Shown piece after piece: positions 1-64,000 of a stretch of DNA of 64,000 nt. Position numbers and translations under genes: made by a program. Source of the DNA: Serratia marcescens. Its GTDB lineage: Bacteria > Pseudomonadota > Gammaproteobacteria > Enterobacterales > Enterobacteriaceae. The DNA is taken from positions 1 to 64,000 of the forward strand of contig NZ_JARVZZ010000001.1 in assembly GCF_029846115.1 (NCBI RefSeq), read 5' to 3'. Under the pieces are notes generated by a model. It did not search any database and was not told where the DNA came from. It saw only the letters and a list, made by a program, of their open reading frames with translations. The number at the start of each line of letters is the position of its first letter. Within the stretch, counting starts at the first letter, position 1.

Positions 1-1
1 C

Positions 2-448
2 CCCACCGCCGCCCGCAACCCCATTCCCTGGCAGCGCAGGCTGCGCAATATCGCCTATCTGCCAAAACGCTCGCTGGTTAAGCGCTTTATGGATGAGGTT
101 ATCCAACCGGCCATGACGCTGGTGCAGGAAGAGCTGAGTAAACAAAACACGCTCAGCAGCATCAACGCCACTGCGGAAGACCGCATTCGTTTCGAGGTCG
201 ATTTGGGCGATGAGCTTAACTTTATCTATGAAGTCAGACTGCGCGGCTACAGTTCGCCGACGTTCGCTCTGGCCGGGCTGGATAACAATGAACAACAAGC
301 CGAGCAGCACAAGTATTATCGCGCGGAGATCTACCTGAAAGAAGGCGGCCAGAACTACGATGTCATGGGCTGGAATCAGGAGCAGTTGATCAACGATATT
401 CTCGACCAGTACGAAAAGCACCTGCATTTCTTGCATCTGGTGCGCTAA
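2..448 (+). CDS. betT: BCCT-family choline transporter BetT, C-terminal fragment
   Basis: The frame is open from the left edge to a TAA at 446-448, so only the last 148 residues are present. They match the long cytoplasmic C-terminal domain that sets BetT-type choline/H+ symporters apart from shorter BCCT carriers; the ending YDVMGWNQEQLINDILDQYE is typical. The transmembrane part lies outside the window. The family imports choline, the precursor of the osmoprotectant glycine betaine, and the C-terminal domain is implicated in osmotic control. A methionine at 89 is internal and not a start. A GC-rich hairpin follows at 455-480. Another BCCT paralogue with the same tail is possible. Confidence 0.8.
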   Translation, partial: PTAARNPIPWQRRLRNIAYLPKRSLVKRFMDEVIQPAMTLVQEELSKQNTLSSINATAEDRIRFEVDLGDELNFIYEVRLRGYSSPTFALAGLDNNEQQAEQHKYYRAEIYLKEGGQNYDVMGWNQEQLINDILDQYEKHLHFLHLVR

Positions 449-454
449 AGGCCG

Positions 455-480
455 ACATGCCGTCCCCAGGGGCGGCATGT
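455..480 (+). terminator. Hairpin after betT, likely terminator
   Basis: ACATGCCG (455-462) and CGGCATGT (473-480) form a perfect 8 bp stem 7 bases after the betT stop. Only a short T-rich stretch follows, so it is a weak intrinsic terminator at best. Confidence 0.5.
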
Positions 481-581
481 ACATTTCTATTGTGCGCTAC
501 GTCTCTATACAGATGCACACCGTCGCTTCGGCTCACACAAGTATGCATAGCCGCTTTAGGCATTCACACATAGCGCCAGAA

Positions 582-896
582 TTAGTGAGCCAACTGGTGG
601 CGGGCTGCCAGTATCCGAATTTGTTTCAAGAAATCCTGTGTCGTTGTTCCCCATAGCTCCGGCAACACATCGTTCCCCCATCGAGCACTGAATTCATCAT
701 CAAGCGTGCCCGAGTATGCCGTTTCAAATTCGACAATATCCGCGATCAAGGTGTCTATCTTCGAGGATGGGTTGTCTTGAAGATAGAAGCCCATAACGCC
801 GGGAAGGGTTGTCGCCCCTGTGATTTCGTAGCTATCCTGCCCGAAATAAATTTGTATCAGATGTTCCAGGGCGGAAAAGTTACCCATTATTTTCAT
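582..896 (-). CDS. CdiI-like immunity protein
   Basis: A 104-residue acidic protein containing HLIQIYFGQDSYEIT near residue 12, an aspartate/glutamate-rich middle and a C-terminal helical segment. This resembles the small immunity proteins of contact-dependent inhibition and polymorphic toxin systems (CdiI_2-like). It lies 9 bases downstream of the RNase A-like toxin gene on the same strand, the usual toxin-then-immunity order, so it probably binds and neutralises that toxin in the cytoplasm. The start has only a weak Shine-Dalgarno; a second ATG lies 3 codons in. The family call comes from sequence resemblance and context; the pairing is inference. Confidence 0.7.
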   Translation of the reverse strand: MKIMGNFSALEHLIQIYFGQDSYEITGATTLPGVMGFYLQDNPSSKIDTLIADIVEFETAYSGTLDDEFSARWGNDVLPELWGTTTQDFLKQIRILAARHQLAH

Positions 897-905
897 CGTG
901 CGATC

Positions 906-1736
906 TCAAAAAGTGGGGTAGGCAGTAAGGATGTAATACGGCTTGCCGTGAAAGACCTCAAAACGTATGACAACCCTAAGGTTGGTCAGCTTGATAGTGT
1001 TCTGCTCGCCACGCCGTAAACCATACCCAATTACACGTCCGGCAGAATAGTTCACGACGAGAGGCGACGAGGGGCGCGTTGAGCTTCCTGCCCAAATTTT
1101 TATCCATTCCTGATTATGTTTCACTGCGCCGGAAATAGCCTCTTCGGCAATACGCACGTTAGTGAATGTTGTTGCTGCCCGCATGGTAGGGATTGTAGCA
1201 AGTCTTTGCACCAATTCATCCGGTGTCTTGGCTATATGCTTCGCAATCGTATGGCCGCCAGGTTTCGCGCCCGTCATAGACTCATGCTCAACCAGTCTCA
1301 CTCTCCCCATACGAACAGAAGCAACGCGCACCGCGCCTATCGCTGCCGCAAACACCAACGGCACTGCAACATCGACCGTAAGCCCTACGTTATAAGCCGT
1401 ATCATCTTCCGCGCCCAACGTTCTAGCCAGTGCAACAGCAGATTGGTAAGTATCAGTGGTTGTTGGTTGGCCAGTAACAATTTGATTGGAGGCGGCTTTG
1501 ATACTATCGAGACTATGGGTACCGACAACGACACAACCAACCTTGGTTAAAAATGTTGGGTCCGGTGCATAACACAGCGCACCAGCACCAATGAGTTCAA
1601 CAACTCCACCAGCAAGCCCCAACCCGCCAAACAGGCGATTACTCAAGGTTTCCCCTTCCGTAACGCTTCTGTCTGACATAACTGCCGCCAGTTGAACCGG
1701 CGAAAGCACAGCGCTTAAACCTTCCTCTGTTGCCAT
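906..1736 (-). CDS. RNase A-like (CdiA-CT type) toxin with hydrophobic N-terminal domain
   Basis: 276 residues. The C-terminal third, from about residue 158, resembles the bacterial RNase A-like toxin domain first described in CdiA-CT of Yersinia kristensenii. It has GGHTIAKH with H167, an arginine 11 residues on (R178), and a terminal TAYPTF with T271 and Y273. This matches the His/Arg/Thr/Tyr active-site spacing reported for that family. The enzyme would cleave RNA in the target cell. Residues 35-60, 62-74 and 116-140 are glycine-rich and hydrophobic and may serve in delivery or membrane passage. There is no signal peptide, filamentous CdiA part, PAAR or VgrG domain, so the export route is unknown. 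A good Shine-Dalgarno (AAGGA) precedes the ATG. Confidence 0.75.
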   Translation of the reverse strand: MATEEGLSAVLSPVQLAAVMSDRSVTEGETLSNRLFGGLGLAGGVVELIGAGALCYAPDPTFLTKVGCVVVGTHSLDSIKAASNQIVTGQPTTTDTYQSAVALARTLGAEDDTAYNVGLTVDVAVPLVFAAAIGAVRVASVRMGRVRLVEHESMTGAKPGGHTIAKHIAKTPDELVQRLATIPTMRAATTFTNVRIAEEAISGAVKHNQEWIKIWAGSSTRPSSPLVVNYSAGRVIGYGLRRGEQNTIKLTNLRVVIRFEVFHGKPYYILTAYPTF

Positions 1737-2163
1737 GATAAATCCTTTTATTGCGGTTCATTTTACATTACGTCCACACTATGCATCTGGTGACAACCAG
1801 CATTTCCGCATCTGATCTTTCATTAGTACGTTCATCCCAGAGTAACCTGAAGTACTTCTTTGTCCAGCATGGTTTAGGTAAAAAACGTATTTAAACATGA
1901 GTTATTTTCTTCTAAAATTTCTAGTCGTTTAAGTTCAAGTTATCATCCGATCATACCCCTACACCAAGCATGAAACGTAATGTAAGAAACCTCATTCCTA
2001 CGTCAAAGCTAGCATGCTGAAATTCAGACTTCGGCTTTGCGAAGAATAATGATAATCTGTATGCTAGGAAAACGCATTCATGGGAATGTCCTCTTTTTTA
2101 TGAAGACACTACTAACATCATGACACGTTAATCAGTGGAAATCCGGTTACCCCTAAAAAGGTA
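1737..2163. other. Intergenic AT-rich stretch, no gene seen
   Basis: 427 bases between the divergent toxin gene and the AT-rich hypothetical gene. It must hold both promoters, but I see no convincing -35/-10 pair, no long inverted repeat and no open frame worth calling. Composition shifts towards AT here and stays so to about 3.3 kb, consistent with acquired DNA. Confidence 0.5.
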
Positions 2164-3249
2164 ATGTTTAATGAGGAATCAAAAGTGGAGAGTGTAAAAG
2201 AATCAATTTCACAAGCTCTAAAAGATCGTTTTACTAACCCATTATGGGGTTATATCGTTCTTTCATGGATAGGTTTTAACTGGCAGAACCTCGCCTGGCT
2301 ATTTATGAGTAAGCAAGATGTTGAAAAAAGAATCGAAATGATTACATCTCAAAGTGGGTTCTACAGCCATTACCTCGTACTTCCAATTATTGCAGGGGCA
2401 ACCTTGGCTGCATTTTCACCATATTTTAAGGTTATACTTTCCATTATACATAAAAAGGCAGAGTATCTGTTGACTAACGTTGAGCGCGATCGTTCCCTAA
2501 ACAATCTACAGATAGAGATTGATATTATGGAGAAAACAGCAGAGCGCAACTTTACTTCACGCCAAGCTGAGGCCAAAGAACAAAAGAGACTAATCGAAAT
2601 TGAAGAAGAACAAAAAAAACTGCCATTCCAAACAGAATCACTTATGAAAGAACACGCTAGCCTAAGCGAAAAAACAAAGGTCCTTAGTGAAGAGGTAGGT
2701 AGTTATACAGCATTGAAAGAAAATTTATTATCTGAGATAGAAGAATTGAAAGCAAAAACCAATAGAATTATTGACATATTTAGAAAGTATAACTCACCAA
2801 GCAATCACGAAGGCATTAAATTATTCATCAATGAAATATCGAAAGAATTTGAAGAAATCGATCTTTTATATCCTTATTCCCAAAAATTAACATCGGTTGA
2901 TGATGCAAAAAAAACTTTGGAAAACATTTCTAAGATATCCCTTGCAGGCTTGAGCCCTCAAAGTGCATTTTCTGAATCCCAATACAAAATGGCTTATGAT
3001 CAGATCCAACAGTCACTGACGCCCCATCCCGACCTTGCAAAGTTAGCAGCTAGTGCTTCTATTGCTTTTAACAGCCCAAGTTTTAAAAAAATTGAAGAGC
3101 TGAGTCGCCAAATAGCAGCCCTTAAAGAAAGCTTTCCACAAATATCATCTCTTTCATCTCAGACATCAGAAGCCCTAAGAGGTCTAACAAACGAAAACAT
3201 TAAAAGCCTTACAAAATATGCAAATCTAGTAAGCACAGAAAAAAAATGA
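2164..3249 (+). CDS. Membrane-anchored coiled-coil protein of unknown function
   Basis: I do not recognise this 361-residue protein. It has two N-terminal membrane segments, about residues 28-48 and 70-96, followed by a highly charged helical region from about 105 to 205 rich in Glu/Lys/Gln that looks like a coiled coil. A less regular soluble C-terminal part follows. The layout suggests an inner-membrane anchor with a cytoplasmic rod. The gene is strikingly AT-rich compared with the GC-rich backbone, a sign of horizontal transfer, and lies beside a toxin locus and tRNA-Gly. The ATG at 2164 has a crowded ribosome site; GTG at 2185, preceded by GAGG, is an alternative start. A phage-defence or island-maintenance role is possible but unsupported. 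Confidence 0.7.
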   Translation: MFNEESKVESVKESISQALKDRFTNPLWGYIVLSWIGFNWQNLAWLFMSKQDVEKRIEMITSQSGFYSHYLVLPIIAGATLAAFSPYFKVILSIIHKKAEYLLTNVERDRSLNNLQIEIDIMEKTAERNFTSRQAEAKEQKRLIEIEEEQKKLPFQTESLMKEHASLSEKTKVLSEEVGSYTALKENLLSEIEELKAKTNRIIDIFRKYNSPSNHEGIKLFINEISKEFEEIDLLYPYSQKLTSVDDAKKTLENISKISLAGLSPQSAFSESQYKMAYDQIQQSLTPHPDLAKLAASASIAFNSPSFKKIEELSRQIAALKESFPQISSLSSQTSEALRGLTNENIKSLTKYANLVSTEKK

Positions 3250-3576
3250 AACTCAAAACTTAATTAAAAATCAACAAAAATAATCGCCTACCATTCAAAA
3301 TTTGAGACTATATTTTTAGCATTGAAAAAATCAATATTAAGACTGAATAGCCACGGGTTTAACAGACACCTCAAAGTCATTTATGGACTGACCCCAGCTA
3401 ACCAAAGCCGAGATACTAGATGGAAACCTGCATCAGGCTCGTATTATCCATCGCAGGAACTGGGCAGCAGAAATCCTGAGATATCTACCTTAAAAAATAC
3501 AGAGACGCGGGAGAATGATATCCCCTCGTGCCTTCATCAATAGACATAACACCGTCACCGCAGGCAATAGAAGCCA

Positions 3577-3765
3577 TTAAGCCCCGTTGGTGGTAACACG
3601 CAAAGCGGAGCGTTAGCGACAGCATCAGTGATCTACTCAGAGCAAGGTCTTATAGGGTAACCGTGTATCCCCTGAAGGGAAGCGTGGCTGAAACGCTGGC
3701 AGAGCCTGCATATCGTGTGCAGGAACGAAAACCACCATGAACCTGTTTAGAGACATGGGGCTTAA
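3577..3765. ncRNA. Candidate structured RNA closed by a 9 bp stem
   Basis: TTAAGCCCC at 3577-3585 pairs perfectly with GGGGCTTAA at 3757-3765 and encloses about 170 bases. Inside are successive small hairpins: TCCC/GGGA at about 3668-3680, AGCGT/ACGCT at 3681-3697, and CCTGCA (3705-3710) with TGCAGG (3718-3723). The nesting suggests an RNA rather than a protein gene. Family unknown: a phage-type antisense RNA or other mobile-element RNA would fit the setting. It also resembles the a1/a2-flanked layout of a retron RNA, but no reverse transcriptase gene is nearby. Strand is undetermined. Confidence 0.35.
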
Positions 3766-3808
3766 ATGCGATTTGCGATGAGATTTTTATAAGTATTTAG
3801 AGCCTACA

Positions 3809-3889
3809 ACGAGGGTTTAGTTTTCTTGTTGTGCTATCGCGGTAGGATGTTGAAGCAACGGCAGGATCGGCTCACATGTTAACCCTCGT
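3809..3889. repeat. Inverted repeat ACGAGGGTT / AACCCTCGT
   Basis: A perfect 9 bp inverted repeat (3809-3817 and 3881-3889) brackets 63 bases just before the tRNA gene. An alternative pairing, ACAAC with GTTGT, exists in its left half. It could be a second structured RNA, an integrase arm site or a remnant of either. Confidence 0.4.
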
Positions 3890-3966
3890 CAAACGGTGAT
3901 GCAGTTAGCGAGAATCAGTTTTCTTAAAGCGCTTAGAGCTCAATGGAGTGATGCATGAGGAAATTT

Positions 3967-4040
3967 TGGAGCGGGTGAAGGGAATCGAACCCTCGTATGC
4001 AGCTTGGGAAGCTGCCGTTCTACCATTGAACTACACCCGC
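3967..4040 (-). tRNA. glyU: tRNA-Gly (anticodon CCC)
   Basis: The reverse complement gives a full cloverleaf: acceptor GCGGGTG/CACCCGC, anticodon arm GCAGC-TTCCCAA-GCTGC with CCC at positions 34-36, T arm AGGG-TTCGATT-CCCT, and an encoded TCCA end. It reads GGG codons. In E. coli glyU occupies the corresponding place upstream of the lysS-prfB block and is a known integration site for islands. The accessory DNA here lies on its 3' side, as expected for tRNA-targeted integration. Confidence 0.95.
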
Positions 4041-4137
4041 ATCGGTGTGCGACAGGCATTATAACCGGTTATCGGCGGCGGGCAAGCGGAGATGGCGCGT
4101 AACTGTCGATGTTTTAAGCGGTTAAGTCCGGTGGGCG

Positions 4138-4168
4138 AAAAAAAACCGGCGCAGTTGCCTGCACCGGT
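4138..4168 (-). terminator. Intrinsic terminator of prfB-lysS
   Basis: On the minus strand ACCGGTGCAG pairs with CTGCGCCGGT around a GCAA loop and is followed by eight T residues, 20 bases after the lysS stop. This is a textbook Rho-independent terminator. Confidence 0.85.
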
Positions 4169-4187
4169 GGTTTCACGCTAAACGGAA

Positions 4188-5705
4188 TTATTTCTGTGGG
4201 CGCATCGCCGGGAACAGAATCACGTCGCGGATGGTATGGCTGTTGGTGAACAGCATCACCATACGGTCGATACCGATGCCCAGACCGGCGGTCGGCGGCA
4301 GGCCGTGCTCCAGCGCGGTGACGTAGTCTTCGTCGTAGAACATCGCTTCGTCGTCGCCGGCGTCTTTGGCGTTCACCTGATCGGCAAAGCGCTGTGCCTG
4401 GTCTTCGGCGTCGTTCAGCTCGGAGAAGCCGTTGCCGATTTCACGGCCGCCGATGAAGAACTCGAAGCGGTCGGTGATTTCCGGGTTAACGTCGTTGCGG
4501 CGCGCCAGCGGCGAAACTTCAGCCGGGTACTCGGTGATGAAGGTCGGCTGAATCAGATGGCTTTCCGCCACTTCTTCGAAGATCTCGGTCACGACGCGGC
4601 CCAGACCCCAGCTCTTCTCAACCTTGATGCCGATGGATTCGGCGATGGCCACCGCTTTGCCCATGTCGGCCAGGTCAGCCAGATCGGTTTCCGGGCGGTA
4701 TTTCTTGATCGCCTCGGTCATGGTCAGCTTCTCGAACGGCTTGCCGAAGTCGAACACTTCGTCGCCGTACTGCACCTGAGAGGTGCCCAGCACTTTCTCG
4801 GTCAGAGTGCGGAACAGGGTCTCGGTCAGCTCGATCAGGTCTTTGTAATCCGCGTAAGCCATGTAGAGTTCCATCATGGTGAACTCTGGGTTGTGACGCG
4901 GAGAAACGCCTTCGTTACGGAAGTTGCGGTTGATTTCGAACACGCGCTCAAAGCCGCCGACCACCAGACGCTTCAGATACAGTTCCGGCGCGATGCGCAG
5001 GTACATGTCGATATCCAGCGCATTGTGGTGCGTGATGAACGGACGCGCGGACGCGCCGCCCGGGATCACCTGCATCATCGGGGTTTCGACTTCCATGAAG
5101 CCGCGTTCCACCATGAAGTTGCGAATAGCCGACATCACCTGAGAACGCACTTTGAAGGTGTTGCGCGATTCTTCGTTGGCGATCAGATCCAGGTAACGCT
5201 GGCGGTAACGGGTTTCCTGATCCGCCAGGCCGTGGAATTTGTCCGGCAGCGGGCGCAGCGCTTTGGTCAGCAGACGCAGCTCGGTGCAGTGGATCGACAG
5301 TTCGCCGGTCTTGGTTTTGAACAGCTTACCGCGCGCGCCGAGGATATCGCCCAGGTCCCACTTCTTGAACTGGTCGTTGTACACGCCTTCAGCCAGATCG
5401 TCGCGCGCGACGTACAGCTGAATGCGGCCGCCCACGTCCTGCAGCGTGACGAAGGATGCCTTGCCCATAATACGGCGGGTCATCATGCGGCCGGCGACGG
5501 TCACTTCTACGCCCAGCGCTTCCAGCTCTTCGTTGTCTTTATCGCCGTACGCGGCGTGCAGTTTGTCGGAGGTGGAGTCGCGACGGAAATCGTTCGGGAA
5601 CGCAATGCCGTTCTCGCGCAGGCCGGCCAGTTTCTCGCGGCGGGACTGCAGTTCGTTATTGAGATCCAGCGCCTGATCGGCGCCCTGTACTTGTTGTTCA
5701 GACAT
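4188..5705 (-). CDS. lysS: Lysyl-tRNA synthetase, class II
   Basis: 505 residues, the full length for enterobacterial LysS. It charges tRNA-Lys with lysine in the cytoplasm using ATP. An N-terminal OB-fold anticodon-binding domain (about 60-150) precedes the class II catalytic core; motif 2 is visible around [20 protein letters not shown] and motif 3 in [13 protein letters not shown] near the C terminus. The start lies 9 bases after the prfB stop, reproducing the E. coli prfB-lysS operon. A strong terminator follows the gene. Confidence 0.97.
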
Positions 5706-5714
5706 TTCTATTCC

Positions 5715-6813
5715 TCATAACCCGGCTTTCAAACTTGCCTCAATGAATTTATCCAGGTCGCCATCCAGTACGGCCTGCGTATTACGCGTTTCGACGTTGG
5801 TGCGCAAATCCTTGATGCGGGAGTCATCCAGCACGTAAGAACGGATTTGGCTGCCCCAGCCGATGTCGGACTTGTTGTCTTCCATCGTCTGCTTATCAGC
5901 ATTTTTCTTTTGCATCTCAAACTCGTACAGCTTGGCTCGCAGCTGTTTAAACGCTTGATCCTTGTTCTTATGCTGAGAACGATCGTTCTGGCACTGCACC
6001 ACGATGTTGGTTGGCAGGTGAGTAATACGTACGGCGGATTCGGTTTTGTTGACGTGCTGACCGCCCGCACCGGAGGCGCGGTACACGTCGATACGCAGAT
6101 CCGCCGGGTTGATTTCGATATCGATATCGTCGTCGACTTCCGGGTAGATGAACACCGAGCTGAACGAGGTGTGGCGACGGCCGCCGGAGTCGAACGGGCT
6201 CTTGCGCACCAGGCGGTGAACGCCGGTTTCAGTGCGCAACCAGCCGAACGCGTAGTCGCCGATGATCTTGATGGTGGCAGACTTCAGGCCCGCGACGTCG
6301 CCGTCGGACTCTTCGATCACTTCGGTCTTGAAGCCTTTGGCTTCGGCCCAGCGCAGGTACATACGCAGCAGCATGCTGGCCCAGTCTTGCGCTTCGGTGC
6401 CGCCGGAGCCGGCCTGGATATCCAGGTAGCAGTCGGCGCTGTCGTATTCGCCGGAGAACATACGGCGGAATTCCAACTGATCCAGCTTGCTCATCAGTTG
6501 ATCCAGCTCGGCGACCGCTTCGTTGAAGGTCTCTTCATCGTCGGCTTCCACCGCCAGTTCCAGCAGCCCGCCGACGTCTTCGCCGCCCTGCTCCAACTGC
6601 TCGATGGTTTCAACGATGGCTTCCAGCGCGGCGCGCTCTTTGCCGAGCGCCTGTGCGCGCTCCGGCTCGTTCCAAACGTCCGGCTGCTCCAGCTCGGCGT
6701 TGACTTCTTCTAGGCGTTCCTTCTTGGCATCATAGTCAAAGATACCCCCTAAGAACCGCAGTCCGCTCGGACAGGTCCTGAATTCGGTTTTTTACCGGGT
6801 TAATTTCAAACAT
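5715..6813 (-). CDS. prfB: Peptide chain release factor 2, with programmed +1 frameshift
   Basis: The gene starts at ATG 6813 (MFEINPVKN...) and meets an in-frame TGA at 6738-6736 after 25 codons. Around it is the canonical slippery site, an AGGGGG anti-SD-binding stretch then TAT CTT TGA C. A +1 slip at CTT skips base 6738 and continues in the frame ending at 5715, giving 365 residues. The SPF tripeptide (RKSPFDSGG) recognises UGA/UAA and GAGGQHVN carries the GGQ that triggers peptidyl-tRNA hydrolysis. RF2 abundance autoregulates the frameshift: low RF2 leaves the UGA unread and favours slippage. An ATG at 6596 is internal. lysS follows. Confidence 0.96.
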
Positions 6814-6936
6814 GGTTTCGTTCTTTTACGTTGATGTCGTCGATGGCGGAATGCCATTGGAACCGTTAATTCTAACGGATCCGGGCGGCAGTTTATAGCG
6901 AGTTGGTCAGTTTTTGTGGCGATCGGGAAGGATGCG

Positions 6937-6959
6937 GGGGATTGGAGAGCCCAATCCCC
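6937..6959. terminator. Hairpin between recJ and prfB
   Basis: GGGGATTGG (6937-6945) and CCAATCCCC (6951-6959) form a perfect 9 bp stem with a 5-base loop, 20 bases after the recJ stop. It lacks a T tract, so it may be a weak terminator, attenuator or mRNA-end stabiliser rather than a full stop between recJ and prfB. Confidence 0.4.
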
Positions 6960-6979
6960 GAATTGTGTTCAATTTCGCC

Positions 6980-8713
6980 TCAGCGCGGCCAAAGATGCTG
7001 GATCAGCAGCTGCACGTTGCGGTTGCCGCGAAACTCGTTGACGTCGAGCTTGTAGGCCAGTTCCACCTCGCGCACGCTGCTGTCCGGCCACAGCGTGGTG
7101 TCCACGTTGAACGCGATGCCGTCGAGCAGCGGGCCGCCGCCGAGCGGTTCCACCATCAGCTTCAGGTGTTTCTCGCCCACCAGCCGCTGCTGCAGAATGC
7201 GGAACTTGCCGTCGAAGGTCGGTTCCGGGAACGCCTGCCCCCAGGGGCCCCCCTCGCGCAGCAGCTCCGCCGTCGTCAGCGACAACTCCTGCATCGCCAG
7301 TTCGCCGTCGGACCAGATCACCCCTTCCAGCATCGCCGGATCGAGCCATTCCCCCACCAGCTCGCCGAAGCGCTGGCGGAACTCGTCAAACCTGGCCTCT
7401 TCCAGCGACAGCCCGGCCGCCATCGCGTGGCCGCCGAACTTCATCATCAGCCCGGGGTTCAGCATATCCAGCCGCTCCAGCGCGTCGCGCATGTGCAGTC
7501 CGGGCACCGAACGGCCGGAGCCTTTCAGGATGCCGTCGCCCGCCGGCGCGAACGCGATCACCGGACGGTGGAAACGCTCTTTGATACGTGAAGCGAGGAT
7601 GCCCACCACGCCCTGGTGCCATTCCGGGTGATACATCGCCAGCCCGTAAGGCAGCTCGGTGCTGGTACGCTCCAACTGGTCGCACAGCTGCAAGGCTTCC
7701 ACCTGCATGCCCTGCTCTATCTCGCGTCGCGTCTGATTCAGCGCGTCGAGATCGTTGGCCAGCATGCGCGCCTGCGCAATGTCGTCGCTCAGCAGCAGCG
7801 CCACGCCGATCGACATATCGTCCAGCCTGCCGGCGGCGTTGAGACGCGGGCCGAGGGCAAAGCCGAGATCGTTGGCCGCCAGTTGGCGGGCATCGCGGTT
7901 GGCCACTTCAAGCAGCGCGCGGATGCCCGGTCGGCATTTGCCGGCGCGGATGCGGTTTAACCCCTGATACACCAGAATGCGGTTGTTGGCATCCAGCGGC
8001 ACCACGTCGGCCACGGTGCCGAGCGCCACCAGATCCAGCAGTTCAGCCAGATTGGGCATCGCCAGCGCGCGCTGCTCGAACCAGCCGCTGTCCCGCAGTC
8101 GGGCGCGCAGCGCCAGCATCAGGTAGAACGCGACGCCCACCCCGGCCAGCGATTTGGACGGGAAACCGCAGCCGCGCAGATTAGGATTGACGATCGCTTC
8201 GGCCGCCGGCAGGGTCTCACCCGGCAGGTGGTGATCGGTCACCAACACCTGCATCCCCTTGGCGTGCGCCACATCGACGCCGGCATGGGAGGAGATGCCG
8301 TTATCGACGGTGACGATCAGCTCCGCGCCGCGCGCCGCCGCCTGCTCCACCACTTCGGGGCTCAGGCCGTAGCCGTCTTCAAAGCGGTTCGGCACCAGGT
8401 AGTCGACGGCTGCGCCGCCCATGCTGCGCAGCGCCAGCACCGTCAGCGCGGTGCTGGTAGCGCCGTCGGCGTCGAAATCGCCCACAACCATAATGCGGCG
8501 GCCGTCGGCCAGCGCCTGTTGCAGCAGGCTGACGGCGGCGTCGATGCCGTCCAATTGTTGCCAGGGCAGCATGCCCTTGACGCCGCGCTCCAGCTCCTGC
8601 TCACCCTGCACGCCGCGCAGGGCGTAAAGCCGACGCAGCAGCGGCGGCAAACTGGCGGGCAGATGCGTGTCGTCCGCCGCCGGGCGGCGGCGTAGTTGCG
8701 TTTTAATACTCAC
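6980..8713 (-). CDS. recJ: Single-stranded-DNA-specific 5'-3' exonuclease RecJ
   Basis: 577 residues, the usual RecJ length. DHH-superfamily motifs are clear: VGDFDADGATST near residue 76, VTVDNG near 134 and VTDHH near 158 bind the metal ions, and GGHAMAAG near 423 is the DHHA1 motif. RecJ degrades single-stranded DNA in RecF-pathway recombination, mismatch repair and base-excision repair. The start codon is GTG, 6 bases after the dsbC stop, with little Shine-Dalgarno, suggesting coupling within an xerD-dsbC-recJ operon as in E. coli. Confidence 0.97.
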   Translation of the reverse strand: MSIKTQLRRRPAADDTHLPASLPPLLRRLYALRGVQGEQELERGVKGMLPWQQLDGIDAAVSLLQQALADGRRIMVVGDFDADGATSTALTVLALRSMGGAAVDYLVPNRFEDGYGLSPEVVEQAAARGAELIVTVDNGISSHAGVDVAHAKGMQVLVTDHHLPGETLPAAEAIVNPNLRGCGFPSKSLAGVGVAFYLMLALRARLRDSGWFEQRALAMPNLAELLDLVALGTVADVVPLDANNRILVYQGLNRIRAGKCRPGIRALLEVANRDARQLAANDLGFALGPRLNAAGRLDDMSIGVALLLSDDIAQARMLANDLDALNQTRREIEQGMQVEALQLCDQLERTSTELPYGLAMYHPEWHQGVVGILASRIKERFHRPVIAFAPAGDGILKGSGRSVPGLHMRDALERLDMLNPGLMMKFGGHAMAAGLSLEEARFDEFRQRFGELVGEWLDPAMLEGVIWSDGELAMQELSLTTAELLREGGPWGQAFPEPTFDGKFRILQQRLVGEKHLKLMVEPLGGGPLLDGIAFNVDTTLWPDSSVREVELAYKLDVNEFRGNRNVQLLIQHLWPR

Positions 8714-8719
8714 CGGCGA

Positions 8720-9436
8720 TTAACCACCGGCTTTGGTGGCGGCCTGGTGCGCATCCAGCATGGCGGCCATCTCTTTCGGCCCCTGATAGCCCGGGATCAT
8801 CATGCCGTTTTCCAGGATGATGGCCGGCGTGCCCTGAATGCCGAACTGCACGCCCAGCTCGTAATGCTTGCTGATGTCGGTTTTGCAGGTCGCCGGAGAA
8901 ACGGCGTCGCCCTTCATGGCGGCGTCGAACGCCTTGGCCTTGTCGGCGGTGCACCAGATAGACTGCATGTCTTTTTCAGCCTGGGAAGCCAGCCCTTGGC
9001 GCGGGAATGCCAGGTAACGCACGGTAATGCCCAGATCGTTGTACTCTTTCATCTGCTGATGCAGTTTGTGGCAGTAACCGCAGGTGATATCGGTGAACAC
9101 GGTGATCACGTGTTTCTCTTTCGGCGCTTTGTAAACGATCATCTGATCTTTCAGCGCGTCCATCTTGCTGCCCAGCAGTTGGTTGGTCACGTTGACCGGC
9201 TCTTTGCCGCTGACGTCGAACAGCGGGCCCTGCAGGATGTGCTTACCGTCTTCGGAGGCGTACAGTACGCCGCTGTCGGTCAGCACGGTTTTCAGGCCGT
9301 TGACCGGTGAAGGCTGCACGTCCGCCTGCTGGATGCCCAGGCTGGCGAGCGCTTTTTTGATCGCCGCGTCATCGGCATGGGCGGCGCCAGTCACCGAAGC
9401 CACCAGCAGAGAGAGCAGCATTAAACCTTTTTTCAT
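8720..9436 (-). CDS. dsbC: Periplasmic disulfide isomerase DsbC
   Basis: I start at ATG 9436, giving 238 residues with a signal peptide (MKKGLMLLSLLVASVTGAAH-A). The open frame extends 110 codons upstream but that part is xerD read out of frame. An N-terminal dimerisation domain (about 22-80) precedes a thioredoxin fold with the catalytic CGYC at 119-122 and the cis-proline loop GTPAI. DsbC reshuffles wrong disulfides in the periplasm and is kept reduced by DsbD. It sits between xerD (27 bases upstream) and recJ. Confidence 0.96.
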   Translation of the reverse strand: MKKGLMLLSLLVASVTGAAHADDAAIKKALASLGIQQADVQPSPVNGLKTVLTDSGVLYASEDGKHILQGPLFDVSGKEPVNVTNQLLGSKMDALKDQMIVYKAPKEKHVITVFTDITCGYCHKLHQQMKEYNDLGITVRYLAFPRQGLASQAEKDMQSIWCTADKAKAFDAAMKGDAVSPATCKTDISKHYELGVQFGIQGTPAIILENGMMIPGYQGPKEMAAMLDAHQAATKAGG

Positions 9437-9462
9437 TGTTCCAATCCTTTCGAACCCGCCGC

Positions 9463-10362
9463 TCAGGCGCGCGGGTGATGCTGTTGATGTAGCTGTTTCA
9501 GTCGTTCGGTCGCTACATGAGTATAAATTTGCGTGGTCGAGAGATCGCTGTGTCCTAACAACATCTGTACGACACGGAGATCGGCCCCATGGTTCAGCAA
9601 ATGGGTGGCGAACGCGTGCCGCAACACGTGCGGCGACAGACGCTCGCTGTCGATGCCCGCAAGGATGGCATAGTGTTTGATGCGATGCCAGAACGTCTGT
9701 CGGGTCATTTGCTGGCAACGGGTGCTGGGGAACAGCACATCCAGCGTCTGGCCGTTGACCAGCCACGGGCGGCCGTGCTCCAGATAATTTTCGATCCAGT
9801 AGACCGCCTCTTCGCCCAGCGGCACCAGCCGCTCCTTGTTGCCCTTGCCGATCACCCGCACCACGCCCTGCCGCAGGCTGACGTCGCTGATACTCAGCCC
9901 CACCAGCTCGGAAACCCGCAGCCCGGTGGCGTACAACACTTCGAGCATCGCCTTGTCGCGCAGCTCCAGCGGCTGATCGACGCAGGGCGCCTGCAGCAGC
10001 GCATCGACCTGCGCCTCGCTCAGATCCTTCGGCAAACGCTGCGGCAGTTTGGGGGACGCCAGCTGCGCGGTGGGATCGTCGGCGCGCAGCTTTTCGCGGT
10101 ACAGGTACTGAAACAGGCGGCGCATGGCGCTCAGCAAACGCGCGGAGCTGGTGGCCTTGTAGCCACCCTCCACCCGCTCGGCGAGAAACGCCTGCAGATC
10201 CAACGCCTGCGCCTGCAGCAAGGCGGTGTTTTGCTGGCCAAGCCAGGTGCCCAGGGCCTGCAAATCCAGCCGGTAGGAGGCCAGCGTATTTTCCGCCAGA
10301 TTGCGCTCAAGCCACAGCGCATCCAGGAATTGTTCAATCAGCGCATTGTCTTGCTGTTGCAC
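9463..10362 (-). CDS. xerD: Tyrosine recombinase XerD
   Basis: With GTG at 10362 as start the protein has 299 residues, close to E. coli XerD (298), and a good AGAGAGG site lies just upstream. The frame is open to ATG codons at 10383 and 10398, which are less well placed. The N-terminal SAM-like domain (ALIEQFLDALWLERNLAENT) is followed by the catalytic domain with the Arg of ATGLRVSEL, Lys of GKGNKER, HVLRHAFATHLL, and the His/Tyr pair in LGHSDLSTTQIYTHV. XerCD resolves chromosome dimers at dif under FtsK control. It heads the xerD-dsbC-recJ operon. Confidence 0.95.
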   Translation of the reverse strand: MQQQDNALIEQFLDALWLERNLAENTLASYRLDLQALGTWLGQQNTALLQAQALDLQAFLAERVEGGYKATSSARLLSAMRRLFQYLYREKLRADDPTAQLASPKLPQRLPKDLSEAQVDALLQAPCVDQPLELRDKAMLEVLYATGLRVSELVGLSISDVSLRQGVVRVIGKGNKERLVPLGEEAVYWIENYLEHGRPWLVNGQTLDVLFPSTRCQQMTRQTFWHRIKHYAILAGIDSERLSPHVLRHAFATHLLNHGADLRVVQMLLGHSDLSTTQIYTHVATERLKQLHQQHHPRA

Positions 10363-10406
10363 GCGGTCCTCTCTTTGTTGCATTTCCACCCGCGCCATTA
10401 TGCCTT

Positions 10407-10430
10407 AAGCCGATGCAAATCAGGTATACT
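10407..10430 (+). promoter_or_regulatory. Likely fldB promoter -10 region
   Basis: TATACT at 10425-10430 is a near-consensus -10 box 38 bases before the fldB start, in the short divergent gap with xerD. No good -35 is visible at the right distance, so an activator may be needed; SoxS activates fldB in E. coli. Confidence 0.35.
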
Positions 10431-10468
10431 CGCTGCAATTCTCTAAACAGCAACGTAACGGTTTACAC

Positions 10469-10987
10469 ATGAAGATTGGTCTGTTTTACGGCTCCAGCAC
10501 CTGCTACACCGAGATGGCGGCAGAAAAAATCCGTGAGATTCTGGGTGAAGACCTGGTCGACCTGCACAACCTGAAAGACGTCTCTCCCAAGCTGATGGAG
10601 GACTATTCCATTCTGATCCTCGGCATCCCGACCTGGGATTTCGGCGAACTGCAGGAAGACTGGGAAGCGATCTGGCCGCAGCTGCCGGCGCTGGATCTGA
10701 AAGGCAAAATCGTCGCCATGTACGGCATGGGCGATCAGCTCGGTTACGGTGAGTGGTTCCTCGACGCGCTGGGCATGCTGCACGATCAGATCGCGCCGCT
10801 GGGCGTGCAGTTCGTCGGCTTCTGGCCGACCGACGGCTTCGAGTTCACCAGCCCCAAACCGCTGAGCGCCGACGGCAAACATTTCGTCGGCCTGGCGCTC
10901 GATGAGGTCAACCAATACGATCTGAGTGAAGAGCGCCTGCAGCAATGGTGCGAACAGATCCTGTTGGAGATGGAGCCGCTGCTGTAG
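10469..10987 (+). CDS. fldB: Flavodoxin 2
   Basis: 172 residues, a long-chain flavodoxin. The FMN phosphate loop [18 protein letters not shown] lies at residues 3-20, with tryptophan and tyrosine FMN-stacking segments near 57 and 90-95 ([20 protein letters not shown]). It carries low-potential electrons in the cytoplasm. The gene is divergent from xerD, as in E. coli, and convergent with creD. Confidence 0.95.
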
Positions 10988-10993
10988 CCGCTG

Positions 10994-11014
10994 TCGGGCG
11001 CTGAGCGCGCCCGA
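10994..11014. terminator. Shared hairpin between fldB and creD
   Basis: TCGGGCGC (10994-11001) and GCGCCCGA (11007-11014) form a perfect 8 bp stem in the 37-base convergent gap. T-rich sequence follows on the plus side (TTCTCCTCACTTATTT), so it probably ends fldB and may also stop creD transcripts. Confidence 0.5.
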
Positions 11015-11024
11015 TTCTCCTCAC

Positions 11025-12386
11025 TTATTTCCACAGACGGAAGCGTGGCTCGTCTTCCCCAGCCGGCGTTTCCTTGGTCAACCGCGCCGGATCCGCCACC
11101 TGATACCAGTCCAGCTTACGCGTCAACAGCATAATGCCCGCCAGAATGGCGAACAGCAGCCCCGCCCCCAACACCAACGCATTGTCCTCCGACTGCAACA
11201 GCAAATAGAGCACGCCGTACAACAGCAATAGGCTCGCGGCGAACAGCGCACCGCGCAGCTTGCCGCGCAGTACGGCGCTCAGATAGAAGCCGATCAGACC
11301 GCTGCAGGCGATACTGGCCGCCAGGTAAGCGAGAGCGAATCCCAGGTGTTCGGAGAAGGCCAGCAGAATCAGGTAGAACAACACCAGCGCCGCACCGACC
11401 AGCAGGTACTGAATCGGGTGCACCCGCAGCCCGGTCAGGGTTTCGAACAGGAAAAACGCCATAAACGTCAGCCCGATAAACAGCAGCGCGTATTTAACCG
11501 CGCGCTCGGTCAGTTGATAGTGATCGACCGGTTCGACCAGGCTGGCGCTGAAGGCCGGCAGCTTGTCCTCATCGATAATGCCATCGTCGTAATGGAACGC
11601 ACTGTTGATGTTGTTGGCGAACCAGGTGCTGCGCCAGCGAGCACTGAACCCTTGCTCCGTCACCTTGCGTTCATCCGGCAGGAAGTTGCCGAGGAAGTTC
11701 GGGTGTGGCCAGTTGCTTTGCAGTTGCAGCTCGCTGCTGCGCCCCAGCGGCACCAGCGACAGGCTGCTGGTGCCCGCCAGCGTCAGGGTGAACTCGGCGT
11801 TCAGCCCCTCTTTTTGTTGCAGTGCCCCCAGCGTCAGCGGGGCGTGGATCCCCTGGCGCAACGATCCCACGCCGGTGCCCGGCTCAAACGCCACCGGCTG
11901 CGGCATTGCCAGCGGGGAAATGCTCTTGATGCCGCGAGAGTCGCTCAGCGCCACCAGCAGGAACGGCTGGCCGACGGTCACGTTGGCGCGTTGCAAATCC
12001 GTCAGCTCCGGCTGGCCGAAACGCATCTTGAAGTTCAGCGGCCCCTGGTAAACCTGCGTCTGATAAATGCCCAGCTTGCGCACCTCTACTTTCGGCGCCC
12101 CCTGCACCTGAAGCGACTCCGGCAGCAAATAGCGGTAATGCTGCACCCGCTGCACTACCGTTTGTCCTTTCTCGTCTTTCTTCTCTTCTCGTTCGACGTA
12201 GGGAATGACAATCAACGGACCGAGCACGCGCTGCGCCCCGCTGGTGCTTTCGCTCACCTGCCCGACCACGCTTTGCCGATAGCCGCTGCGTTCGTCGATC
12301 ACGCTCATCAGTTGGGCGATGGGGATCAACATCACCACCATCAATCCCAGCAGCGTGGTTATTTTCCAGAACAGTACCGATTTCAT
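11025..12386 (-). CDS. creD: Inner membrane protein CreD
   Basis: 453 residues. An N-terminal membrane helix (about 8-28) is followed by a large periplasmic domain (30-290) and four to five C-terminal helices (about 300-430), the CreD/CET family layout. CreD is the main output of the CreBC system and is linked to envelope integrity, beta-lactam response and colicin tolerance; its biochemical activity is unknown. A cre-tag lies 66 bases upstream at 12453-12468, supporting its own CreB-dependent promoter although it also follows creC by 83 bases. Confidence 0.93.
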   Translation of the reverse strand: MKSVLFWKITTLLGLMVVMLIPIAQLMSVIDERSGYRQSVVGQVSESTSGAQRVLGPLIVIPYVEREEKKDEKGQTVVQRVQHYRYLLPESLQVQGAPKVEVRKLGIYQTQVYQGPLNFKMRFGQPELTDLQRANVTVGQPFLLVALSDSRGIKSISPLAMPQPVAFEPGTGVGSLRQGIHAPLTLGALQQKEGLNAEFTLTLAGTSSLSLVPLGRSSELQLQSNWPHPNFLGNFLPDERKVTEQGFSARWRSTWFANNINSAFHYDDGIIDEDKLPAFSASLVEPVDHYQLTERAVKYALLFIGLTFMAFFLFETLTGLRVHPIQYLLVGAALVLFYLILLAFSEHLGFALAYLAASIACSGLIGFYLSAVLRGKLRGALFAASLLLLYGVLYLLLQSEDNALVLGAGLLFAILAGIMLLTRKLDWYQVADPARLTKETPAGEDEPRFRLWK

Positions 12387-12452
12387 TATGCTCTCTCCTC
12401 ATAAGTAATGAGGCCACGATAAAACCCGCAGGTGAAATCAGAATGTGGTTAT

Positions 12453-12468
12453 GTGAAGGGAAGGTGAA
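12453..12468 (-). promoter_or_regulatory. cre-tag, predicted CreB binding site for creD
   Basis: On the minus strand the sequence reads TTCAC-CTTCCC-TTCAC, an exact match to the TTCAC-N6-TTCAC direct repeat defined as the CreB operator in E. coli. It lies between creC and creD, in the position of the known creD promoter element. Confidence 0.8.
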
Positions 12469-12469
12469 G

Positions 12470-13888
12470 TCACAGCGATAACATGAAAGTCGCTTCCACC
12501 CCGTGCGGCCGGCGGTTGCGCAGGTGAATGCCGCCATGATGCAGACGCGCGACCTCCTGCACGAAGTTCAGGCCCAGCCCGCTGCTTTTCGGCCGTTCGG
12601 CGCGCGGCAGCGAATAAAAGCGCTCGAACACCTTATCGAGCGCATAGTCCGGAATGCCGCTGCCGTCATCGCAGACGCTGATGCAGTAATGCTGTTCCCG
12701 CCGTTCGCCTCGCACGCTGACGCAACCGCCCGGCGGGGTAAAGTCGATCGCGTTGTCCAGCAGGTTGGTCAGCGCCTGGCTGATCAGCAACGCATCGCCG
12801 TTCAGCGTCACCTCCGCCAACGCCTCCAGCTGCAACCTGACGCCGCGCTGCGTCGCCTGCCCCTCTTTGCCCGCCACCGTCTGGTCGATCAACGCCGCGA
12901 TCGCGAGGGGCGCGGTCTCCATTTCAGGCCGACTCTCCAGCCGCGCCTGCACCAACAGTTTGTCCACCAGTTGCTGGATGCGTGCGCTTTGCTGCTCGAT
13001 ATTGGTGAGAAAACGCCGGGCGGTCTCCGGCGGTGGCAGCTCCTGCAACAGCTCCGCCGCGCCCCTGATCGCCGCCAGCGGGCTTTTCAGCTCATGCGTC
13101 AGGGCATGTGCATACTGTTCGATATAAGCTTTGCCTTCCAGCTTCAGACGCATGCTCTCCAACGCCTGCGCCAGCTGCGTCAATTCCCGGCCGCCCACTT
13201 TGGGCAGCGGCGCGGTTTCCCCTTGCGCCACCCCGTCGGCATAACGCACCAACCGGCCTATCGAACGGGTGATCCACCAGACGAATACCGCCCCGATCAG
13301 CAGCGCGATCCCCAGCAGCAATGCGCCGGCCCACAGAATACGCCGTTCGCTGCGTTTGATCACCGGCGCCATGGTGCTGTTGGGTTTACCCACGGTGAGC
13401 ACGCCGATAATGCGCCCTTGTTCTATCACCGGCGCGGCCACATACATCACCGAACTGTTTTCATCCTGCGGGTCGCTAAGGGTGCTGCGGGCGCCGTACT
13501 GGCCGCGCAGCGTTCGATAAACGTCATTCCAGCGCGAATAATCCTGCCCCTGCGCGCGGCCGGCAGAATCGAAGATGACCTTGCCCCGAGCATCGGTAAG
13601 ATAGACGTGGTATTCGCTGCGATCCTTGCGGATGCCGGAGATATTGGCGCCGATCGGCCGCTGGTTCAGCTGCGTAAATGCCTGCGCCAGTTGGCCATGC
13701 GCCGCATCGCCGCGCTGCATGTCCTGACGGGCGATCTGCGCCAGCAGGTTGGCGGTATCCACCAGCGTGCCTTCGGTGGCGCGCCGCACGCCGGGCTTCA
13801 CTTCCTGGACGAAAATGCTCAGCACGAAGTACCCGGCCACCGCCACAATCAGGAAATATCCCAGCAGCAGGCGCAGGCCAATTTTCAT
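12470..13888 (-). CDS. creC: Sensor histidine kinase CreC
   Basis: 472 residues. Two membrane helices (about 4-26 and 184-206) flank a periplasmic sensor domain, followed by HAMP, the dimerisation/phosphoacceptor helix with HALTHELKSPLAAIR (His 265), and an HATPase domain with LTNLLDNAIDF, DDGSGIPD and SSGLGLNFV. It phosphorylates CreB in response to carbon and metabolic state and to cell-wall-active drugs. Its ATG overlaps the creB stop as ATGA, indicating translational coupling. Confidence 0.95.
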   Translation of the reverse strand: MKIGLRLLLGYFLIVAVAGYFVLSIFVQEVKPGVRRATEGTLVDTANLLAQIARQDMQRGDAAHGQLAQAFTQLNQRPIGANISGIRKDRSEYHVYLTDARGKVIFDSAGRAQGQDYSRWNDVYRTLRGQYGARSTLSDPQDENSSVMYVAAPVIEQGRIIGVLTVGKPNSTMAPVIKRSERRILWAGALLLGIALLIGAVFVWWITRSIGRLVRYADGVAQGETAPLPKVGGRELTQLAQALESMRLKLEGKAYIEQYAHALTHELKSPLAAIRGAAELLQELPPPETARRFLTNIEQQSARIQQLVDKLLVQARLESRPEMETAPLAIAALIDQTVAGKEGQATQRGVRLQLEALAEVTLNGDALLISQALTNLLDNAIDFTPPGGCVSVRGERREQHYCISVCDDGSGIPDYALDKVFERFYSLPRAERPKSSGLGLNFVQEVARLHHGGIHLRNRRPHGVEATFMLSL

Positions 13889-14580
13889 GGCTGGCGGCTC
13901 ACGCTATAGCCCAATCCGCGGTGGGTATGGATTGGCGGTTCACCGGGCTCCACCGCTCGCAGCTTGGCGCGCAGCGTTTTGATATGGGTATCGACGGTGC
14001 GATCCAGGCTTTCTTCCGCCTGCGCCCAAACGCTTTCCATCAGTTGCTGCCGCGAGAACACCCGTCCGGGCGCCAACAGCAGCGTCTTCAGCAGCAGGTA
14101 TTCGTAACGGGTCAGCGGCAACGGCCGCTGATGGTAGGAGATGGTGGCCGCGTCTTCGTCGAGCGTGAAAGCGCCGAAACGGTAGAGCGCGCTCTGTTGC
14201 AAGCGCTGCTGCTTATGCAGGCGGCGCAAAATGGTGCGCACCCGCGCGCTGACCTCGCGAGGGGAGAACGGCTTGGCGACATAGTCGTCGGCGCCGATTT
14301 CCAGCCCGATCAGGCGATCCACTTCATCACTGCGGGCGGTGAGAAACAGAATCGGCAGGTCGGCCGCCTGAGCCAGCAGGCGGCGACACAATTCAAAGCC
14401 GTTGATATCCGGCAAACCGACATCGAGGATAGCGAGCGCGGGCGCGCCTTGCGCCAGCGCCTGCAACGCCGGTTCCGCGCGCTCGAACCAGCGCACCTCG
14501 AAGCCTTCGCTCTCCAGCGTGTAAACCAGCGTATCGGCAATGCTGGGTTCATCCTCCACCAACCAGAGTACGGGTTTCAT
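13885..14580 (-). CDS. creB: Response regulator CreB
   Basis: 231 residues. A receiver domain with phospho-acceptor D53 (AILDVGLPD) and AKPFSPRE precedes an OmpR-type winged-helix DNA-binding domain ending in RGLGYSV. It binds the TTCAC-N6-TTCAC cre-tag, one copy of which lies upstream of creD. The ATG overlaps the ygfX stop as TGATG, so creB is likely translated from an sdhE-ygfX-creBCD transcript. creA is not in this window. Confidence 0.95.
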   Translation of the reverse strand: MKPVLWLVEDEPSIADTLVYTLESEGFEVRWFERAEPALQALAQGAPALAILDVGLPDINGFELCRRLLAQAADLPILFLTARSDEVDRLIGLEIGADDYVAKPFSPREVSARVRTILRRLHKQQRLQQSALYRFGAFTLDEDAATISYHQRPLPLTRYEYLLLKTLLLAPGRVFSRQQLMESVWAQAEESLDRTVDTHIKTLRAKLRAVEPGEPPIHTHRGLGYSVSRQP

Positions 14581-15002
14581 CAGGGCTCTTCGCCGTCACC
14601 CGCCGGCGGATACAGCAACAGCTGCCGCAGGTGGCGCCACTCCTCTTTGCTCATGCAGTCGGAAGCCAGCCACAGCCGACGGCGTTTTTTGCCCTCCGTC
14701 GGCAGCAGCGTCAGCAGCATGCCATAACCCGGCATCCACGGTTTTTTCGCCAGCCGCCACTCGCGGCCGTGCCAGTTGAAACGCCGGTCCGCCAGCAGCC
14801 GCAGCTCGCCCTGCACCGCGGCGATGCGCTTCTGGCTGCGAATGCACTGAAACACCACCAGCGTCAGCAGCACCAGCCAGAGCGGGCCAAAGCCTTCCGG
14901 CCAGGGCGAAATCAGGATCAGCAAGATCAGAACGCCGTGGGTCAACAGGGAAAACAGCTGGGTGCGCCAGGAAATGCGGATATCACATCGCCACTGGGCC
15001 AC
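14580..15002 (-). CDS. ygfX: YgfX (CptA) inner-membrane protein
   Basis: 140 residues. Two closely spaced hydrophobic segments (about 17-52) precede a basic cytoplasmic tail, as in YgfX/CptA. In E. coli it was described as a toxin-like inhibitor of FtsZ/MreB assembly; in Serratia it works with SdhE and affects prodigiosin production. The start is GTG, 20 bases inside the end of sdhE, so the two are translationally linked. Its stop overlaps the creB start, which is unusual. Confidence 0.9.
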
Positions 15003-15249
15003 GGTCTTTATTTCGCGTTTGGATCAGGGTCACCATTCTCTGCAGCTCGCTGTCCTGCGGCGCGCCATGATTCATCAGCCAGTTGAACAAATCGGGATCG
15101 TCGCACTCCAGCAGACGGATGAACAACGCCTTGTCCGCGTCATTCAGGCTGTCGTATTCGTATTCGAAGAACGGCATGATGGAGATGTCCAGCTCGCGCA
15201 TGCCACGGCGGCAAGCCCAGTGAATACGTGCTTTATTGTTAATATCCAT
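14983..15249 (-). CDS. sdhE: FAD assembly factor SdhE
   Basis: 88 residues from ATG 15249; a GTG at 15264 is in frame, but AGAGGTGAG then sits on it and is better placed for the ATG. The conserved RGMRE (residues 15-19, the RGxxE motif) is present, with IMPFFEYEY and [16 protein letters not shown]. SdhE promotes covalent FAD attachment to succinate dehydrogenase and fumarate reductase flavoproteins. It is divergent from ygfZ and leads ygfX. Confidence 0.96.
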
Positions 15250-15569
15250 GTTGTTATGACTCACCTCTTTTCAGCGCGGCAGCGCCAGCGCAGAGTTCAA
15301 ATGACACACTGTATGGCAACGCCGTCGCAATATAATTCCATCAGCCGGGGATCTGTCTGCAAGGGTGCCCTGGCCGCAAGCCTATAGAGTAACAATTTGA
15401 CATACACGCCGGGAAGGCGCTTTGCTGCGGAAAACGTAATAAAGCGCAAAATGCCAAAAAAAGCGCACCCCGGCGCCGCGGCGCGAATAACAGTTTGCAA
15501 AGCCCGCCGCCTCTTTTACCATGGGTTCAATACCCTTCAGGTAAGCTAAACGTTGAGCAGGAACTTACT
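15250..15569. other. sdhE/ygfZ divergent intergenic region
   Basis: 320 bases holding the divergent promoters. I see no reliable promoter hexamers, repeats or small gene. Frames reading through it have no ribosome sites. Confidence 0.4.
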
Positions 15570-16562
15570 ATGGCGCATAACATTCCATTCCCACCCCGTC
15601 AGCCCTCCGCTTCCACCCATCTGCCCCTGACGCTGATCTCGCTGGAAGATTGGGCGCTGGTGACGCTGAACGGGCCGGACACGGTGAAATATCTCCAGGG
15701 CCAGGTGACGGCGGACATCGACGCGCTGGCGGCCGATCAACACGTGCTGTGCGCCCATTGCGACGCCAAGGGCAAAATGTGGAGCAACCTGCGTCTGTTC
15801 CACCGTGGCGAAGGCTTCGCCTATCTGGAACGCCGCAGCGTGCTGGACAGCCAACTGGCAGAAATCAAAAAATACGCGGTGTTCTCCAAAGTCACCATCG
15901 CCGCCGATAACGATGCGGTGTTGCTGGGCGTCGCCGGTTTCCAGGCGCGTGCCGCGCTGGCGGGCCTGTTCGCCACGCTGCCGGACGCCGAACACCCGGT
16001 GGTGCAGGACGGCGAGACCACGATTCTGCACTTCAACGCGCCGGCGGAACGTTTTCTGCTGGTGACCCGCCCCGCCGTGGCCGAACCGCTGATCGCCAAG
16101 CTGCATGACCAGGCGGAACTGAATGACAGCGGCCAATGGCTGGCGTTGGACATCGAAGCCGGCTATCCGGTTATCGACGCCGCCAACAGCGCACAGCTGA
16201 TCCCGCAGGCCACCAACCTGCAGGCGCTGGAAGGCATCAGCTTCAGCAAGGGCTGCTATACCGGTCAGGAGATGGTGGCGCGCGCCAAATTCCGCGGCGC
16301 CAACAAACGTGCGCTCTACTGGCTGGAAGGTAAGGCGGCCCGCGCCCCGCAGGCGGCGGAAGATCTGGAGCTGCAGCTGGGTGAAAACTGGCGCCGTACC
16401 GGCACCGTATTGGCGTCGAGCCAACTGGCCGACGGCACGCTGTGGGTGCAGGTCGTGATGAACAACGATTTGGACGCCGATAGCAAGCTGCGGGTGCGCG
16501 ACGATGCCGCCAGCCAGTTGGCGATCAAACCGTTGCCCTACTCGCTGGCCGAAGAGAAATAA
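15570..16562 (+). CDS. ygfZ: tRNA-modifying / Fe-S maturation protein YgfZ
   Basis: I start at ATG 15570 (MAHNIPF), giving 330 residues like E. coli YgfZ (326); the open frame begins 25 codons earlier without a good start. The folate-binding GcvT-like fold carries the signature KGCYTGQE with C229. YgfZ binds tetrahydrofolate, helps mature or repair Fe-S enzymes and supports tRNA methylthiolation. It is divergent from sdhE, as in E. coli. Confidence 0.94.
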
Positions 16563-16567
16563 TTCAT

Positions 16568-16594
16568 CGGCCGCAGGCGCCCTGCCTGCGGCCG
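16568..16594. terminator. Bidirectional hairpin between ygfZ and the DUF2165 gene
   Basis: CGGCCGCAGGC and GCCTGCGGCCG form a perfect 11 bp stem with a GCCCT loop, centred in the 38-base convergent gap. T residues after it are few, but its strength and position favour a shared terminator. Confidence 0.65.
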
Positions 16595-16600
16595 TCTTCG

Positions 16601-17098
16601 TTACTCGTCCAACTCCCCGTCGCGCTGCACCAGATAAATCAGCACCAGAATGATGGTGACGAAGAAGCGAAACGCATCGGGCACGCCGTTCCATTGTTTC
16701 GACATCCACATGCCAAACCACTCGCCCCCAATCGACATAAAGCCCACTTGCCAGGTGAGGAAGCCCAGCGTCAGCCCCACAACCGCCAGCTTTTTCCGGC
16801 CGTTGAAAGCTTTAGCGGGCAGTTTCAGGCCGCACAGCAGGCGCAGGCCGCCGATCCAGCACAGCAGCGCGGTCAGGCTCTCCAGCACGATGATGAAGAT
16901 ATAGCCGGCGTGATGCAGCCACGGTGTTTGTATCGAACGGTAGCCGATGGTGGCGTCGGGGAAAATGGTGTCCATCATAAAGACGTGGCGCACGAAGGCG
17001 AAGTTGGAGCCGTAATCGGTGATATTGCCGAAGGCCACCAGCGAAGCGAACAAAGCGATAGCGCAGACCAGCAGCGCTTTGGATAAGCGAACGATCAT
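16601..17098 (-). CDS. DUF2165 family small integral membrane protein
   Basis: 165 residues with about four hydrophobic segments (5-27, 63-85, 98-120, 142-158) and the conserved periplasmic-looking GGEWFGMWMSKQWNG. This fits the DUF2165 family of predicted small membrane proteins, whose function is unknown. The ATG has an AGGA site 9 bases upstream. E. coli lacks it at this position, so it is an extra gene in the Serratia backbone. Confidence 0.75.
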   Translation of the reverse strand: MIVRLSKALLVCAIALFASLVAFGNITDYGSNFAFVRHVFMMDTIFPDATIGYRSIQTPWLHHAGYIFIIVLESLTALLCWIGGLRLLCGLKLPAKAFNGRKKLAVVGLTLGFLTWQVGFMSIGGEWFGMWMSKQWNGVPDAFRFFVTIILVLIYLVQRDGELDE

Positions 17099-17185
17099 CG
17101 TGATGAGTCCTGAACTAAGTTAAGAGAAAGAGTATGCGGGCTCAGAAATGAAAGAACGGGCTTGCTGGATACCCGAAAGAAGCAA

Positions 17186-17214
17186 GCGCCTCTTTTTTAA
17201 AACAAAAGAGGCGC
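17186..17214. terminator. Terminator after trhA
   Basis: GCGCCTCTTTT (17186-17196) and AAAAGAGGCGC (17204-17214) form a perfect 11 bp stem, 35 bases after the trhA stop. The U/A-rich upper stem is typical of a terminator that works on both strands. Confidence 0.65.
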
Positions 17215-17248
17215 CTGTTCAATACGCATTCAGACGTAGCGATAACGT

Positions 17249-17923
17249 TTAGACGTAGAGATAGATCGCCATGAAATGGCAGGCGCTGCCGCCGAGCACG
17301 AAGGCGTGCCAGATAGCGTGGCCAAAGCGAATGCGCTTGGAGGCGTAGAAAATCACGCCGAGGGTATAGACCACCCCGCCTATCGCCAGCAGCGTGACGC
17401 CGCCGGCCTCCAGCCGCGTAACCAGCTGATAAATCACAATCAGCGACAGCCAGCCCATCGTCAGGTAGGTCACCAGCGACAGGGCTTCAAAACGGTGGGC
17501 GAAGGCCAGTTTGAACAGCACGCCGAGCAGCGCCAACCCCCAGATTACCGCCATCAGGCCCTTCGCCAGCGGCGAATCCAGCCCCACCAGCAAAAACGGG
17601 GTGTAAGTCCCGGCAATCAGGAGATAAATGGCGCAGTGGTCAAATTTTTTCAGCCAATGCTTGGCCTTCTGATGCGGAATCGCATGGTACAGCGTGGAAG
17701 CGAGAAACAGCAGGATCATGCTGCCGCCGTACAGGCTGTAACTGGTGATGGCCGTCGCATCGGCGCCGGTATTCACCGCCTGCACCAACAGCAACACCAG
17801 GCCAACGATACCGAACACCAGCCCGATGCCGTGGCTGATACTGTTGGCGATCTCTTCCGCCCACGGATAAGCCGCAGCGACAATCTTATTGCTCCCGGCT
17901 TTCACTACGTCCGTTTTCCCCAT
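17249..17923 (-). CDS. trhA: PAQR family membrane homeostasis protein TrhA (hemolysin III)
   Basis: 224 residues from ATG 17923, chosen over a TTG three codons earlier because GAGGGG lies 9 bases before it. Seven membrane helices carry the PAQR metal-site signatures: [35 protein letters not shown] and [18 protein letters not shown]. coli YqfA/TrhA influences membrane energetics and lipid homeostasis. The haemolytic activity implied by the old name is doubtful in enterobacteria. Confidence 0.93.
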
Positions 17924-17995
17924 AACGCGCAACCCCTCAAAATGCCCTGCTTTGTGCGAAATTAACGCAAAGCAGCTTAACTGAGAATAATTCCA

Positions 17996-18038
17996 GTGTA
18001 CACGTGTACGCTAAAATAAAAATGTGAACGCGTGTAAC
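17996..18038. promoter_or_regulatory. Tandem palindromic operator-like sites upstream of the HD gene
   Basis: GTGTACACGTGTACG (17996-18010) contains the perfect palindrome GTACACGTGTAC. A related copy, GTGAACGCGTGTAAC, lies at 18024-18038, exactly 28 bases on. A TAAAAT -10-like box (18012-18017) lies between them, so a bound repressor could block transcription of the gene at 18107. Confidence 0.45.
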
Positions 18039-18106
18039 CATCGAAATCGCCCGCCCGGTGGTCTACAATCGTCAGGCTTCAACCCACCCACCTTGAGGTT
18101 TACACC

Positions 18107-18715
18107 ATGTCATCCGCTGTACCCGCGTTAGATTTCGGCTCAATGACCCAGGTCATCCAATTCCTGATGGAAATCGATAAGTTGAAAGGCGTGCAACGCC
18201 GCACCAAAGTGCTGGGTACCCAGCGCCAGGAAAACTCCGCCGAACACAGTTGGCACTTCGCCATCGCCGCCATGAGCCTGGCGCCCTACGCCGGTGATGA
18301 CGTAGACATTCAGCGCGTGATCCAGATGGCGCTGCTGCATGACATCGTGGAAATCGACGCCGGCGATGTGCTGGTCTACGATCTGGCGGCCCGCGCGGCG
18401 ATCCACGATCAGGAAGTGGCGGCGGCGCGCCGTCTGTTCGGCATGTTGCCGGAGGCTCAGCGCGAGTATTTCACCGCTTTATGGCAGGAATATGAAGATG
18501 GCGAAAGCGCCGATGCACGCTTCGCCTTGCTGCTGGATCGCACCATGCCGATGCTGATGAACCTGCACAATGAAGGCCAGAGCTGGGTAGAGAACGGCAT
18601 CAGCCTGGAGCAGGTGCTGGCGCGCAATGCATCAATCGCCGACGTGCACCCCGAGCTGTGGCACCACATGGAGCAACACCTGCGGGATGCGCAACGCAAA
18701 GGCTGGTTGAAGTAA
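18107..18715 (+). CDS. HD-domain phosphohydrolase (YfbR/HDDC2-like)
   Basis: 202 residues. Metal ligands of an HD domain are visible: H47 in AEHSWHFA, H78-D79 in LLHDIVEIDAGD, and a distal Asp in LLLDRTMPM. The fold resembles 5'-deoxynucleotidases of the YfbR/HDDC2 group, which hydrolyse deoxynucleoside monophosphates; substrate here is unproven. The gene stands alone, divergent from trhA, with paired palindromes in its promoter region and a hairpin after it. Confidence 0.8.
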   Translation: MSSAVPALDFGSMTQVIQFLMEIDKLKGVQRRTKVLGTQRQENSAEHSWHFAIAAMSLAPYAGDDVDIQRVIQMALLHDIVEIDAGDVLVYDLAARAAIHDQEVAAARRLFGMLPEAQREYFTALWQEYEDGESADARFALLLDRTMPMLMNLHNEGQSWVENGISLEQVLARNASIADVHPELWHHMEQHLRDAQRKGWLK

Positions 18716-18722
18716 GTGAACC

Positions 18723-18740
18723 GGGCTGCTGCCGCAGCCC
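18723..18740. terminator. Hairpin between the HD gene and the PfkB kinase
   Basis: GGGCTGC and GCAGCCC form a perfect 7 bp stem with a TGCC loop in the 32-base convergent gap. The T tract is weak. Probably a shared terminator. Confidence 0.5.
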
Positions 18741-18747
18741 TTCAACG

Positions 18748-19674
18748 TCAAGCGAACGCCCGTTGGCGTTCCAACGCCTCCTCATAGCTCGGCATCGACC
18801 CGGCCGCCCCGGCGCGCTCCACGCAGACCGCCGCGTAGGCGGCGGCGAAGCGCACCGCATCGGCTAACGGTACCTGATTCGCCAACTGCGCCGCCAGGGC
18901 GCCGTTAAACGCATCGCCCGCGCCGGTGGTGTCTTTCGGCTGCGCTGGAAACGCCGGGATCAGCTCGCTGTTTTCCCCGTCCGAGAACAACGCCCCCTGC
19001 GTGCCCAAGGTCACGATCAGCAAGCGAATGCCCTTGGCGTGCAGCACCTGCGCCGCCTGGCGCGCCGAAGCCACATCCCGCACCGGCACGCCGGTCAGCA
19101 ACGTACACTCGGTGGCGTTGGGCGTCAGCATATCGACCTGTGCCAGCAGGCTGTCCGGCACCGGCTGAAACGGCGCCGGGTTGAGAATGATGAACGTCTG
19201 CGCCTCGCGGGCGATGGCGATCACCTGCTCAATCGCCGGCAGATTGTTCTCCAGCTGGGTTAACAGAATGTCCGCCGCGGCGATTGCCGGCCGGCACTGG
19301 CGCACCTCGTCTTCGCTGACCGTCAGGTTGGCGCCGGGATCGACGGCGATCATGTTCTCCGCCTCCTCGCCGGCAACGTAGATAAGCGCATTGCCGGTCG
19401 GGCAATCGCCGGTCGAGAACAGCGTCACCGCATCGAAACCGGCGGCGGCGAGGTGGCGCCGGGCGAAGGTGCCGAAGTCGTCGCGCCCCACCTTGCCGAT
19501 ATAATGCACCCTTGCCCCAGCGCGCAGCGCAGCGGTGGCCTGGTTGGCCCCCTTACCGCCCGCGCCCATCATGCTGTTGCGGGCGATCAGCGATTCGCCG
19601 GGCAGCGGAAAGCGCGCCATGCCGGCGACGATATCCAGGTTGAACGAACCGAACACGCAGACTTTGCCTTTCAT
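18748..19674 (-). CDS. PfkB-family sugar kinase, ribokinase-like
   Basis: 308 residues, last gene of the als-like operon. The N-terminal GSFNLDIV and GGKGANQA loops bind the sugar and DTTGAGDAFNGALAA carries the catalytic aspartate and anion hole of ribokinases. It probably phosphorylates the imported sugar or an intermediate. Its ATG overlaps the stop of the ROK kinase as ATGA. Two kinases in one operon is unusual: either they act on different sugars, or one makes the 6-phosphate for AlsE and the other handles a ketose or pentose. Confidence 0.85.
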   Translation of the reverse strand: MKGKVCVFGSFNLDIVAGMARFPLPGESLIARNSMMGAGGKGANQATAALRAGARVHYIGKVGRDDFGTFARRHLAAAGFDAVTLFSTGDCPTGNALIYVAGEEAENMIAVDPGANLTVSEDEVRQCRPAIAAADILLTQLENNLPAIEQVIAIAREAQTFIILNPAPFQPVPDSLLAQVDMLTPNATECTLLTGVPVRDVASARQAAQVLHAKGIRLLIVTLGTQGALFSDGENSELIPAFPAQPKDTTGAGDAFNGALAAQLANQVPLADAVRFAAAYAAVCVERAGAAGSMPSYEEALERQRAFA

Positions 19675-20579
19675 TGCGGGTACTCCCTGCTCAATTGGAG
19701 GTGGCGCCGGGCGGCCAGGCAGGCGCCTTTGCTGCCGGTTTCATCGGTCAGGCGGCTGATGGAGATCGCCAGCCCCTGTGCCGGCTGCGGCCTGCGCAAA
19801 TGGCGGCGGATCTCCTGCTCAAGGTGTGCCAACGGGAAACCATTCATGGCGATCACGCCGCCACCCAAGATCAGCCGCTGGGGATCGAGCACGTTCATTT
19901 CGATGGCGATGGTCTGCGCCAACCGTTCGACGAAACGCTGCAAATCCGGATGATCGCCGTGGCGTTCGAACAGCCGTTCGAACGGTGTTTGCGCCGCGTT
20001 AACCCGCGCCCAGCCGGTCAGCCAATGGCCAGAGGTCAGGCTCTCGACGCAGCCCCGTTTGCCGCACGGGCACTCGCCCTGATGGCCCGGCCAGGGAATG
20101 TGCCCCAGCTCGCCGGCGGCGCCGTGCGCACCGTGGTAAAAATCGCCGTTCAGCCACAGGCTGTTGCCCATGCCGGTGCCCAGATACAGCCCCACCGCCA
20201 CCTGCGGCAGCGCCGGCAGCTGCTGCAAGTCCCACCACAGCAGGTGATTGACGTCCTTATCCATCCGCACCGGCAGCGCCAGCACATCGGCCAACAGCGC
20301 CGCCACCGGCTGGGCGTCCAGCGCCGGAATGAACGGCAGTGACAGCACCCGTGAACGGTCGCGGCTGAGGATCCCCGGCAGCCCCAGCATCACCTGCGCC
20401 ACCTGCCGATCCTCGCAATGCCCGGCGATCAGGCGGCCCAACGCCGCCAGCGGATCGGCCTGCTGCGCCCAGTCGGCGGTCGCTATCTTGCGGTATCCGC
20501 TAAACTCACCGTCATCATCCATCAACAGCAGGCGGGTATTGGTGCCGCCGACGTCTACGCCAAGAAAATGCCGCATCAT
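19671..20579 (-). CDS. alsK: ROK-family sugar kinase, D-allose kinase-like
   Basis: 302 residues. The N-terminal ATP-binding VDVGGTNTRLLLMD, GTGMGNSLWLNG, the ROK zinc motif CPCGKRGCVES and GELGH are all present. Overall resemblance and the neighbouring alsE-like gene point to AlsK, which makes D-allose 6-phosphate; N-acetylmannosamine or glucose kinases of the same family cannot be excluded. It lies 10 bases after alsE and overlaps the PfkB gene by ATGA. Confidence 0.75.
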   Translation of the reverse strand: MMRHFLGVDVGGTNTRLLLMDDDGEFSGYRKIATADWAQQADPLAALGRLIAGHCEDRQVAQVMLGLPGILSRDRSRVLSLPFIPALDAQPVAALLADVLALPVRMDKDVNHLLWWDLQQLPALPQVAVGLYLGTGMGNSLWLNGDFYHGAHGAAGELGHIPWPGHQGECPCGKRGCVESLTSGHWLTGWARVNAAQTPFERLFERHGDHPDLQRFVERLAQTIAIEMNVLDPQRLILGGGVIAMNGFPLAHLEQEIRRHLRRPQPAQGLAISISRLTDETGSKGACLAARRHLQLSREYPQ

Positions 20580-20589
20580 GTCCCCCGCC

Positions 20590-21261
20590 TCAGGCCGCCT
20601 GCCGCATCTGATCCAGCATTTTTTCCCATGCCGTCTCCAGATCCGGATCGAGGTTGAACAGCCCGGAGCTGCCGACGATCAAGACTTCCGCACCGGCGCC
20701 CATCAGATCGCGGTAGGTGCGCTGATTGCAGGATCCGTCGATCTCGATCAGATAGCTCAGGTTTTGCTGGCGTTTCAGATCGCGCAATTGGCGGATCTTC
20801 TCCAGCATTTCGGGGATAAACGGCTGCCCGGCATAGCCCGGATCGACGGTCATCACCGTAACCTTGTCCAGCAGATGAAGGTAGTGGCGGATAAACTCCA
20901 CCGGCGTGGCCGGGTTCAGCACCACCCCCACTTTTTTGCCCAGCGCGCGGATCTGGTTGATCACCCGGAACGCGTCGCGGTTGATGGTTTCGGCATGCGG
21001 GCAGATAAAGTCCGCGCCGGCGCGGGCGATCGGGTCGATAAAATCGGTCGGGTTCTCCACCATCAGATGCACGTCCAGCAGCAACGAGGTGTGCGGGCGG
21101 ATCTGTTCGATAAAGAACGGCGACAGCGTGATGTTTTTCACGTAGTGCCCGTCCATGATGTCGATATGCAGCATATCGGCGCGGCGGTTCAGCACCGCCA
21201 ACTGCTGCCGGATATCCATCAGGTTCATGCACATCAGTGAAGGTGAAATCTGGTATTTCAT
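20590..21261 (-). CDS. alsE: D-allulose-6-phosphate 3-epimerase-like protein
   Basis: 223 residues from ATG 21261, preceded by AGGA; the open frame runs 22 codons further into the permease gene. It is a ribulose-phosphate-3-epimerase-fold TIM barrel with ISPSLMCMN, HIDIMDGHYV, DVHLMVENP, VMTVDPGYAGQPF and EIDGSCN, closely resembling E. coli AlsE. AlsE interconverts D-allulose 6-phosphate and D-fructose 6-phosphate, feeding glycolysis. The metal-binding His/Asp residues are intact. Confidence 0.85.
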   Translation of the reverse strand: MKYQISPSLMCMNLMDIRQQLAVLNRRADMLHIDIMDGHYVKNITLSPFFIEQIRPHTSLLLDVHLMVENPTDFIDPIARAGADFICPHAETINRDAFRVINQIRALGKKVGVVLNPATPVEFIRHYLHLLDKVTVMTVDPGYAGQPFIPEMLEKIRQLRDLKRQQNLSYLIEIDGSCNQRTYRDLMGAGAEVLIVGSSGLFNLDPDLETAWEKMLDQMRQAA

Positions 21262-21292
21262 TAGCGTTATCCTGCGCAAAAGGGAAAAAGGA

Positions 21293-22327
21293 TCAGTGGC
21301 CCGCTGCGGCTCTGGCCTGGGCCGCACTGCGGCGCATCGCCCGCCGCTGCCGATAGCGATGGCGGAAAAACTTCAGCGCCAACACTGCGATCAGCACCGC
21401 GCCCCACATCGCCAGACTGAAATGCTGGCTGACGTTCATCAGGTTCAAACCGGTGGCGATCACTTGCAGCACCACCAGCGCCAGGACCACGCCGCTGACC
21501 CGGCCAAAACCGCCGAACGGATCGGTGCCGCCCAAAATGATCGCCAGCACCGTCAGCAGCAGATAAGAGTCGCCGTAGCCCATGCGCGCCGAGTTGAAGC
21601 GCGCCATCATCACCAGCCCGGCGATCACGCACAGCAGGCTGGAGAGGGTGTAAATGGCGATCAGCACCCGATGGGTATTCACGCCGCTGAAGTGGGTGGC
21701 GTTGATGTTGCTGCCGCTCATGTAGATGCATTTGCCGAGCCGGGTTTTCTGCAAGAACAGCGCCAGCAGCACGGCAACCGCCAGGAAGATCCACAGCGGT
21801 ACCGGCACGCCCAGCACGCGCTCGGCGCCGATAAACCGCACGATCTCCGGCATGCCGCTCAGGGCCGCACCGCGCGTCAGGTAGATGCCGATGCCGTTAA
21901 CCGTGGTCATGGTCGCCAGCGTCACCAGAATCGGATGCGCGCCGATGTAGGCCACCAGCGCGCCGGTCGCCGCGCCGATCATCACGGCCAGCAGCATCGC
22001 GGCCGCCAGCGCCAACGCCAGCCACAGCGCCTGCAGCCCCAGCCCGGCGTCCGGCGGCAGATAGCTGATGAACAGCCAGGCCATCAGCAGGCTGGTCAGG
22101 TTGGCGCTGGCGATAATGCACAGGTTCAGGCCGCCGCTGAGGATCGGGATGAACATCGCCAGGGTCAGCAGGCCCAGCTCCGGCAGCTGGAACGCCACGC
22201 TGGTGAAGGTGGCGCCGCTGAAGAAGCGCCCCGGCATCAGCAAGCTGAAGGCCAGCACCACCGCCAGCAGCAGCGCCAACAGACCGACGGCGGTGCCGTC
22301 CGGACGAAATTTCAGGTAGTTGCCCAT
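21293..22327 (-). CDS. Sugar ABC transporter permease (second of two)
   Basis: 344 residues with eight to ten membrane helices and the cytoplasmic coupling segment typical of the ribose/allose/autoinducer-2 permease family; GGTDPFGGFGRVSGV is the conserved glycine-rich loop. It follows the other permease by 10 bases. Together they most likely form a heterodimeric channel, unlike E. coli AlsC, which works alone. Confidence 0.88.
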   Translation of the reverse strand: MGNYLKFRPDGTAVGLLALLLAVVLAFSLLMPGRFFSGATFTSVAFQLPELGLLTLAMFIPILSGGLNLCIIASANLTSLLMAWLFISYLPPDAGLGLQALWLALALAAAMLLAVMIGAATGALVAYIGAHPILVTLATMTTVNGIGIYLTRGAALSGMPEIVRFIGAERVLGVPVPLWIFLAVAVLLALFLQKTRLGKCIYMSGSNINATHFSGVNTHRVLIAIYTLSSLLCVIAGLVMMARFNSARMGYGDSYLLLTVLAIILGGTDPFGGFGRVSGVVLALVVLQVIATGLNLMNVSQHFSLAMWGAVLIAVLALKFFRHRYRQRRAMRRSAAQARAAAGH

Positions 22328-22337
22328 CAGGCGCTCC

Positions 22338-23324
22338 TCAGGCGAAACCGACGTCGGTTTCTTTGCGTTTCTTGTAGTGGGTGACGGTGATCGCCGCGAC
22401 GATCACCAGGCCGATCACCACGTTCATGAAGTAGCTGGACACGCCGATCAGGTTGAGACCGTTTTTCAGCACGCCGATCAGGAATACGCCCATCAGCGTG
22501 CCGATCACGCTGCCCTTGCCGCCGTTCAGGCTGGCGCCGCCCAGCACCGCCGCCGCCAGTACGTCGAGCTCACCGCCCACCAGCGCATTGGGCACCACCT
22601 CCCCCATGCGGTACACCTGCACCAGGCCGCCGATCGCCGCCATCACGCCCAGATAGCCATAGGCGAACAGGTGCAACAGGCCGACGCGGATGCCGATGCG
22701 CCGCGCCGACTCCGCATCGCCGCCGACGGCAAACAGCTGGCGTCCGAGGTGCGTCTTGTTCAGCAGCAGCCAGGTCAGCAGCGCCACCGCCAGCATCACC
22801 AGCGTCGGCAAACCGAGCTGATAGCTCTGTTCACCCAGCTGGAACGGCAGCACGCTGCGCGGCAGCGTCCACCAGTCCGGCAGCGCGTACAGGCTGCGGC
22901 CGTTGGTCAGCCACATCAGCATGCCGAACAAGAACGCCTGCATGCTGATGGTGACGATGATCGAGACGATGCGCAGGCAGTAGATCAACAGCGCGTTGAC
23001 CATGCCCAGCGCGGCGCCGATCGCCAACGCCAGCAGAATGCTGCCCGCCGGGCTGGCCAGCCCGTAGTGGGTCGCCAGCGTGGCGATCAGGTACTGCACC
23101 ACCGAGGCCACCGCCGCGAAGGAGATATCGATGCCGCCGGTCACCAGCACCACGAACAGGCCGAGGGCGAAAATGCCGCTCACCGCATAGCTTTCGCTAA
23201 GATCGAGCAGATTTTGCACCGTTAAAAACCGATCGCTGAGCAGCGAAAAAACGATGACCGTCAGCAGCAGTACCCAGGCCAGGTAGCCTTCGTTGCCGCG
23301 CGGTTTCAGGCTGAATCTACGCAT
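22338..23324 (-). CDS. Sugar ABC transporter permease (first of two)
   Basis: 328 residues of the same permease family, with GLFVVLVTGGIDISFAAVAS in the middle and GGASLNGGKGSVIGTLMGV near the C terminus, the two most conserved stretches. It overlaps the end of the ATPase gene by 8 bases, so translation is coupled. With the next gene it gives a two-permease importer like the autoinducer-2 and rhamnose systems. Confidence 0.88.
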   Translation of the reverse strand: MRRFSLKPRGNEGYLAWVLLLTVIVFSLLSDRFLTVQNLLDLSESYAVSGIFALGLFVVLVTGGIDISFAAVASVVQYLIATLATHYGLASPAGSILLALAIGAALGMVNALLIYCLRIVSIIVTISMQAFLFGMLMWLTNGRSLYALPDWWTLPRSVLPFQLGEQSYQLGLPTLVMLAVALLTWLLLNKTHLGRQLFAVGGDAESARRIGIRVGLLHLFAYGYLGVMAAIGGLVQVYRMGEVVPNALVGGELDVLAAAVLGGASLNGGKGSVIGTLMGVFLIGVLKNGLNLIGVSSYFMNVVIGLVIVAAITVTHYKKRKETDVGFA

Positions 23325-24834
23325 TGACCGCCTCCGCCAGCTGTTGCTGGCTCACCTGCCCCGGCAGGTATTCGCCGATCACGCTGCCGCCGCTGAAGTG
23401 CAGCACCCGATCGCAGTTGTAATACACCTCCGGCACCTCGTCGGAGATCAGTAAAATGGCGATCCCCTCCTGCGCCAGCAGATGGATCAGTTGGTAGATG
23501 CTGGCCTTGGCGCCAACGTCGACGCCGACGGTCGGCGAGTCAAGGATCAGGATCCGCGGCTGGGTCAGCACCCACTTGGCCAATACGATCTTTTGCTGAT
23601 TGCCGCCGGACAGCGTCGAAACCGCCTGCTCCGGATCCGCCACCCGCACGCCAAGTTTGGCGATCCATTCCGCGACGATGCGATTCTTGCGGTAGTCGTC
23701 AATCAGGCGAAAACGCCCGCGCAGCTTATCGAGAATGGTCAGCACTGCGTTGTCCGCCACCGACTGTTGCTGCACCAGGCCGAGCGTCAGGCGATCCTCC
23801 GAGACGTAGCCGATACCGGCCTTGATCGCGTCCTCATGGCCGCGAAAGCGCACCGGTTTGCTGTCGAGGTAGAGCTTACCGCTGTCCGGCCGGGTCATGC
23901 CGAACAGGCTCAGCGCCAGCTCGGTGCGCCCGGAGCCGAGCAGCCCGCACAGCCCAAGCACCTCGCCCTGATGCAGCCGGAAGCTCACGTCCTGATACTG
24001 CCCGGTGCGGCTGAGGCGATCCGCCTCCAGCATCACCCGATCCTTATTCATGCTCGGTGACTTCAGGCGATAGTCCAGCTTCAGGCCGGTCATCAGCTCG
24101 GTCAGACGCTCGCCGGTGATCTCCGCCGCCGGCCAGGTACCGATCTTGTTGCCGTCGCGGATCACCGTGACGCGATCCGAGATCTCCAGCACCTCGTCCA
24201 GCCGGTGGCTGACGAACACCACGCAGATGCCTTTCGCTTTCAGGTAATCCACCGTGCGCAGCAGCTGATTGACCTCGGTGCGGGTCAGCGAGGCGGTCGG
24301 TTCATCCATGATCACCAGCCGCGCCTCCGCCACCAGCGCGCGACAGATCGCCACCTGCTGGCGCTGGGCGATCGGCAGCTCCGCCACCCGTTTGTCGAGA
24401 TCCAGATGGAAACTCAGCTCCTGCAGCAGGCGCTCGGCGGTGCGCCGCAGCCGCGCCGGGCGGTACCATCCCAGCAGCCCATGCAGGTTGTGCTCGAAGG
24501 CGATGTTTTCCGCCACCGTCAGGTTGGGAAACAGCGACAGATCCTGATAGATCACCTGGATTCCGAAGGCGCGCGCCTGATCCGGCGACAGCCGGCCGAA
24601 GGTTTGCCCGTCGATGGTGATGCGGCTGCCGTCGTCCGGTTGATACACGCCGGCGATCGTCTTGATCAACGTACTTTTTCCGCAGCCGTTGGTGCCGGCC
24701 AGGCAGTGCACTTCCCCCGGCATCAGCGCCAGCGAGATAGCGTTTAGCGCACGCTGCCCGCCAAAGGTCATCGACAGCTGTTGCAGCGCGATCAGCGGCG
24801 TGCCCTGCGTTGCCGTATTGCCGGAAATCGCCAT
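23317..24834 (-). CDS. Sugar ABC transporter ATP-binding protein, tandem ABC domains
   Basis: 505 residues with two ABC cassettes, as in RbsA/AlsA/LsrA. The first has Walker A GTNGCGKST near residue 50 and Walker B VIMDEPTAS. The second has a degenerate Walker A (LLGSGRTEL), signature LSGGNQQK and Walker B LILDSPTVGVD. It starts 2 bases after the binding-protein stop. It energises uptake through the two permeases. Confidence 0.93.
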   Translation of the reverse strand: MAISGNTATQGTPLIALQQLSMTFGGQRALNAISLALMPGEVHCLAGTNGCGKSTLIKTIAGVYQPDDGSRITIDGQTFGRLSPDQARAFGIQVIYQDLSLFPNLTVAENIAFEHNLHGLLGWYRPARLRRTAERLLQELSFHLDLDKRVAELPIAQRQQVAICRALVAEARLVIMDEPTASLTRTEVNQLLRTVDYLKAKGICVVFVSHRLDEVLEISDRVTVIRDGNKIGTWPAAEITGERLTELMTGLKLDYRLKSPSMNKDRVMLEADRLSRTGQYQDVSFRLHQGEVLGLCGLLGSGRTELALSLFGMTRPDSGKLYLDSKPVRFRGHEDAIKAGIGYVSEDRLTLGLVQQQSVADNAVLTILDKLRGRFRLIDDYRKNRIVAEWIAKLGVRVADPEQAVSTLSGGNQQKIVLAKWVLTQPRILILDSPTVGVDVGAKASIYQLIHLLAQEGIAILLISDEVPEVYYNCDRVLHFSGGSVIGEYLPGQVSQQQLAEAVNA

Positions 24835-24836
24835 GA

Positions 24837-25820
24837 TTACAGCCCCATCTTCACCAGCTTCGGCAGGTTTTGCTTATCCAGGCTTTCGGTGGCGTTGCCG
24901 AGAAGGGTGTGCTGCTGCGCATCCACCTGCACCTTGCCCATGCCTTCGATGGTCATGCCATCGGTGATTTTTTCTCCCTGGTGCATCATGTCGGCGATGC
25001 GCACGAACACTTCGCCGGCCACCAGCGGATTCCAGATATAACCGCCCTTGATGGCGCCACGGTTGACCAGCGAAGCGCCCTGGCCCGGGCTGAATGGCCC
25101 GATGACGCAGATATCATTGCTTTTTCCGCGGTTGAGCACCGCGCGCCCGGCGCCGATCGGCCCCTGTGAACCAAAGGCCAGCACGCCTTTCAGATCGGGA
25201 TATTTGGCCATCAGATCGTTGGTGGTGCGCACGCTGTCATCCAGCGATTCGCCCACGCCGAACTTGTCGCCCACCAGCTGCATGTTCGGATAGTGCTGCT
25301 TCTGGTAGTTGATGGCCGAGTCCGACCAGGTGATGTGCAGCGGCACCGTCAGGCTACCGACGTACACCGCATACTTGCCCTGCTCTTTCATGCAGGCGGC
25401 CAGCGCTTTCATGTGATTGACCCCGTGCTGCGAGGCGTCCACCAGCTCAAAATCCCAGTCGGCGTACTTCTGGCCGGGGGATTCGTGCACGATCACCTTG
25501 ATGCCCGCTTCCTGTGCGCGCTTGAGCACCGGCTCCAGCACCCGGGCGTCGTTCGGCACCACGCCGATGATGTCCACCTTCTGCGCGATCAGATCTTCGA
25601 TGGCGCGCACCTGCAGCGCCGGGTCCGCCGCCGTCGGCCCGACCATCCAGGCGTCGATGCCACGTTTGGCACCTTCGCTTTTGATGCCGGCCTCCATGGC
25701 GTTGAACCAGGGAATGCCGCCGATCTTCACCACCACGCCCATTTTCAGCTTGTCCGCCGCCTGCGCGGAGACCGACAGCAGCAGCGAGGCAAACAGACCG
25801 ACCAGTACGGATTTTTTCAT
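24837..25820 (-). CDS. Periplasmic sugar-binding protein of the als-like importer
   Basis: 327 residues with a clear signal peptide (cleaved after SVSAQA, about residue 21). The mature protein is a type I periplasmic binding fold of the RbsB/LsrB/RhaS kind, with IIGVVPNDARVLEPVLKRAQ and FGSQGPIGAGRAV. It is first in the transport block, after a GGAGAGAG ribosome site. The ligand is not evident from sequence; alsE and alsK suggest D-allose or D-allulose. Confidence 0.88.
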   Translation of the reverse strand: MKKSVLVGLFASLLLSVSAQAADKLKMGVVVKIGGIPWFNAMEAGIKSEGAKRGIDAWMVGPTAADPALQVRAIEDLIAQKVDIIGVVPNDARVLEPVLKRAQEAGIKVIVHESPGQKYADWDFELVDASQHGVNHMKALAACMKEQGKYAVYVGSLTVPLHITWSDSAINYQKQHYPNMQLVGDKFGVGESLDDSVRTTNDLMAKYPDLKGVLAFGSQGPIGAGRAVLNRGKSNDICVIGPFSPGQGASLVNRGAIKGGYIWNPLVAGEVFVRIADMMHQGEKITDGMTIEGMGKVQVDAQQHTLLGNATESLDKQNLPKLVKMGL

Positions 25821-25867
25821 TGTTCTCTCTCCACAAGTGTTGGCTGTAATAAGGGTTTTCGTTGTTG

Positions 25868-26686
25868 TTATCGCGCCGCCCTTTTCGCGGCGGGTGAAAC
25901 TTCAATCACGTCGACGTTGTTCCAGGCCAGTTCCTGACGAAATTCATCGTCGCTGAGCCTGTCGGTGATCAGGGTGTCTATCTCCCGGTAGTGGCAGATG
26001 CGCGCGAACGAGCGGCGGCCGAACTTGTTGCTGTCCACCAGCAGGAACTTGCGCTCCGACGCCAGCAGCATCTGCTGTTTCAACCGCGCATGATGCTCGT
26101 TGCTCTCACGGACGCCGCCGTCCTGGCAGATGCCGTGGCAGGAGAAGAACAGCTTGTTGATCACGAACTCCTTCAGCATCTGCTCCGCCAGCACGCCGAT
26201 AAAATCCTCGTACTTGGCGGAATACTCGCCCCCCAGGCCGATGGTGCGCACGTTGGCCTTGCAGGCCAGCGTCTGGATGATGTGCAGCGAGTTGGTCAGC
26301 ACCACCAGCGAGATATCCGGCAGTTGGCGCGCCAAAAACCAGCTGGTGGAGCTGCTGTCCAGCAGCAGGCAATCCCCCGGCGCGATAAATTCCAGCGCGC
26401 GTTTGGCGATGCGCGTTTTCTGCTCCGGTGCCTCGTTGCTGCGCTGGCGGAAAGATTCCCCCTGGTCTATCTCGGCGGGCACATAGGTTTTTTCCACTGC
26501 CGGCGGCTCGACGAACACCGCGCCGCCGTGGCTGCGCAGCAGCAGGCCGCGCCGTTCCAGCAAGGCCAGATCACGCCGCGCCGTCTCGATAGAGATATGG
26601 CACAGCTGCGCCACCTCCTGCACCATCACGCGGCCGCGCTGGCTCAAGACTTCGGTGATAAAGCGATGACGTTCTACAGGCAGCAT
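25868..26686 (-). CDS. DeoR-family transcriptional regulator of the als-like operon
   Basis: 272 residues from ATG 26686 (AGGAG 9 bases upstream); 25 upstream codons in the open frame are discarded. An N-terminal winged helix (RHRFITEVLSQRGRVMVQEV...ISIETARRDLALLE) is joined to a DeoRC sugar-phosphate sensor with DSSSTSWFLA and GGEY. It is the first gene of the operon, 47 bases before the binding protein, so it is likely co-transcribed and an autoregulating repressor. E. coli als uses an RpiR-type regulator instead. TGACCG repeats upstream (26904-26965) are candidate operators. Confidence 0.88.
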   Translation of the reverse strand: MLPVERHRFITEVLSQRGRVMVQEVAQLCHISIETARRDLALLERRGLLLRSHGGAVFVEPPAVEKTYVPAEIDQGESFRQRSNEAPEQKTRIAKRALEFIAPGDCLLLDSSSTSWFLARQLPDISLVVLTNSLHIIQTLACKANVRTIGLGGEYSAKYEDFIGVLAEQMLKEFVINKLFFSCHGICQDGGVRESNEHHARLKQQMLLASERKFLLVDSNKFGRRSFARICHYREIDTLITDRLSDDEFRQELAWNNVDVIEVSPAAKRAAR

Positions 26687-27015
26687 GTTTCTTTTCTCCT
26701 CCACGACGATGATTACGATATCGATTTGCCGCGCCGCGTTTTGCGCGCAGACGCAAAGCACATCGCCCCGCGATCGGGCAACGATCGCGCTGTGATAGTT
26801 GTCAAAAAAATCGGGAAGGAAATGAAATGAATAATTACGAAAGTGTGGAGTAACAGACAGTTATGATATGTGCGCGTCTTAGACAGGCAGGAGAGAAACG
26901 GTAAACGGTCACAATTCCACGTTCCGCAACATGACCGTTAATGACCGTTTTTGTGGTTTTGACCGAACGCTGCCGAGCGGCGGCTAATGCTGGTAGGCTT
27001 TACCTGAAAAGCTGC
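26687..27015. other. Promoter region of the als-like operon
   Basis: The gap between the DeoR gene and brnA. Its right half carries the TGACCG repeat cluster listed next; the left half is AT-rich with no clear hexamers. No gene seen. Confidence 0.4.
26904..26965. promoter_or_regulatory. Cluster of TGACCG(TT) repeats, candidate DeoR operators
   Basis: AACGGTCA at 26904-26911 (inverted), TGACCGTT at 26932-26939 and again at 26942-26949 (10 bases apart, one helical turn), and TGACCG at 26960-26965. All lie 218-279 bases upstream of the DeoR start. Repeated half-sites on one face suit an oligomeric repressor, but the link to this DeoR protein is inference. Confidence 0.4.
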
Positions 27016-27044
27016 AAAAAAAATCCGGTGAGAACCTCACCGGA
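27016..27044 (-). terminator. Intrinsic terminator after brnA
   Basis: On the minus strand TCCGGTGAG pairs with CTCACCGGA around a GTT loop and is followed by eight T residues. It ends the brnTA transcript and insulates the als-like promoter region. Confidence 0.88.
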
Positions 27045-27065
27045 CCGTTACCCGCCTGACACGAC

Positions 27066-27383
27066 TTATTCCTCGTGCTCATGCTCTTTCAACATTGCCT
27101 CACGCAACACGGCGTTCAGGCGTTTCTGATAGCCTTTGCCTGGCCGCTGAAGCCAGGCCAACACATCCGCATCGATTCGGATGGTTTTCGATACTTTCAT
27201 CGGTTTATAAAAACGCCCCTGCACCGCCGCCTGCCACTTTTCCTCACCCAGGGCCGGGGCATCGGCATAATCGATATCCTCATCCGGCAGCGCGCTCAAC
27301 GAAGCAATTTGCGCTTTCTGCTCCTCCGTCAACGGAGGGAGTACGCTATGCGCCAGATTTTTGGCTGAATTTTTGCGCTTCAT
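27066..27383 (-). CDS. brnA: BrnA-family antitoxin
   Basis: 105 residues from ATG 27383, which overlaps the end of the brnT reading frame as ATGA. A variable N-terminal half is followed by KVSKTIRIDADVLAWL and the helix of a ribbon-helix-helix DNA-binding domain, the BrnA layout. BrnA neutralises the BrnT ribonuclease and represses the operon. Here the toxin frame is broken, so it would be an orphan antitoxin unless the frameshift is a sequencing error. Confidence 0.75.
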   Translation of the reverse strand: MKRKNSAKNLAHSVLPPLTEEQKAQIASLSALPDEDIDYADAPALGEEKWQAAVQGRFYKPMKVSKTIRIDADVLAWLQRPGKGYQKRLNAVLREAMLKEHEHEE

Positions 27384-27667
27384 ATCTTCCCCTCTCTTTG
27401 GCATCGGCCTTGCGTGCTGAAATGATACGCACGATCTCTACTGTATCGCCTTCGACATCCGTTTCGATCGTCGTATGCGCCACCAGCAGCAACAAACAGG
27501 AGCCGACCATACCGAGCGTGCCAGCGTTCTTCTCCACCCTCGATCCTCTCCAGCACGGCCAAATGGTTGGGATCCAGAAAAACCCGTTGCGCAATCTCAA
27601 AACTGACGCGGTGTTTGCGCTGGTTGCTGTGATTTTTATCCTGATTCCATTCAAAATAAACATACAT
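27346..27667 (-). pseudogene. brnT: BrnT-family toxin, frameshifted
   Basis: The start MYVYFEWNQDKNHSNQRKHR and FEIAQRVFLDP match BrnT ribonucleases, then the frame turns to nonsense after GGEERWH. The expected continuation, LGMVGSCLLLLVAHT then VEIVRIISARKADAKERGR, is present in another frame. Adding two bases near 27518 (CACGCTC to CACACGCTC) would restore the family-typical ERWHTLGMV. The original protein would be about 95-100 residues. The toxin is probably inactive unless this is a sequencing error. Confidence 0.7.
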
Positions 27668-27743
27668 TTTTGTAACTACATTTTGATTGTTATTTAATCA
27701 AAATACACTCCGCACGGCGGGATGTCAAAACCCCCTCATGCAT

Positions 27744-28490
27744 TCAACGCCCGCCGGCGGCCTCGATAAAGGTGCCGGTCACGTAAGACGCGGCGTCAGA
27801 CAGCAGCCAGGCGATCGCCTCCGCCACTTCCTGCGGCTGCCCGCCGCGCTGCATCGGTAAACTGTCCTTCACGCGATCCACCCGGCCGGGCTCGCCGCCG
27901 CTGGCGTGCATCTCGGTATAGATGAATCCGGGCCGCACGCCGTTGACGCGGATGCCCTGCGCCGCCACCTCGCGCGATAACCCGATGGTCAGGGTATCGA
28001 CGGCGCCTTTCGAGGCGGCGTAATCGACGTATTCCCCGGCAGCGCCTAAACGAGAAGCGGCGGAAGAAACGTTGACGATGGCGCCGCCCTGCCCGCCATG
28101 GCGCAGCGCCATGCGCTTCACCGCCTCGCGGCAACACAGGAAGTAACCGGTCACGTTGGTGCCGAGCACCTGATTGATGCGCTCGGCGGTCAACTGCTCA
28201 ATGTTCGCCTGCTGGAACAAAATGCCGGCATTGTTGACCAACGCACTGAGCGTGCCCAGCCGGGCGTCCAGCGCGGCGAACATCGCCATCACCTGCGCTT
28301 CATCGGCCACGTCGGCCTGCAACGCCAGCGCCTTCCCGCCCTGCGCCTCAATCTCTGCCACCACCTGCCGTGCGGCGCTTTCGTCACGCAGGTAATTCAC
28401 GCCCACGGCATAACCCTGCCGGGCCAGCAACAACGCGGCCGCACGGCCAATCCCCCGGCTCGCGCCGGTCACCAATGCCACTTTCGTCAT
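27744..28490 (-). CDS. ygfF: SDR-family oxidoreductase YgfF
   Basis: 248 residues from ATG 28490 (MTKVALVTGASRGIG), dropping 19 upstream codons. It has the Rossmann TGASRGIG motif, NNAG, catalytic Ser in IVNVSSAAS and YVDYAASKG with the YxxxK pair, and matches E. coli YgfF along its length, including FIYTEMHASGGEPGRVDRVK. It is a predicted NADP-dependent dehydrogenase/reductase of unknown substrate. E. coli also has ygfF close to gcvP. Confidence 0.9.
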   Translation of the reverse strand: MTKVALVTGASRGIGRAAALLLARQGYAVGVNYLRDESAARQVVAEIEAQGGKALALQADVADEAQVMAMFAALDARLGTLSALVNNAGILFQQANIEQLTAERINQVLGTNVTGYFLCCREAVKRMALRHGGQGGAIVNVSSAASRLGAAGEYVDYAASKGAVDTLTIGLSREVAAQGIRVNGVRPGFIYTEMHASGGEPGRVDRVKDSLPMQRGGQPQEVAEAIAWLLSDAASYVTGTFIEAAGGR

Positions 28491-28586
28491 ACTGTTTTTT
28501 CTCTGGTTAGCGATGTCAACATAGCGGCCTGCGTGCAGACGCCCCATTTGCCCGTCAGAGTATAGAGCGGCGCCCTAAAAAGCGCT

Positions 28587-28820
28587 TCAAAGCTGAGCCA
28601 GGCGGCGCAGCTGCTTTTTGATGCGCGCTTTGACGCAGCCGTAGGCGTCCGGCGTCGTCGCCTGATGAACCCGCTGCAAACCGGCAGCATGCAGGCCGCT
28701 GTGGCTATGGCTCTGCGCATCGCCGCGAAAAGACAACAGCAACAGAACGAGCAGCGTCGCCACGCCTGCGTACATCAACCGCCGCGAGGTGCCCGCGAGC
28801 GGGGAACCGTCAGTCTGCAT
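28587..28820 (-). CDS. Small membrane or exported protein of unknown function
   Basis: 77 residues, not recognised. One hydrophobic stretch at about 15-31 (LMYAGVATLLVLLLLSF) could be a signal anchor; the remainder is basic and His/Gln-rich with a single Cys. A strong GGAGG lies 7-8 bases before the ATG, which supports a real gene. It is divergent from rssB and shares its promoter region. Confidence 0.5.
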   Translation of the reverse strand: MQTDGSPLAGTSRRLMYAGVATLLVLLLLSFRGDAQSHSHSGLHAAGLQRVHQATTPDAYGCVKARIKKQLRRLAQL

Positions 28821-28882
28821 GTTTCGCTCCCTCCGTTGTGATATCGAATGGCAGCAAAATAACTGAAATTCCCCCGCGTTCC

Positions 28883-28920
28883 CTTAACGCGAGATTAAAG
28901 CCAGATTAAGGTTTGCTTAA
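28883..28920 (+). promoter_or_regulatory. Four 11-base-spaced YTTAA/ATTAA repeats upstream of rssB
   Basis: CTTAA (28883), ATTAA (28894), ATTAA (28905) and CTTAA (28916) recur at exactly 11 bases. This is the geometry of tandem half-sites for OmpR/PmrA-type response regulators; the PmrA box is two YTTAA units with 5 or 6 bases between. The array ends 47 bases before a TATAGT -10 box at 28967-28972. It is a strong candidate for RssB (or PmrA) binding and autoregulation. Confidence 0.55.
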
Positions 28921-28966
28921 GAACACGCAGGCAAAGCGAGTTTCCCCGTTGTCTTCCCGGCAGGGT

Positions 28967-28972
28967 TATAGT
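28967..28972 (+). promoter_or_regulatory. Likely -10 box of rssBA
   Basis: TATAGT, 38 bases before the rssB start, with no good -35 at the proper spacing. A weak -35 would fit a promoter controlled by a response regulator bound to the upstream repeats. Confidence 0.4.
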
Positions 28973-29009
28973 TAGATAATCGCGATTCGAGGAACTCAGC
29001 GGAACAAAC

Positions 29010-29669
29010 GTGAACATACTGTTGGTGGAAGACGACCTGCAATTAGGCAAGGCGCTGTGCCGCGCATTGGAGCTCACCGGCTTTAATTTGTGCTGGGTGC
29101 GCCTGCTCGCAGACGCGGAAAATAAACTTTCACCCGGCGGGTTCGACCTGATGCTGTTGGATCTCACGCTGCCGGACGGCGACGGTTTGCAAAAGCTGAT
29201 CGCCTGGCGCGCCGCCGGGCAAAATATCCCCATCATCATCCTGACCGCCCGCGACCGCATCGAAAGCCTGGTGAACAGCCTGGATTCCGGCGCGGACGAC
29301 TTTCTGGCCAAACCCTTTGCGCTGCCCGAACTCATCTCGCGCGTCAAGGCGGTCAACCGCCGCATGGCGGGCTTCGCGTCGCAAACCTGGAGCCTCGGCA
29401 CGCTGTATCTCGATCCGGTCAACCATCAGGTGACGCTGGATAACGAACTGCTGATGCTGTCGAAAAAAGAGTATCACCTACTGCACGAACTGATGCGCTG
29501 TGCCGGCACCGTGGTGCGCAAAGCGGTGCTGGAACAGCGGCTGTTCGGCCACGGCGACAGCGTGGAAAGCAACTCGCTGGAAGTGCATATGCATAATTTA
29601 CGGCGCAAGATCGGTAAAGAAAGAATTATTACCGTACGCGGCATTGGCTATTTGCTGAAGAAAGAGTAG
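29010..29669 (+). CDS. rssB: Response regulator RssB of the swarming two-component system
   Basis: 219 residues. Receiver domain with D51 (LMLLDLTLPDGDG) and LAKPFALPE, then an OmpR-type winged helix ending VRGIGYLLKKE. From memory it is almost identical to RssB of S. marcescens, where the RssA-RssB pair delays swarming and controls haemolysin and other surface functions. The start is GTG with a weak ribosome site. rssA follows after 4 bases. It is also PmrA/QseB-like in general, so the name relies on recall of the Serratia protein. Confidence 0.85.
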   Translation: MNILLVEDDLQLGKALCRALELTGFNLCWVRLLADAENKLSPGGFDLMLLDLTLPDGDGLQKLIAWRAAGQNIPIIILTARDRIESLVNSLDSGADDFLAKPFALPELISRVKAVNRRMAGFASQTWSLGTLYLDPVNHQVTLDNELLMLSKKEYHLLHELMRCAGTVVRKAVLEQRLFGHGDSVESNSLEVHMHNLRRKIGKERIITVRGIGYLLKKE

Positions 29670-29673
29670 CGGA

Positions 29674-31092
29674 ATGATCGGTTTCAAATCCTTCTTTATG
29701 CGCACCATTATTTTCCAGGTGCTGGCCATTTTATTATTGTGGGGGCTCCTCGTCGCCTGGGTGAAATATTGGTATTACCCCGACATGGAGAAATATTTCG
29801 ATAACCAGCAACGCATCGTCGCCGCAGGCATCGCCAATATTCTCGATGAAACCGGCACCGACAATATCGATTACCTCGGCATCATCAAGACCATTGAAGG
29901 CATGTACATTGATTCCATCAATAATGGCATGCAGGATCAAATCGACTATCACCCGCTGTTCGTGGTTTACGATCGGGACAACCGGGTGCTTTACAGTTCG
30001 CAAACGCAGGGAGAGCCGCTGCGTCTGCCGCCTTCGGTGCTGTCCGGCTCCGTCAATTACGCCGGCGCCAACTGGCATCTCGCCGGCAGTTGGAGCGAAA
30101 AGCGCCAGTACCGGGTAATCGTCGGCGAGTCGTTCAACGATCGCACCACGCTGTTCGGCAACCCGGCGGAGAGCACCGCCGTACCGCTGCTGGGCATTCT
30201 GGCAGCCATCATCGTCACCTTGCTGTTTACCGCCTATTTCAGCCTGCGGCCGCTGCGCCAGATCGCCCGCACCATCTCCGATCGCCAGCCAGGCAACCTG
30301 TCGCCGATCAATGTCAGCGAGCAGTATCAGGAAATCCGGCCGGTGGTGGTGGAGGTCAACAAACTGATGGCGCGCATCGACGCCGCCAATCAGCGCGAGA
30401 AACGCTTTATGGCCGATGCGGCGCACGAACTGCGCACGCCGATCGCCGCCGTGCTGGCGCAGCTGCACCTGCTGACCCAGGTCAGCGAGCAGCAGGAGCG
30501 CAGGGAGATCATCGGCGACATGCAGCAGGGGCTGGATCGCGCGGCGTCGCTGTCTCGCCAGTTGATCAACCTGGCCAAGCTGGAGGCGGAAGATTTTCCG
30601 CTGAAAATCGAGGCGGTGGACATCTACGCAGAGATCGGCAAATGCATCGCGCAGCACGTCCCTTATGCGCTGGAAAAGGATGTGGAACTCTCGCTCGACG
30701 GCAGCGAGGACGTGGTGATTACCACCGACCGTCCTGCGCTGATCGCCATCTTCACCAACCTGCTGGACAACGCACTCAAGTACGCGCCGCCCGGCAGCCG
30801 CATCGAAGCCAATATCCGCTCGCTGGCGCCGCTCGGCTGCTATATTACGTTGCGCGACAACGGCCCTGGAGTGAGCGAAGAGCACCGCGCCCGCCTGTTT
30901 GAACGCTTTTACCGCGTGCCTGGCACGCAGCAGACCGGCAGCGGTCTGGGGTTGGCCATCGCCCGGAACCTGGCCGACAAGATCGGCGCGCAGCTGCGCG
31001 TCACCGAAGGCCTCGACGATCGCGGCATCGGTTTTATTATCGATTTACCGGAAAGTTACCGGCCACAGACTGAGAGTGAACAACGATCATGA
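29674..31092 (+). CDS. rssA: Sensor histidine kinase RssA
   Basis: 472 residues. Two membrane helices (about 10-31 and 170-190) bracket a periplasmic sensor region, then HAMP, ADAAHELRTPIAAVLAQL with His 251, and an HATPase domain with IFTNLLDNALKYAPPG, RDNGPGVS and GSGLGLAIA. It matches recalled S. marcescens RssA. RssA senses envelope or fatty-acid cues and phosphorylates RssB. Its stop overlaps the next ATG as ATGA, joining a GNAT gene to the operon. Confidence 0.85.
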   Translation: MIGFKSFFMRTIIFQVLAILLLWGLLVAWVKYWYYPDMEKYFDNQQRIVAAGIANILDETGTDNIDYLGIIKTIEGMYIDSINNGMQDQIDYHPLFVVYDRDNRVLYSSQTQGEPLRLPPSVLSGSVNYAGANWHLAGSWSEKRQYRVIVGESFNDRTTLFGNPAESTAVPLLGILAAIIVTLLFTAYFSLRPLRQIARTISDRQPGNLSPINVSEQYQEIRPVVVEVNKLMARIDAANQREKRFMADAAHELRTPIAAVLAQLHLLTQVSEQQERREIIGDMQQGLDRAASLSRQLINLAKLEAEDFPLKIEAVDIYAEIGKCIAQHVPYALEKDVELSLDGSEDVVITTDRPALIAIFTNLLDNALKYAPPGSRIEANIRSLAPLGCYITLRDNGPGVSEEHRARLFERFYRVPGTQQTGSGLGLAIARNLADKIGAQLRVTEGLDDRGIGFIIDLPESYRPQTESEQRS

Positions 31093-31619
31093 GCCCCCCT
31101 GTTCTGCTGCAACGGCAACAACTCGACCGGCTGTGGGATATCGACCGCAGTGAAATCATCGACACCCTGTATCGCCTGCAGGACGGCAAGCTGCACGCCT
31201 ACCCGGACTACTACGACGTGCGCGGTTGGGATCCGCACGACCGAGACACCTATACGCCAATCCACGAAGCCTGCTTCGATCGCGGCGGCACGTTCTTCGC
31301 GTTGTTCGAAGGCGAGGAGATCGTCGCGGCGGCGGCGCTGGACACCGAGCCGCGCGGCCCACAGCGGGATCTGCGCCAGCTGCTGTTCTTTTACGTCAGC
31401 GCACACCAACGCGGCCAGGGCTTAGGCAGGCAGCTGTTTCAACTCTGCCTGCGTCAGGCGGCGCAAGAAGGCGCCGCCGGGCTGTACGTTTCCTCCATCC
31501 CCAACAAAAGCACCGTAGACTTCTATCTGGCGCAGGGCTGTCGGCTCATCGAGCGCCCGGATGCCGAGCTGTTCGCCCGCGAGCCGGAGGATATTCACCT
31601 GGTCTGCCTTTGCCGCTAG
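31089..31619 (+). CDS. GNAT-family N-acetyltransferase
   Basis: 176 residues with the acetyl-CoA binding signature FYVSAHQRGQGLGRQLFQLC (motif A, residues about 98-117) and a later NKSTVDFYLAQGCRLIE. Substrate unknown. The ATG overlaps the rssA stop (ATGA), so it is probably translated with the rssBA operon and might modify a target within that regulon; that is inference. A TTGCCGC/GCGGCAA inverted repeat across the stop (31610-31625) may help end transcription. Confidence 0.8.
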   Translation: MSPPVLLQRQQLDRLWDIDRSEIIDTLYRLQDGKLHAYPDYYDVRGWDPHDRDTYTPIHEACFDRGGTFFALFEGEEIVAAAALDTEPRGPQRDLRQLLFFYVSAHQRGQGLGRQLFQLCLRQAAQEGAAGLYVSSIPNKSTVDFYLAQGCRLIERPDAELFAREPEDIHLVCLCR

Positions 31620-31629
31620 CGGCAAGAGT

Positions 31630-32595
31630 CTAACGGGTGATGCGTATCACCGAACGCACGTCGCTTTTCTTGTTCAGATCCCACACCTCGGCGATCTCCG
31701 CCAAGGCGTGCTCCTGCGTCTCGATAGTGAGCGCGCCCGTCGCCGCCAGCGCCAGAATTTCGGTCGCATAGCGCTGCATCTCCGGGACCGGCGGGAAGTT
31801 GCCGGTGCCGCTGCCGAGGATCTGCAGCTGATTGCTGCGCAACACCGCCGCAGGCAGCCGGATGTCCGGCGCGGCCATCGAGCCGACGTTGACCAGGCGA
31901 ATGCCGCGCCCGCCGGCGTAAGACGAGAGATCGTGATTATTGAGCGTTGCGAGCAGCGCTTCAGTCGCCGGGCCCCAGATATAATCGACGATCACCTGAT
32001 AACCGCCCGGCCCTGCCGCCGCCGCGAAAGCCTGCGTCAGCGCCTCGCCCTGCAGGCTCAGATCCACCGTGGCGTCTACGTCCAACGCCTCCAGCACGCT
32101 CAGCCGACGGCCGGCAGCAACGATGCGCCCGGCCCCTGCCTGACGCGCCGCCGCGACCGCCAGTTTGCCCGAGGTGCCGGTAGCGCCGATGATCAGCACC
32201 GTTTCGCCGGGCTGCAGATCCGCCCGCCAGCGCAGCGGCAGCCAGGCGGCGAAGGCCGGGTTGATCAGCGCCGCCGCCGTGGCATCGTCTACCGCCTCCG
32301 GCACCGGCACCGTCCATGACGCGACGCTGCGCTCAGCCATCGCGCCGTAAGGGCGGCGGAAGGAGGCGAAATACACCCGTTGCCCGTCGGCCGTCCGGCC
32401 CACGCCGTCGGTGCCGGGCACGATCGGCAGCTGCTTGGGGCTGGAGTAATGGGTGCCGGCGACGGTGGCGCGATCCAGCTGTTTGATGCCGGCCGCCAGA
32501 ACGTCGATCGGCACTTCATTCGCCTGCGCCTGGGGCTCCTCAAAGGTGCCGAATACCGGGGCTTGCCCCAGCGCTGTTACGATTGCCGCTTGCAT
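31630..32595 (-). CDS. MDR-superfamily quinone oxidoreductase / alcohol dehydrogenase-like protein
   Basis: 321 residues, medium-chain dehydrogenase/reductase fold. The GroES-like N-terminal half includes PIVPGTDGVGR and the Rossmann half IIGATGTSGKLAVAAARQ, an AxGxxG NADP-binding loop of the quinone-oxidoreductase type. Zinc-binding cysteines are missing, so it is likely a zinc-free NADPH-dependent enone or quinone reductase. It stands between the rssBA operon and gcvP and is convergent with the GNAT gene. Confidence 0.82.
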   Translation of the reverse strand: MQAAIVTALGQAPVFGTFEEPQAQANEVPIDVLAAGIKQLDRATVAGTHYSSPKQLPIVPGTDGVGRTADGQRVYFASFRRPYGAMAERSVASWTVPVPEAVDDATAAALINPAFAAWLPLRWRADLQPGETVLIIGATGTSGKLAVAAARQAGAGRIVAAGRRLSVLEALDVDATVDLSLQGEALTQAFAAAAGPGGYQVIVDYIWGPATEALLATLNNHDLSSYAGGRGIRLVNVGSMAAPDIRLPAAVLRSNQLQILGSGTGNFPPVPEMQRYATEILALAATGALTIETQEHALAEIAEVWDLNKKSDVRSVIRITR

Positions 32596-32640
32596 GGTGA
32601 CTCCTCAAATCGTGGGAACGTACAGGAAAGAATAGGCCGC

Positions 32641-32678
32641 AATAAAATAAAAAGGGACACCGCATGATGCGGTGTCCC
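32641..32678 (-). terminator. Intrinsic terminator of the gcvTHP operon
   Basis: On the minus strand GGGACACCGCA pairs with TGCGGTGTCCC around a 3-base loop and is followed by TTTTTATTTT. It lies 26 bases after the gcvP stop. Confidence 0.9.
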
Positions 32679-32703
32679 CCGAACACAAACTTTGCCGAAC
32701 GTG

Positions 32704-35583
32704 TTATTCGTAATCGCTCATCGGCACGCAAGAGCAGAACAGGTTACGGTCGCCGTACACGTCGTCCAAACGCTTAACGCTCGGCCAGTACTTGTTCTCG
32801 CGCACGCCGGCCACCGGGAACACTGCCAGCTCGCGGCTGTACGGGTGCTGCCAGTCGTTGACCAGCTCCGCCTGCACGTGCGGCGCATTCACCAGCGGGT
32901 TGTCTTCCAGCGGCCATTCGCCTTTGGCGACGCGGTCAATCTCACTGCGGATCGCCAGCATCGCATCGATAAAGCGATCCAGCTCCACTTTGCTTTCCGA
33001 CTCGGTCGGCTCGACCATCAGCGTGCCCGCCACCGGGAACGACATGGTCGGCGCGTGGAAGCCGAAGTCGATCAGGCGCTTGGCGATGTCCATTTCGCTG
33101 ATGCCGGTCTCTTCCTTCAGCGGACGAATATCGAGGATACATTCGTGCGCCACGCGGTGATCGCGGCCGGTATACAGGATCGGATAGGCGTCTTTCAGAC
33201 GGGTTGCGATGTAGTTGGCATTCAGGATCGCCATCTGGCTGGCCTGCTTCAGGCCTTCCGCGCCCATCATGCGGATGTACATCCAGCTGATAGGCAGGAT
33301 GGAGGCGCTGCCGAACGGCGCCGCGGAAACCGCGCCCTGCTGGGTGGTTACGCCGTCGATCTGCACGACGCTGTGGCCCGGCACGAACGGCGCCAGGTGC
33401 GCTTTCACGCCGATCGGGCCCATGCCCGGGCCGCCGCCGCCGTGCGGGATGCAGAAGGTTTTATGCAGGTTGAGGTGCGAAACATCCGCGCCGATGTAGC
33501 CTGGCGTGGTGATGCCCACCTGGGCGTTCATGTTGGCGCCGTCCAGATACACCTGGCCGCCGAACTGATGCACGATCTGGCATACTTCACGGATGGTTTC
33601 TTCATACACGCCGTGGGTCGACGGGTAGGTCACCATGATGCAAGAGAGTTCTTCGCCCGCCTGCTCCGCCTTGACGCGCAGATCGTGCAGATCGATGTTG
33701 CCGTTCTTGTCGCAGGCGACCACCACCACGCTCATGCCCGCCATTTGGGCGGAGGCCGGGTTGGTGCCGTGCGCGGAGCTCGGGATCAGGCAGACGTGGC
33801 GGCCCGCTTCGTTGCGGCTTTCATGGTAGCGACGGATCGCCAGCAGGCCGGCGTATTCACCCTGCGCGCCGGAGTTCGGCTGCATGCACACCGCGTCATA
33901 GCCGGTCAGCTGCACCAGCCACTGAGACAGTTGGCCGATCATCTGCTGGTAGCCGGCAGCCTGCTCCGGCGGGCAGAACGGGTGCAGCTCGGAGAATTCA
34001 GGCCAGGTGATCGGGATCATCTCCGCCGCAGCATTCAATTTCATGGTGCAAGAGCCCAGCGGGATCATCGCCTGGTTCAGCGCCAGATCCTTACGCTCCA
34101 GGCGATGCATGTAGCGCATCATCTCGGTTTCGCTGTGATAGCGGTTGAATACCGGATGGGTCAGGATCGGATCCTGACGCAGCATGGCGGCCGGGATCGA
34201 TTGACTGTTCTTGCTCACCACCGCGTCCAGCGCGTCGATGTCCAGGCCGTGTTCGTCGCCGGCCAGCAGTGCGAACAGCGTCTGCACGTCTTCACGCGAG
34301 GTGGCTTCGTCCAGCGTGATGCCCACGGCGCCGTGGATATCGGTACGCAGGTTGATGCCGAAGCTCAGCGCGCGTTCCAGTACGGCAGCCTTGTCTTTCA
34401 CTTCAACGGTCAGGGTGTCGAACCAGGTGTTGTGGCGCAGCGTCAGGCCGGCCTTCTGCAGCCCGGCGGCCAGGATGTCGGTCAAGCGATGGATACGCCC
34501 GGCGATGCGCTGTAGCCCTTGCGGACCGTGATATACCGCATACAGGCTGGCGATGTTGGCCAACAGCACCTGCGAGGTACAGATATTCGAGTTGGCCTTC
34601 TCGCGGCGGATATGCTGCTCGCGGGTCTGCATTGCCATGCGCAGCGCGGTGTTACCGGCGGCATCGCGGGAAACGCCGATGATGCGGCCCGGCATCGAAC
34701 GCTTGAACTCGTCGCGGCAGGCGAAGAAGGCGGCGTGCGGGCCGCCGTAGCCCATCGGCACGCCGAAGCGCTGCGCGGAGCCGAACACCACGTCGGCGCC
34801 CTGCTTGCCCGGCGCGGTCAGCAGCACCAGGGCCATGATGTCGGCGGCCACGCTGGTGATGATTTTGCGCGATTTCAGTTCGGCCAGCAGCGCGCTGTAG
34901 TCGTGCAGCTCGCCGGTGGTGCCCACCTGTTGCAGCAGCACGCCGAACACGCCGTCCAGCTCCAGCACTTTTTCCGCTTTATCGACGATGACGTCGAAGC
35001 CGAAGGTTTCGGCGCGGGTGCGCACCACGTCCAGCGTCTGCGGATGCACGTCGTCGGCCACGAAGAAGCGGTTGGCGTCTTTCAGCTTGCTGGCGCGTTT
35101 GGCCAAGGCCATCGATTCGGCAGCGGCGGTGGCTTCATCCAGCAGCGAAGCGGAAGCCAGATCCAGGCCGGTCAGATCGAGGGTCACGGTCTGGAAGTTC
35201 AGCAGCGCTTCCAGGCGGCCCTGCGACACTTCCGGCTGATAAGGGGTGTAAGCGGTGTACCAGCCCGGATTTTCCAGCATGTTGCGCAGGATCACCGGCG
35301 GCGTCAGCACGGCGCTGTAGCCCATGCCGATATAGGATTTGTAGCGCTGATTCTGCGAGGCGATCGCCTTCAGCTCAGCCAGCGCCTGATGTTCGGTCGC
35401 CGCGTCGCCGACCGGCGGCGGCCCCGGCAGCTGAATGTCCGCCGGCACGATCTGTTGGATCAGCGCGCTGAGCGAGCGAGCGCCCACCGCTGCCAGCAAC
35501 TCCTGGCGTTGTTCCGCAGAAGAGCCGATGTGGCGTTCGATGAACGCTTCGCTGTGTTCGAGTTGGCTGAGTGTCTGAGTCAT
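32704..35583 (-). CDS. gcvP: Glycine dehydrogenase (decarboxylating), P-protein
   Basis: 959 residues from ATG 35583 ([20 protein letters not shown]), dropping 30 upstream codons that run through a hairpin. The pyridoxal-phosphate lysine lies in [19 protein letters not shown]. The P-protein decarboxylates glycine and passes the aminomethyl group to lipoyl-GcvH. Length and both halves of the fused N/C domains are complete. Third gene of gcvTHP, separated from gcvH by a terminator-like hairpin. Confidence 0.97.
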
Positions 35584-35637
35584 TGCTACAAATTCCTGAA
35601 TGCTTGCGTGATACGGGATATAGCTTGAACGGTAACT

Positions 35638-35666
35638 AAAACGCCCCGGCCGAAAGGCCCGGGGCG
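35638..35666 (-). terminator. Intra-operon hairpin between gcvH and gcvP
   Basis: On the minus strand CGCCCCGGGCC pairs with GGCCGGGGCG around TTTC with one bulged base, followed by TTTTAGTT. It looks like an intrinsic terminator or attenuator inside the operon and may set gcvP expression lower than gcvT and gcvH. Confidence 0.6.
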
Positions 35667-35675
35667 TGGTCACGA

Positions 35676-36062
35676 TTACTCGTCGATCGAGGCCTGATAA
35701 GCCGCGGCGTCCAGCAGGTTCGCCAGCTCGCCTTCGTCGGCGGCTTTAATCTGGAACAGGAAGCCGTCACCGTAGGGCTCGCTGTTCACCAGCTCCGGAG
35801 AACTTTCCAGCTCGCCGTTCACCGCCACGATTTCGCCGCTGATTGGCGCGTAAATGTCCGACGCCGCCTTGACGGACTCCGCCACGGCGCAATCTTCACC
35901 GGCGGCGACGTTGCGGCCCACTTCCGGCAGATCGACAAACACCATATCGCCCAGCAGTTCCTGCGCGTGTTCGGTGATGCCTACGGTGTAAACGCCGTTA
36001 CCTTCTGAACGAACCCACTCGTGGGAGGATGCGTATTTCAATTCTGTTGGCACATTGCTCAT
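35676..36062 (-). CDS. gcvH: Glycine cleavage system H protein
   Basis: 128 residues. The lipoylated lysine is K65 in [13 protein letters not shown]. GcvH shuttles the aminomethyl and reduced lipoyl group between P, T and L proteins. A GGAG site precedes the ATG. The gap to gcvT is 163 bases and carries an ERIC-like repeat, larger than usual within this operon. Confidence 0.97.
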
Positions 36063-36090
36063 AGCCGGTTACTCCTTCGAAGAAATAATT

Positions 36091-36210
36091 TCCCGTCGTC
36101 TTTCACACTGCAGCGTTGTTGGCTGCGTACGTTCACCTCGGTCACTTACCGCAGTAAGCTCCCGAGGACTCGCGCACTTGCCGCCTAGCCGCAGCGCGAA
36201 ATCCCTAGGG
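36091..36210. repeat. ERIC-like intergenic repeat within the gcv operon
   Basis: The stretch contains the enterobacterial ERIC (IRU) core. On the minus strand GAGCTTACTGCGGTAAGTGA is followed by CCGAGGTGAACGTACGCAGCC and then CAACAACGCTGCAGTGTGAA, and the whole can fold into a long hairpin. It fills almost the full gcvT-gcvH gap and would be transcribed with the operon, so it may affect mRNA processing or stability. Confidence 0.75.
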
Positions 36211-36225
36211 AAGAATCAATAAAAA

Positions 36226-37323
36226 TCAATTTGTCAGCGGCTTGCCGGCGCGAACAAAACCGGGCTTGGTCACTTTGACCGGCATTTCACGGTTGCGGAT
36301 CTGCACGATGGCCTGCTCGCCGATACCTGCCGGCACGCGCGCCAGCGCGATGCTGAAGCCCAGCGTCGGAGAGAACGAGCCGCTGGTGATCACGCCTTCA
36401 TGGGTTTGCCCCGCCGCGTCGGTGAAACGCACCGGCAGCTCATTACGTAATACGCCTTTTTCCGTCATGATCAAGCCGACCAGTTGCTCGGTGCCCTGCT
36501 CGCGCTGTTGTTCCAGCGCTTCGCGGCCGATGAAACGGCGATCTTCTGGCTGCCAGGCGATGGTCCAGCCCATGTTGGCGGCCAGCGGTGAAACGCCTTC
36601 GTCCATCTCTTGCCCGTAGAGGTTCATGCCCGCTTCCAGACGCAGCGTGTCGCGCGCGCCCAGACCGGCCGGCTTGACGCCCGCGGCCAGCAATTTTTGC
36701 CAGAAATCCGCCGCCTGCTCTTTCGGCAGCGCGATCTCATAGCCGGCCTCGCCGGTGTAACCGGTGGTGGCGATGAACAGCTCGCCGGCCTGCACGCCGA
36801 AGAACGGCTTCATGCCTTCGACCGCACTTTTTTGTTCCGGGGTGAACAGCGTGCCGGCACGCTCTTTGGCCTGCGGGCCCTGCACCGCGATCAGCGCCAG
36901 ATCGTCGCGCACCGTCAGCGCAACGCCATACGGCGCGGCGTGCTCTTCAATCCAGGCCAGGTCTTTGTCGCGCGTGGCGGAGTTCACCACCAGGCGGAAA
37001 TAGTCTTCAGTGAGGAAATAAACGATCAGGTCGTCGATCACGCCGCCGGAGGCATTCAGCATGCCGGTGTACAGCGCTTTGCCGGGTTGGGTCAGTTTGG
37101 CGACGTCGTTCGCCAGCAGGTAGCGCAGGAACTCGCGGGTGCGGGCGCCGTGCAGATCCACGATGGTCATGTGAGACACGTCGAACATGCCAGCATCCTG
37201 ACGCACCGCGTGGTGCTCATCGAGCTGCGAGCCGTAGTGCAGCGGCATCATCCAGCCGTGAAAGTCTACCATGCGCGCACCGCACGCCACGTGCTGGTCG
37301 TACAGTGGGGTTTGCTTTGCCAT
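36226..37323 (-). CDS. gcvT: Aminomethyltransferase, T-protein
   Basis: 365 residues, full length. The tetrahydrofolate-binding T-protein fold is recognisable by [24 protein letters not shown] and GYTGEAGYE, and ends FVRAGKP. It releases ammonia and transfers the one-carbon unit to tetrahydrofolate. GAGGGC lies before the ATG. First gene of the operon, preceded by a 506-base regulatory region. Confidence 0.97.
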
Positions 37324-37796
37324 CTTTGCCCTCTTTCCACTCGTCGCTAGAAGTTAGGGTGCTGCCACGCAATGCGGCGGAGCCTGGCTCGCGGCCCGAT
37401 CGCCATGGCGCACTGACTGCTCAACACAAATGCTGCGCCGGGACGGGCGGAAACTGCGTGCAACCGCCGTGACGCAAACGATACCTTTCCCCCGAACTTA
37501 TCACCGAACGACCACATTAACCATAAGTTAAAATAGGCTCATCGCCGTTCCGGGGCGGTAAAATGCCGGGCTAGTGTGCAGAGTTTTTCACTGGAAAAAT
37601 GCGCTTTAAGGCACAAAATTAACAATTAAAGCGGCAAAACTCCGAAGTTATATAACAAACCGGCGGCCGCGCATGAGATTCCGACTTTTGATTACCGAAC
37701 ATGGAATTAGAAAAAGTAATGATAAAAAGCAGCTGAAATTAGATTATTTCAAATGAAGGGTTATATAAGGAAAGACGATGGCATAAGGCGAGAAGC
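37324..37796. other. gcvTHP regulatory region
   Basis: A long AT-rich non-coding gap upstream of gcvT, as in E. coli where GcvA, Lrp and PurR bind. A PurR-like box lies at 37472-37487 and TATGGT (minus strand, 37520-37525) is a candidate -10. I see no glycine-riboswitch tandem-aptamer features. No gene. Confidence 0.5.
37472..37487 (+). promoter_or_regulatory. PurR-like box upstream of gcvT
   Basis: ACGCAAACGATACCTT matches the PurR consensus ANGCAANCGNTTNCNT at all fixed positions but one. It lies 33 bases downstream of a candidate -10 on the minus strand, a position suited to repression. PurR control of gcvTHP is known in E. coli. Confidence 0.5.
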
Positions 37797-37817
37797 GCGA
37801 GCCCTCAGGGGGCTCGC
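37797..37817 (-). terminator. Hairpin after ubiI
   Basis: GCGAGCCC and GGGCTCGC form a perfect 8 bp stem with a TCAGG loop (plus-strand reading), 12 bases after the ubiI stop. The T tract is poor. Probably ends the ygfB-pepP-ubiH-ubiI transcript. Confidence 0.5.
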
Positions 37818-37829
37818 AGAAGGCAGGTG

Positions 37830-39032
37830 TCAGGCAAGCCACTCGGGCAGATCGTTCAGGCCCATTGCCTGACGCACCAGCTTTGGCTTGACGCCCGGCA
37901 GGCTGTCCGCCAGCCTCAGCCCCACGTCGCGCAGCAGCTTTTTGGCCGGGTGGTTGCCGTCGAACAGTTCGCGGAAACCCTGCATGCTGGCCAGCATCAC
38001 CGCCGCGCCATGTTTGCGGCGGCGCTCATAGCGGCGCAGATAGAGATGCTGGCCGATATCCTTGCCCTGCCGCTGCAGGCGGCGCAGCTCGGAAATCAGC
38101 TCGGCGGCGTCCATAAAGCCGAGGTTCACGCCCTGCCCGGCCAGCGGATGCACGGTATGCGCCGCATCGCCCACCAGCGCCAGGCGGTGTGCGGCGAAGC
38201 TGCGCGCATAGCGGCCGGTCAGCGGGAAGGCCAACCGTTCGCTTTCCAGGCTGCAGGCGCCCAGACGCATATCGAAGGCCATCGCCAGTTCGCGGTTGAA
38301 TTGTTCCGGTTCCAACTGCTTGAGCCGCTCGGCGTCTTCCGGCGTCACCGACCAGACGATGGAGCTTAAATGCGGATCGCTGAACGGCAGGAACGCCAGA
38401 ATGCCATCGCCGTAGAAAATTTGCCGCGCCGTCGCCTGATGCGGTTCTTCGGTGCGAATGGTGGCTACCAGCGCATGGTGGCGGTAATCCCAAAAGGTGA
38501 GCGGGATGTCGGCGTGCTGGCGCAGCCACGACTGGGCTCCGTCGGCGCCGATCACCAGCCGAGCAGTCAGCATGCGGCCATCCTCCAGCGTGACGAAGGC
38601 GTCGTTCTCGCCCCACGCCACCTGCTTGAGCGCGGCCGGGGTAATCAGCGTGATGTCCGAGAGGCTTTCGGCGCGTTTCCACAGCGCCTGCTGGATCACC
38701 GAGTTTTCGATGATGTGGCCGAGATGGCTGAAGCCGCACTCGTCGCCGCGGAAGGCGATTTTGCCGAAGCTGTCTCGCTCCCACACTTCCATCGCGTTGT
38801 AAGCGCTGGCGCGCAGCTGGAGAATGTCGTCCCACACGCCGATGTGCTGCAGCAAACGCTCGCTGGCGGCATTGATGGCGGAGACGCGCAGCGCAGGCTG
38901 CTCCGACGGCGGCGCCATGTCCGGCTGGCGCTGCTCCAGCACCGCCACGCGCAGCCCGCTGCCCTGCAGGCCGCAGGCCAACGCCAGCCCCACCATACCG
39001 CCACCGGCGATAATCACGTCAAATGATTGCAT
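37830..39032 (-). CDS. ubiI: FAD-dependent 2-octaprenylphenol hydroxylase UbiI
   Basis: 400 residues from ATG 39032, the same length as E. coli UbiI (VisC); 24 upstream codons are excluded. FAD motifs: FDVIIAGGGMVGLALACGLQ at the N terminus, VIGADGAQS, and GDAAHTVHPLAGQGVNLGF near residue 300. It performs the C5 hydroxylation in aerobic ubiquinone synthesis at the inner membrane. It follows ubiH in the pepP-ubiH-ubiI cluster. Confidence 0.95.
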   Translation of the reverse strand: MQSFDVIIAGGGMVGLALACGLQGSGLRVAVLEQRQPDMAPPSEQPALRVSAINAASERLLQHIGVWDDILQLRASAYNAMEVWERDSFGKIAFRGDECGFSHLGHIIENSVIQQALWKRAESLSDITLITPAALKQVAWGENDAFVTLEDGRMLTARLVIGADGAQSWLRQHADIPLTFWDYRHHALVATIRTEEPHQATARQIFYGDGILAFLPFSDPHLSSIVWSVTPEDAERLKQLEPEQFNRELAMAFDMRLGACSLESERLAFPLTGRYARSFAAHRLALVGDAAHTVHPLAGQGVNLGFMDAAELISELRRLQRQGKDIGQHLYLRRYERRRKHGAAVMLASMQGFRELFDGNHPAKKLLRDVGLRLADSLPGVKPKLVRQAMGLNDLPEWLA

Positions 39033-39112
39033 GCTGCTCGATTTCCTTAAATAACGCGCGACGCCTTGCCGCGCCGCGTTTTGGACGCGCCACAGGGCGC
39101 CCAATTCTGTGT

Positions 39113-40291
39113 CTAACGTTCCACCCAGCCCAATGTGCGTTTGGCGAAGGCATCGCGCACCGCCGGCAAACGCTCCATCGCCATCAGCCCCAGATTACGG
39201 CCGACCACCAGCGGGGCATAACGGTTGGCGAACAAACGGATCAATCCGTCGGTCACGCCGATCGTCGCCTGCTGATCGTTTTGCCGCCGCTGCTGATAGC
39301 GGCTCAACAGCGCATAACCGCCGGCGTCTTCGCCGCTGTCTACCGCTTCCGCCAGCGTTTCTGCCAGCGACATCACGTCGCGCAGGCCGAGGTTGAACCC
39401 CTGCCCGGCGATCGGATGCAGCGTCTGCGCCGCGTTGCCCACCAGCGCCAGACGATGGCTGACATGGCGATCGGCGGTCAGCAGGCTGAGCGGATAACTG
39501 TGCCGTTTACCGGCCTTGAGGATACGCCCCAGCCGCCAGCCGAAGGCCTGTTGCAGCTCGGCGATAAAACGCCCGTCGTCCCAGGCATCCACCCGGGCGC
39601 GATCTTCGCGCGCGTGGCACCACACCAGCGAACTGCGCCCCTGCGACATCGGCAGCAGCGCCAGCGGCCCGTAGCGGGTAAAACGCTCGAAGGCGCGCCC
39701 CTGTGGATCTTCCGCCGTGGTGACGTTGGCGATGGTGGCGAACTGCGGATACTCCTCCTGCCGCCACTGCACGTTGCAGGCCTCCGCCAGCGCCGAACGC
39801 GAACCGTCGGCCGCCACCAGCAGTTGCCCGCACAGGCGCAGACCGGTATCCAGTTGTACTTCCGCCCGCTCTGCGGTGCGGATCACGTCCACCACCCGCG
39901 CGGGGCAGTGCAGCGTAACGCCCGGCGCCTTCGCCAGCAGCGCGAACAGCCGCTGCCCGGCGTCGTGCAGTTCGATCACCTGGCCGAGCGCATCGACCTG
40001 ATAATCCTGCGCCTGCAGATTCACGAAACCGGCGTGGCCGCGATCGCTGACGTGCACCTGAGTGATCGGCGTGGCGCAGTCGCGCAGCGCCGGCCAAACG
40101 CCGATGCGCGCCAGCTGTTGGCAGGTGCCCTGCGCCAATGCGATGGCGCGGGCGTCAAAGCCCGGGTGGCTGCGGTCGCCCGGCCGAGTCGCCTCGACCA
40201 GATCCACCGCAATCCTTCCCTGAGTAAGCGACGAGATAGCCAGCGCCAACGTCGCGCCCGCCATACCGCCGCCAACGATAATTACGCTCAT
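39113..40291 (-). CDS. ubiH: 2-octaprenyl-6-methoxyphenol hydroxylase UbiH
   Basis: 392 residues, equal to E. coli UbiH. FAD-binding SVIIVGGGMAGATLALAIS, the DG motif VAADGSRSAL, and GNAAQTLHPIAGQGFNLGLRD are present. It hydroxylates C1 in ubiquinone synthesis and is paralogous to UbiI next door. It starts 1 base before the pepP stop region ends, so the two are tightly coupled. Confidence 0.95.
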   Translation of the reverse strand: MSVIIVGGGMAGATLALAISSLTQGRIAVDLVEATRPGDRSHPGFDARAIALAQGTCQQLARIGVWPALRDCATPITQVHVSDRGHAGFVNLQAQDYQVDALGQVIELHDAGQRLFALLAKAPGVTLHCPARVVDVIRTAERAEVQLDTGLRLCGQLLVAADGSRSALAEACNVQWRQEEYPQFATIANVTTAEDPQGRAFERFTRYGPLALLPMSQGRSSLVWCHAREDRARVDAWDDGRFIAELQQAFGWRLGRILKAGKRHSYPLSLLTADRHVSHRLALVGNAAQTLHPIAGQGFNLGLRDVMSLAETLAEAVDSGEDAGGYALLSRYQQRRQNDQQATIGVTDGLIRLFANRYAPLVVGRNLGLMAMERLPAVRDAFAKRTLGWVER

Positions 40292-40292
40292 T

Positions 40293-41609
40293 TTATGACC
40301 TTGCCGCCGCCATCAACGCTTCGATGGCATCGGCGTCTTTCACCACGGTGGCGGTCAGGTTTTCGTTGCCGTCGGCGGTGATCACGATGTCGTCCTCGAT
40401 GCGGATGCCGATGCCGCGGTATTCCGCCGGCACGTCCGCATCCGGCGCGATGTACAGCCCCGGTTCCACGGTCAGCACCATGCCCGGCTCCAGCAGCCGA
40501 TCGCGGCTCGGCGTGCCGTAGTGGCCGACGTCGTGCACGTCGAGGCCCAGCCAGTGGCTCAGCCCATGCATGAAGAACTGCCGGTGCGCCTGCTCGGCGA
40601 TCAGTTGGTCGACTTCACCTTTCAATACGCCCAGCTCCACCAGCCCGACCACCATGATGCGCACCACTTCGTCGTTGACTTCGCGGATGCTGGTGCCGGG
40701 TTTGAACAATGCCAAAGCGCGCAGCAGCGACGCCAGCACGATGTCGTACACCGCGCGCTGCGGCTTGCTGAACTTGCCGTTGACCGGGAAGGTGCGGGTA
40801 ATGTCGCCGGCATACCCCTGATACTCGCAGCCGGCGTCGATCAGCACCAGATCGCCGTCGCGCATCTGGCTCTCGTTCTCGGTGTAGTGCAGGATGCAGC
40901 CGTTTTCGCCGCTGCCGACGATGGTGTTGTAAGACGGGTAGCGAGCGCCGAGGCGGGTGAATTCATGGTGAATCTCCGCTTCCAGCTGGTATTCGAACAT
41001 GCCCGGGCGGCATTTTTCCATCGCGCGGGTATGCGCCAACGCGCTGATCTCACCGGCGCGGCGCATCACCGCCAGCTCTTCCGGGGACTTGAACAACCGC
41101 ATGTCGTGCAGCCACGGCCGCCAGTCGGTCACGGTGGCCGGCGCCTGCAGGTTCTGGCGGAACCCCTTGCGCAGCTTGTCCAGCGCGCCGAATAGGATCT
41201 GATCGGCGTAGGCGTATTCACCCTGCGCGTGGTAAACCACATCCAGGCCGTTGAGCAGCAGGTGCAGCTGGTCATTGATTTCATCGAACGGCAGCGCGCG
41301 ATCCACGCCCAGCTTCGCCGGCGCGGCGTCTTGCCCCAGGCGGCGGCCAAACCAGATTTCCGCTGTCAGATCGCGCACCCGGTTGAACAGCACGCTGTGG
41401 TTGTGCGTTTCGTCGCTTTTGATCAGCACCAGCACCGCTTCCGGCTCATTGAAGCCGGTCAGGTACCAAAAGTCGCTGTTCTGCCGATAGGGATAGTCTG
41501 AATCTGCACTGCGCGTCGTTTCCGACGCAGAGAAAATAACCGCCGCGCTGGCCGGCGCCATTTTCGCCAACAGCGCCTGACGGCGGTTGTTGAATTCCTG
41601 CTGAATCAT
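40293..41609 (-). CDS. pepP: Xaa-Pro aminopeptidase PepP
   Basis: 438 residues. An N-terminal creatinase-like domain is followed by a pita-bread M24 catalytic domain with the dimanganese ligands in VLIDAGCEYQGYAGDITRTF (two Asp), HGLSHWLGLDVHD (His), TVEPGLY (Glu) and IGIRIEDD (Glu). It removes the N-terminal residue from peptides with proline in position two. Gene order ygfB-pepP-ubiH-ubiI is conserved. Confidence 0.96.
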   Translation of the reverse strand: MIQQEFNNRRQALLAKMAPASAAVIFSASETTRSADSDYPYRQNSDFWYLTGFNEPEAVLVLIKSDETHNHSVLFNRVRDLTAEIWFGRRLGQDAAPAKLGVDRALPFDEINDQLHLLLNGLDVVYHAQGEYAYADQILFGALDKLRKGFRQNLQAPATVTDWRPWLHDMRLFKSPEELAVMRRAGEISALAHTRAMEKCRPGMFEYQLEAEIHHEFTRLGARYPSYNTIVGSGENGCILHYTENESQMRDGDLVLIDAGCEYQGYAGDITRTFPVNGKFSKPQRAVYDIVLASLLRALALFKPGTSIREVNDEVVRIMVVGLVELGVLKGEVDQLIAEQAHRQFFMHGLSHWLGLDVHDVGHYGTPSRDRLLEPGMVLTVEPGLYIAPDADVPAEYRGIGIRIEDDIVITADGNENLTATVVKDADAIEALMAAARS

Positions 41610-41664
41610 TACCTTCTCCTGAAATCATGCCATCCGCACCGCCGGCGGAGGGGCGATAGGACGT

Positions 41665-42243
41665 TTAGTGCAACGTCGGTTTGATGTTTTCCGGCGCCGT
41701 TGGCTTGTGACGGGTGAATTCGCCGTGGCACATGATGGCGGCGACCCGCACATACTCCGCCACTTCTTCCAGCGACTGTTCCAATTCTTCCTGATCTTCG
41801 TCTTCGTCGTAGCCCAGCTGCGCAATGTTGCGCAGATCGTCGATCGCTTCACCGACCTCGTCTTTCACCTGGGCCAGCTTCGGCTGCATCATCCCCAGCC
41901 CGAGCAGGAAGTGGTTGACCCAACCGCCCAGGGCGTCGGCGCGGTCAAACACACTGACGATCTCCCCTTCAGGCAGCATCAGTTGGAACAGGAATTCGTC
42001 GTCTTCCAGCGTTTCACGCGTCACTTCATACAGCTGTTGCAGCGGTTGGCTGAGCGCCTGCGGGAAGGCGACGCCTTCGTTGGTCAGATCGTGCACCAGC
42101 GCCTGCCAGCCGGCATCACGGCTGCCGCCGCACAACAGGCCGCTGATCAGGCCGTGCATTTCTGCCGCGGTCAGCGCCACCGACTGCTGGTTGAGGGCCA
42201 CGGTCAAAGATTGGTAACTTGGAAATGTATTCTGTATAGACAT
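41665..42243 (-). CDS. ygfB: UPF0149 family protein YgfB
   Basis: 192 residues from ATG 42243 (MSIQN, as in E. coli). An all-helical acidic protein with [33 protein letters not shown] and [20 protein letters not shown], typical of UPF0149. Its role in enterobacteria is unclear; the Pseudomonas homologue modulates ampD expression. First gene of the operon, divergent from zapA. Confidence 0.93.
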
Positions 42244-42562
42244 GCGCATTCGTCATCGTTGGCAGGATAAGTTCGTGTTATGCTACCACCAAGGTCCGTC
42301 GCTATACCAGATAAGCGCGACACCTCAGTGGCTAGTTATAATCGCGATGTGGCAGGTTTCACACTGCGCCGGCGGGTGGCGAAAGTGCGGTAAATACGCA
42401 TTTTGAAACCCTTTTTTGACTGGCAATGTGCGCCACAGTAGATTACAACCAGGTACTGAAAAAGGGGTTGTATCTTGGTACCGAGGTATATATAGTGGCG
42501 CCCGCTTTGACGGCCCGGCCAGGGCGGACAAGGCTGGCGCGAAATTTAGGCAGGAAGGTGGC
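42244..42562. other. ygfB/zapA divergent promoter region
   Basis: 319 bases without a gene. It contains the zapA promoter listed next; on the minus side no clear ygfB promoter hexamers stand out. Confidence 0.4.
42468..42496 (+). promoter_or_regulatory. Predicted zapA promoter
   Basis: TTGTAT (42468-42473) and TATAGT (42491-42496) are separated by 17 bases, a standard sigma-70 arrangement, 67 bases upstream of the zapA ATG. Confidence 0.5.
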
Positions 42563-42892
42563 ATGTCTGCACAACCGGTAGATATTCAAATTTTTGGCCG
42601 CTCGTTAAGAGTCAATTGCCCGCCAGAACAACAAGATGCGTTGAATATGGCGGCGGACGATCTTAACCAACGGTTGCAAGATCTTAAAGTTCGCACTAGA
42701 GTCTCCAATACTGAGCAACTGGTTTTCATCGCGGCATTGAACGTCTGTCACGAACTTGCTCAAGAACGGTTGAAAACCCGTGACTATGCGTCCAATATGG
42801 AACAACGCATACGGATGCTGCAGCAGACCATTGAACAAGCGCTGCTTGAACAAGGTCGCATCTCTGAACGTCAGGATGCACAATTCGAATAA
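42563..42892 (+). CDS. zapA: Cell division protein ZapA
   Basis: 109 residues from ATG 42563, preceded by AGGAAGGTG. An N-terminal FtsZ-binding head ([30 protein letters not shown]) and a C-terminal coiled coil (about 70-105) match ZapA. It cross-links FtsZ filaments and recruits ZapB at the division site. 6S RNA follows 40 bases downstream, as in E. coli. Confidence 0.96.
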
Positions 42893-42932
42893 CTTAAGTT
42901 GTTGAAATCAAAGTTTCGGCAACGAGTACAAA

Positions 42933-43116
42933 ATTTCTCTGAGATGTTCGCCAGCGGGCCAGTCCCCTGAGCCGATATTTAGTACAAACAGAATGTGTTG
43001 CTCCGCGATCGGTGAGCACGCTCGGTGCGCCGAGAAGCCTTAAGATTGCGACGGCACGTTCACCTTGAACCATGGGTTCAAGGGTTACAGCCTGCGACGG
43101 CATCTCGGAGATTCCC
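42933..43116 (+). ncRNA. ssrS: 6S RNA
   Basis: Starts ATTTCTCTGAGATGTTCGC and ends CATCTCGGAGATTCCC; the ends pair, closing the long hairpin. Internal landmarks of enterobacterial 6S RNA are intact: GGGCCAGTCCCCTGAGCCGA, GAGAAGCCTTAA, and CACCTTGAACCATGGGTTCA. 184 bases, as in E. coli. It mimics an open promoter and sequesters sigma-70 RNA polymerase in stationary phase. zapA upstream and fau downstream are the standard neighbours; fau is co-transcribed with it. Confidence 0.97.
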
Positions 43117-43167
43117 CTTCTCAGCGGTTTATGTGTGCTGAACGCCACACTGAGCAAGCCTGATACG

Positions 43168-43776
43168 ATGCCTTTTCAACCCCAATTCGCGCAGCAGCGC
43201 CAAGCCATTCGTCAACTCATTCGCCAACGTCGGCGCGAGCTTACGCCGGGCCAACAACACTTTGCCGCAGACAAGATAGCCGAACGCCTCGTCGCGCACG
43301 CACGTATTCAGGCAGCGCACAGCATCGCGGTATTTTTGTCGTTTGACGGTGAACTCGACACCAGGCCGCTGATCGAGCAACTGTGGACCCTCAGCAAACG
43401 GGTTTACCTGCCGGTGCTGCACCCGTTCAGCCCGGGGCACCTGCTGTTCCTGCGCTATGCGCCGGAAACGCCGCTGGTGCGCAATCGCTTCAATATTCTC
43501 GAACCGCGCCTCGATGTGCGCCAGGTGTTGCCGCTGGGCAAGCTGGACGTCGTGCTGACGCCACTGGTGGCATTCGATCATACCGGGCAGCGTCTGGGCA
43601 TGGGCGGCGGCTTTTACGATCGCACCCTGCAAAACTGGCAGAGCGACGGCCCCTATCCCATCGGCCTGGCCCATGATTGCCAGCAGGTGGAGCACCTGCC
43701 AACCGAACATTGGGATATCCCGCTGCCGGAAATCCTCACCCCGCTCTGCAGCTGGGCGTGGCACGAGCCCAAATAA
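43168..43776 (+). CDS. fau: 5-formyltetrahydrofolate cyclo-ligase
   Basis: I start at ATG 43168 (MPFQPQFAQQRQAIRQLIRQRRREL), giving 202 residues; the frame is open further up but overlaps 6S RNA. FLSFDGELDTRPLIEQL, PVLHPF and the nucleotide-binding GMGGGFYDRTL identify the family. It converts 5-formyl-THF to 5,10-methenyl-THF using ATP. Linked to 6S RNA as in other gammaproteobacteria. Confidence 0.94.
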   Translation: MPFQPQFAQQRQAIRQLIRQRRRELTPGQQHFAADKIAERLVAHARIQAAHSIAVFLSFDGELDTRPLIEQLWTLSKRVYLPVLHPFSPGHLLFLRYAPETPLVRNRFNILEPRLDVRQVLPLGKLDVVLTPLVAFDHTGQRLGMGGGFYDRTLQNWQSDGPYPIGLAHDCQQVEHLPTEHWDIPLPEILTPLCSWAWHEPK

Positions 43777-43777
43777 C

Positions 43778-43804
43778 AAAAGGCCGGATCGCTCCGGCCT
43801 TTTT
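43778..43804. terminator. Bidirectional terminator between fau and serA
   Basis: AAAAGGCCGGA and TCCGGCCTTTTT pair around a TCGC loop in the convergent gap. A-tract and T-tract on opposite sides make it an intrinsic terminator in both directions. Confidence 0.9.
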
Positions 43805-43824
43805 CGTTGCGGCGAGCCGCCGAA

Positions 43825-45063
43825 TCAGAACAGCAGACGGGCGCGAATGGTGCCGTCGATAGCCTTCATGCGCTGCAGCGCGGCGTCGGCGCGCGCGGTT
43901 TCCGCTTCAATGTCTATCACCACATAGCCGATTTCCGGCCCGGTTTGCAGATACTGTGCGGCGATGTTAACCCCCTCTTCGGCGAAGATCTGGTTAATCT
44001 GCGTCAACACGCCCGGACGGTTTTCGTGGATGTGCAGCAGGCGGCTGGCGTTCGGGCCATGCGCCGGCAGCGACACTTCCGGGAAGTTGACGGCAGACAG
44101 AGTCGATCCGTTGTCGGAGTATTTCGCCAGCTTGCCGGCCACTTCGTCGCCGATGTTCTCCTGCGCTTCCTGCGTGGAACCGCCGATGTGCGGCGTCAGC
44201 AGCACGTTATCGAACTCACACAGCGGCGAGTTGAACGGATCGCTGTTGGTCGCCGGCTCTTCCGGGAAGACATCGATCGCCGCGCCCGCCAGGTGATTGC
44301 TGGCCAGCGCGTCGCACAGCGCAGGGATATCCACCACGGTGCCACGCGAGGCGTTGATCAGAATGGCACCCGGTTTCATCAGCGCCAGCTCTTCCGCCCC
44401 CATCATGTTCTTGGTGGCCAGCGTTTCCGGCACGTGCAGCGTCACCACGTCGCTCATATTGAGCAGATCGGACAGATGGCGCACCTGCTGCGCGTTGCCC
44501 AACGGCAGCTTGTTCTCGATGTCGTAGAAGAACACCTTCATGCCCAGCCCTTCGGCCAGAATGCCCAGCTGGGTGCCGATGTGGCCGTAGCCGATGATGC
44601 CCAGCTTTTTACCGCGCGCCTCATAGGAGCCCACGGCCAGTTTGTGCCACACGCCGCGGTGCGCCTTGGCGTTGGCGGCCGGAATGCCGCGCAGCATCAA
44701 CAGCAGCTCGCCCAGCACCATTTCGGCCACGGATCGGGTATTGGAGAAGGGGGCGTTGAAGACCGGAATACCGCGTTTGGTCGCCGCTTTCAGATCAACC
44801 TGGTTGGTACCGATGCAGAAGCAGCCCACCGCCACCAGTTTCTCTGCGGCGGCGAACACTTCTTCGGTCAGATGCGTACGCGATCGGATGCCGACGAAGT
44901 GCGCATCGCGGATGGATGCCTTCAACGATTCGGTGTCTAACGCACCCTTATGGTATTCGATGTTGGTATAACCGGCGGCACGTAAGTTATCGACCGTGCT
45001 CTGATGAACCCCTTCCACCAACAGGAATTTAATCCTGTCTTTCTCCAATGATACTTTTGCCAT
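43825..45063 (-). CDS. serA: D-3-phosphoglycerate dehydrogenase
   Basis: 412 residues. Catalytic and NAD domains include GIRSRTHLT, the Rossmann motif GYGHIGTQLGILAEGLGM and HIGGSTQEAQENIG; a C-terminal ACT domain (about 340-412) ends GTIRARLLF and binds serine for feedback inhibition. First step of serine synthesis. Divergent region to the right holds its promoter; Lrp control is expected from E. coli. Confidence 0.97.
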   Translation of the reverse strand: MAKVSLEKDRIKFLLVEGVHQSTVDNLRAAGYTNIEYHKGALDTESLKASIRDAHFVGIRSRTHLTEEVFAAAEKLVAVGCFCIGTNQVDLKAATKRGIPVFNAPFSNTRSVAEMVLGELLLMLRGIPAANAKAHRGVWHKLAVGSYEARGKKLGIIGYGHIGTQLGILAEGLGMKVFFYDIENKLPLGNAQQVRHLSDLLNMSDVVTLHVPETLATKNMMGAEELALMKPGAILINASRGTVVDIPALCDALASNHLAGAAIDVFPEEPATNSDPFNSPLCEFDNVLLTPHIGGSTQEAQENIGDEVAGKLAKYSDNGSTLSAVNFPEVSLPAHGPNASRLLHIHENRPGVLTQINQIFAEEGVNIAAQYLQTGPEIGYVVIDIEAETARADAALQRMKAIDGTIRARLLF

Positions 45064-45120
45064 TTACCCGACCCTATGTTCAGACTTCAGAAGCGGCTGT
45101 GACGACACAGCTCCCATCCA

Positions 45121-45148
45121 ACATAACAAAAATAACGCGGGCGGCAAT
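45121..45148 (-). promoter_or_regulatory. Predicted serA promoter
   Basis: On the minus strand TTGCCG (45148-45143) and TATGTT (45126-45121) are spaced by 16 bases, 58 bases upstream of the serA ATG. Moderate match to sigma-70. The rest of the 292-base serA-rpiA gap shows no gene. Confidence 0.4.
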
Positions 45149-45321
45149 ACAAACGATTGCCTGCCCGGCAGGACAAGGCGCAGCGTTGATGGCGGTTTAC
45201 GGCAGAAAATGCCATAGGGAAAGTTTTCGGCAGAAGCTTTGGGGAGTCAGTTTTCACAATGTGACATAAGTCACCAAATTTGCCGTTTTTCAGAAAAGAT
45301 ATTTTAACCGAAGAATTATGC

Positions 45322-45340
45322 GGCCCGGCACTGCCGGGCC
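45322..45340. terminator. Hairpin after rpiA
   Basis: GGCCCGGC and GCCGGGCC form a perfect 8 bp stem with a 3-base loop, 16 bases after the rpiA stop. No T tract on the minus strand, so the terminator call is tentative. Confidence 0.45.
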
Positions 45341-45355
45341 ACAGACGGCAGAGGC

Positions 45356-46012
45356 TTATTTGACTACTTTCACGCCTTCCGAGGTGCCGACCAGCGCCAC
45401 GTCCGCGCCGCGGTTGGCAAACAACCCCACGGTCACCACGCCGGCGATGCCGTTGATCTTGTTCTCCAGCGCGATGGCGTCGGTGATGCTCAGGTTATGC
45501 ACATCGAGGATCACGTTGCCGTTGTCGGTCACCACGTTCTGGCGATATTCCGGCAGGCCGCCGAGTTTCACCAGCTCACGCGCCACGTAAGAGCGGGCCA
45601 TCGGGATCACTTCCACCGGCAGCGGGAACTTGCCCAGCACGTCCACCTGCTTGCTGGCGTCGACGATGCAGATGAATTTCTTGGCGATGGCGGCGATGAT
45701 CTTCTCGCGCGTCAGCGCCGCGCCGCCGCCCTTGATCATCTGCATATGGCCGTTGATTTCGTCCGCGCCATCCACGTAAATGTCGAGCGAGTCCACTTCG
45801 TTGCTGTCGAACACAGGGATGCCGAGGCTTTTCAGCTTGGCGGTGGAGGCATCGGAGCTGGACACCGCGCCTTCGATCTGGTGCTTGATGGAGCCCAGCG
45901 CGTCAATAAAGTGGGCGGCGGTAGAACCGGTGCCGACCCCGACGATGGTGCCCGGCGTCACGTATTCCAGCGCCGCCCAGCCCACCGCTTTTTTCAGTTC
46001 ATCCTGCGTCAT
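45356..46012 (-). CDS. rpiA: Ribose-5-phosphate isomerase A
   Basis: 218 residues from ATG 46012 ([15 protein letters not shown]), the family length; the 60 upstream codons are not part of it. Phosphate-binding [28 protein letters not shown] and [11 protein letters not shown] are intact. It interconverts ribose 5-phosphate and ribulose 5-phosphate. Divergent from argP, as in E. coli. Confidence 0.97.
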
Positions 46013-46216
46013 AATATGTCCCTTGCCTCTGTACGAAAACGTGTGCGTATTATAGGGTAAAACGCTGTTTTTCACGCTGGCAGGATCACACTTATTTACC
46101 GCAGCCCGCATTTTTGCCCGCTTGGCGGCGAGGTAGGGGCGTGATTTTTCCACCTGCGCCGTGCGCAAAATGTGGCATAGTGCCGGTATCATTCTAATTT
46201 AAGGGATATCTTTCCG

Positions 46217-47110
46217 ATGAAACGCCCAGACTATCGTACGCTGCAAGCGCTGGACGCGGTGATCCGTGAGCGCGGCTTCGAGCGCGCCGCTCAAAAACTC
46301 TGTATCACGCAATCGGCGGTATCCCAACGCATCAAACAGCTGGAAAATCTGTTCGGCCAACCGCTGCTGGTCCGTACCGTGCCGCCGCGCCCTACCGAAC
46401 AAGGGCAAAAGCTGCTCGCGCTGCTGCATCAGGTGGAATTGCTGGAAGAAGAGTGGCTGGGCAACGACACCGGCGTCGATACGCCGCTGCTGCTGTCGCT
46501 GGCGGTCAACGCCGACAGTCTGGCAACCTGGCTGCTGCCGGCGCTGAAGCCGGTGCTGGCGGACTCCCCCATTCGCCTGAATCTGCAGGTGGAAGATGAA
46601 ACCCGCACCCAGGAGCGGCTACGCCGCGGTGAGGTGGTGGGCGCGGTGAGTATTCAGCCGCAGCCGCTGCCGAGCTGCCTGGTGGATCGGCTGGGGGCGC
46701 TGGATTACCTGTTCGTGGCCTCCCGCGGCTTCGCCGAGCGCTACTTCCCGAGCGGCGTCACCCGTTCCGCGCTGCTGAAAGCGCCGGCGGTGGCCTTCGA
46801 CCATCTCGACGACATGCACCAGGCGTTCCTGCAGCAGAACTTCGATCTGTCGCCGGGCAGCGTGCCCTGCCACATCGTGAACTCGTCGGAAGCCTTCGTG
46901 CAGCTGGCACGCCAGGGCACCACCTGCTGTATGATCCCACACCTGCAGATCGAAAAGGAGCTGGCATCCGGTGAACTGATCGATCTGACGCCGGGGCTGT
47001 ACCAGCGCCGCATGCTGTACTGGCACCGTTTCGCGCCGGAAAGCCGCATGATGCGTAAAGTGACCGACGCGCTGCTGGAGCACGGTCATCAGGTGCTGCG
47101 CCAGGATTAA
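46217..47110 (+). CDS. argP: LysR-type regulator ArgP (IciA)
   Basis: 297 residues. N-terminal HTH ([32 protein letters not shown]) and a periplasmic-binding-like effector domain. ArgP responds to arginine and lysine and activates argO, which lies 1.5 kb away here, plus lysine-related genes and gdhA. A bidirectional terminator follows. Confidence 0.95.
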
Positions 47111-47114
47111 AACG

Positions 47115-47145
47115 AAAAAAGGTTCGCCGCAGCGAACCTTTTCTT
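47115..47145. terminator. Bidirectional terminator between argP and yggE
   Basis: AAAAAAGGTTCGC and GCGAACCTTTTCTT pair around a CGCA loop in the convergent gap, with A and T tracts suitable for both strands. Confidence 0.9.
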
Positions 47146-47158
47146 CAACACGATAGCC

Positions 47159-47890
47159 TTACTGCGCGGCGTTGCGCTGCAGCTCGAACACCACATCCAC
47201 CTGATCGTCGAAGTGAATGCTTTGCTGCTCATAGGTTTGCGCCGCGTCGCTTTCCGCCGCCGCGCCGGCCGCCTTATACATCCGCGCCACCGGCATCGGC
47301 TGATAGTTGGCAACCCGGTAGCGAATGCTGTACACCGGCCCCAGCTTGGCGTGGAAGCCTTTGGCCAGGGATTCGGCCTGCTGAGTCGCGTTCTCGATCG
47401 CTTTTTGCCGCGCCTGCTCACGATACACGTCCGGCTTGGCGACGCCCAGCTCCACCGCGCGGATCTCGTTCAGGCCGGATTTCAGCGCGCCGTCCAGCAG
47501 CTCGTTCAGCTTGTCCAACTGACGCAGGGTCACCTGCACCTGACGCACCGCCCGGTAGCCCTTCAGCACCGACTCGCCGGTTTTCAGGTAATCGTATTCC
47601 GGCTGGGTGCGCAGGTTGGCGGCGCTGATGTCTTTCTTCTCAATGTTGTTTTTCTGCAGGAAATCAAAGTACTGCGCCACGCGCTCGTCCACCTGCTTCT
47701 TCGCCTGGGCGGCGTCTTTGGAGGAAACGCTCACTTCGATCGCCAGGGTGGCGATATCCGGCGTGGCGTCCACGCTGGCGGTGCCGGAGGTGACGACGTG
47801 CGGCCCTTCAGGCAATTCAGCCGCCTGCAGCGCCATCGGTAACGTCCCTAATCCGACCATTGCGGCCATAGCCAATGCTTTTAGCTTCAC
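47159..47890 (-). CDS. yggE: Periplasmic SIMPL-domain protein YggE
   Basis: 243 residues starting at GTG 47890, with AAGGAGACACT just upstream. A signal peptide (cleaved after about MALQAA, residue 24) precedes the SIMPL/DUF541 domain with VVTSGTASVDATPDIATL. E. coli YggE lowers oxidative stress by an unknown route. Placed between argP and argO as in E. coli. Confidence 0.92.
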   Translation of the reverse strand: MKLKALAMAAMVGLGTLPMALQAAELPEGPHVVTSGTASVDATPDIATLAIEVSVSSKDAAQAKKQVDERVAQYFDFLQKNNIEKKDISAANLRTQPEYDYLKTGESVLKGYRAVRQVQVTLRQLDKLNELLDGALKSGLNEIRAVELGVAKPDVYREQARQKAIENATQQAESLAKGFHAKLGPVYSIRYRVANYQPMPVARMYKAAGAAAESDAAQTYEQQSIHFDDQVDVVFELQRNAAQ

Positions 47891-48011
47891 AGTGTCTCCT
47901 TAATGACAGGCTGTCTCTGATCGCCGGCTTTTCCCTGTGAGAACCGCCGGATTCCTGGCATCAAACGTAGCATATCGCGCGGCGTTTTGAATTCGGATTA
48001 GTGACAAATTC

Positions 48012-48629
48012 TTATAAATTTGCCCCCTGCCAGGCCAGCTGCAGCGCGATGCCCCACATCACCAGCCCGACCAGCGCGTTGATGATGCGCTGCGCCCGCT
48101 GCGTGTTCAGCCATGGCGCCAGCCAGGAGGCCAGCAGCGCCAGCCCGAAGAACCACACCGCCGACGCGCTGACCGCGCCGAGCGCGAACCAGGAGCGCAC
48201 ATCCGCCGTCAGCTGCCCGCCCAGGCTGCCGAGCACCACAAAGGTATCCAGATAAACGTGTGGGTTCAGCCAAGTGACCGCCAGCATGGTGACCACGAGG
48301 CGCCAACGGCTCTGCGCCAGCTCCTGCGCCGCGGCCTGCGCCGGTTGCGGGCTCAAGGCGGAACGGAACGCACCCCACCCGTACCACAGCAGAAACGCCA
48401 CCCCGCCCCAGGTGACCAGCGCCAACAGCAGCGGCGAGCGGGTCAGCAAAGCGCTGCCGCCGAAAATCCCGGCGCAAATCAGCACGATATCGCTCAACGC
48501 GCACAGCGAAGCGATCATCAAATGATACTGGCGGCGAATGCCCTGATTCATCACGAATACGTTCTGCGGGCCCAGCGGCAGGATCATGGCGGCGCTCAGG
48601 GCAAAACCCTGCAAGAAGACGGCTAACAT
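48012..48629 (-). CDS. argO: Arginine exporter ArgO, LysE family
   Basis: 205 residues from ATG 48629 ([26 protein letters not shown]); 21 upstream codons are excluded. Five to six membrane helices and the LysE signature [15 protein letters not shown] are clear, with [14 protein letters not shown] in the middle. It exports arginine and canavanine; transcription depends on ArgP. In E. coli mscS follows; here the yia-like locus begins instead. Confidence 0.94.
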
Positions 48630-48753
48630 GGGGATTCCTCGAATGATAAAAGGCGCCGGACGAGGGCGCGTGTCGGTCAACACGCGCATCATACGAGGAA
48701 GCGATCATTAGGTGAAATTGATGTTTCTAATCCCGCATCAGCGGAACTAATAC

Positions 48754-49572
48754 TCAAATCGGCGTGACGAACCCCAGCTCCTGCGAGATGCGTTGTGCGG
48801 TAGCCAGCACCGGTTTAATCAGGCTTTTAACGCCGATCTGCTGCAGCTTGGCGGTCGGCAACGAGACAGACACCGCATAGGGCACGCGCTGTTGAATATC
48901 GAACACCGGCGCCGCCACGCAGGAGACCCCCAGCTCGTTTTCTTCGCGATCCATCGCCATGCCGCGCTGGCGAATATCGGCCAGTTCCTCATACATCTTC
49001 GGCAGCTCGGTGATGGTATTGCGCGTCAGCGTCTGAATCTCCTGCTGATGGGTCTGCCAGTAGTGGGCTGGGTAATCGTCGTTGCCGTAGGCCATGAAGA
49101 TTTTCCCCATCGCCGAACAGTACAGCGGCATATGCTGGCCAATATAGGCGCGGGTGCGCATCATGCCGGTGGTTGGCTCCAGCTTGTAGATCAGGATGAC
49201 GTGGTCGTCTTCGCGGCTGGAGAAGTTGACCGTCTCGCCCACCTCCAGGTTCAGCTGTTCCAAATGCGGCGCGGCCACGTGAATGATATTGAGTGACGAC
49301 AGCGCCTTCTGGCCGATGGAAATGAACTTGGTGGTCAGGCGGTAGCTGCCCGGCGAAGGCGCCTGGGTCACATAGCCGCTGGTGTGCAACCCCTGCAGCA
49401 GGCGATGCACGGTGCTCTTGTTCATGCCGGCCAGCTCGGACAGATGCGCCAGTGGGCATCCGTTGGGGAAATTGCTCAGGATCTCAATCAACTGCAAACC
49501 GCGGAACAGGCTTTGGCTGCCCAGCGGTTTGTCTTTCTTGTCATCTTTCTCGTCGACGGCTTTCAGGCTCAT
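48754..49572 (-). CDS. yiaJ: IclR-family regulator YiaJ
   Basis: 272 residues. Winged helix with SQSLFRGLQLIEILSNFPNGCPLAHLSELAGMNKSTVHRLLQGL and an IclR effector domain; it matches E. coli YiaJ over nearly its full length (SSREDDHVILIYKLEPTTGMMRTRAYIGQHMPLYCSAMGK is shared almost exactly, quoted in parts). YiaJ represses the yiaK-S operon in E. coli. Here it is divergent from the ABC importer, and paired operator-like sites precede both catabolic blocks. Confidence 0.9.
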   Translation of the reverse strand: MSLKAVDEKDDKKDKPLGSQSLFRGLQLIEILSNFPNGCPLAHLSELAGMNKSTVHRLLQGLHTSGYVTQAPSPGSYRLTTKFISIGQKALSSLNIIHVAAPHLEQLNLEVGETVNFSSREDDHVILIYKLEPTTGMMRTRAYIGQHMPLYCSAMGKIFMAYGNDDYPAHYWQTHQQEIQTLTRNTITELPKMYEELADIRQRGMAMDREENELGVSCVAAPVFDIQQRVPYAVSVSLPTAKLQQIGVKSLIKPVLATAQRISQELGFVTPI

Positions 49573-49774
49573 AGCGAAAATCTCTCCAGTGTCGAACCGC
49601 CAACCGGCGCTGCGGCGAAGTCAGCAGGCTCTTTGCCGGGCATGTTACCCCAAGGCCCGCATCAGGTGAAGACGGAACGCCGTTTCATTGTCCGCAGCGA
49701 GCCAAAAATCCGCAATATTTCCCCCGCATTGAAGTGAGCCATCGGTCACACTTCCGCAAAGTAAAAAATAACCC

Positions 49775-49793
49775 ATTGTTTAATAAAAACAAT
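49775..49793. promoter_or_regulatory. Inverted repeat ATTGTTT-N5-AAACAAT
   Basis: A perfect 7 bp inverted repeat with a 5-base spacer, 66 bases left of the IclR-like operator. It may be a site for a second regulator of yiaJ or of the importer; identity unknown. Confidence 0.35.
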
Positions 49794-49840
49794 TAAAACT
49801 TCATCACCTTTGATTTAGCGCAACGAACGTCATATTATTT

Positions 49841-49870
49841 TTGAAATTGAATTTCGCATATTGAAATTTA
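49841..49870. promoter_or_regulatory. Predicted YiaJ operator 1
   Basis: GAAAT-N3-ATTTC-N7-GAAAT: an IclR-type palindrome followed by a further half-site. It is identical at 28 of 30 bases to operator 2 upstream of yiaK (54739-54768). It lies 77 bases before the importer ATPase ATG. Confidence 0.65.
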
Positions 49871-49946
49871 AAGACCAGATACTCACCAGCGGTTTAGCTA
49901 ATTTGCCCGGCATCTTCGCTCGGGCGCAACACCAGGGGCGCATCAC

Positions 49947-51500
49947 ATGGCTATGGATAATGCGGCACAACCCATCCTTACCCTCAGCCACATCGTCAAA
50001 CGATTTGGCGGCAACGTGGCGGTCAACGACGTCAGCCTGCAGGTAATGCCGGGCGAGGTTCTGGCACTGCTGGGCGAAAACGGCGCCGGCAAATCGACGC
50101 TGATCAAAGTGCTGGCGGGCGTCTACCCGCGCGACGGCGGCGATATTCGTTTTCAGGGCGCAAGCATCGCCTCCGCCGCCGCGATAAAAAGCGACAGCCG
50201 CCAGCCGATCGCCTTTATTCATCAGGATCTCGGCCTGATCGAATGGATGACGGTGGCGGAGAACATGGCGCTGGTGATGGGGTTTCCCCGCCGCTTTGGG
50301 TTGATCGACTGGCGCGCCATTCGCCGCCGGGCGGCGCAGGCGCTACAAGACGTCGGTATCGCGCTCGATCCCGATGCGCGCGTCTTCGAACTGTCGCGCA
50401 CCGAAAAATCGCTGCTGGCGATCGCCCGTGCGGTGGCGGTCAACGCCGAGTTGCTGGTGCTGGATGAACCGACCGCCTCCCTGCCCGCCAACGACGTGCG
50501 TCATCTGTTCGCCGTCATCAACCGGCTGCGCGCCAAAAAGGTCGGCATGATTTACGTCACCCATCGCCTGGACGAAGTGATCGAAATCGCCGATCGGGTC
50601 TGCGTAATGCGCGACGGGCGCTATGTCGCCGGCGGCCGCACCGCCGACTACTCCCTGCGCGATCTGGTGCAAACCATCGTCGGCGAAGCGATGGCGGACG
50701 ATCAGCGCGAACCGCTGCCGGAACATCGTCCGCCGGTGTTGCAGCTCGATAGCGTCACGGTGGGCGACATCGGCCCGGTGAGCTTCGATTTGCAGCCGGG
50801 CGAGATGCTGGCGCTGGCCGGCCTGCGCGGGGCCGGGCAAGAAGAGATCGGCCGGCTGCTGTTCGGGTTGCGTCAGGCCGACGGCGGCGCGATTCGGTTT
50901 CGCGATCGGTCCTATCAGGCGAGCTCCCCGCAGCAGGCGATGGCCTGCGGCGTTTCGCTGGTCGCGGGCGATCGCACCGGCGAAAGCCTGGTGATGTCGA
51001 TGAGCGTGCGTGAAAACCTGTTTATCAACCCCTGCGCCAGTGGCCACCGGCTGCTCTCCCGCTACGGGCGGCGAGCGGAGATCGGCGCCAGTTGGTGGAA
51101 AGTGCAGCTGTTCGACGTGCGCCCCAAGGACGTCAATATCGATATCAGCGCGCTGTCCGGCGGCAACCAGCAAAAGGTGGTGATGGCGCGCTGGATGCAC
51201 CTGGGGGCGCCGCTGCTGATCCTGGAAGATCCCACCGCCGGCGTGGACGTCGGCGCGCGCGCGGAAATCTACCACCTGCTGAATAAATCCCTGGCGGAAG
51301 GCGTGGCGGTGCTGGTGATCTCCAACGATTTCGAGGAGATCGCCCATATTTGCAACCGTGCACTGGTGTTCAACCGCGGGAAAATGGTCGGCGAACTGAA
51401 AAATCAACAGGTGTCATTCGCCAATTTATTGGAGCTGGCCTCTGCCAGCACCGGGGAAAGCGTCGCAATCACGTCAGAATCCGAGGTAGGCCATGTCTAA
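49947..51500 (+). CDS. Sugar ABC transporter ATP-binding protein, tandem ABC domains
   Basis: 517 residues with two ABC cassettes. The first has Walker A GENGAGKST (about residues 45-53) and LLVLDEPTAS; the second has a degenerate Walker A (LRGAGQEEI), LSGGNQQK and LILEDPTAGVD. It belongs to the RbsA/XylG class. The first gene of a four-gene operon downstream of operator 1; AGGGG precedes its ATG. Confidence 0.92.
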   Translation: MAMDNAAQPILTLSHIVKRFGGNVAVNDVSLQVMPGEVLALLGENGAGKSTLIKVLAGVYPRDGGDIRFQGASIASAAAIKSDSRQPIAFIHQDLGLIEWMTVAENMALVMGFPRRFGLIDWRAIRRRAAQALQDVGIALDPDARVFELSRTEKSLLAIARAVAVNAELLVLDEPTASLPANDVRHLFAVINRLRAKKVGMIYVTHRLDEVIEIADRVCVMRDGRYVAGGRTADYSLRDLVQTIVGEAMADDQREPLPEHRPPVLQLDSVTVGDIGPVSFDLQPGEMLALAGLRGAGQEEIGRLLFGLRQADGGAIRFRDRSYQASSPQQAMACGVSLVAGDRTGESLVMSMSVRENLFINPCASGHRLLSRYGRRAEIGASWWKVQLFDVRPKDVNIDISALSGGNQQKVVMARWMHLGAPLLILEDPTAGVDVGARAEIYHLLNKSLAEGVAVLVISNDFEEIAHICNRALVFNRGKMVGELKNQQVSFANLLELASASTGESVAITSESEVGHV

Positions 51501-52575
51501 AACATCCGTTAAATCAACCGCGCTGGAGCAGCGCGTCAGCCTGGCGCAGGACGGCGCCGGCCCCTGGCTGATGCAGGTTCTCACCCGCTATGGCCTGCTG
51601 CTGCTGTGCGTCGCGCTGGTCGTGCTGTTCTCACTGATCACCCCCTCTTTCGCATCGATGCTGACGCTGCAGGCTATCTTGTCGAGCAAGGCCAAAATCG
51701 CCCTGTTGGCGCTGGCGGCGACCATCCCGATGATCGTGGGCAAGATCGATCTTAACGTCGGCTTCGGCATTGTGCTGTGGCACATCCTGGCGATCACGCT
51801 GCAGGTGGAATACGGCTTCTCCTGGCAGATGGCGGTGCTGACGGTGCTGGCGATCTCGGCGCTTTACGGGTTGCTGAACGGCATTCTGGTGGCGCTGGCC
51901 GATATCGACAGCTTCGTCGCCACCCTCGGCTCCGGCACCGTGCTGTACGCCATTGCCCTGTGGCATTCCGGCGGGCGGCAGATCGTCGGCGACTTGCCGG
52001 ATGCCTTTATCGCGCTGCACCACACCGAGATCGCCGGCATTCCGATCGTGGCGTTTTACGTGCTGATCGTCGCGGTGGTGCTGTGGCTCATCACCGAGCA
52101 CACCCCGCTCGGCCGCTGCATGTATGCGGTGGGCGGCAACCCGGCGGCGGCGCGCCTGAACGGCATTTCGGTCAACCGCTTCACCATCGGCGCTTTCATC
52201 GCCTCCAGCGTGCTCACCGGTTTCAGCGGCGTGTTGATCGCCGCCGAACAGGGCGTCGGCCAGGCCAGCGTCGGCATGGACTATCTGCTGCCGGCGCTGG
52301 TCGGCGCCTTCCTCGGCAGCACCACCATTCGCCCAGGACGCGTCAATGTCTGGGGCACCGTGGTCGGCATCGCCATTCTGGCTATCGGCATCGCCGGCAT
52401 TCAGCAGTTCGGCGGTGAATTCTGGGTCGAGCCGCTGTTCAACGGCGCGACGCTGTTGCTGTCGATCACCCTGGCCGGCTATGCCCAACGCCGCCGGCTG
52501 CTCAATCAGAAAGCGGTACAACGCAGCCAGACGACGCCAACTGACAACAACAATCAGACAGCGACCCACCCTTAA
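51493..52575 (+). CDS. Sugar ABC transporter permease
   Basis: 360 residues, eight to ten membrane helices of the ribose/xylose permease family, with MIVGKIDLNVGFGIVLWHIL, AVGGNPAAARLNGISVNRF and a C-terminal FLGSTTIRPGRVNVWGTVVG. Overlaps the ATPase gene by 8 bases. A single permease, so it would act as a homodimer. Confidence 0.9.
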   Translation: MSKTSVKSTALEQRVSLAQDGAGPWLMQVLTRYGLLLLCVALVVLFSLITPSFASMLTLQAILSSKAKIALLALAATIPMIVGKIDLNVGFGIVLWHILAITLQVEYGFSWQMAVLTVLAISALYGLLNGILVALADIDSFVATLGSGTVLYAIALWHSGGRQIVGDLPDAFIALHHTEIAGIPIVAFYVLIVAVVLWLITEHTPLGRCMYAVGGNPAAARLNGISVNRFTIGAFIASSVLTGFSGVLIAAEQGVGQASVGMDYLLPALVGAFLGSTTIRPGRVNVWGTVVGIAILAIGIAGIQQFGGEFWVEPLFNGATLLLSITLAGYAQRRRLLNQKAVQRSQTTPTDNNNQTATHP

Positions 52576-52589
52576 ACCAGGAGCACACC

Positions 52590-53690
52590 ATGAAACGCAT
52601 TTGGCTGTTACCGGGGTTCACCACATTATTGCTCGCCGCATCGCCGGCCTGGGCCGACGCCTATCTCGATCAGGCCACCGCCGCCGTCGCGAAGGCCACC
52701 GCCAGCGCCACCCAGTGGGATGGCCCCACCAGCGGCCCGCAGCTGCAGGCCAACAAGAAGATCATTTTTATCGCCTCCGACATGAAGAACGGCGGCGTCC
52801 AAGGGGTGCAACAGGGGTTGAGCGAAGCGGCAAAAGCCGCCGGCTGGAAGCTGGAAACGCTCGACGGCGGCGGCTCGGTGAAAGATCAGCTGGCATCGCT
52901 CAATCAGGCCATCGCCCAGAAACCGGACGGCATCGTGATCGGCGGCTGGAACCCTAACGTCGCCAAGATCCCGCTGAAAAAGGCCGTGCAGCAGGGCATC
53001 GTGCTGACCGCCTGGCATGCGGTGCCGGAACCGGGCCCCATCGCCAAATACAATGTGTTCTATAACGTCACGTCGGACTCCAACGAAGTGGCGCGCATCG
53101 CCGCGCAATACGCGGTGGTGCAGTCCGGCGGCAAGGCGAGCGTGCTGATCTTCACCGACTCGCTGTATCAAATCGCGCTGGACAAGGCCAACGTCATGAA
53201 AGACGAGATCGCCAAATGCAGCGGCTGCACGCTGCTGGAATTCATCGATACGCCGCTGGCCGATACCGCCAACCGCATGCCGGCGATGACCTTCAGCCTG
53301 CTGCAGAAGTACGGCGACAAATTCCAATATGCGCTGGCGATCAACGATCTGTACTTCGACTTTATGGCACCGGCGCTGAAGACCGCCGGCAAAGGCGGCA
53401 AGAACGCGCCTTACAACGTGTCGGCCGGCGACGGTTCGATCTCCGCTTACCAGCGTATCCGGTCGGGCGACAGCCAGTCGGCGACGGTGCCGGAACCCTT
53501 GAAGCTGCACGGTTGGCAACTGCTGGACGAATTCAACCGCGCCTTTGCCAAGCAGCCGCCTTCCGGCTACGTCACCCCGGCGCATCTGGTGACCCGCGAC
53601 AATATCGCCGCCGACGGGGGCGCCAATAACCTGTATGACCCGCAAAACGATTATCAGGGCCATTACAAAGCGATCTGGGGCGTGAAATGA
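52590..53690 (+). CDS. Periplasmic sugar-binding protein
   Basis: 366 residues with a signal peptide cleaved after AASPAWA (about residue 22) and a type I periplasmic binding fold (KIIFIASDMKNGGVQGVQQGL, KPDGIVIGGWNP). It is longer than RbsB-type proteins and has two cysteines (KCSGCTL) that may form a disulfide. The ligand is unknown; the neighbouring lactonase and yia genes suggest an aldonate, keto-acid or lactone. Its stop overlaps the SMP-30 start (ATGA). Confidence 0.86.
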   Translation: MKRIWLLPGFTTLLLAASPAWADAYLDQATAAVAKATASATQWDGPTSGPQLQANKKIIFIASDMKNGGVQGVQQGLSEAAKAAGWKLETLDGGGSVKDQLASLNQAIAQKPDGIVIGGWNPNVAKIPLKKAVQQGIVLTAWHAVPEPGPIAKYNVFYNVTSDSNEVARIAAQYAVVQSGGKASVLIFTDSLYQIALDKANVMKDEIAKCSGCTLLEFIDTPLADTANRMPAMTFSLLQKYGDKFQYALAINDLYFDFMAPALKTAGKGGKNAPYNVSAGDGSISAYQRIRSGDSQSATVPEPLKLHGWQLLDEFNRAFAKQPPSGYVTPAHLVTRDNIAADGGANNLYDPQNDYQGHYKAIWGVK

Positions 53691-54553
53691 ACGGCGATTC
53701 ATTGCGCACGCACGCCCGGCTCGAGCGCCTGTGTTCGCCGGCGATCTGGGCCGAGGGGCCGGTGTGGCTACCGCAGGAGGATGCGGTGGTGTTCAGCGAT
53801 GTGAAAGGCAACCGCATGTTCCGCTGGTCGCGCCGGGGTGAGCTGACCCTATACCGTTCGCCGTCGCACTACGCCAACGGCAATGCGCGCGACGGCGAAG
53901 GGCGCGTGGTCAGCTGCGAACACGGGCGGCGCGGCATTAGCCGCACCGAAAGCGATGGCGAGGTACGTCTGTTGATCGATCGCGTCGACGGCAAGCGCTT
54001 TAACTCGCCGAACGACGTGGCGGTGCGTTCCGACGGCACCCTATGGTTCACCGATCCGCCCTACGGCATCATCGGCGACGAAGAGGGTTACAAATCGGAA
54101 AGCCAGGTGATCGGCTGTTATCTCTACAGCTTCGATCCGCGCGACGGTTCGCTGACCATCGCCGCCTGCGACCTGCAGCGCCCGAACGGCCTGGCGTTTT
54201 CACCGGATGAAAAATGGCTGTACGTTGCGGACATGTCGATCGTGGATTTTCCGACGCTGGGCCGCCGCGAGCTGCGCGTCTATGCGGTCAACGGCCGCGG
54301 GCTGGAAGCCGGCCGCCGTTTTGCAACGGTGGGGCCCGGATTCCCGGACGGCTTCTGCGTCGATCGGACCGGCAATCTGTTTTGCAGCTGTGCCGACGGC
54401 GTGCTGGTCTTTGATCCAGAGGGGCGGCAGATCGACAAAATCAGCGTGCCGGAACGCGTCTCCAATTGTACCTTCGGCGGCCCGAACGGCGATGAACTCT
54501 ATATCACCGCCACCACCTCGCTCTACCGCATGGTGCTGAACACCCGCGGTTAG
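53687..54553 (+). CDS. SMP-30/gluconolactonase family lactonase
   Basis: 288 residues, a six-bladed beta-propeller. The four metal ligands of the family are in place: E23 (AEGPVWLP), N109 (RFNSPNDVAV), N167 (RPNGLAFSPD) and D221 (FPDGFCVD). It would hydrolyse a sugar lactone to the acid. No signal peptide, so cytoplasmic. Overlap with the binding-protein gene ties it to import. In an ascorbate-like pathway it could open a lactone before YiaK; substrate is inference. Confidence 0.86.
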   Translation: MNGDSLRTHARLERLCSPAIWAEGPVWLPQEDAVVFSDVKGNRMFRWSRRGELTLYRSPSHYANGNARDGEGRVVSCEHGRRGISRTESDGEVRLLIDRVDGKRFNSPNDVAVRSDGTLWFTDPPYGIIGDEEGYKSESQVIGCYLYSFDPRDGSLTIAACDLQRPNGLAFSPDEKWLYVADMSIVDFPTLGRRELRVYAVNGRGLEAGRRFATVGPGFPDGFCVDRTGNLFCSCADGVLVFDPEGRQIDKISVPERVSNCTFGGPNGDELYITATTSLYRMVLNTRG

Positions 54554-54570
54554 CCGGGGTCTCGCAAGAC

Positions 54571-54600
54571 GCAGGGTGGGTTTCGATCCGCCCTGCTTTG
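54571..54600 (+). terminator. Terminator of the importer-lactonase operon
   Basis: GCAGGGTGG pairs with CCGCCCTGC (one G-T pair) around an 8-base loop, followed by TTTG, 18 bases after the lactonase stop. Confidence 0.65.
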
Positions 54601-54738
54601 TCACGTCTGAAGCACGCCATCTCCACCAAAACGTGGCGGCGATCACAAAATCACCACTTAATTTTAACGTCATGTTTTTCATGAACAATTTTACTTCCCC
54701 TTGCTTTGACTTCCCTGAACCGCCGGGATAGCATTTAT

Positions 54739-54768
54739 TTGAAATGCAATTTCGCATATTGAAATTTA
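54739..54768. promoter_or_regulatory. Predicted YiaJ operator 2
   Basis: GAAAT-N3-ATTTC-N7-GAAAT again, differing from operator 1 at two adjacent bases in the N3 spacer. It lies 42 bases before the yiaK ATG, probably overlapping the promoter. Confidence 0.65.
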
Positions 54769-54809
54769 GCGAACCAAAAACAAACGATTCGCACAGGCGG
54801 AGAACCGGC

Positions 54810-55808
54810 ATGAGAGTGAGTTATAGCGAGTTAAAACACCAATTCAAACGCGTGCTACTGGCGCGCGGCGTGGCGGAACCTATCGCCGACGACTGCGCCG
54901 GCATGTTCGCCGACACCACCGCCAGCGGCGTTTACTCCCACGGCGTTAACCGCTTTCCGCGCTTTATTCAGCAGCTGGACGCCGGCGATATCGTGCCGGA
55001 CGCCGAACCCAGCAAACTGCTGTCTCTGGGGGCGATCGAGCAATGGGATGCGCATCAGGGCATCGGCAACCTTACCGCCCGCCGCATGATGGATCGCGCC
55101 ATGCAGTTGGCCGACGATCATGGCATCGGCCTGGTGGCGCTGCGCAATGCCAACCACTGGATGCGCGGCGGCGGTTACGGCTGGCAGGCGGCGGAGAAAG
55201 GCTATATCGGCATTTGCTGGACCAACTCGATCGCCGTGATGCCGCCGTGGGGCGCCAAAACGTGCCGTATCGGCACCAACCCGTTGATCGTCGCCGTGCC
55301 CGGCAACCCGATCACCATGGTGGATATGTCGATGTCGATGTTTTCCTACGGCGCGCTGGAGCTGAACCGGCTGGCGGGCAAAACCCTGCCGGTGGACGGC
55401 GGCTTCGACAACGACGGCCACCTGACCCGCGATCCGGCCATCATCGAAGAGAATCGGCGCATTTTGCCGATGGGGTATTGGAAAGGATCGGCGCTGTCGA
55501 TCGTGCTGGACATGATCGCCACCCTGCTGTCCGGCGGCGCCTCGGTGGCGGAAGTGACGGAAGATCACCGCGACGAATACGGCGTCTCGCAGGTGTTCAT
55601 CGCGATTGAGATAGACCGGTTGATCGACGGCGACAGCCGCGATCAAAAACTGCAGCGCATCATGGATTACGTCACCAGCGCCGAGCGGGACAACCCCGAC
55701 GTCGCCATTCGCCTGCCGGGCCACAAGTTCCCGCGCATTCTGGAAGAAAACCTGCGCGACGGCATTCCGGTCGACGAGCGGGTTTGGGCGCGCATTCAGG
55801 CGCTGTAA
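54810..55808 (+). CDS. yiaK: 2,3-diketo-L-gulonate reductase
   Basis: 332 residues from ATG 54810 (GGAG 8 bases upstream), the E. coli length; earlier codons overlap operator 2. It belongs to the malate/L-lactate dehydrogenase-2 family with catalytic H44 in [12 protein letters not shown] and [10 protein letters not shown] later. YiaK reduces 2,3-diketo-L-gulonate with NADH to 3-keto-L-gulonate. First gene of the second operon. Confidence 0.93.
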
Positions 55809-55821
55809 CGGGAGGATCATC

Positions 55822-56292
55822 ATGATATTCGGCCACATCGCCAACACCGCGCCCGAGCAGTACCCGGCGCCGGTCGCCAACGCCGTCGCCTATCTGCAGC
55901 GCACCGATTTCAGCGTCTTGCCCGCAGGGCGTTATGAAGATCCCGCCACCGGCTACGTGGTGCAAGTGCTCGATCTGCATACCCAACCACCGGATGCGCT
56001 GCGCCCGGAAGTCCACCGGCAAAACGTCGACGTGCAGTTTCTGGTCAGCGGCACCGAGCTTATCGGCGTCGCGGCGGACAGCGGCGACAACGTCATTCAT
56101 CAGGAGCTGCTGGCACAGCGCGACATCCTGTTTTATCAGGACGTGACCGACGAATCCTGGCTCACGATGCAACCCGGCAACTTCGCAGTATTTTTTCCAC
56201 AGGACGTGCATCGCCCGGCCTGCATTAACCAGCGCCCCTGCGCGATACGCAAGGTGGTGGTGAAGATACCGCTGGCGTCGTTTAGCGCCTGA
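55822..56292 (+). CDS. yiaL: YhcH/YjgK/YiaL family protein
   Basis: 156 residues, cupin-like fold (DUF386). DVQFLVSGTELIGVA, a conserved His in PPDALRPEVHRQNVD, and HPQ-like PQDVHRPACI near the end mark the metal site of this family. In E. coli it follows yiaK. Its reaction in the pathway is not established; an anomer or ring-opening role has been suggested for relatives. Confidence 0.9.
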   Translation: MIFGHIANTAPEQYPAPVANAVAYLQRTDFSVLPAGRYEDPATGYVVQVLDLHTQPPDALRPEVHRQNVDVQFLVSGTELIGVAADSGDNVIHQELLAQRDILFYQDVTDESWLTMQPGNFAVFFPQDVHRPACINQRPCAIRKVVVKIPLASFSA

Positions 56293-56417
56293 TAGACGCA
56301 ACACCCGTAACGATAACAACACCGGTCCATGGGGCCTGTGTGGGCTCCCTTGCGCCCAAATCAAACAAAACAATAACGCCCGACCCTACAAAAAAGCGAA
56401 CATCGAAAGAGGTCCTT

Positions 56418-57713
56418 ATGAATACAGCCTCCGTTTCCGTCAGCCAAAGCCAGGCTATCCCCAAGCTACGCTGGCTGAGGATCGTGCCGCCGATCCTCAT
56501 CACCTGCATCATTTCTTACATGGATCGGGTCAACATCGCCTTCGCCATGCCCGGCGGCATGGATGACGAACTCGGCATCACTGCTTCAATGGCCGGGCTG
56601 GCCGGCGGCATCTTCTTTATCGGTTACCTGTTTCTGCAGGTGCCCGGCGGCAAGCTGGCGGTATACGGCAACGGCAAGAAATTCATCGGCTGGTCACTGT
56701 TGGCCTGGGCGGTGATCTCGGTGCTGACCGGTCTGGTCACCAACCAGTACCAGTTGCTGTTCTTGCGCTTCGCCCTCGGCGTTTCCGAAGGCGGCATGCT
56801 GCCGGTGGTGCTGACCATGATCAGCAACTGGTTCCCGGATAAGGAGCGCGGCCGCGCCAACGCCATCGTCATCATGTTCGTGCCGATCGCCGGCATCCTC
56901 ACCGCCCCGCTGTCGGGTTGGATCATCACCGCCTGGGACTGGCGCATGCTGTTTCTGGTGGAAGGCGGTCTGTCGCTGGTGGTGATGGCGCTGTGGTACT
57001 TCACCATCAGCAACCGGCCGCAGGAAGCCAAATGGATCTCGCAGGCGGAAAAAGAGTATCTGGTAAAGACCCTGCACGACGAACAGCTGCTGATTAAAGG
57101 AAAAACGGTGCGCAACGCCTCGCTACGCCGGGTGCTGGGCGACCGGATCATGTGGCAGTTGATCCTGGTGAATTTCTTCTACCAGACCGGTATTTACGGC
57201 TACACCCTGTGGCTGCCGACCATTTTGAAAGAGCTGACCCACGGCGATATGGAGCAAGTGGGCCTGCTGGCTATTCTGCCCTATATCGGCGCCATCTTCG
57301 GCATGCTGATCATCTCCACCCTCTCCGACCGCACCGGCAAGCGCAAAGTCTTCGTCGCCCTGCCGCTGGCCTGCTTTGCCGCCTGCATGGCGCTGTCGGT
57401 GCTGCTGAAGGATCACGTCTGGTGGTCTTACGCTGCGCTGGTCGGCTGCGGCGTGTTTATTCAGGCGGCGGCCGGGGTGTTCTGGACCATACCGCCCAAA
57501 TTGTTCAACGCCGAAGTGGCCGGCGGCGCACGCGGCGTGATCAATGCGCTGGGCAACCTCGGCGGCTTTTGCGGCCCGTATATGGTCGGCGTCCTGATCA
57601 GCCTGTTCAACAAGGACGTCGGCGTCTACAGCCTGGCGGCTTCGCTGGCGATCGCCTCCGTGCTGGCGTTGATGCTGCCCAATAAATGCGACCATAGCGC
57701 GAGGAACCCATGA
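56418..57713 (+). CDS. MFS transporter of the yia operon (YiaX2-like)
   Basis: 431 residues from ATG 56418 (AGAGGTCC upstream). Twelve membrane helices of the anion:cation symporter group, with ISYMDRVNIAFAMPGG, RFALGVSEGGMLPVVL and SNWFPDKERGRANA. It replaces the yiaMNO TRAP transporter of E. coli, as in the Klebsiella yia operon. The locus thus has two importers, this and the ABC system. Overlaps lyxK by ATGA. Confidence 0.86.
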   Translation: MNTASVSVSQSQAIPKLRWLRIVPPILITCIISYMDRVNIAFAMPGGMDDELGITASMAGLAGGIFFIGYLFLQVPGGKLAVYGNGKKFIGWSLLAWAVISVLTGLVTNQYQLLFLRFALGVSEGGMLPVVLTMISNWFPDKERGRANAIVIMFVPIAGILTAPLSGWIITAWDWRMLFLVEGGLSLVVMALWYFTISNRPQEAKWISQAEKEYLVKTLHDEQLLIKGKTVRNASLRRVLGDRIMWQLILVNFFYQTGIYGYTLWLPTILKELTHGDMEQVGLLAILPYIGAIFGMLIISTLSDRTGKRKVFVALPLACFAACMALSVLLKDHVWWSYAALVGCGVFIQAAAGVFWTIPPKLFNAEVAGGARGVINALGNLGGFCGPYMVGVLISLFNKDVGVYSLAASLAIASVLALMLPNKCDHSARNP

Positions 57714-59203
57714 TGGAATATTGGCTGGGGCTCGACTGCGGCGGCACCTTCATCAAGGCGGGATTATACGACCACAAGGGCCATGAACACGGCGTTGCGC
57801 GGCGCAATCTGGCGATCGTCGCGCCGCAGCCCGGCTGGGCCGAGCGAGATATGGCATCGCTGTGGCACACCGCCGCCGACGTGATCCGCGAAGTGCTGTC
57901 CGCCAGCGGCGTCGCCGCCGGCGCCATTCAGGCCGTCGGCATCTCGGCGCAGGGCAAGGGGGCGTTTCTGTTGGATAAACAGGGGCAGCCGCTGGGCAAC
58001 GCCATGCTCTCTTCCGACCAGCGCGCGCTGGCGTTGGTGCAGGAATGGCAACGGCAGGGCGTGCCGCAGGCGCTGTATCCGCAAACGCGCCAAACGTTGT
58101 GGACCGGGCACCCGGTCTCGCTGCTACGCTGGCTGAAGCGGCATCAGCCGGAGCGTTACGCCCGCATCGGCAGCGTGCTGATGGCGCACGACTACCTGCG
58201 CTATTGCCTGACCGGCGAGTTGGCCTGCGAAGAAACCAATATCTCCGAATCCAACCTGTATCAGATGCGCAGCGGACGCTATGACCCGGCGCTGGCGCAG
58301 CTGCTGGGTATCGGCGACATCATGCCCGCCCTGCCGACGATTGTCGGTTCGGCCGATATCGCCGGGCGCGTCGCGGCAAACGCCGCGGCCATCACCGGCC
58401 TGCAAACCGGCACCCCGGTGGTCGGCGGGCTGTTCGACGTAGTGTCCACCGCGCTGTGCGCCGGCCTGCAGGACGAAACCCGGCTCAATGCGGTGATGGG
58501 GACCTGGTCGGTCACCAGCGGCATCACCGACGCCATCGTCGAGGGTTTCGATCATCCCTTTGTCTATGGCCGCCACGCCGAAAGCGGCCAATACATCGTG
58601 CACGAAGCCAGCCCCACCTCCGCCGCCAACCTGGAATGGTTCTGTCGCCAATGGGGGCTGCAGGACTACGGCCAGCTTAACCGCTGGGTCGCCGCCCTGC
58701 CGAAAGCCGCCGGCGATCTGCTGTTCGCCCCTTTCCTGTATGGCTCCAACGCCGGTCTGGGGCTGAGCGCCAGCTTCTACGGCCTGCAGGCCTTCCACCA
58801 GCGCGAGCACCTGGTGCAGGCGATCTACGAAGGCGTGGTGTTCTGCCACATGACGCACCTTAACCGCATGCGCCGGCGTTTCCCTGAGGCGCAGGCACTG
58901 CGCGTGACCGGCGGCCCCGCCAAATCCCTCCCCTGGATGCAAATGTTCGCCGACGTCAGCGGCCTGCCGGTGGAGCTGCCGCAGGTGGAAGAAACCGGCT
59001 GTCTGGGCGCGGCGATGGCGGCCATGGTCGGCAGCGGCGTCTTCAACGATTTCACCGCCGCCCAGCACCGGCTGGCGCCGCGTATCGAGCGGCTGCTGCC
59101 TGATGCGGCCGCTGCCGAGGCTTACGACAACAAACACCAACGTTATCAGGCGCTGATTGCTGCATTGCAACATCTGCAGCCCGCCAACAAGGAGGCCCCA
59201 TGA
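57710..59203 (+). CDS. lyxK: L-xylulose / 3-keto-L-gulonate kinase
   Basis: 497 residues, FGGY carbohydrate kinase. YWLGLDCGGTFIKAGLYD is the N-terminal ATP-binding loop; QPGWAERDM, TGHPVSLLRWLK, GGLFDVVSTALCAG and RVTGGPAKSLPWMQM match E. coli LyxK (YiaP). It phosphorylates 3-keto-L-gulonate and L-xylulose. Start ATG overlaps the MFS stop, and its stop overlaps the next ATG. Confidence 0.93.
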   Translation: MMEYWLGLDCGGTFIKAGLYDHKGHEHGVARRNLAIVAPQPGWAERDMASLWHTAADVIREVLSASGVAAGAIQAVGISAQGKGAFLLDKQGQPLGNAMLSSDQRALALVQEWQRQGVPQALYPQTRQTLWTGHPVSLLRWLKRHQPERYARIGSVLMAHDYLRYCLTGELACEETNISESNLYQMRSGRYDPALAQLLGIGDIMPALPTIVGSADIAGRVAANAAAITGLQTGTPVVGGLFDVVSTALCAGLQDETRLNAVMGTWSVTSGITDAIVEGFDHPFVYGRHAESGQYIVHEASPTSAANLEWFCRQWGLQDYGQLNRWVAALPKAAGDLLFAPFLYGSNAGLGLSASFYGLQAFHQREHLVQAIYEGVVFCHMTHLNRMRRRFPEAQALRVTGGPAKSLPWMQMFADVSGLPVELPQVEETGCLGAAMAAMVGSGVFNDFTAAQHRLAPRIERLLPDAAAAEAYDNKHQRYQALIAALQHLQPANKEAP

Positions 59204-59856
59204 GCACGAAACCGCGCCTGCAGCTGGCGCTCGATCAAACCCGTTTGGATACGGCGCTGCGCACCGCCGAGACCCTCAGCCCCCATGTGGACATCATCGA
59301 GGCCGGTACCATTTTGTGCATCAGCGCCGGCATTCAGGCGGTTAGCGCGCTGCGCGAGCGCTGTCCGCAGCACACGCTGGTGGCCGATCTCAAGGTGGCC
59401 GACGCCGGTGCGACGCTGGCCGAGCAGGCCTTCGGCCAGGGCGCGAACTGGATGACGGTGATCTGCGCCGCGCCGTTGGCCACCATGGCCAGCGCGCGAG
59501 AGGTCGCCGAGCGTCACGGCGGTGAAATCCAGATCGAACTGTTCGGCCGCTGGACATTAGAGGATGCGCGGCAATGGCGCGGCCTCGGCATTCGCCAGGC
59601 GATCTATCACCGCGGCCGCGACGCGCAGGCCAGCGGGCAAACCTGGGGCCGGCAGGATTTGGATCGGATGAAGGCACTGTCCGATCTGGGCATCGCGCTG
59701 TCGGTGACCGGCGGCATCACGCCCGCCGACCTGCCGCTGTTTAAAGAGATCGCCGTCACCGCTTTTATCGCCGGCCGCGCGCTGGCCGAGGCCGGCGATC
59801 CGCCGGCGGCCGCCAGGCAGTTCCGCACCGCCATCGAAGACATCTGGAGATCATGA
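59200..59856 (+). CDS. sgbH: 3-keto-L-gulonate-6-phosphate decarboxylase
   Basis: 218 residues, orotidine-phosphate-decarboxylase-fold TIM barrel. [35 protein letters not shown] with the Asp-Lys-Asp catalytic group, and SVTGGITP match SgbH/UlaD (YiaQ). It yields L-xylulose 5-phosphate and CO2. Overlaps lyxK by ATGA. Confidence 0.93.
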
Positions 59857-59857
59857 T

Positions 59858-60718
59858 ATGCGTCAGCACCCGTTGGGAATTTACGAGAAAGCGCTGCCGA
59901 AACACCTGAGCTGGCCCGAACGCCTGGCGCTGGCCAAGGCCTGCGGCTTCGACTTCGTCGAAATGTCGGTGGACGAAAGCGATGAACGCCTGGCGCGCCT
60001 GAGCTGGAGCAAAGCGCAGCGCCTGGCGCTGGTGGATGCCATGCTGGAAACCGGCATCCGCATCCCGTCGATGTGCCTCTCCGGCCACCGGCGCTTTCCG
60101 TTTGGCAGCCACGATCCGGCGCTGCGACAGCGCGCCTTCGACGTGATGGAACAGGCCATTCAGCTGGCCCAAGACGTCGGTATCCGCACCATCCAACTGG
60201 CCGGCTACGACGTGTATTACGAAGAGCAGGACGAGGGGACGCTGGCGCGCTTTAGCGAAGGCATGCAGTGGGCGGTAGAACGTGCCGCCGCCGCCCAGGT
60301 GATGCTGGCGGTGGAAATTATGGATACCGCCTTTATGAACTCGATCGGTAAATGGAAAGCCTGGGACACCCTGTTGGCCTCGCCGTGGTTCACGGTGTAT
60401 CCGGACGTCGGCAACCTCAGCGCCTGGGGCAACGACGTGCCGCGTGAATTGGAGCTGGGCATCGATCGCATCGCCGCCATTCACCTGAAAGACACCTACC
60501 CGGTCACCGCCGCTTCGCCGGGGCAATTCCGTGACGTGCCGTTTGGCGAAGGCTGCGTCGACTTCGTCGAGGTGTTTCGCACGCTGCAGCGCCTCAATTA
60601 CCGCGGCGCATTCCTGATTGAGATGTGGACAGAAAAAGCCGAGGAGCCGGTGGCCGAGATCGTTCAGGCCCGCCGCTGGATCGAACAGAAAATGCAACAA
60701 GGGGGCATGACATGCTGA
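59858..60718 (+). CDS. sgbU: L-ribulose/L-xylulose-5-phosphate 3-epimerase
   Basis: 286 residues, xylose-isomerase-like TIM barrel. [53 protein letters not shown] and [10 protein letters not shown] match SgbU/UlaE (YiaR). It converts L-xylulose 5-phosphate to L-ribulose 5-phosphate. The end overlaps the sgbE start by 7 bases. Confidence 0.93.
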
Positions 60719-61407
60719 CTCAGTTAAAACAACAGGTGCTGGAGGCCAATCTCGATCTGCCGCGCCATAAGCTGGTGACCTTTACCTGGGGCAACGTCAG
60801 CGCGGTGGATCGCGAACGCGGCCTGGTGGTGATCAAGCCTTCCGGCGTTGAATACGAGCATATGACGGCGGAGGATATGGTGGTGGTCGATCTGGCCAGC
60901 GGCCGCACCGTCGAAGGGGCAAAAAAACCGTCGTCGGACACCGCCACCCATCTGGCGCTGTACCGCGAATTTGCCGATATCGGCGGCATCGTCCACACCC
61001 ATTCGCGCCACGCCACCATCTGGGCGCAGGCCGGGCTGGACATCCCCGCCTGGGGAACCACCCACGCCGATTATTTTTATGGCGCTATTCCCTGCACGCG
61101 CCTGATGACCCAGGATGAAATTGAGCACGATTACGAACTGGAAACCGGCAAGGTGATTATCGAAACCTTCCGCCGGCGCGATATCAATCCCAACGCTATC
61201 CCAGCGGTACTGGTCAACGCCCACGGCCCCTTCGCCTGGGGCAAAGACGCCCACAACGCGGTGCATAATGCGGTGGTGCTGGAAGAGATCGCCTACATGG
61301 GCATTTTCTCACGCCAGCTGACGCCGGGCATTCACAGCATGCAGCGCGAGCTGTTGGACAAACACTACCTGCGCAAACACGGCCAAAACGCCTACTACGG
61401 GCAGTAG
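60712..61407 (+). CDS. sgbE: L-ribulose-5-phosphate 4-epimerase
   Basis: 231 residues from ATG 60712, the E. coli length; a longer frame to 60625 is inside sgbU. Zinc ligands H95 and H97 (VHTHSRH), a distal His in NAHGPFAWG, and D76 (SSDTATH) match AraD/SgbE/UlaF. It makes D-xylulose 5-phosphate, which enters the pentose phosphate pathway. Last gene of the operon; a hairpin follows. Confidence 0.94.
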
Positions 61408-61423
61408 AGCGCCGGGGCCTAAC

Positions 61424-61460
61424 CGCTGCACCTGATGCTTTGCCGCATCGGGTGCCAGCG
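61424..61460 (+). terminator. Hairpin after sgbE
   Basis: CGCTG-CACCTGATGC pairs with GCATCGGGTG-CCAGCG with one bulge and one G-T pair, 17 bases after the sgbE stop. No T tract; terminator or 3'-end stabiliser. Confidence 0.5.
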
Positions 61461-61549
61461 GGCATGAGGCGCAGTGATAACGATAACCGCATTCGCTCAT
61501 CGGCGAAAAATTCGCTATCATCCGCACCCACCTTCCAGCCGGCCGCCCG

Positions 61550-62248
61550 ATGTCTACGATCACCGATACCTTTATCGCCCCGCCATGCCATGACCAGATA
61601 GAGATCCTTTATCAGGACGACCATCTGGCGCTGATCAATAAGCCAGCTGGGCTGCTCAGCCTGTCGGGCAAGAATCCGCAGAATCTCGATTCGGTACACT
61701 ACCGGCTGGTACAGATCTTCCCCGGCTGCGCCCTGGTGCACCGCCTAGATTTCGGCACGTCCGGCTTGATGGTGGTGGCCCGCAACAAGGCCGCCAACGC
61801 CGCGCTCTGCCGGCAGTTCAGCGAGCGCACCGTCGGCAAAGTGTACAGCGCGCTGCTGTGCGGCCACCTGGCGGAAAACGAAGGGGTAATAGACGCGGCG
61901 ATCGCCAAAGATCCGGCGCTGTTCCCGCTGATGTCGATTTGCGCCCTCCACGGCAAGCCCGCCCGCTCCCGCTATCGGGTCGTCGAGCGTTTTTATCGTG
62001 AAGCGGAGGGCGGGATCTCGCTGCCGCTGACGCGGGTGCAGCTCACCCCAGAGACCGGGCGCACCCACCAGCTGCGTATTCACAGCCGGCAGTTGGGCCA
62101 CCCTATTTTAGGCTGCGATCTGTATGGCGGGCGACTGCTGCCGGGTACCGAACAGACGCCACGGCTGATGTTGCATGCCAGCGAACTGGACTTTGTGCAC
62201 CCCATCACTGGAGAGCGGATCGCCGCTCGTCACGCCGCGCCGTTCTGA
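61550..62248 (+). CDS. RluA-family pseudouridine synthase
   Basis: 232 residues. The catalytic aspartate is in HRLDFGTSGLMVVA, with YSALLCGHL and QLTPETGRTHQLRIHSRQLGHPILG further on, as in RluA. It isomerises uridines in rRNA and/or tRNA; the target cannot be read from sequence. The protein is about the size of RluA but divergent, so it may be an extra paralogue. Convergent with yaiL, 7 bases apart. Confidence 0.88.
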   Translation: MSTITDTFIAPPCHDQIEILYQDDHLALINKPAGLLSLSGKNPQNLDSVHYRLVQIFPGCALVHRLDFGTSGLMVVARNKAANAALCRQFSERTVGKVYSALLCGHLAENEGVIDAAIAKDPALFPLMSICALHGKPARSRYRVVERFYREAEGGISLPLTRVQLTPETGRTHQLRIHSRQLGHPILGCDLYGGRLLPGTEQTPRLMLHASELDFVHPITGERIAARHAAPF

Positions 62249-62255
62249 ACGCGGC

Positions 62256-62795
62256 TTACCACATCAAATCGTCGGGCACTTTAAAGTCGGCGTACGGATC
62301 GTCTTCATCCTGTTCTTCCTGACTCAGCGCGCTGTGCAACACAATGCTGGCCGCATCGCGCTGCGCGATTTTATCGGCGACGCTCGCGGGGATAATCGCG
62401 TATTCACACTCTTCCCGGTTCTCGACCACCAAGCGGGCAATGGCGAGGCGGCCATTGATCAGTTGGGTCTGCGTCGCCTTATCCACCAGAATTTTTTTGA
62501 TCAGGTTACCGTCGGTGAAGTTGAAACCGATATCGCCTTTCGCCAGGACGATACGGTTCATCTCGATCAGTTGCTTCACCTGCGCCTTGTATTCTTTGGA
62601 CAGCGCGGCCTGCTTTTGCTGCTCGTTCAACTGCTTATCGCGCTCAAGCTGCGCCTTTTTATTCTCTTCCACCGCCTCTCTGGCCTCGCGGGCCTGAACG
62701 CGTGATTTTTTAGCCGTTCTTTGGACTTTGGCCATTTTCTTGCTGGTTACCAAGCCCGCTTTGAGCATCTGCTCTTGTAAGGTGAGTTTTGTCAT
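62256..62795 (-). CDS. yaiL: DUF2058 family protein YaiL
   Basis: 179 residues. A strongly basic, charged N-terminal half (KKMAKVQRTAKKSRVQAREAREA) likely forms a long helix and may bind nucleic acid; the C-terminal half (NGRLAIARLVVENREECEYAIIPASVADKI) is the compact DUF2058 domain, ending DPYADFKVPDDLMW. It matches E. coli YaiL almost end to end. Function unknown. Confidence 0.92.
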   Translation of the reverse strand: MTKLTLQEQMLKAGLVTSKKMAKVQRTAKKSRVQAREAREAVEENKKAQLERDKQLNEQQKQAALSKEYKAQVKQLIEMNRIVLAKGDIGFNFTDGNLIKKILVDKATQTQLINGRLAIARLVVENREECEYAIIPASVADKIAQRDAASIVLHSALSQEEQDEDDPYADFKVPDDLMW

Positions 62796-63110
62796 GTTCG
62801 TGTCTGAAGCCGTGGGTTATGGGGGGATTATACCCGTAATTTTTCAGGCTGCACCAGGTTGCCGGCCCAACCCACCGGCGGTTTGCGCTGCAGGGCAACG
62901 GCGGTAAACCGAGCCGAACGTCAGATCATGAATACCGCTCATGTGGTAATGAAATTAAGTCTCTTTCACTCCCTGCGGGACTCTGGCAAAAATAGACCTC
63001 ATTAACGACAGACAATATGAAATCGGCTGAATGAAAAAAGAGAAAAACAAACCATTGAAATACATGGATAAATCCAGCCTTCATATCATATAACAGGATG
63101 CTATAAGACG
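62796..63110. other. yaiL/DUF1852 divergent intergenic region
   Basis: 315 bases, no gene. AGACCTCA (62994-63001) and AGACAATA (63010-63017), 16 bases apart, loosely resemble met-box half-repeats of the MetJ operator, which would suit a methionine-linked DUF1852 gene; the match is weak. Confidence 0.3.
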
Positions 63111-64000
63111 ATGAATAGAGACTTTGCCTTTACGATTAAGAGCAGTTCTTTCGATGAAGATTATAACCCTTCTGAAAGTACGCGTATCACCACCAATTTC
63201 GCCAATTTGGCCAGAGGGGAAAACCGCCGGGAGAACCTGCGCAACACGCTGGTGATGATTAACAATCGCTTCAATTCGTTGGCGAATTGGGATAACCCCA
63301 AGGCCGACCGCTATTCGGTCGAACTTGACATCATTTCGGTTGAGATGCGCGTTGAAGATCAGGGTGCCAGCTTCCCGGTGATCGAAATCCTGAAAACCAA
63401 CATCATTGATAAAAAAACGCAAAAGCGTCTTGAGGGCATCGTCGGGAACAATTTCTCCTCTTACGTGCGCGATTACGACTTTAGCGTCTTGCTGCCTGCG
63501 CACAATAAAAACACGGCGGAGTTCAACATTCCGGATGATTTCGGCGATTTGCACGGCAATATCTTTAAGCATTTCGTCAATTCAAACGAATACCATGAGA
63601 ATTTCAGCAAACCGCCGGTGATCTGCCTCAGCGTGTCCAGCAAAGACACCTATCATCGGACGGGCAATCAACATCCGGTGTTGGGCGACGAGTATCGGCA
63701 AGATGGCGCTTCGCTGACCGACCGGTATTTTAAAAAAATGGGCCTGCAGGTGCGCTATTTCATGCCGAAAAATAGCGTCGCGCCCCTGGCGTTTTATTTC
63801 CCCGGGGATTTGCTGAGCGATTACACCGATCTGGAACTGATCGGCACCATCAGCACGATGGAGACCTTCCAGAAAATTTATCGGCCTGAAATTTACAATG
63901 CCAACTCGGCGGCGGGGCAATGCTATCAGCCCAGCCTGAATAACCAGGATCATTCATTAACCAAGATTGTTTACGATCGCGAAGAGCGTAGCCAGTTAGC
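63111..64000 (+). CDS. DUF1852 family protein, N-terminal part
   Basis: The ATG at 63111 opens a frame that continues past the right edge; 296 codons are visible. FTIKSSSFDEDYNPSESTRI, NFANLARGENRRENLRNTL and GIVGNNFSSYVRDYDFSVL match DUF1852, a family of about 325 residues commonly encoded next to a cobalamin-independent methionine synthase (MetE-like) paralogue, so a role in methionine synthesis or methyl transfer is likely. The neighbour would lie outside the window. The Shine-Dalgarno is weak. Confidence 0.85.
   Translation, partial: MNRDFAFTIKSSSFDEDYNPSESTRITTNFANLARGENRRENLRNTLVMINNRFNSLANWDNPKADRYSVELDIISVEMRVEDQGASFPVIEILKTNIIDKKTQKRLEGIVGNNFSSYVRDYDFSVLLPAHNKNTAEFNIPDDFGDLHGNIFKHFVNSNEYHENFSKPPVICLSVSSKDTYHRTGNQHPVLGDEYRQDGASLTDRYFKKMGLQVRYFMPKNSVAPLAFYFPGDLLSDYTDLELIGTISTMETFQKIYRPEIYNANSAAGQCYQPSLNNQDHSLTKIVYDREERSQL

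What the first reader, a model, noticed from the sequence alone, without database searches (positions are those of the whole stretch)
49841..54768. Near-identical 30-base operators join an ABC importer operon to the yia catabolic operon
49841-49870 and 54739-54768 agree at 28 of 30 positions with the pattern GAAAT-N3-ATTTC-N7-GAAAT. One precedes the ABC importer-lactonase operon, the other yiaK. A YiaJ/IclR-type gene sits beside the first. GAAAT/ATTTC palindromes are typical of IclR-family operators. The third half-site suggests binding of two dimers. This would make the importer and lactonase part of the YiaJ regulon, which is not the case in E. coli.
Basis: partly seen in the sequence, partly recalled or inferred. 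Interest (0 to 1): 0.7.

Follow-up and report, generated by a model that had tools for sequence, protein, structure and literature searches.

The report
YiaJ operators control importer and catabolism
Two nearly identical DNA switches probably let one repressor control both a sugar-acid breakdown operon and a neighbouring nutrient importer with a lactone-opening enzyme, a link that recurs in many enterobacteria but not in E. coli.

Summary
In detail: 49841-49870 and 54739-54768 agree at 28 of 30 bases, and the exact pattern occurs only at these two places in the 5.2 Mb genome. The neighbouring IclR gene is the YiaJ (PlaR) orthologue. E. coli K-12 has the same three-box site between yiaJ and yiaK.

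The main prediction passes comparative tests. In 80 named loci with the importer's binding protein, abcA carries the site in 51 of 51 cases where it stands first beside yiaJ, and in 0 of 16 where it lies behind yiaK or yiaO. Serratia sp. Ag1 has the importer but no YiaJ and no site. No match to importer or lactonase was found in 5,426 E. coli genomes.

Three-box operators are already described for the IclR family, so the operator type is not new. In none of the papers I could search is the importer-lactonase placed in the YiaJ regulon. A CRP-like site also sits about 100 bp upstream of both operators and of 92 of 105 related ones. 'Two dimers' is possible, not shown.

Nothing was tested at the bench; the substrate (perhaps a lactone of the ascorbate family) is inferred.

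The parts
48754..49572 (-). yiaJ (plaR), IclR-family regulator
   Evidence: IclR domains; 1ysq E 5.3e-91; 75% to E. coli YiaJ
49735..49750 (.). CRP-like site TGAGCCATCGGTCACA, 8 of 10 to a recalled consensus, centred 100 bp before the first GAAAT
   Evidence: recurrence in relatives
49810..49838 (+). predicted promoter TTGATT-17-TATTAT of the importer operon
   Evidence: 1 found, 0.6 expected in shuffles; same geometry in relatives
49841..49870 (+). operator 1; boxes 49843-49847, 49851-49855, 49863-49867
49947..51500 (+). ABC importer ATPase (abcA)
51493..52575 (+). ABC importer permease (abcC)
52590..53690 (+). periplasmic sugar-type binding protein
   Evidence: Peripla_BP_4; fold
53687..54553 (+). 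SMP-30/gluconolactonase-type lactonase
   Evidence: SGL domain; 3dr2 E 1.2e-63
54632..54647 (.). CRP-like site CGTGGCGGCGATCACA, 8 of 10, centred 101 bp before the first GAAAT
54706..54734 (+). predicted promoter TTGACT-17-TAGCAT of the yiaK operon
   Evidence: 1 found, 0.3 expected in shuffles
54739..54768 (+). operator 2; boxes 54741-54745, 54749-54753, 54761-54765
   Evidence: same place in E. coli
54810..55808 (+). yiaK, 3-dehydro-L-gulonate 2-dehydrogenase
   Evidence: NF009750 above cut-off
55822..56292 (+). yiaL
   Evidence: TIGR00022 above cut-off
56340..57713 (+). MFS transporter in the place of yiaMNO
   Evidence: MFS_1
57710..59203 (+). FGGY sugar kinase, lyxK position
   Evidence: 64% to E. 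coli lyxK
59200..59856 (+). [quoted passage not shown]
   Evidence: NF009831 above cut-off
59858..60718 (+). sgbU, L-ribulose-5-phosphate 3-epimerase
   Evidence: NF009689 above cut-off
60712..61407 (+). sgbE, L-ribulose-5-phosphate 4-epimerase
   Evidence: NF009002 above cut-off

Best explanation
The two 30-mers are operators of the local YiaJ (PlaR) repressor, one before the importer-lactonase operon and one before the yiaK catabolic operon. Each begins just after a predicted -10 box, over the presumed transcription start, so bound YiaJ would block both units until an inducer, probably a metabolite of the ascorbate/2,3-diketogulonate route, releases it. A CRP-like site about 100 bp upstream would add catabolite control. 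Importer and lactonase are thus in one regulon with the yia genes. Shown here: the sites, the regulator's identity, their co-occurrence, and their place relative to promoter-like sequence. Inferred: binding, repression, inducer, substrate. Most likely substrate (about 40%): ascorbate, dehydroascorbate or a related L-gulonate-type lactone, opened by the lactonase and passed to YiaK.
For: 28 of 30 identity with unrelated flanks. Genus: exact sites in 19 of 30 genomes, the regulator in exactly the same 19; reversed-pattern control 0 of 30. Family sample of 295: exact pattern in 24 of 45 genomes with the regulator and 13 of 250 without. abcA first beside yiaJ: 51 of 51 with at most 3 mismatches (22 exact), 0.7 expected from shuffles; abcA internal: 0 of 16. 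Upstream regions of eleven other cluster genes: 0 of 253 with 3 or fewer mismatches. E. coli has the site between yiaJ and yiaK, where the PlaR-box is reported to overlap the yiaK promoter, with repression predicted (PMC6958661, section read). Importer without YiaJ (Serratia sp. Ag1): no site. Spacer positions not used for selection mostly fit the published RYW3RY consensus.
Against: No binding or expression data for this genome. The published E. coli PlaR-box ATnTGAAACnnnGTTCAnTT has two boxes and GAAAC/GTTCA, not GAAAT/ATTTC. Relatives are not independent: 46 of the 51 leading cases share one gene order. Sites with 3 mismatches are weak, above all in AT-rich Pasteurellaceae. The exact pattern also occurs in 13 family genomes without the regulator, four of them of about 0.6 Mb. 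G263 has YiaJ beside yiaK with only a 3-mismatch site. Each promoter prediction alone is no better than chance. Two Rouxiella genomes have yiaJ, importer, lactonase and site but no yiaK, so the substrate need not pass through YiaK everywhere.
Confidence: 0.85

Rival explanations
1. Only operator 2 is a YiaJ site; operator 1 serves yiaJ itself (autoregulation) and does not control the importer.
For: Operator 1 lies between yiaJ and abcA, so it could act on yiaJ. In G097-type orphans a decayed operator-like sequence stays upstream of yiaJ although importer and yiaK are gone (genus g97, loci L136-L138).
Against: Operator 1 is on the importer side, 79 bases before abcA and 270 before yiaJ, just after a promoter-like sequence pointing to abcA. 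In Mangrovibacter the importer lies on the far side of yiaJ and has its own site. Importers away from yiaJ in Gallibacterium and Paludibacterium still carry a site.
Confidence: 0.08
2. Another IclR-family protein, such as KdgR or a further paralogue, binds the 30-mers.
For: KdgR-type boxes resemble the published PlaR-box (PMC6958661); the genome has other IclR-like genes (8-9 first-look candidates).
Against: Site and YiaJ occur in the same 19 of 30 genus genomes; in the genome that keeps the importer but has only a 35% IclR paralogue the site is absent.
Confidence: 0.05
3. The 30-mers are a recent non-functional duplication of the intergenic region.
For: 28 of 30 identity within 5 kb.
Against: Flanks are unrelated, and both sites are kept in relatives far beyond Serratia.
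Confidence: 0.01
4. A different kind of link: the two operators, 4.9 kb apart, are bound together by YiaJ and looped.
For: Two near-identical sites on one molecule; the family can bind as tetramers (PMC8222616, section read).
Against: The 4.9 kb spacing follows from the genes between; single-site arrangements are common. Nothing here tests looping.
Confidence: 0.05

Closest known systems
E. coli YiaJ/PlaR control of yiaKLMNO-lyxK-sgbHUE
   Same: Orthologous regulator; same three-box sequence before yiaK (K-12: TTGAAATCAAGTTTCGCATATTGAAATTTT); matching downstream enzymes; yiaJ and yiaK are named among CRP targets of E. coli (PMC3105977, passages read).
   Different: No importer-lactonase match in E. 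coli and one operator; here two units with two operators, and an MFS gene in place of yiaMNO.
Three-box IclR-family operators (Suvorova and Gelfand 2021, PMC8222616; PcaU, PobR, HmgR)
   Same: Three boxes of alternating direction, one pair with short spacer and one with a RYW3RY-type spacer.
   Different: Boxes are GAAAT/ATTTC. YiaJ, PlaR and Serratia are not named in the main text; the supplementary tables could not be read.
Ribose/galactofuranose-type ABC sugar importers
   Same: Two-domain ATPase, BPD_transp_2 permease, Peripla_BP_4 binding protein; ribose-binding-protein fold.
   Different: Scores stay far below the NCBIfam equivalog cut-offs listed; substrate unknown; a lactonase gene follows directly.

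Membership tests
YiaJ/PlaR orthologues | IclR-family protein nearest to YiaJ | tested here: met
   Pfam; 1ysq E 5.3e-91, next 4.3e-24; 75% to E. coli YiaJ. NCBIfam has no YiaJ model among the hits; E. coli YiaJ and this protein hit the same families below cut-off.
YiaJ/PlaR orthologues | Gene in one cluster with a yiaK-type operon | tested here: met
   Same cluster; importer-lactonase lies between yiaJ and yiaK
YiaJ/PlaR orthologues | DNA-recognition segment conserved | tested here: met
   NKSTVHRLLQGL identical in 45 of 45 aligned rows; that it is the recognition helix is recalled. The seven orphan rows have it too, so it does not tell them apart.
YiaJ regulon | YiaJ-type site in the promoter, conserved across relatives | tested here: met
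   51 of 51 leading abcA, 0 of 16 internal; 0.7 expected
YiaJ regulon | YiaJ binds the site and represses the unit | not testable with these tools
   needs gel shift or footprint and a yiaJ deletion
IclR three-box operator | Two overlapping inverted pairs sharing the middle box | tested here: met
   GAAAT-N3-ATTTC and ATTTC-N7-GAAAT; published scheme read in PMC8222616
IclR three-box operator | RYW3RY spacer in the longer pair (not used to pick sites) | tested here: inconclusive
   By position in 29 sites: R29 Y28 W29 W29 W28 R20 Y29; in a second set 17 of 39 match all seven. The window's own spacer GCATATT departs at position 6, so the fit is good but not full.
Four half-site (two full palindromes) operator | A fourth box on either side | tested here: not met
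   Columns -12 to -8 fall in the -10 region and +28 to +32 read AAGAT, not ATTTC; two dimers on three boxes remain possible

The most novel reading that the evidence does not exclude
Importer and lactonase form a YiaJ-controlled entry module for a lactone of the ascorbate family. The module recurs in different gene orders together with a composite promoter of fixed geometry (CRP-like site, about 100 bp, then a three-box YiaJ operator over the start site), so that E. coli would have a reduced form of the regulon without this module.
Probability: 0.35. Interest if true: 0.6.

Novelty: new member of a known kind. Interest (0 to 1): 0.45.

Why it matters
YiaJ targets have been studied in E. coli, where this importer was not found. 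The result proposes a regulator for an importer of unknown substrate in Serratia, Pectobacterium, Erwinia, Pantoea and others, and ties it to L-gulonate/ascorbate catabolism. That makes the substrate, and the disputed YiaJ inducer (80 compounds without effect in an earlier study cited in PMC5540944, passage read), directly testable. It also gives natural gain and loss cases for how an operator follows a gene through rearrangement.

Tried and rejected
More regulon members in the own genome. The best further candidates were C1:4878574 (2 mismatches) and C1:716871 (3 mismatches). The first lies inside a 530-aa reading frame, the second at the very start of the coding sequence of a binding-protein gene. 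On the 25-base score they reach 21.2 and 20.7, below the lowest of 29 training sites (23.8); the window sites score 39.7 and 39.6. I scored all seven listed places with 2 mismatches and six of those with 3, not the whole list; one search counts 106 places and lists the first ones. Rejected.

GAAACAGAATTTGCCTGGCGGCAAT appears seven times in the list at 3 mismatches. I took it, from recall, for a repeat of the rRNA operons and did not follow it.

Substrate from structure: the binding-protein model (pLDDT 79.9, 12 sequences) matches many ribose- and galactofuranose-type proteins with near-equal scores, so no specificity follows.

Prior description of the importer in a YiaJ regulon: searches listed no such paper. 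The library holds open-licence papers only. A yiaK promoter study (Ibanez et al. 2000, cited in PMC5540944) was asked for by a recalled PubMed id and is not held. Supplements of PMC8222616 and the RegPrecise site could not be read, so a database prediction may already exist.

Fourth box: looked for, not found.

Rows dropped or corrected: one search kept 80 of 108 relatives found. In one search the Erwinia MAG and Tolumonas loci had too little upstream sequence, and Acidisoma had no abcA. The 3-mismatch abcA value printed for the Erwinia MAG is an artefact of a start beyond the contig end. In one search a broken abcA (G019) gave two rows; I count it once. The 253 control regions leave out yiaJ (45 rows, nine with 2-3 mismatches, which I take to be the same sites read on the other strand) and the lactonase (22 rows; one with 1 mismatch, in G217, where it stands first; the rest 5 or more). 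In one search Testudinibacter and Rodentibacter each run under two labels, so genus counts there are slightly high.
Full report
What is in the sequence. The two 30-mers are real and agree at 28 of 30 positions. Their flanks agree only at chance level (30/100 and 28/100), and 300 shuffled pairs of the two intergenic regions never gave a match above 22 of 30. The exact three-box pattern occurs in the 5.2 Mb genome only at these two sites, with none for the reversed pattern. With up to 3 mismatches the genome has 106 places against 74 for the reversed control, so loose matches count only where position supports them.

The neighbours. The IclR gene at 48754-49572 is the YiaJ (PlaR) orthologue: its best solved relative is the E. 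coli YiaJ domain (E 5.3e-91; next 4.3e-24), it is 75% identical to E. coli YiaJ, and NKSTVHRLLQGL is identical in 45 of 45 regulators aligned (that this is the recognition helix is recalled). E. coli YiaJ and this protein hit the same NCBIfam models below cut-off. Downstream are an ATPase, a permease, a binding protein and an SMP-30 lactonase, then yiaK, yiaL, an MFS gene, a lyxK-position kinase, sgbH, sgbU and sgbE.

E. coli. Of 5,426 E. coli genomes, 4,942 hold a place covering at least 80% of the 30-mer. I looked at the annotation of two: in both it lies between yiaJ and yiaK. The importer stretch (3,744 bases) has no place covering 80% in any of the 5,426; 3,733 genomes have short pieces, and the ten rows shown are 8% matches to another sugar ATPase. 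The lactonase has no match. Both are blastn searches, down to about 65-70% identity. The PlaR paper (PMC6958661; passages and section 8 read) places a PlaR-box over the yiaK promoter and predicts repression; ascorbate and galacturonate reduced binding to the yiaK promoter. Its consensus (GAAAC/GTTCA, two boxes) differs from the boxes here, a point against.

Co-occurrence. Of 30 genomes of the genus, 19 have the exact site (15 twice, 4 once), and exactly the same 19 have the regulator. In the four with one exact site the yiaK site has one mismatch. In a family sample of 295, 37 have an exact site and 45 the regulator; 24 have both, 13 a site without the regulator; the reversed pattern occurs in 5. 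The binding protein is in 18 of 295, and 17 of these have the regulator.

Specificity. Over 46 loci, abcA has the site with 0, 1 and 2 mismatches at 14, 8 and 1 of 24 loci; the last, with 5, is the genome without YiaJ. yiaK: 0/1/2/3/4 mismatches at 11/16/4/1/2 of 34. Upstream regions of eleven other cluster genes: 0 of 253 with 3 or fewer (yiaJ and lactonase left out; see Tried and rejected).

The strongest test. Of 108 relatives of the binding protein found in named genomes, 80 loci were kept. Where abcA stands first beside yiaJ, 51 of 51 have the site (22 exact, 19 with one, 7 with two, 3 with three mismatches), against 0.7 expected from shuffles. Where abcA stands behind yiaK or yiaO, 0 of 16. 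With no yiaJ in the locus, 2 of 10 that could be judged. Those two, Paludibacterium and Gallibacterium, have a YiaJ of 62-63% identity elsewhere in the genome, and the Gallibacterium yiaJ-yiaK stretch has an exact site. The order differs: importer between yiaJ and yiaK, each with its own site (Serratia, Pectobacterium, Pantoea; weaker yiaK sites in several Erwinia); apparently one unit ahead of yiaK with a strong site only before abcA (Raoultella, Kosakonia, Phytobacter); the far side of yiaJ (Mangrovibacter, Testudinibacter); inside the yiaK unit (Pasteurellaceae, Pleomorphomonas and others). A YiaJ tree needs 9 changes of arrangement, the least possible being 3, so this is not one inherited layout; but 46 of 51 share the divergent order, and relatives are not independent.

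Losses. Its genome has no YiaJ at E 1e-60 (only a 35% IclR paralogue) and no yiaK at 1e-80. Orphan yiaJ genes in three g97 genomes and G070 have no yiaK in the genome and no importer in the fetched loci, and none of the seven loci has a site with 2 or fewer mismatches. Three g97 loci keep a decayed version with 3-4 mismatches upstream of yiaJ.

Architecture. The boxes form the pairs GAAAT-N3-ATTTC and ATTTC-N7-GAAAT, sharing the middle box. Suvorova and Gelfand (PMC8222616; abstract, passages and sections 13-15 read) describe three-box sites for 32 orthologous groups and suggest alternative dimer forms; PcaU needs its third box. YiaJ and PlaR are not named in the main text. Spacer positions not used for selection mostly fit RYW3RY, though the window's own sites depart at one position. 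No fourth box is seen, so 'two dimers' stays open.

Promoters. At both sites a promoter-like pair ends 4 or 6 bases before the first GAAAT. Alone each is no better than chance (0.6 and 0.3 expected), but in 28 of 29 genus-by-target sites the best such pair ends 1-7 bases before GAAAT, which fits repression by blocking. I also found a CRP-like site centred 100 and 101 bp upstream. A match of 8 of 10 or better at 96-102 bp occurs in 49 of 51 abcA and 43 of 54 yiaK promoters with a site; the reversed pattern gives 0 and 0, shuffles 0.27 for all 105. The 13 misses include both Testudinibacter abcA and 5 of 9 Pantoea yiaK promoters. The 54 include E. coli K-12; there yiaJ and yiaK are named among RegulonDB CRP targets, and multiple CRP sites in the yiaJ-yiaK spacer are reported with roles not established (PMC3105977, passages). 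The consensus used is recalled.

Function. Importer, lactonase and YiaK together suggest uptake of a lactone of the ascorbate family, opened to a 2,3-diketogulonate-type acid. This is inference from pathway knowledge. The binding-protein fold gives no specificity, and two Rouxiella genomes have the module without yiaK.

Verdict. Operator type and regulator are known kinds. Placing the importer-lactonase in the YiaJ regulon, and the conserved composite promoter, are additions that none of the papers searched was listed for. A prediction in RegPrecise or in supplements I could not read may already exist.

Noticed in passing
49735-49750 and 54632-54647: CRP-like palindromes 100/101 bp from the first operator box in both promoters, repeated at 96-102 bp in 92 of 105 related promoters.
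   Followed up: yes
L171 / L182 (Serratia sp. Ag1): Importer between argO and mscS without yiaJ, lactonase, yiaK or operator.
   Followed up: yes
L129 and L142 (G085, contig length as Prodigiosinella confusarubida, L212): Two YiaJ paralogues in one genome, one beside the importer and one beside yiaK, each unit with its own site.
   Followed up: partly
L128 9885-16286 (Rouxiella aceris, G246): No yiaK in the genome; behind the importer-lactonase lie a xylose-isomerase-like gene, a second sugar ABC importer, an RpiR-type regulator and a ribokinase-like gene.
   Followed up: partly
L123 (G217): Lactonase without importer between yiaJ and yiaK, with its own one-mismatch three-box site.
   Followed up: no
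L118 (G019): abcA and lyxK each match in two pieces in this genome, as if broken, while both operators remain.
   Followed up: no
L136-L138 (genus g97): Orphan yiaJ with a decayed operator-like sequence upstream (3-4 mismatches); no yiaK in these genomes.
   Followed up: partly
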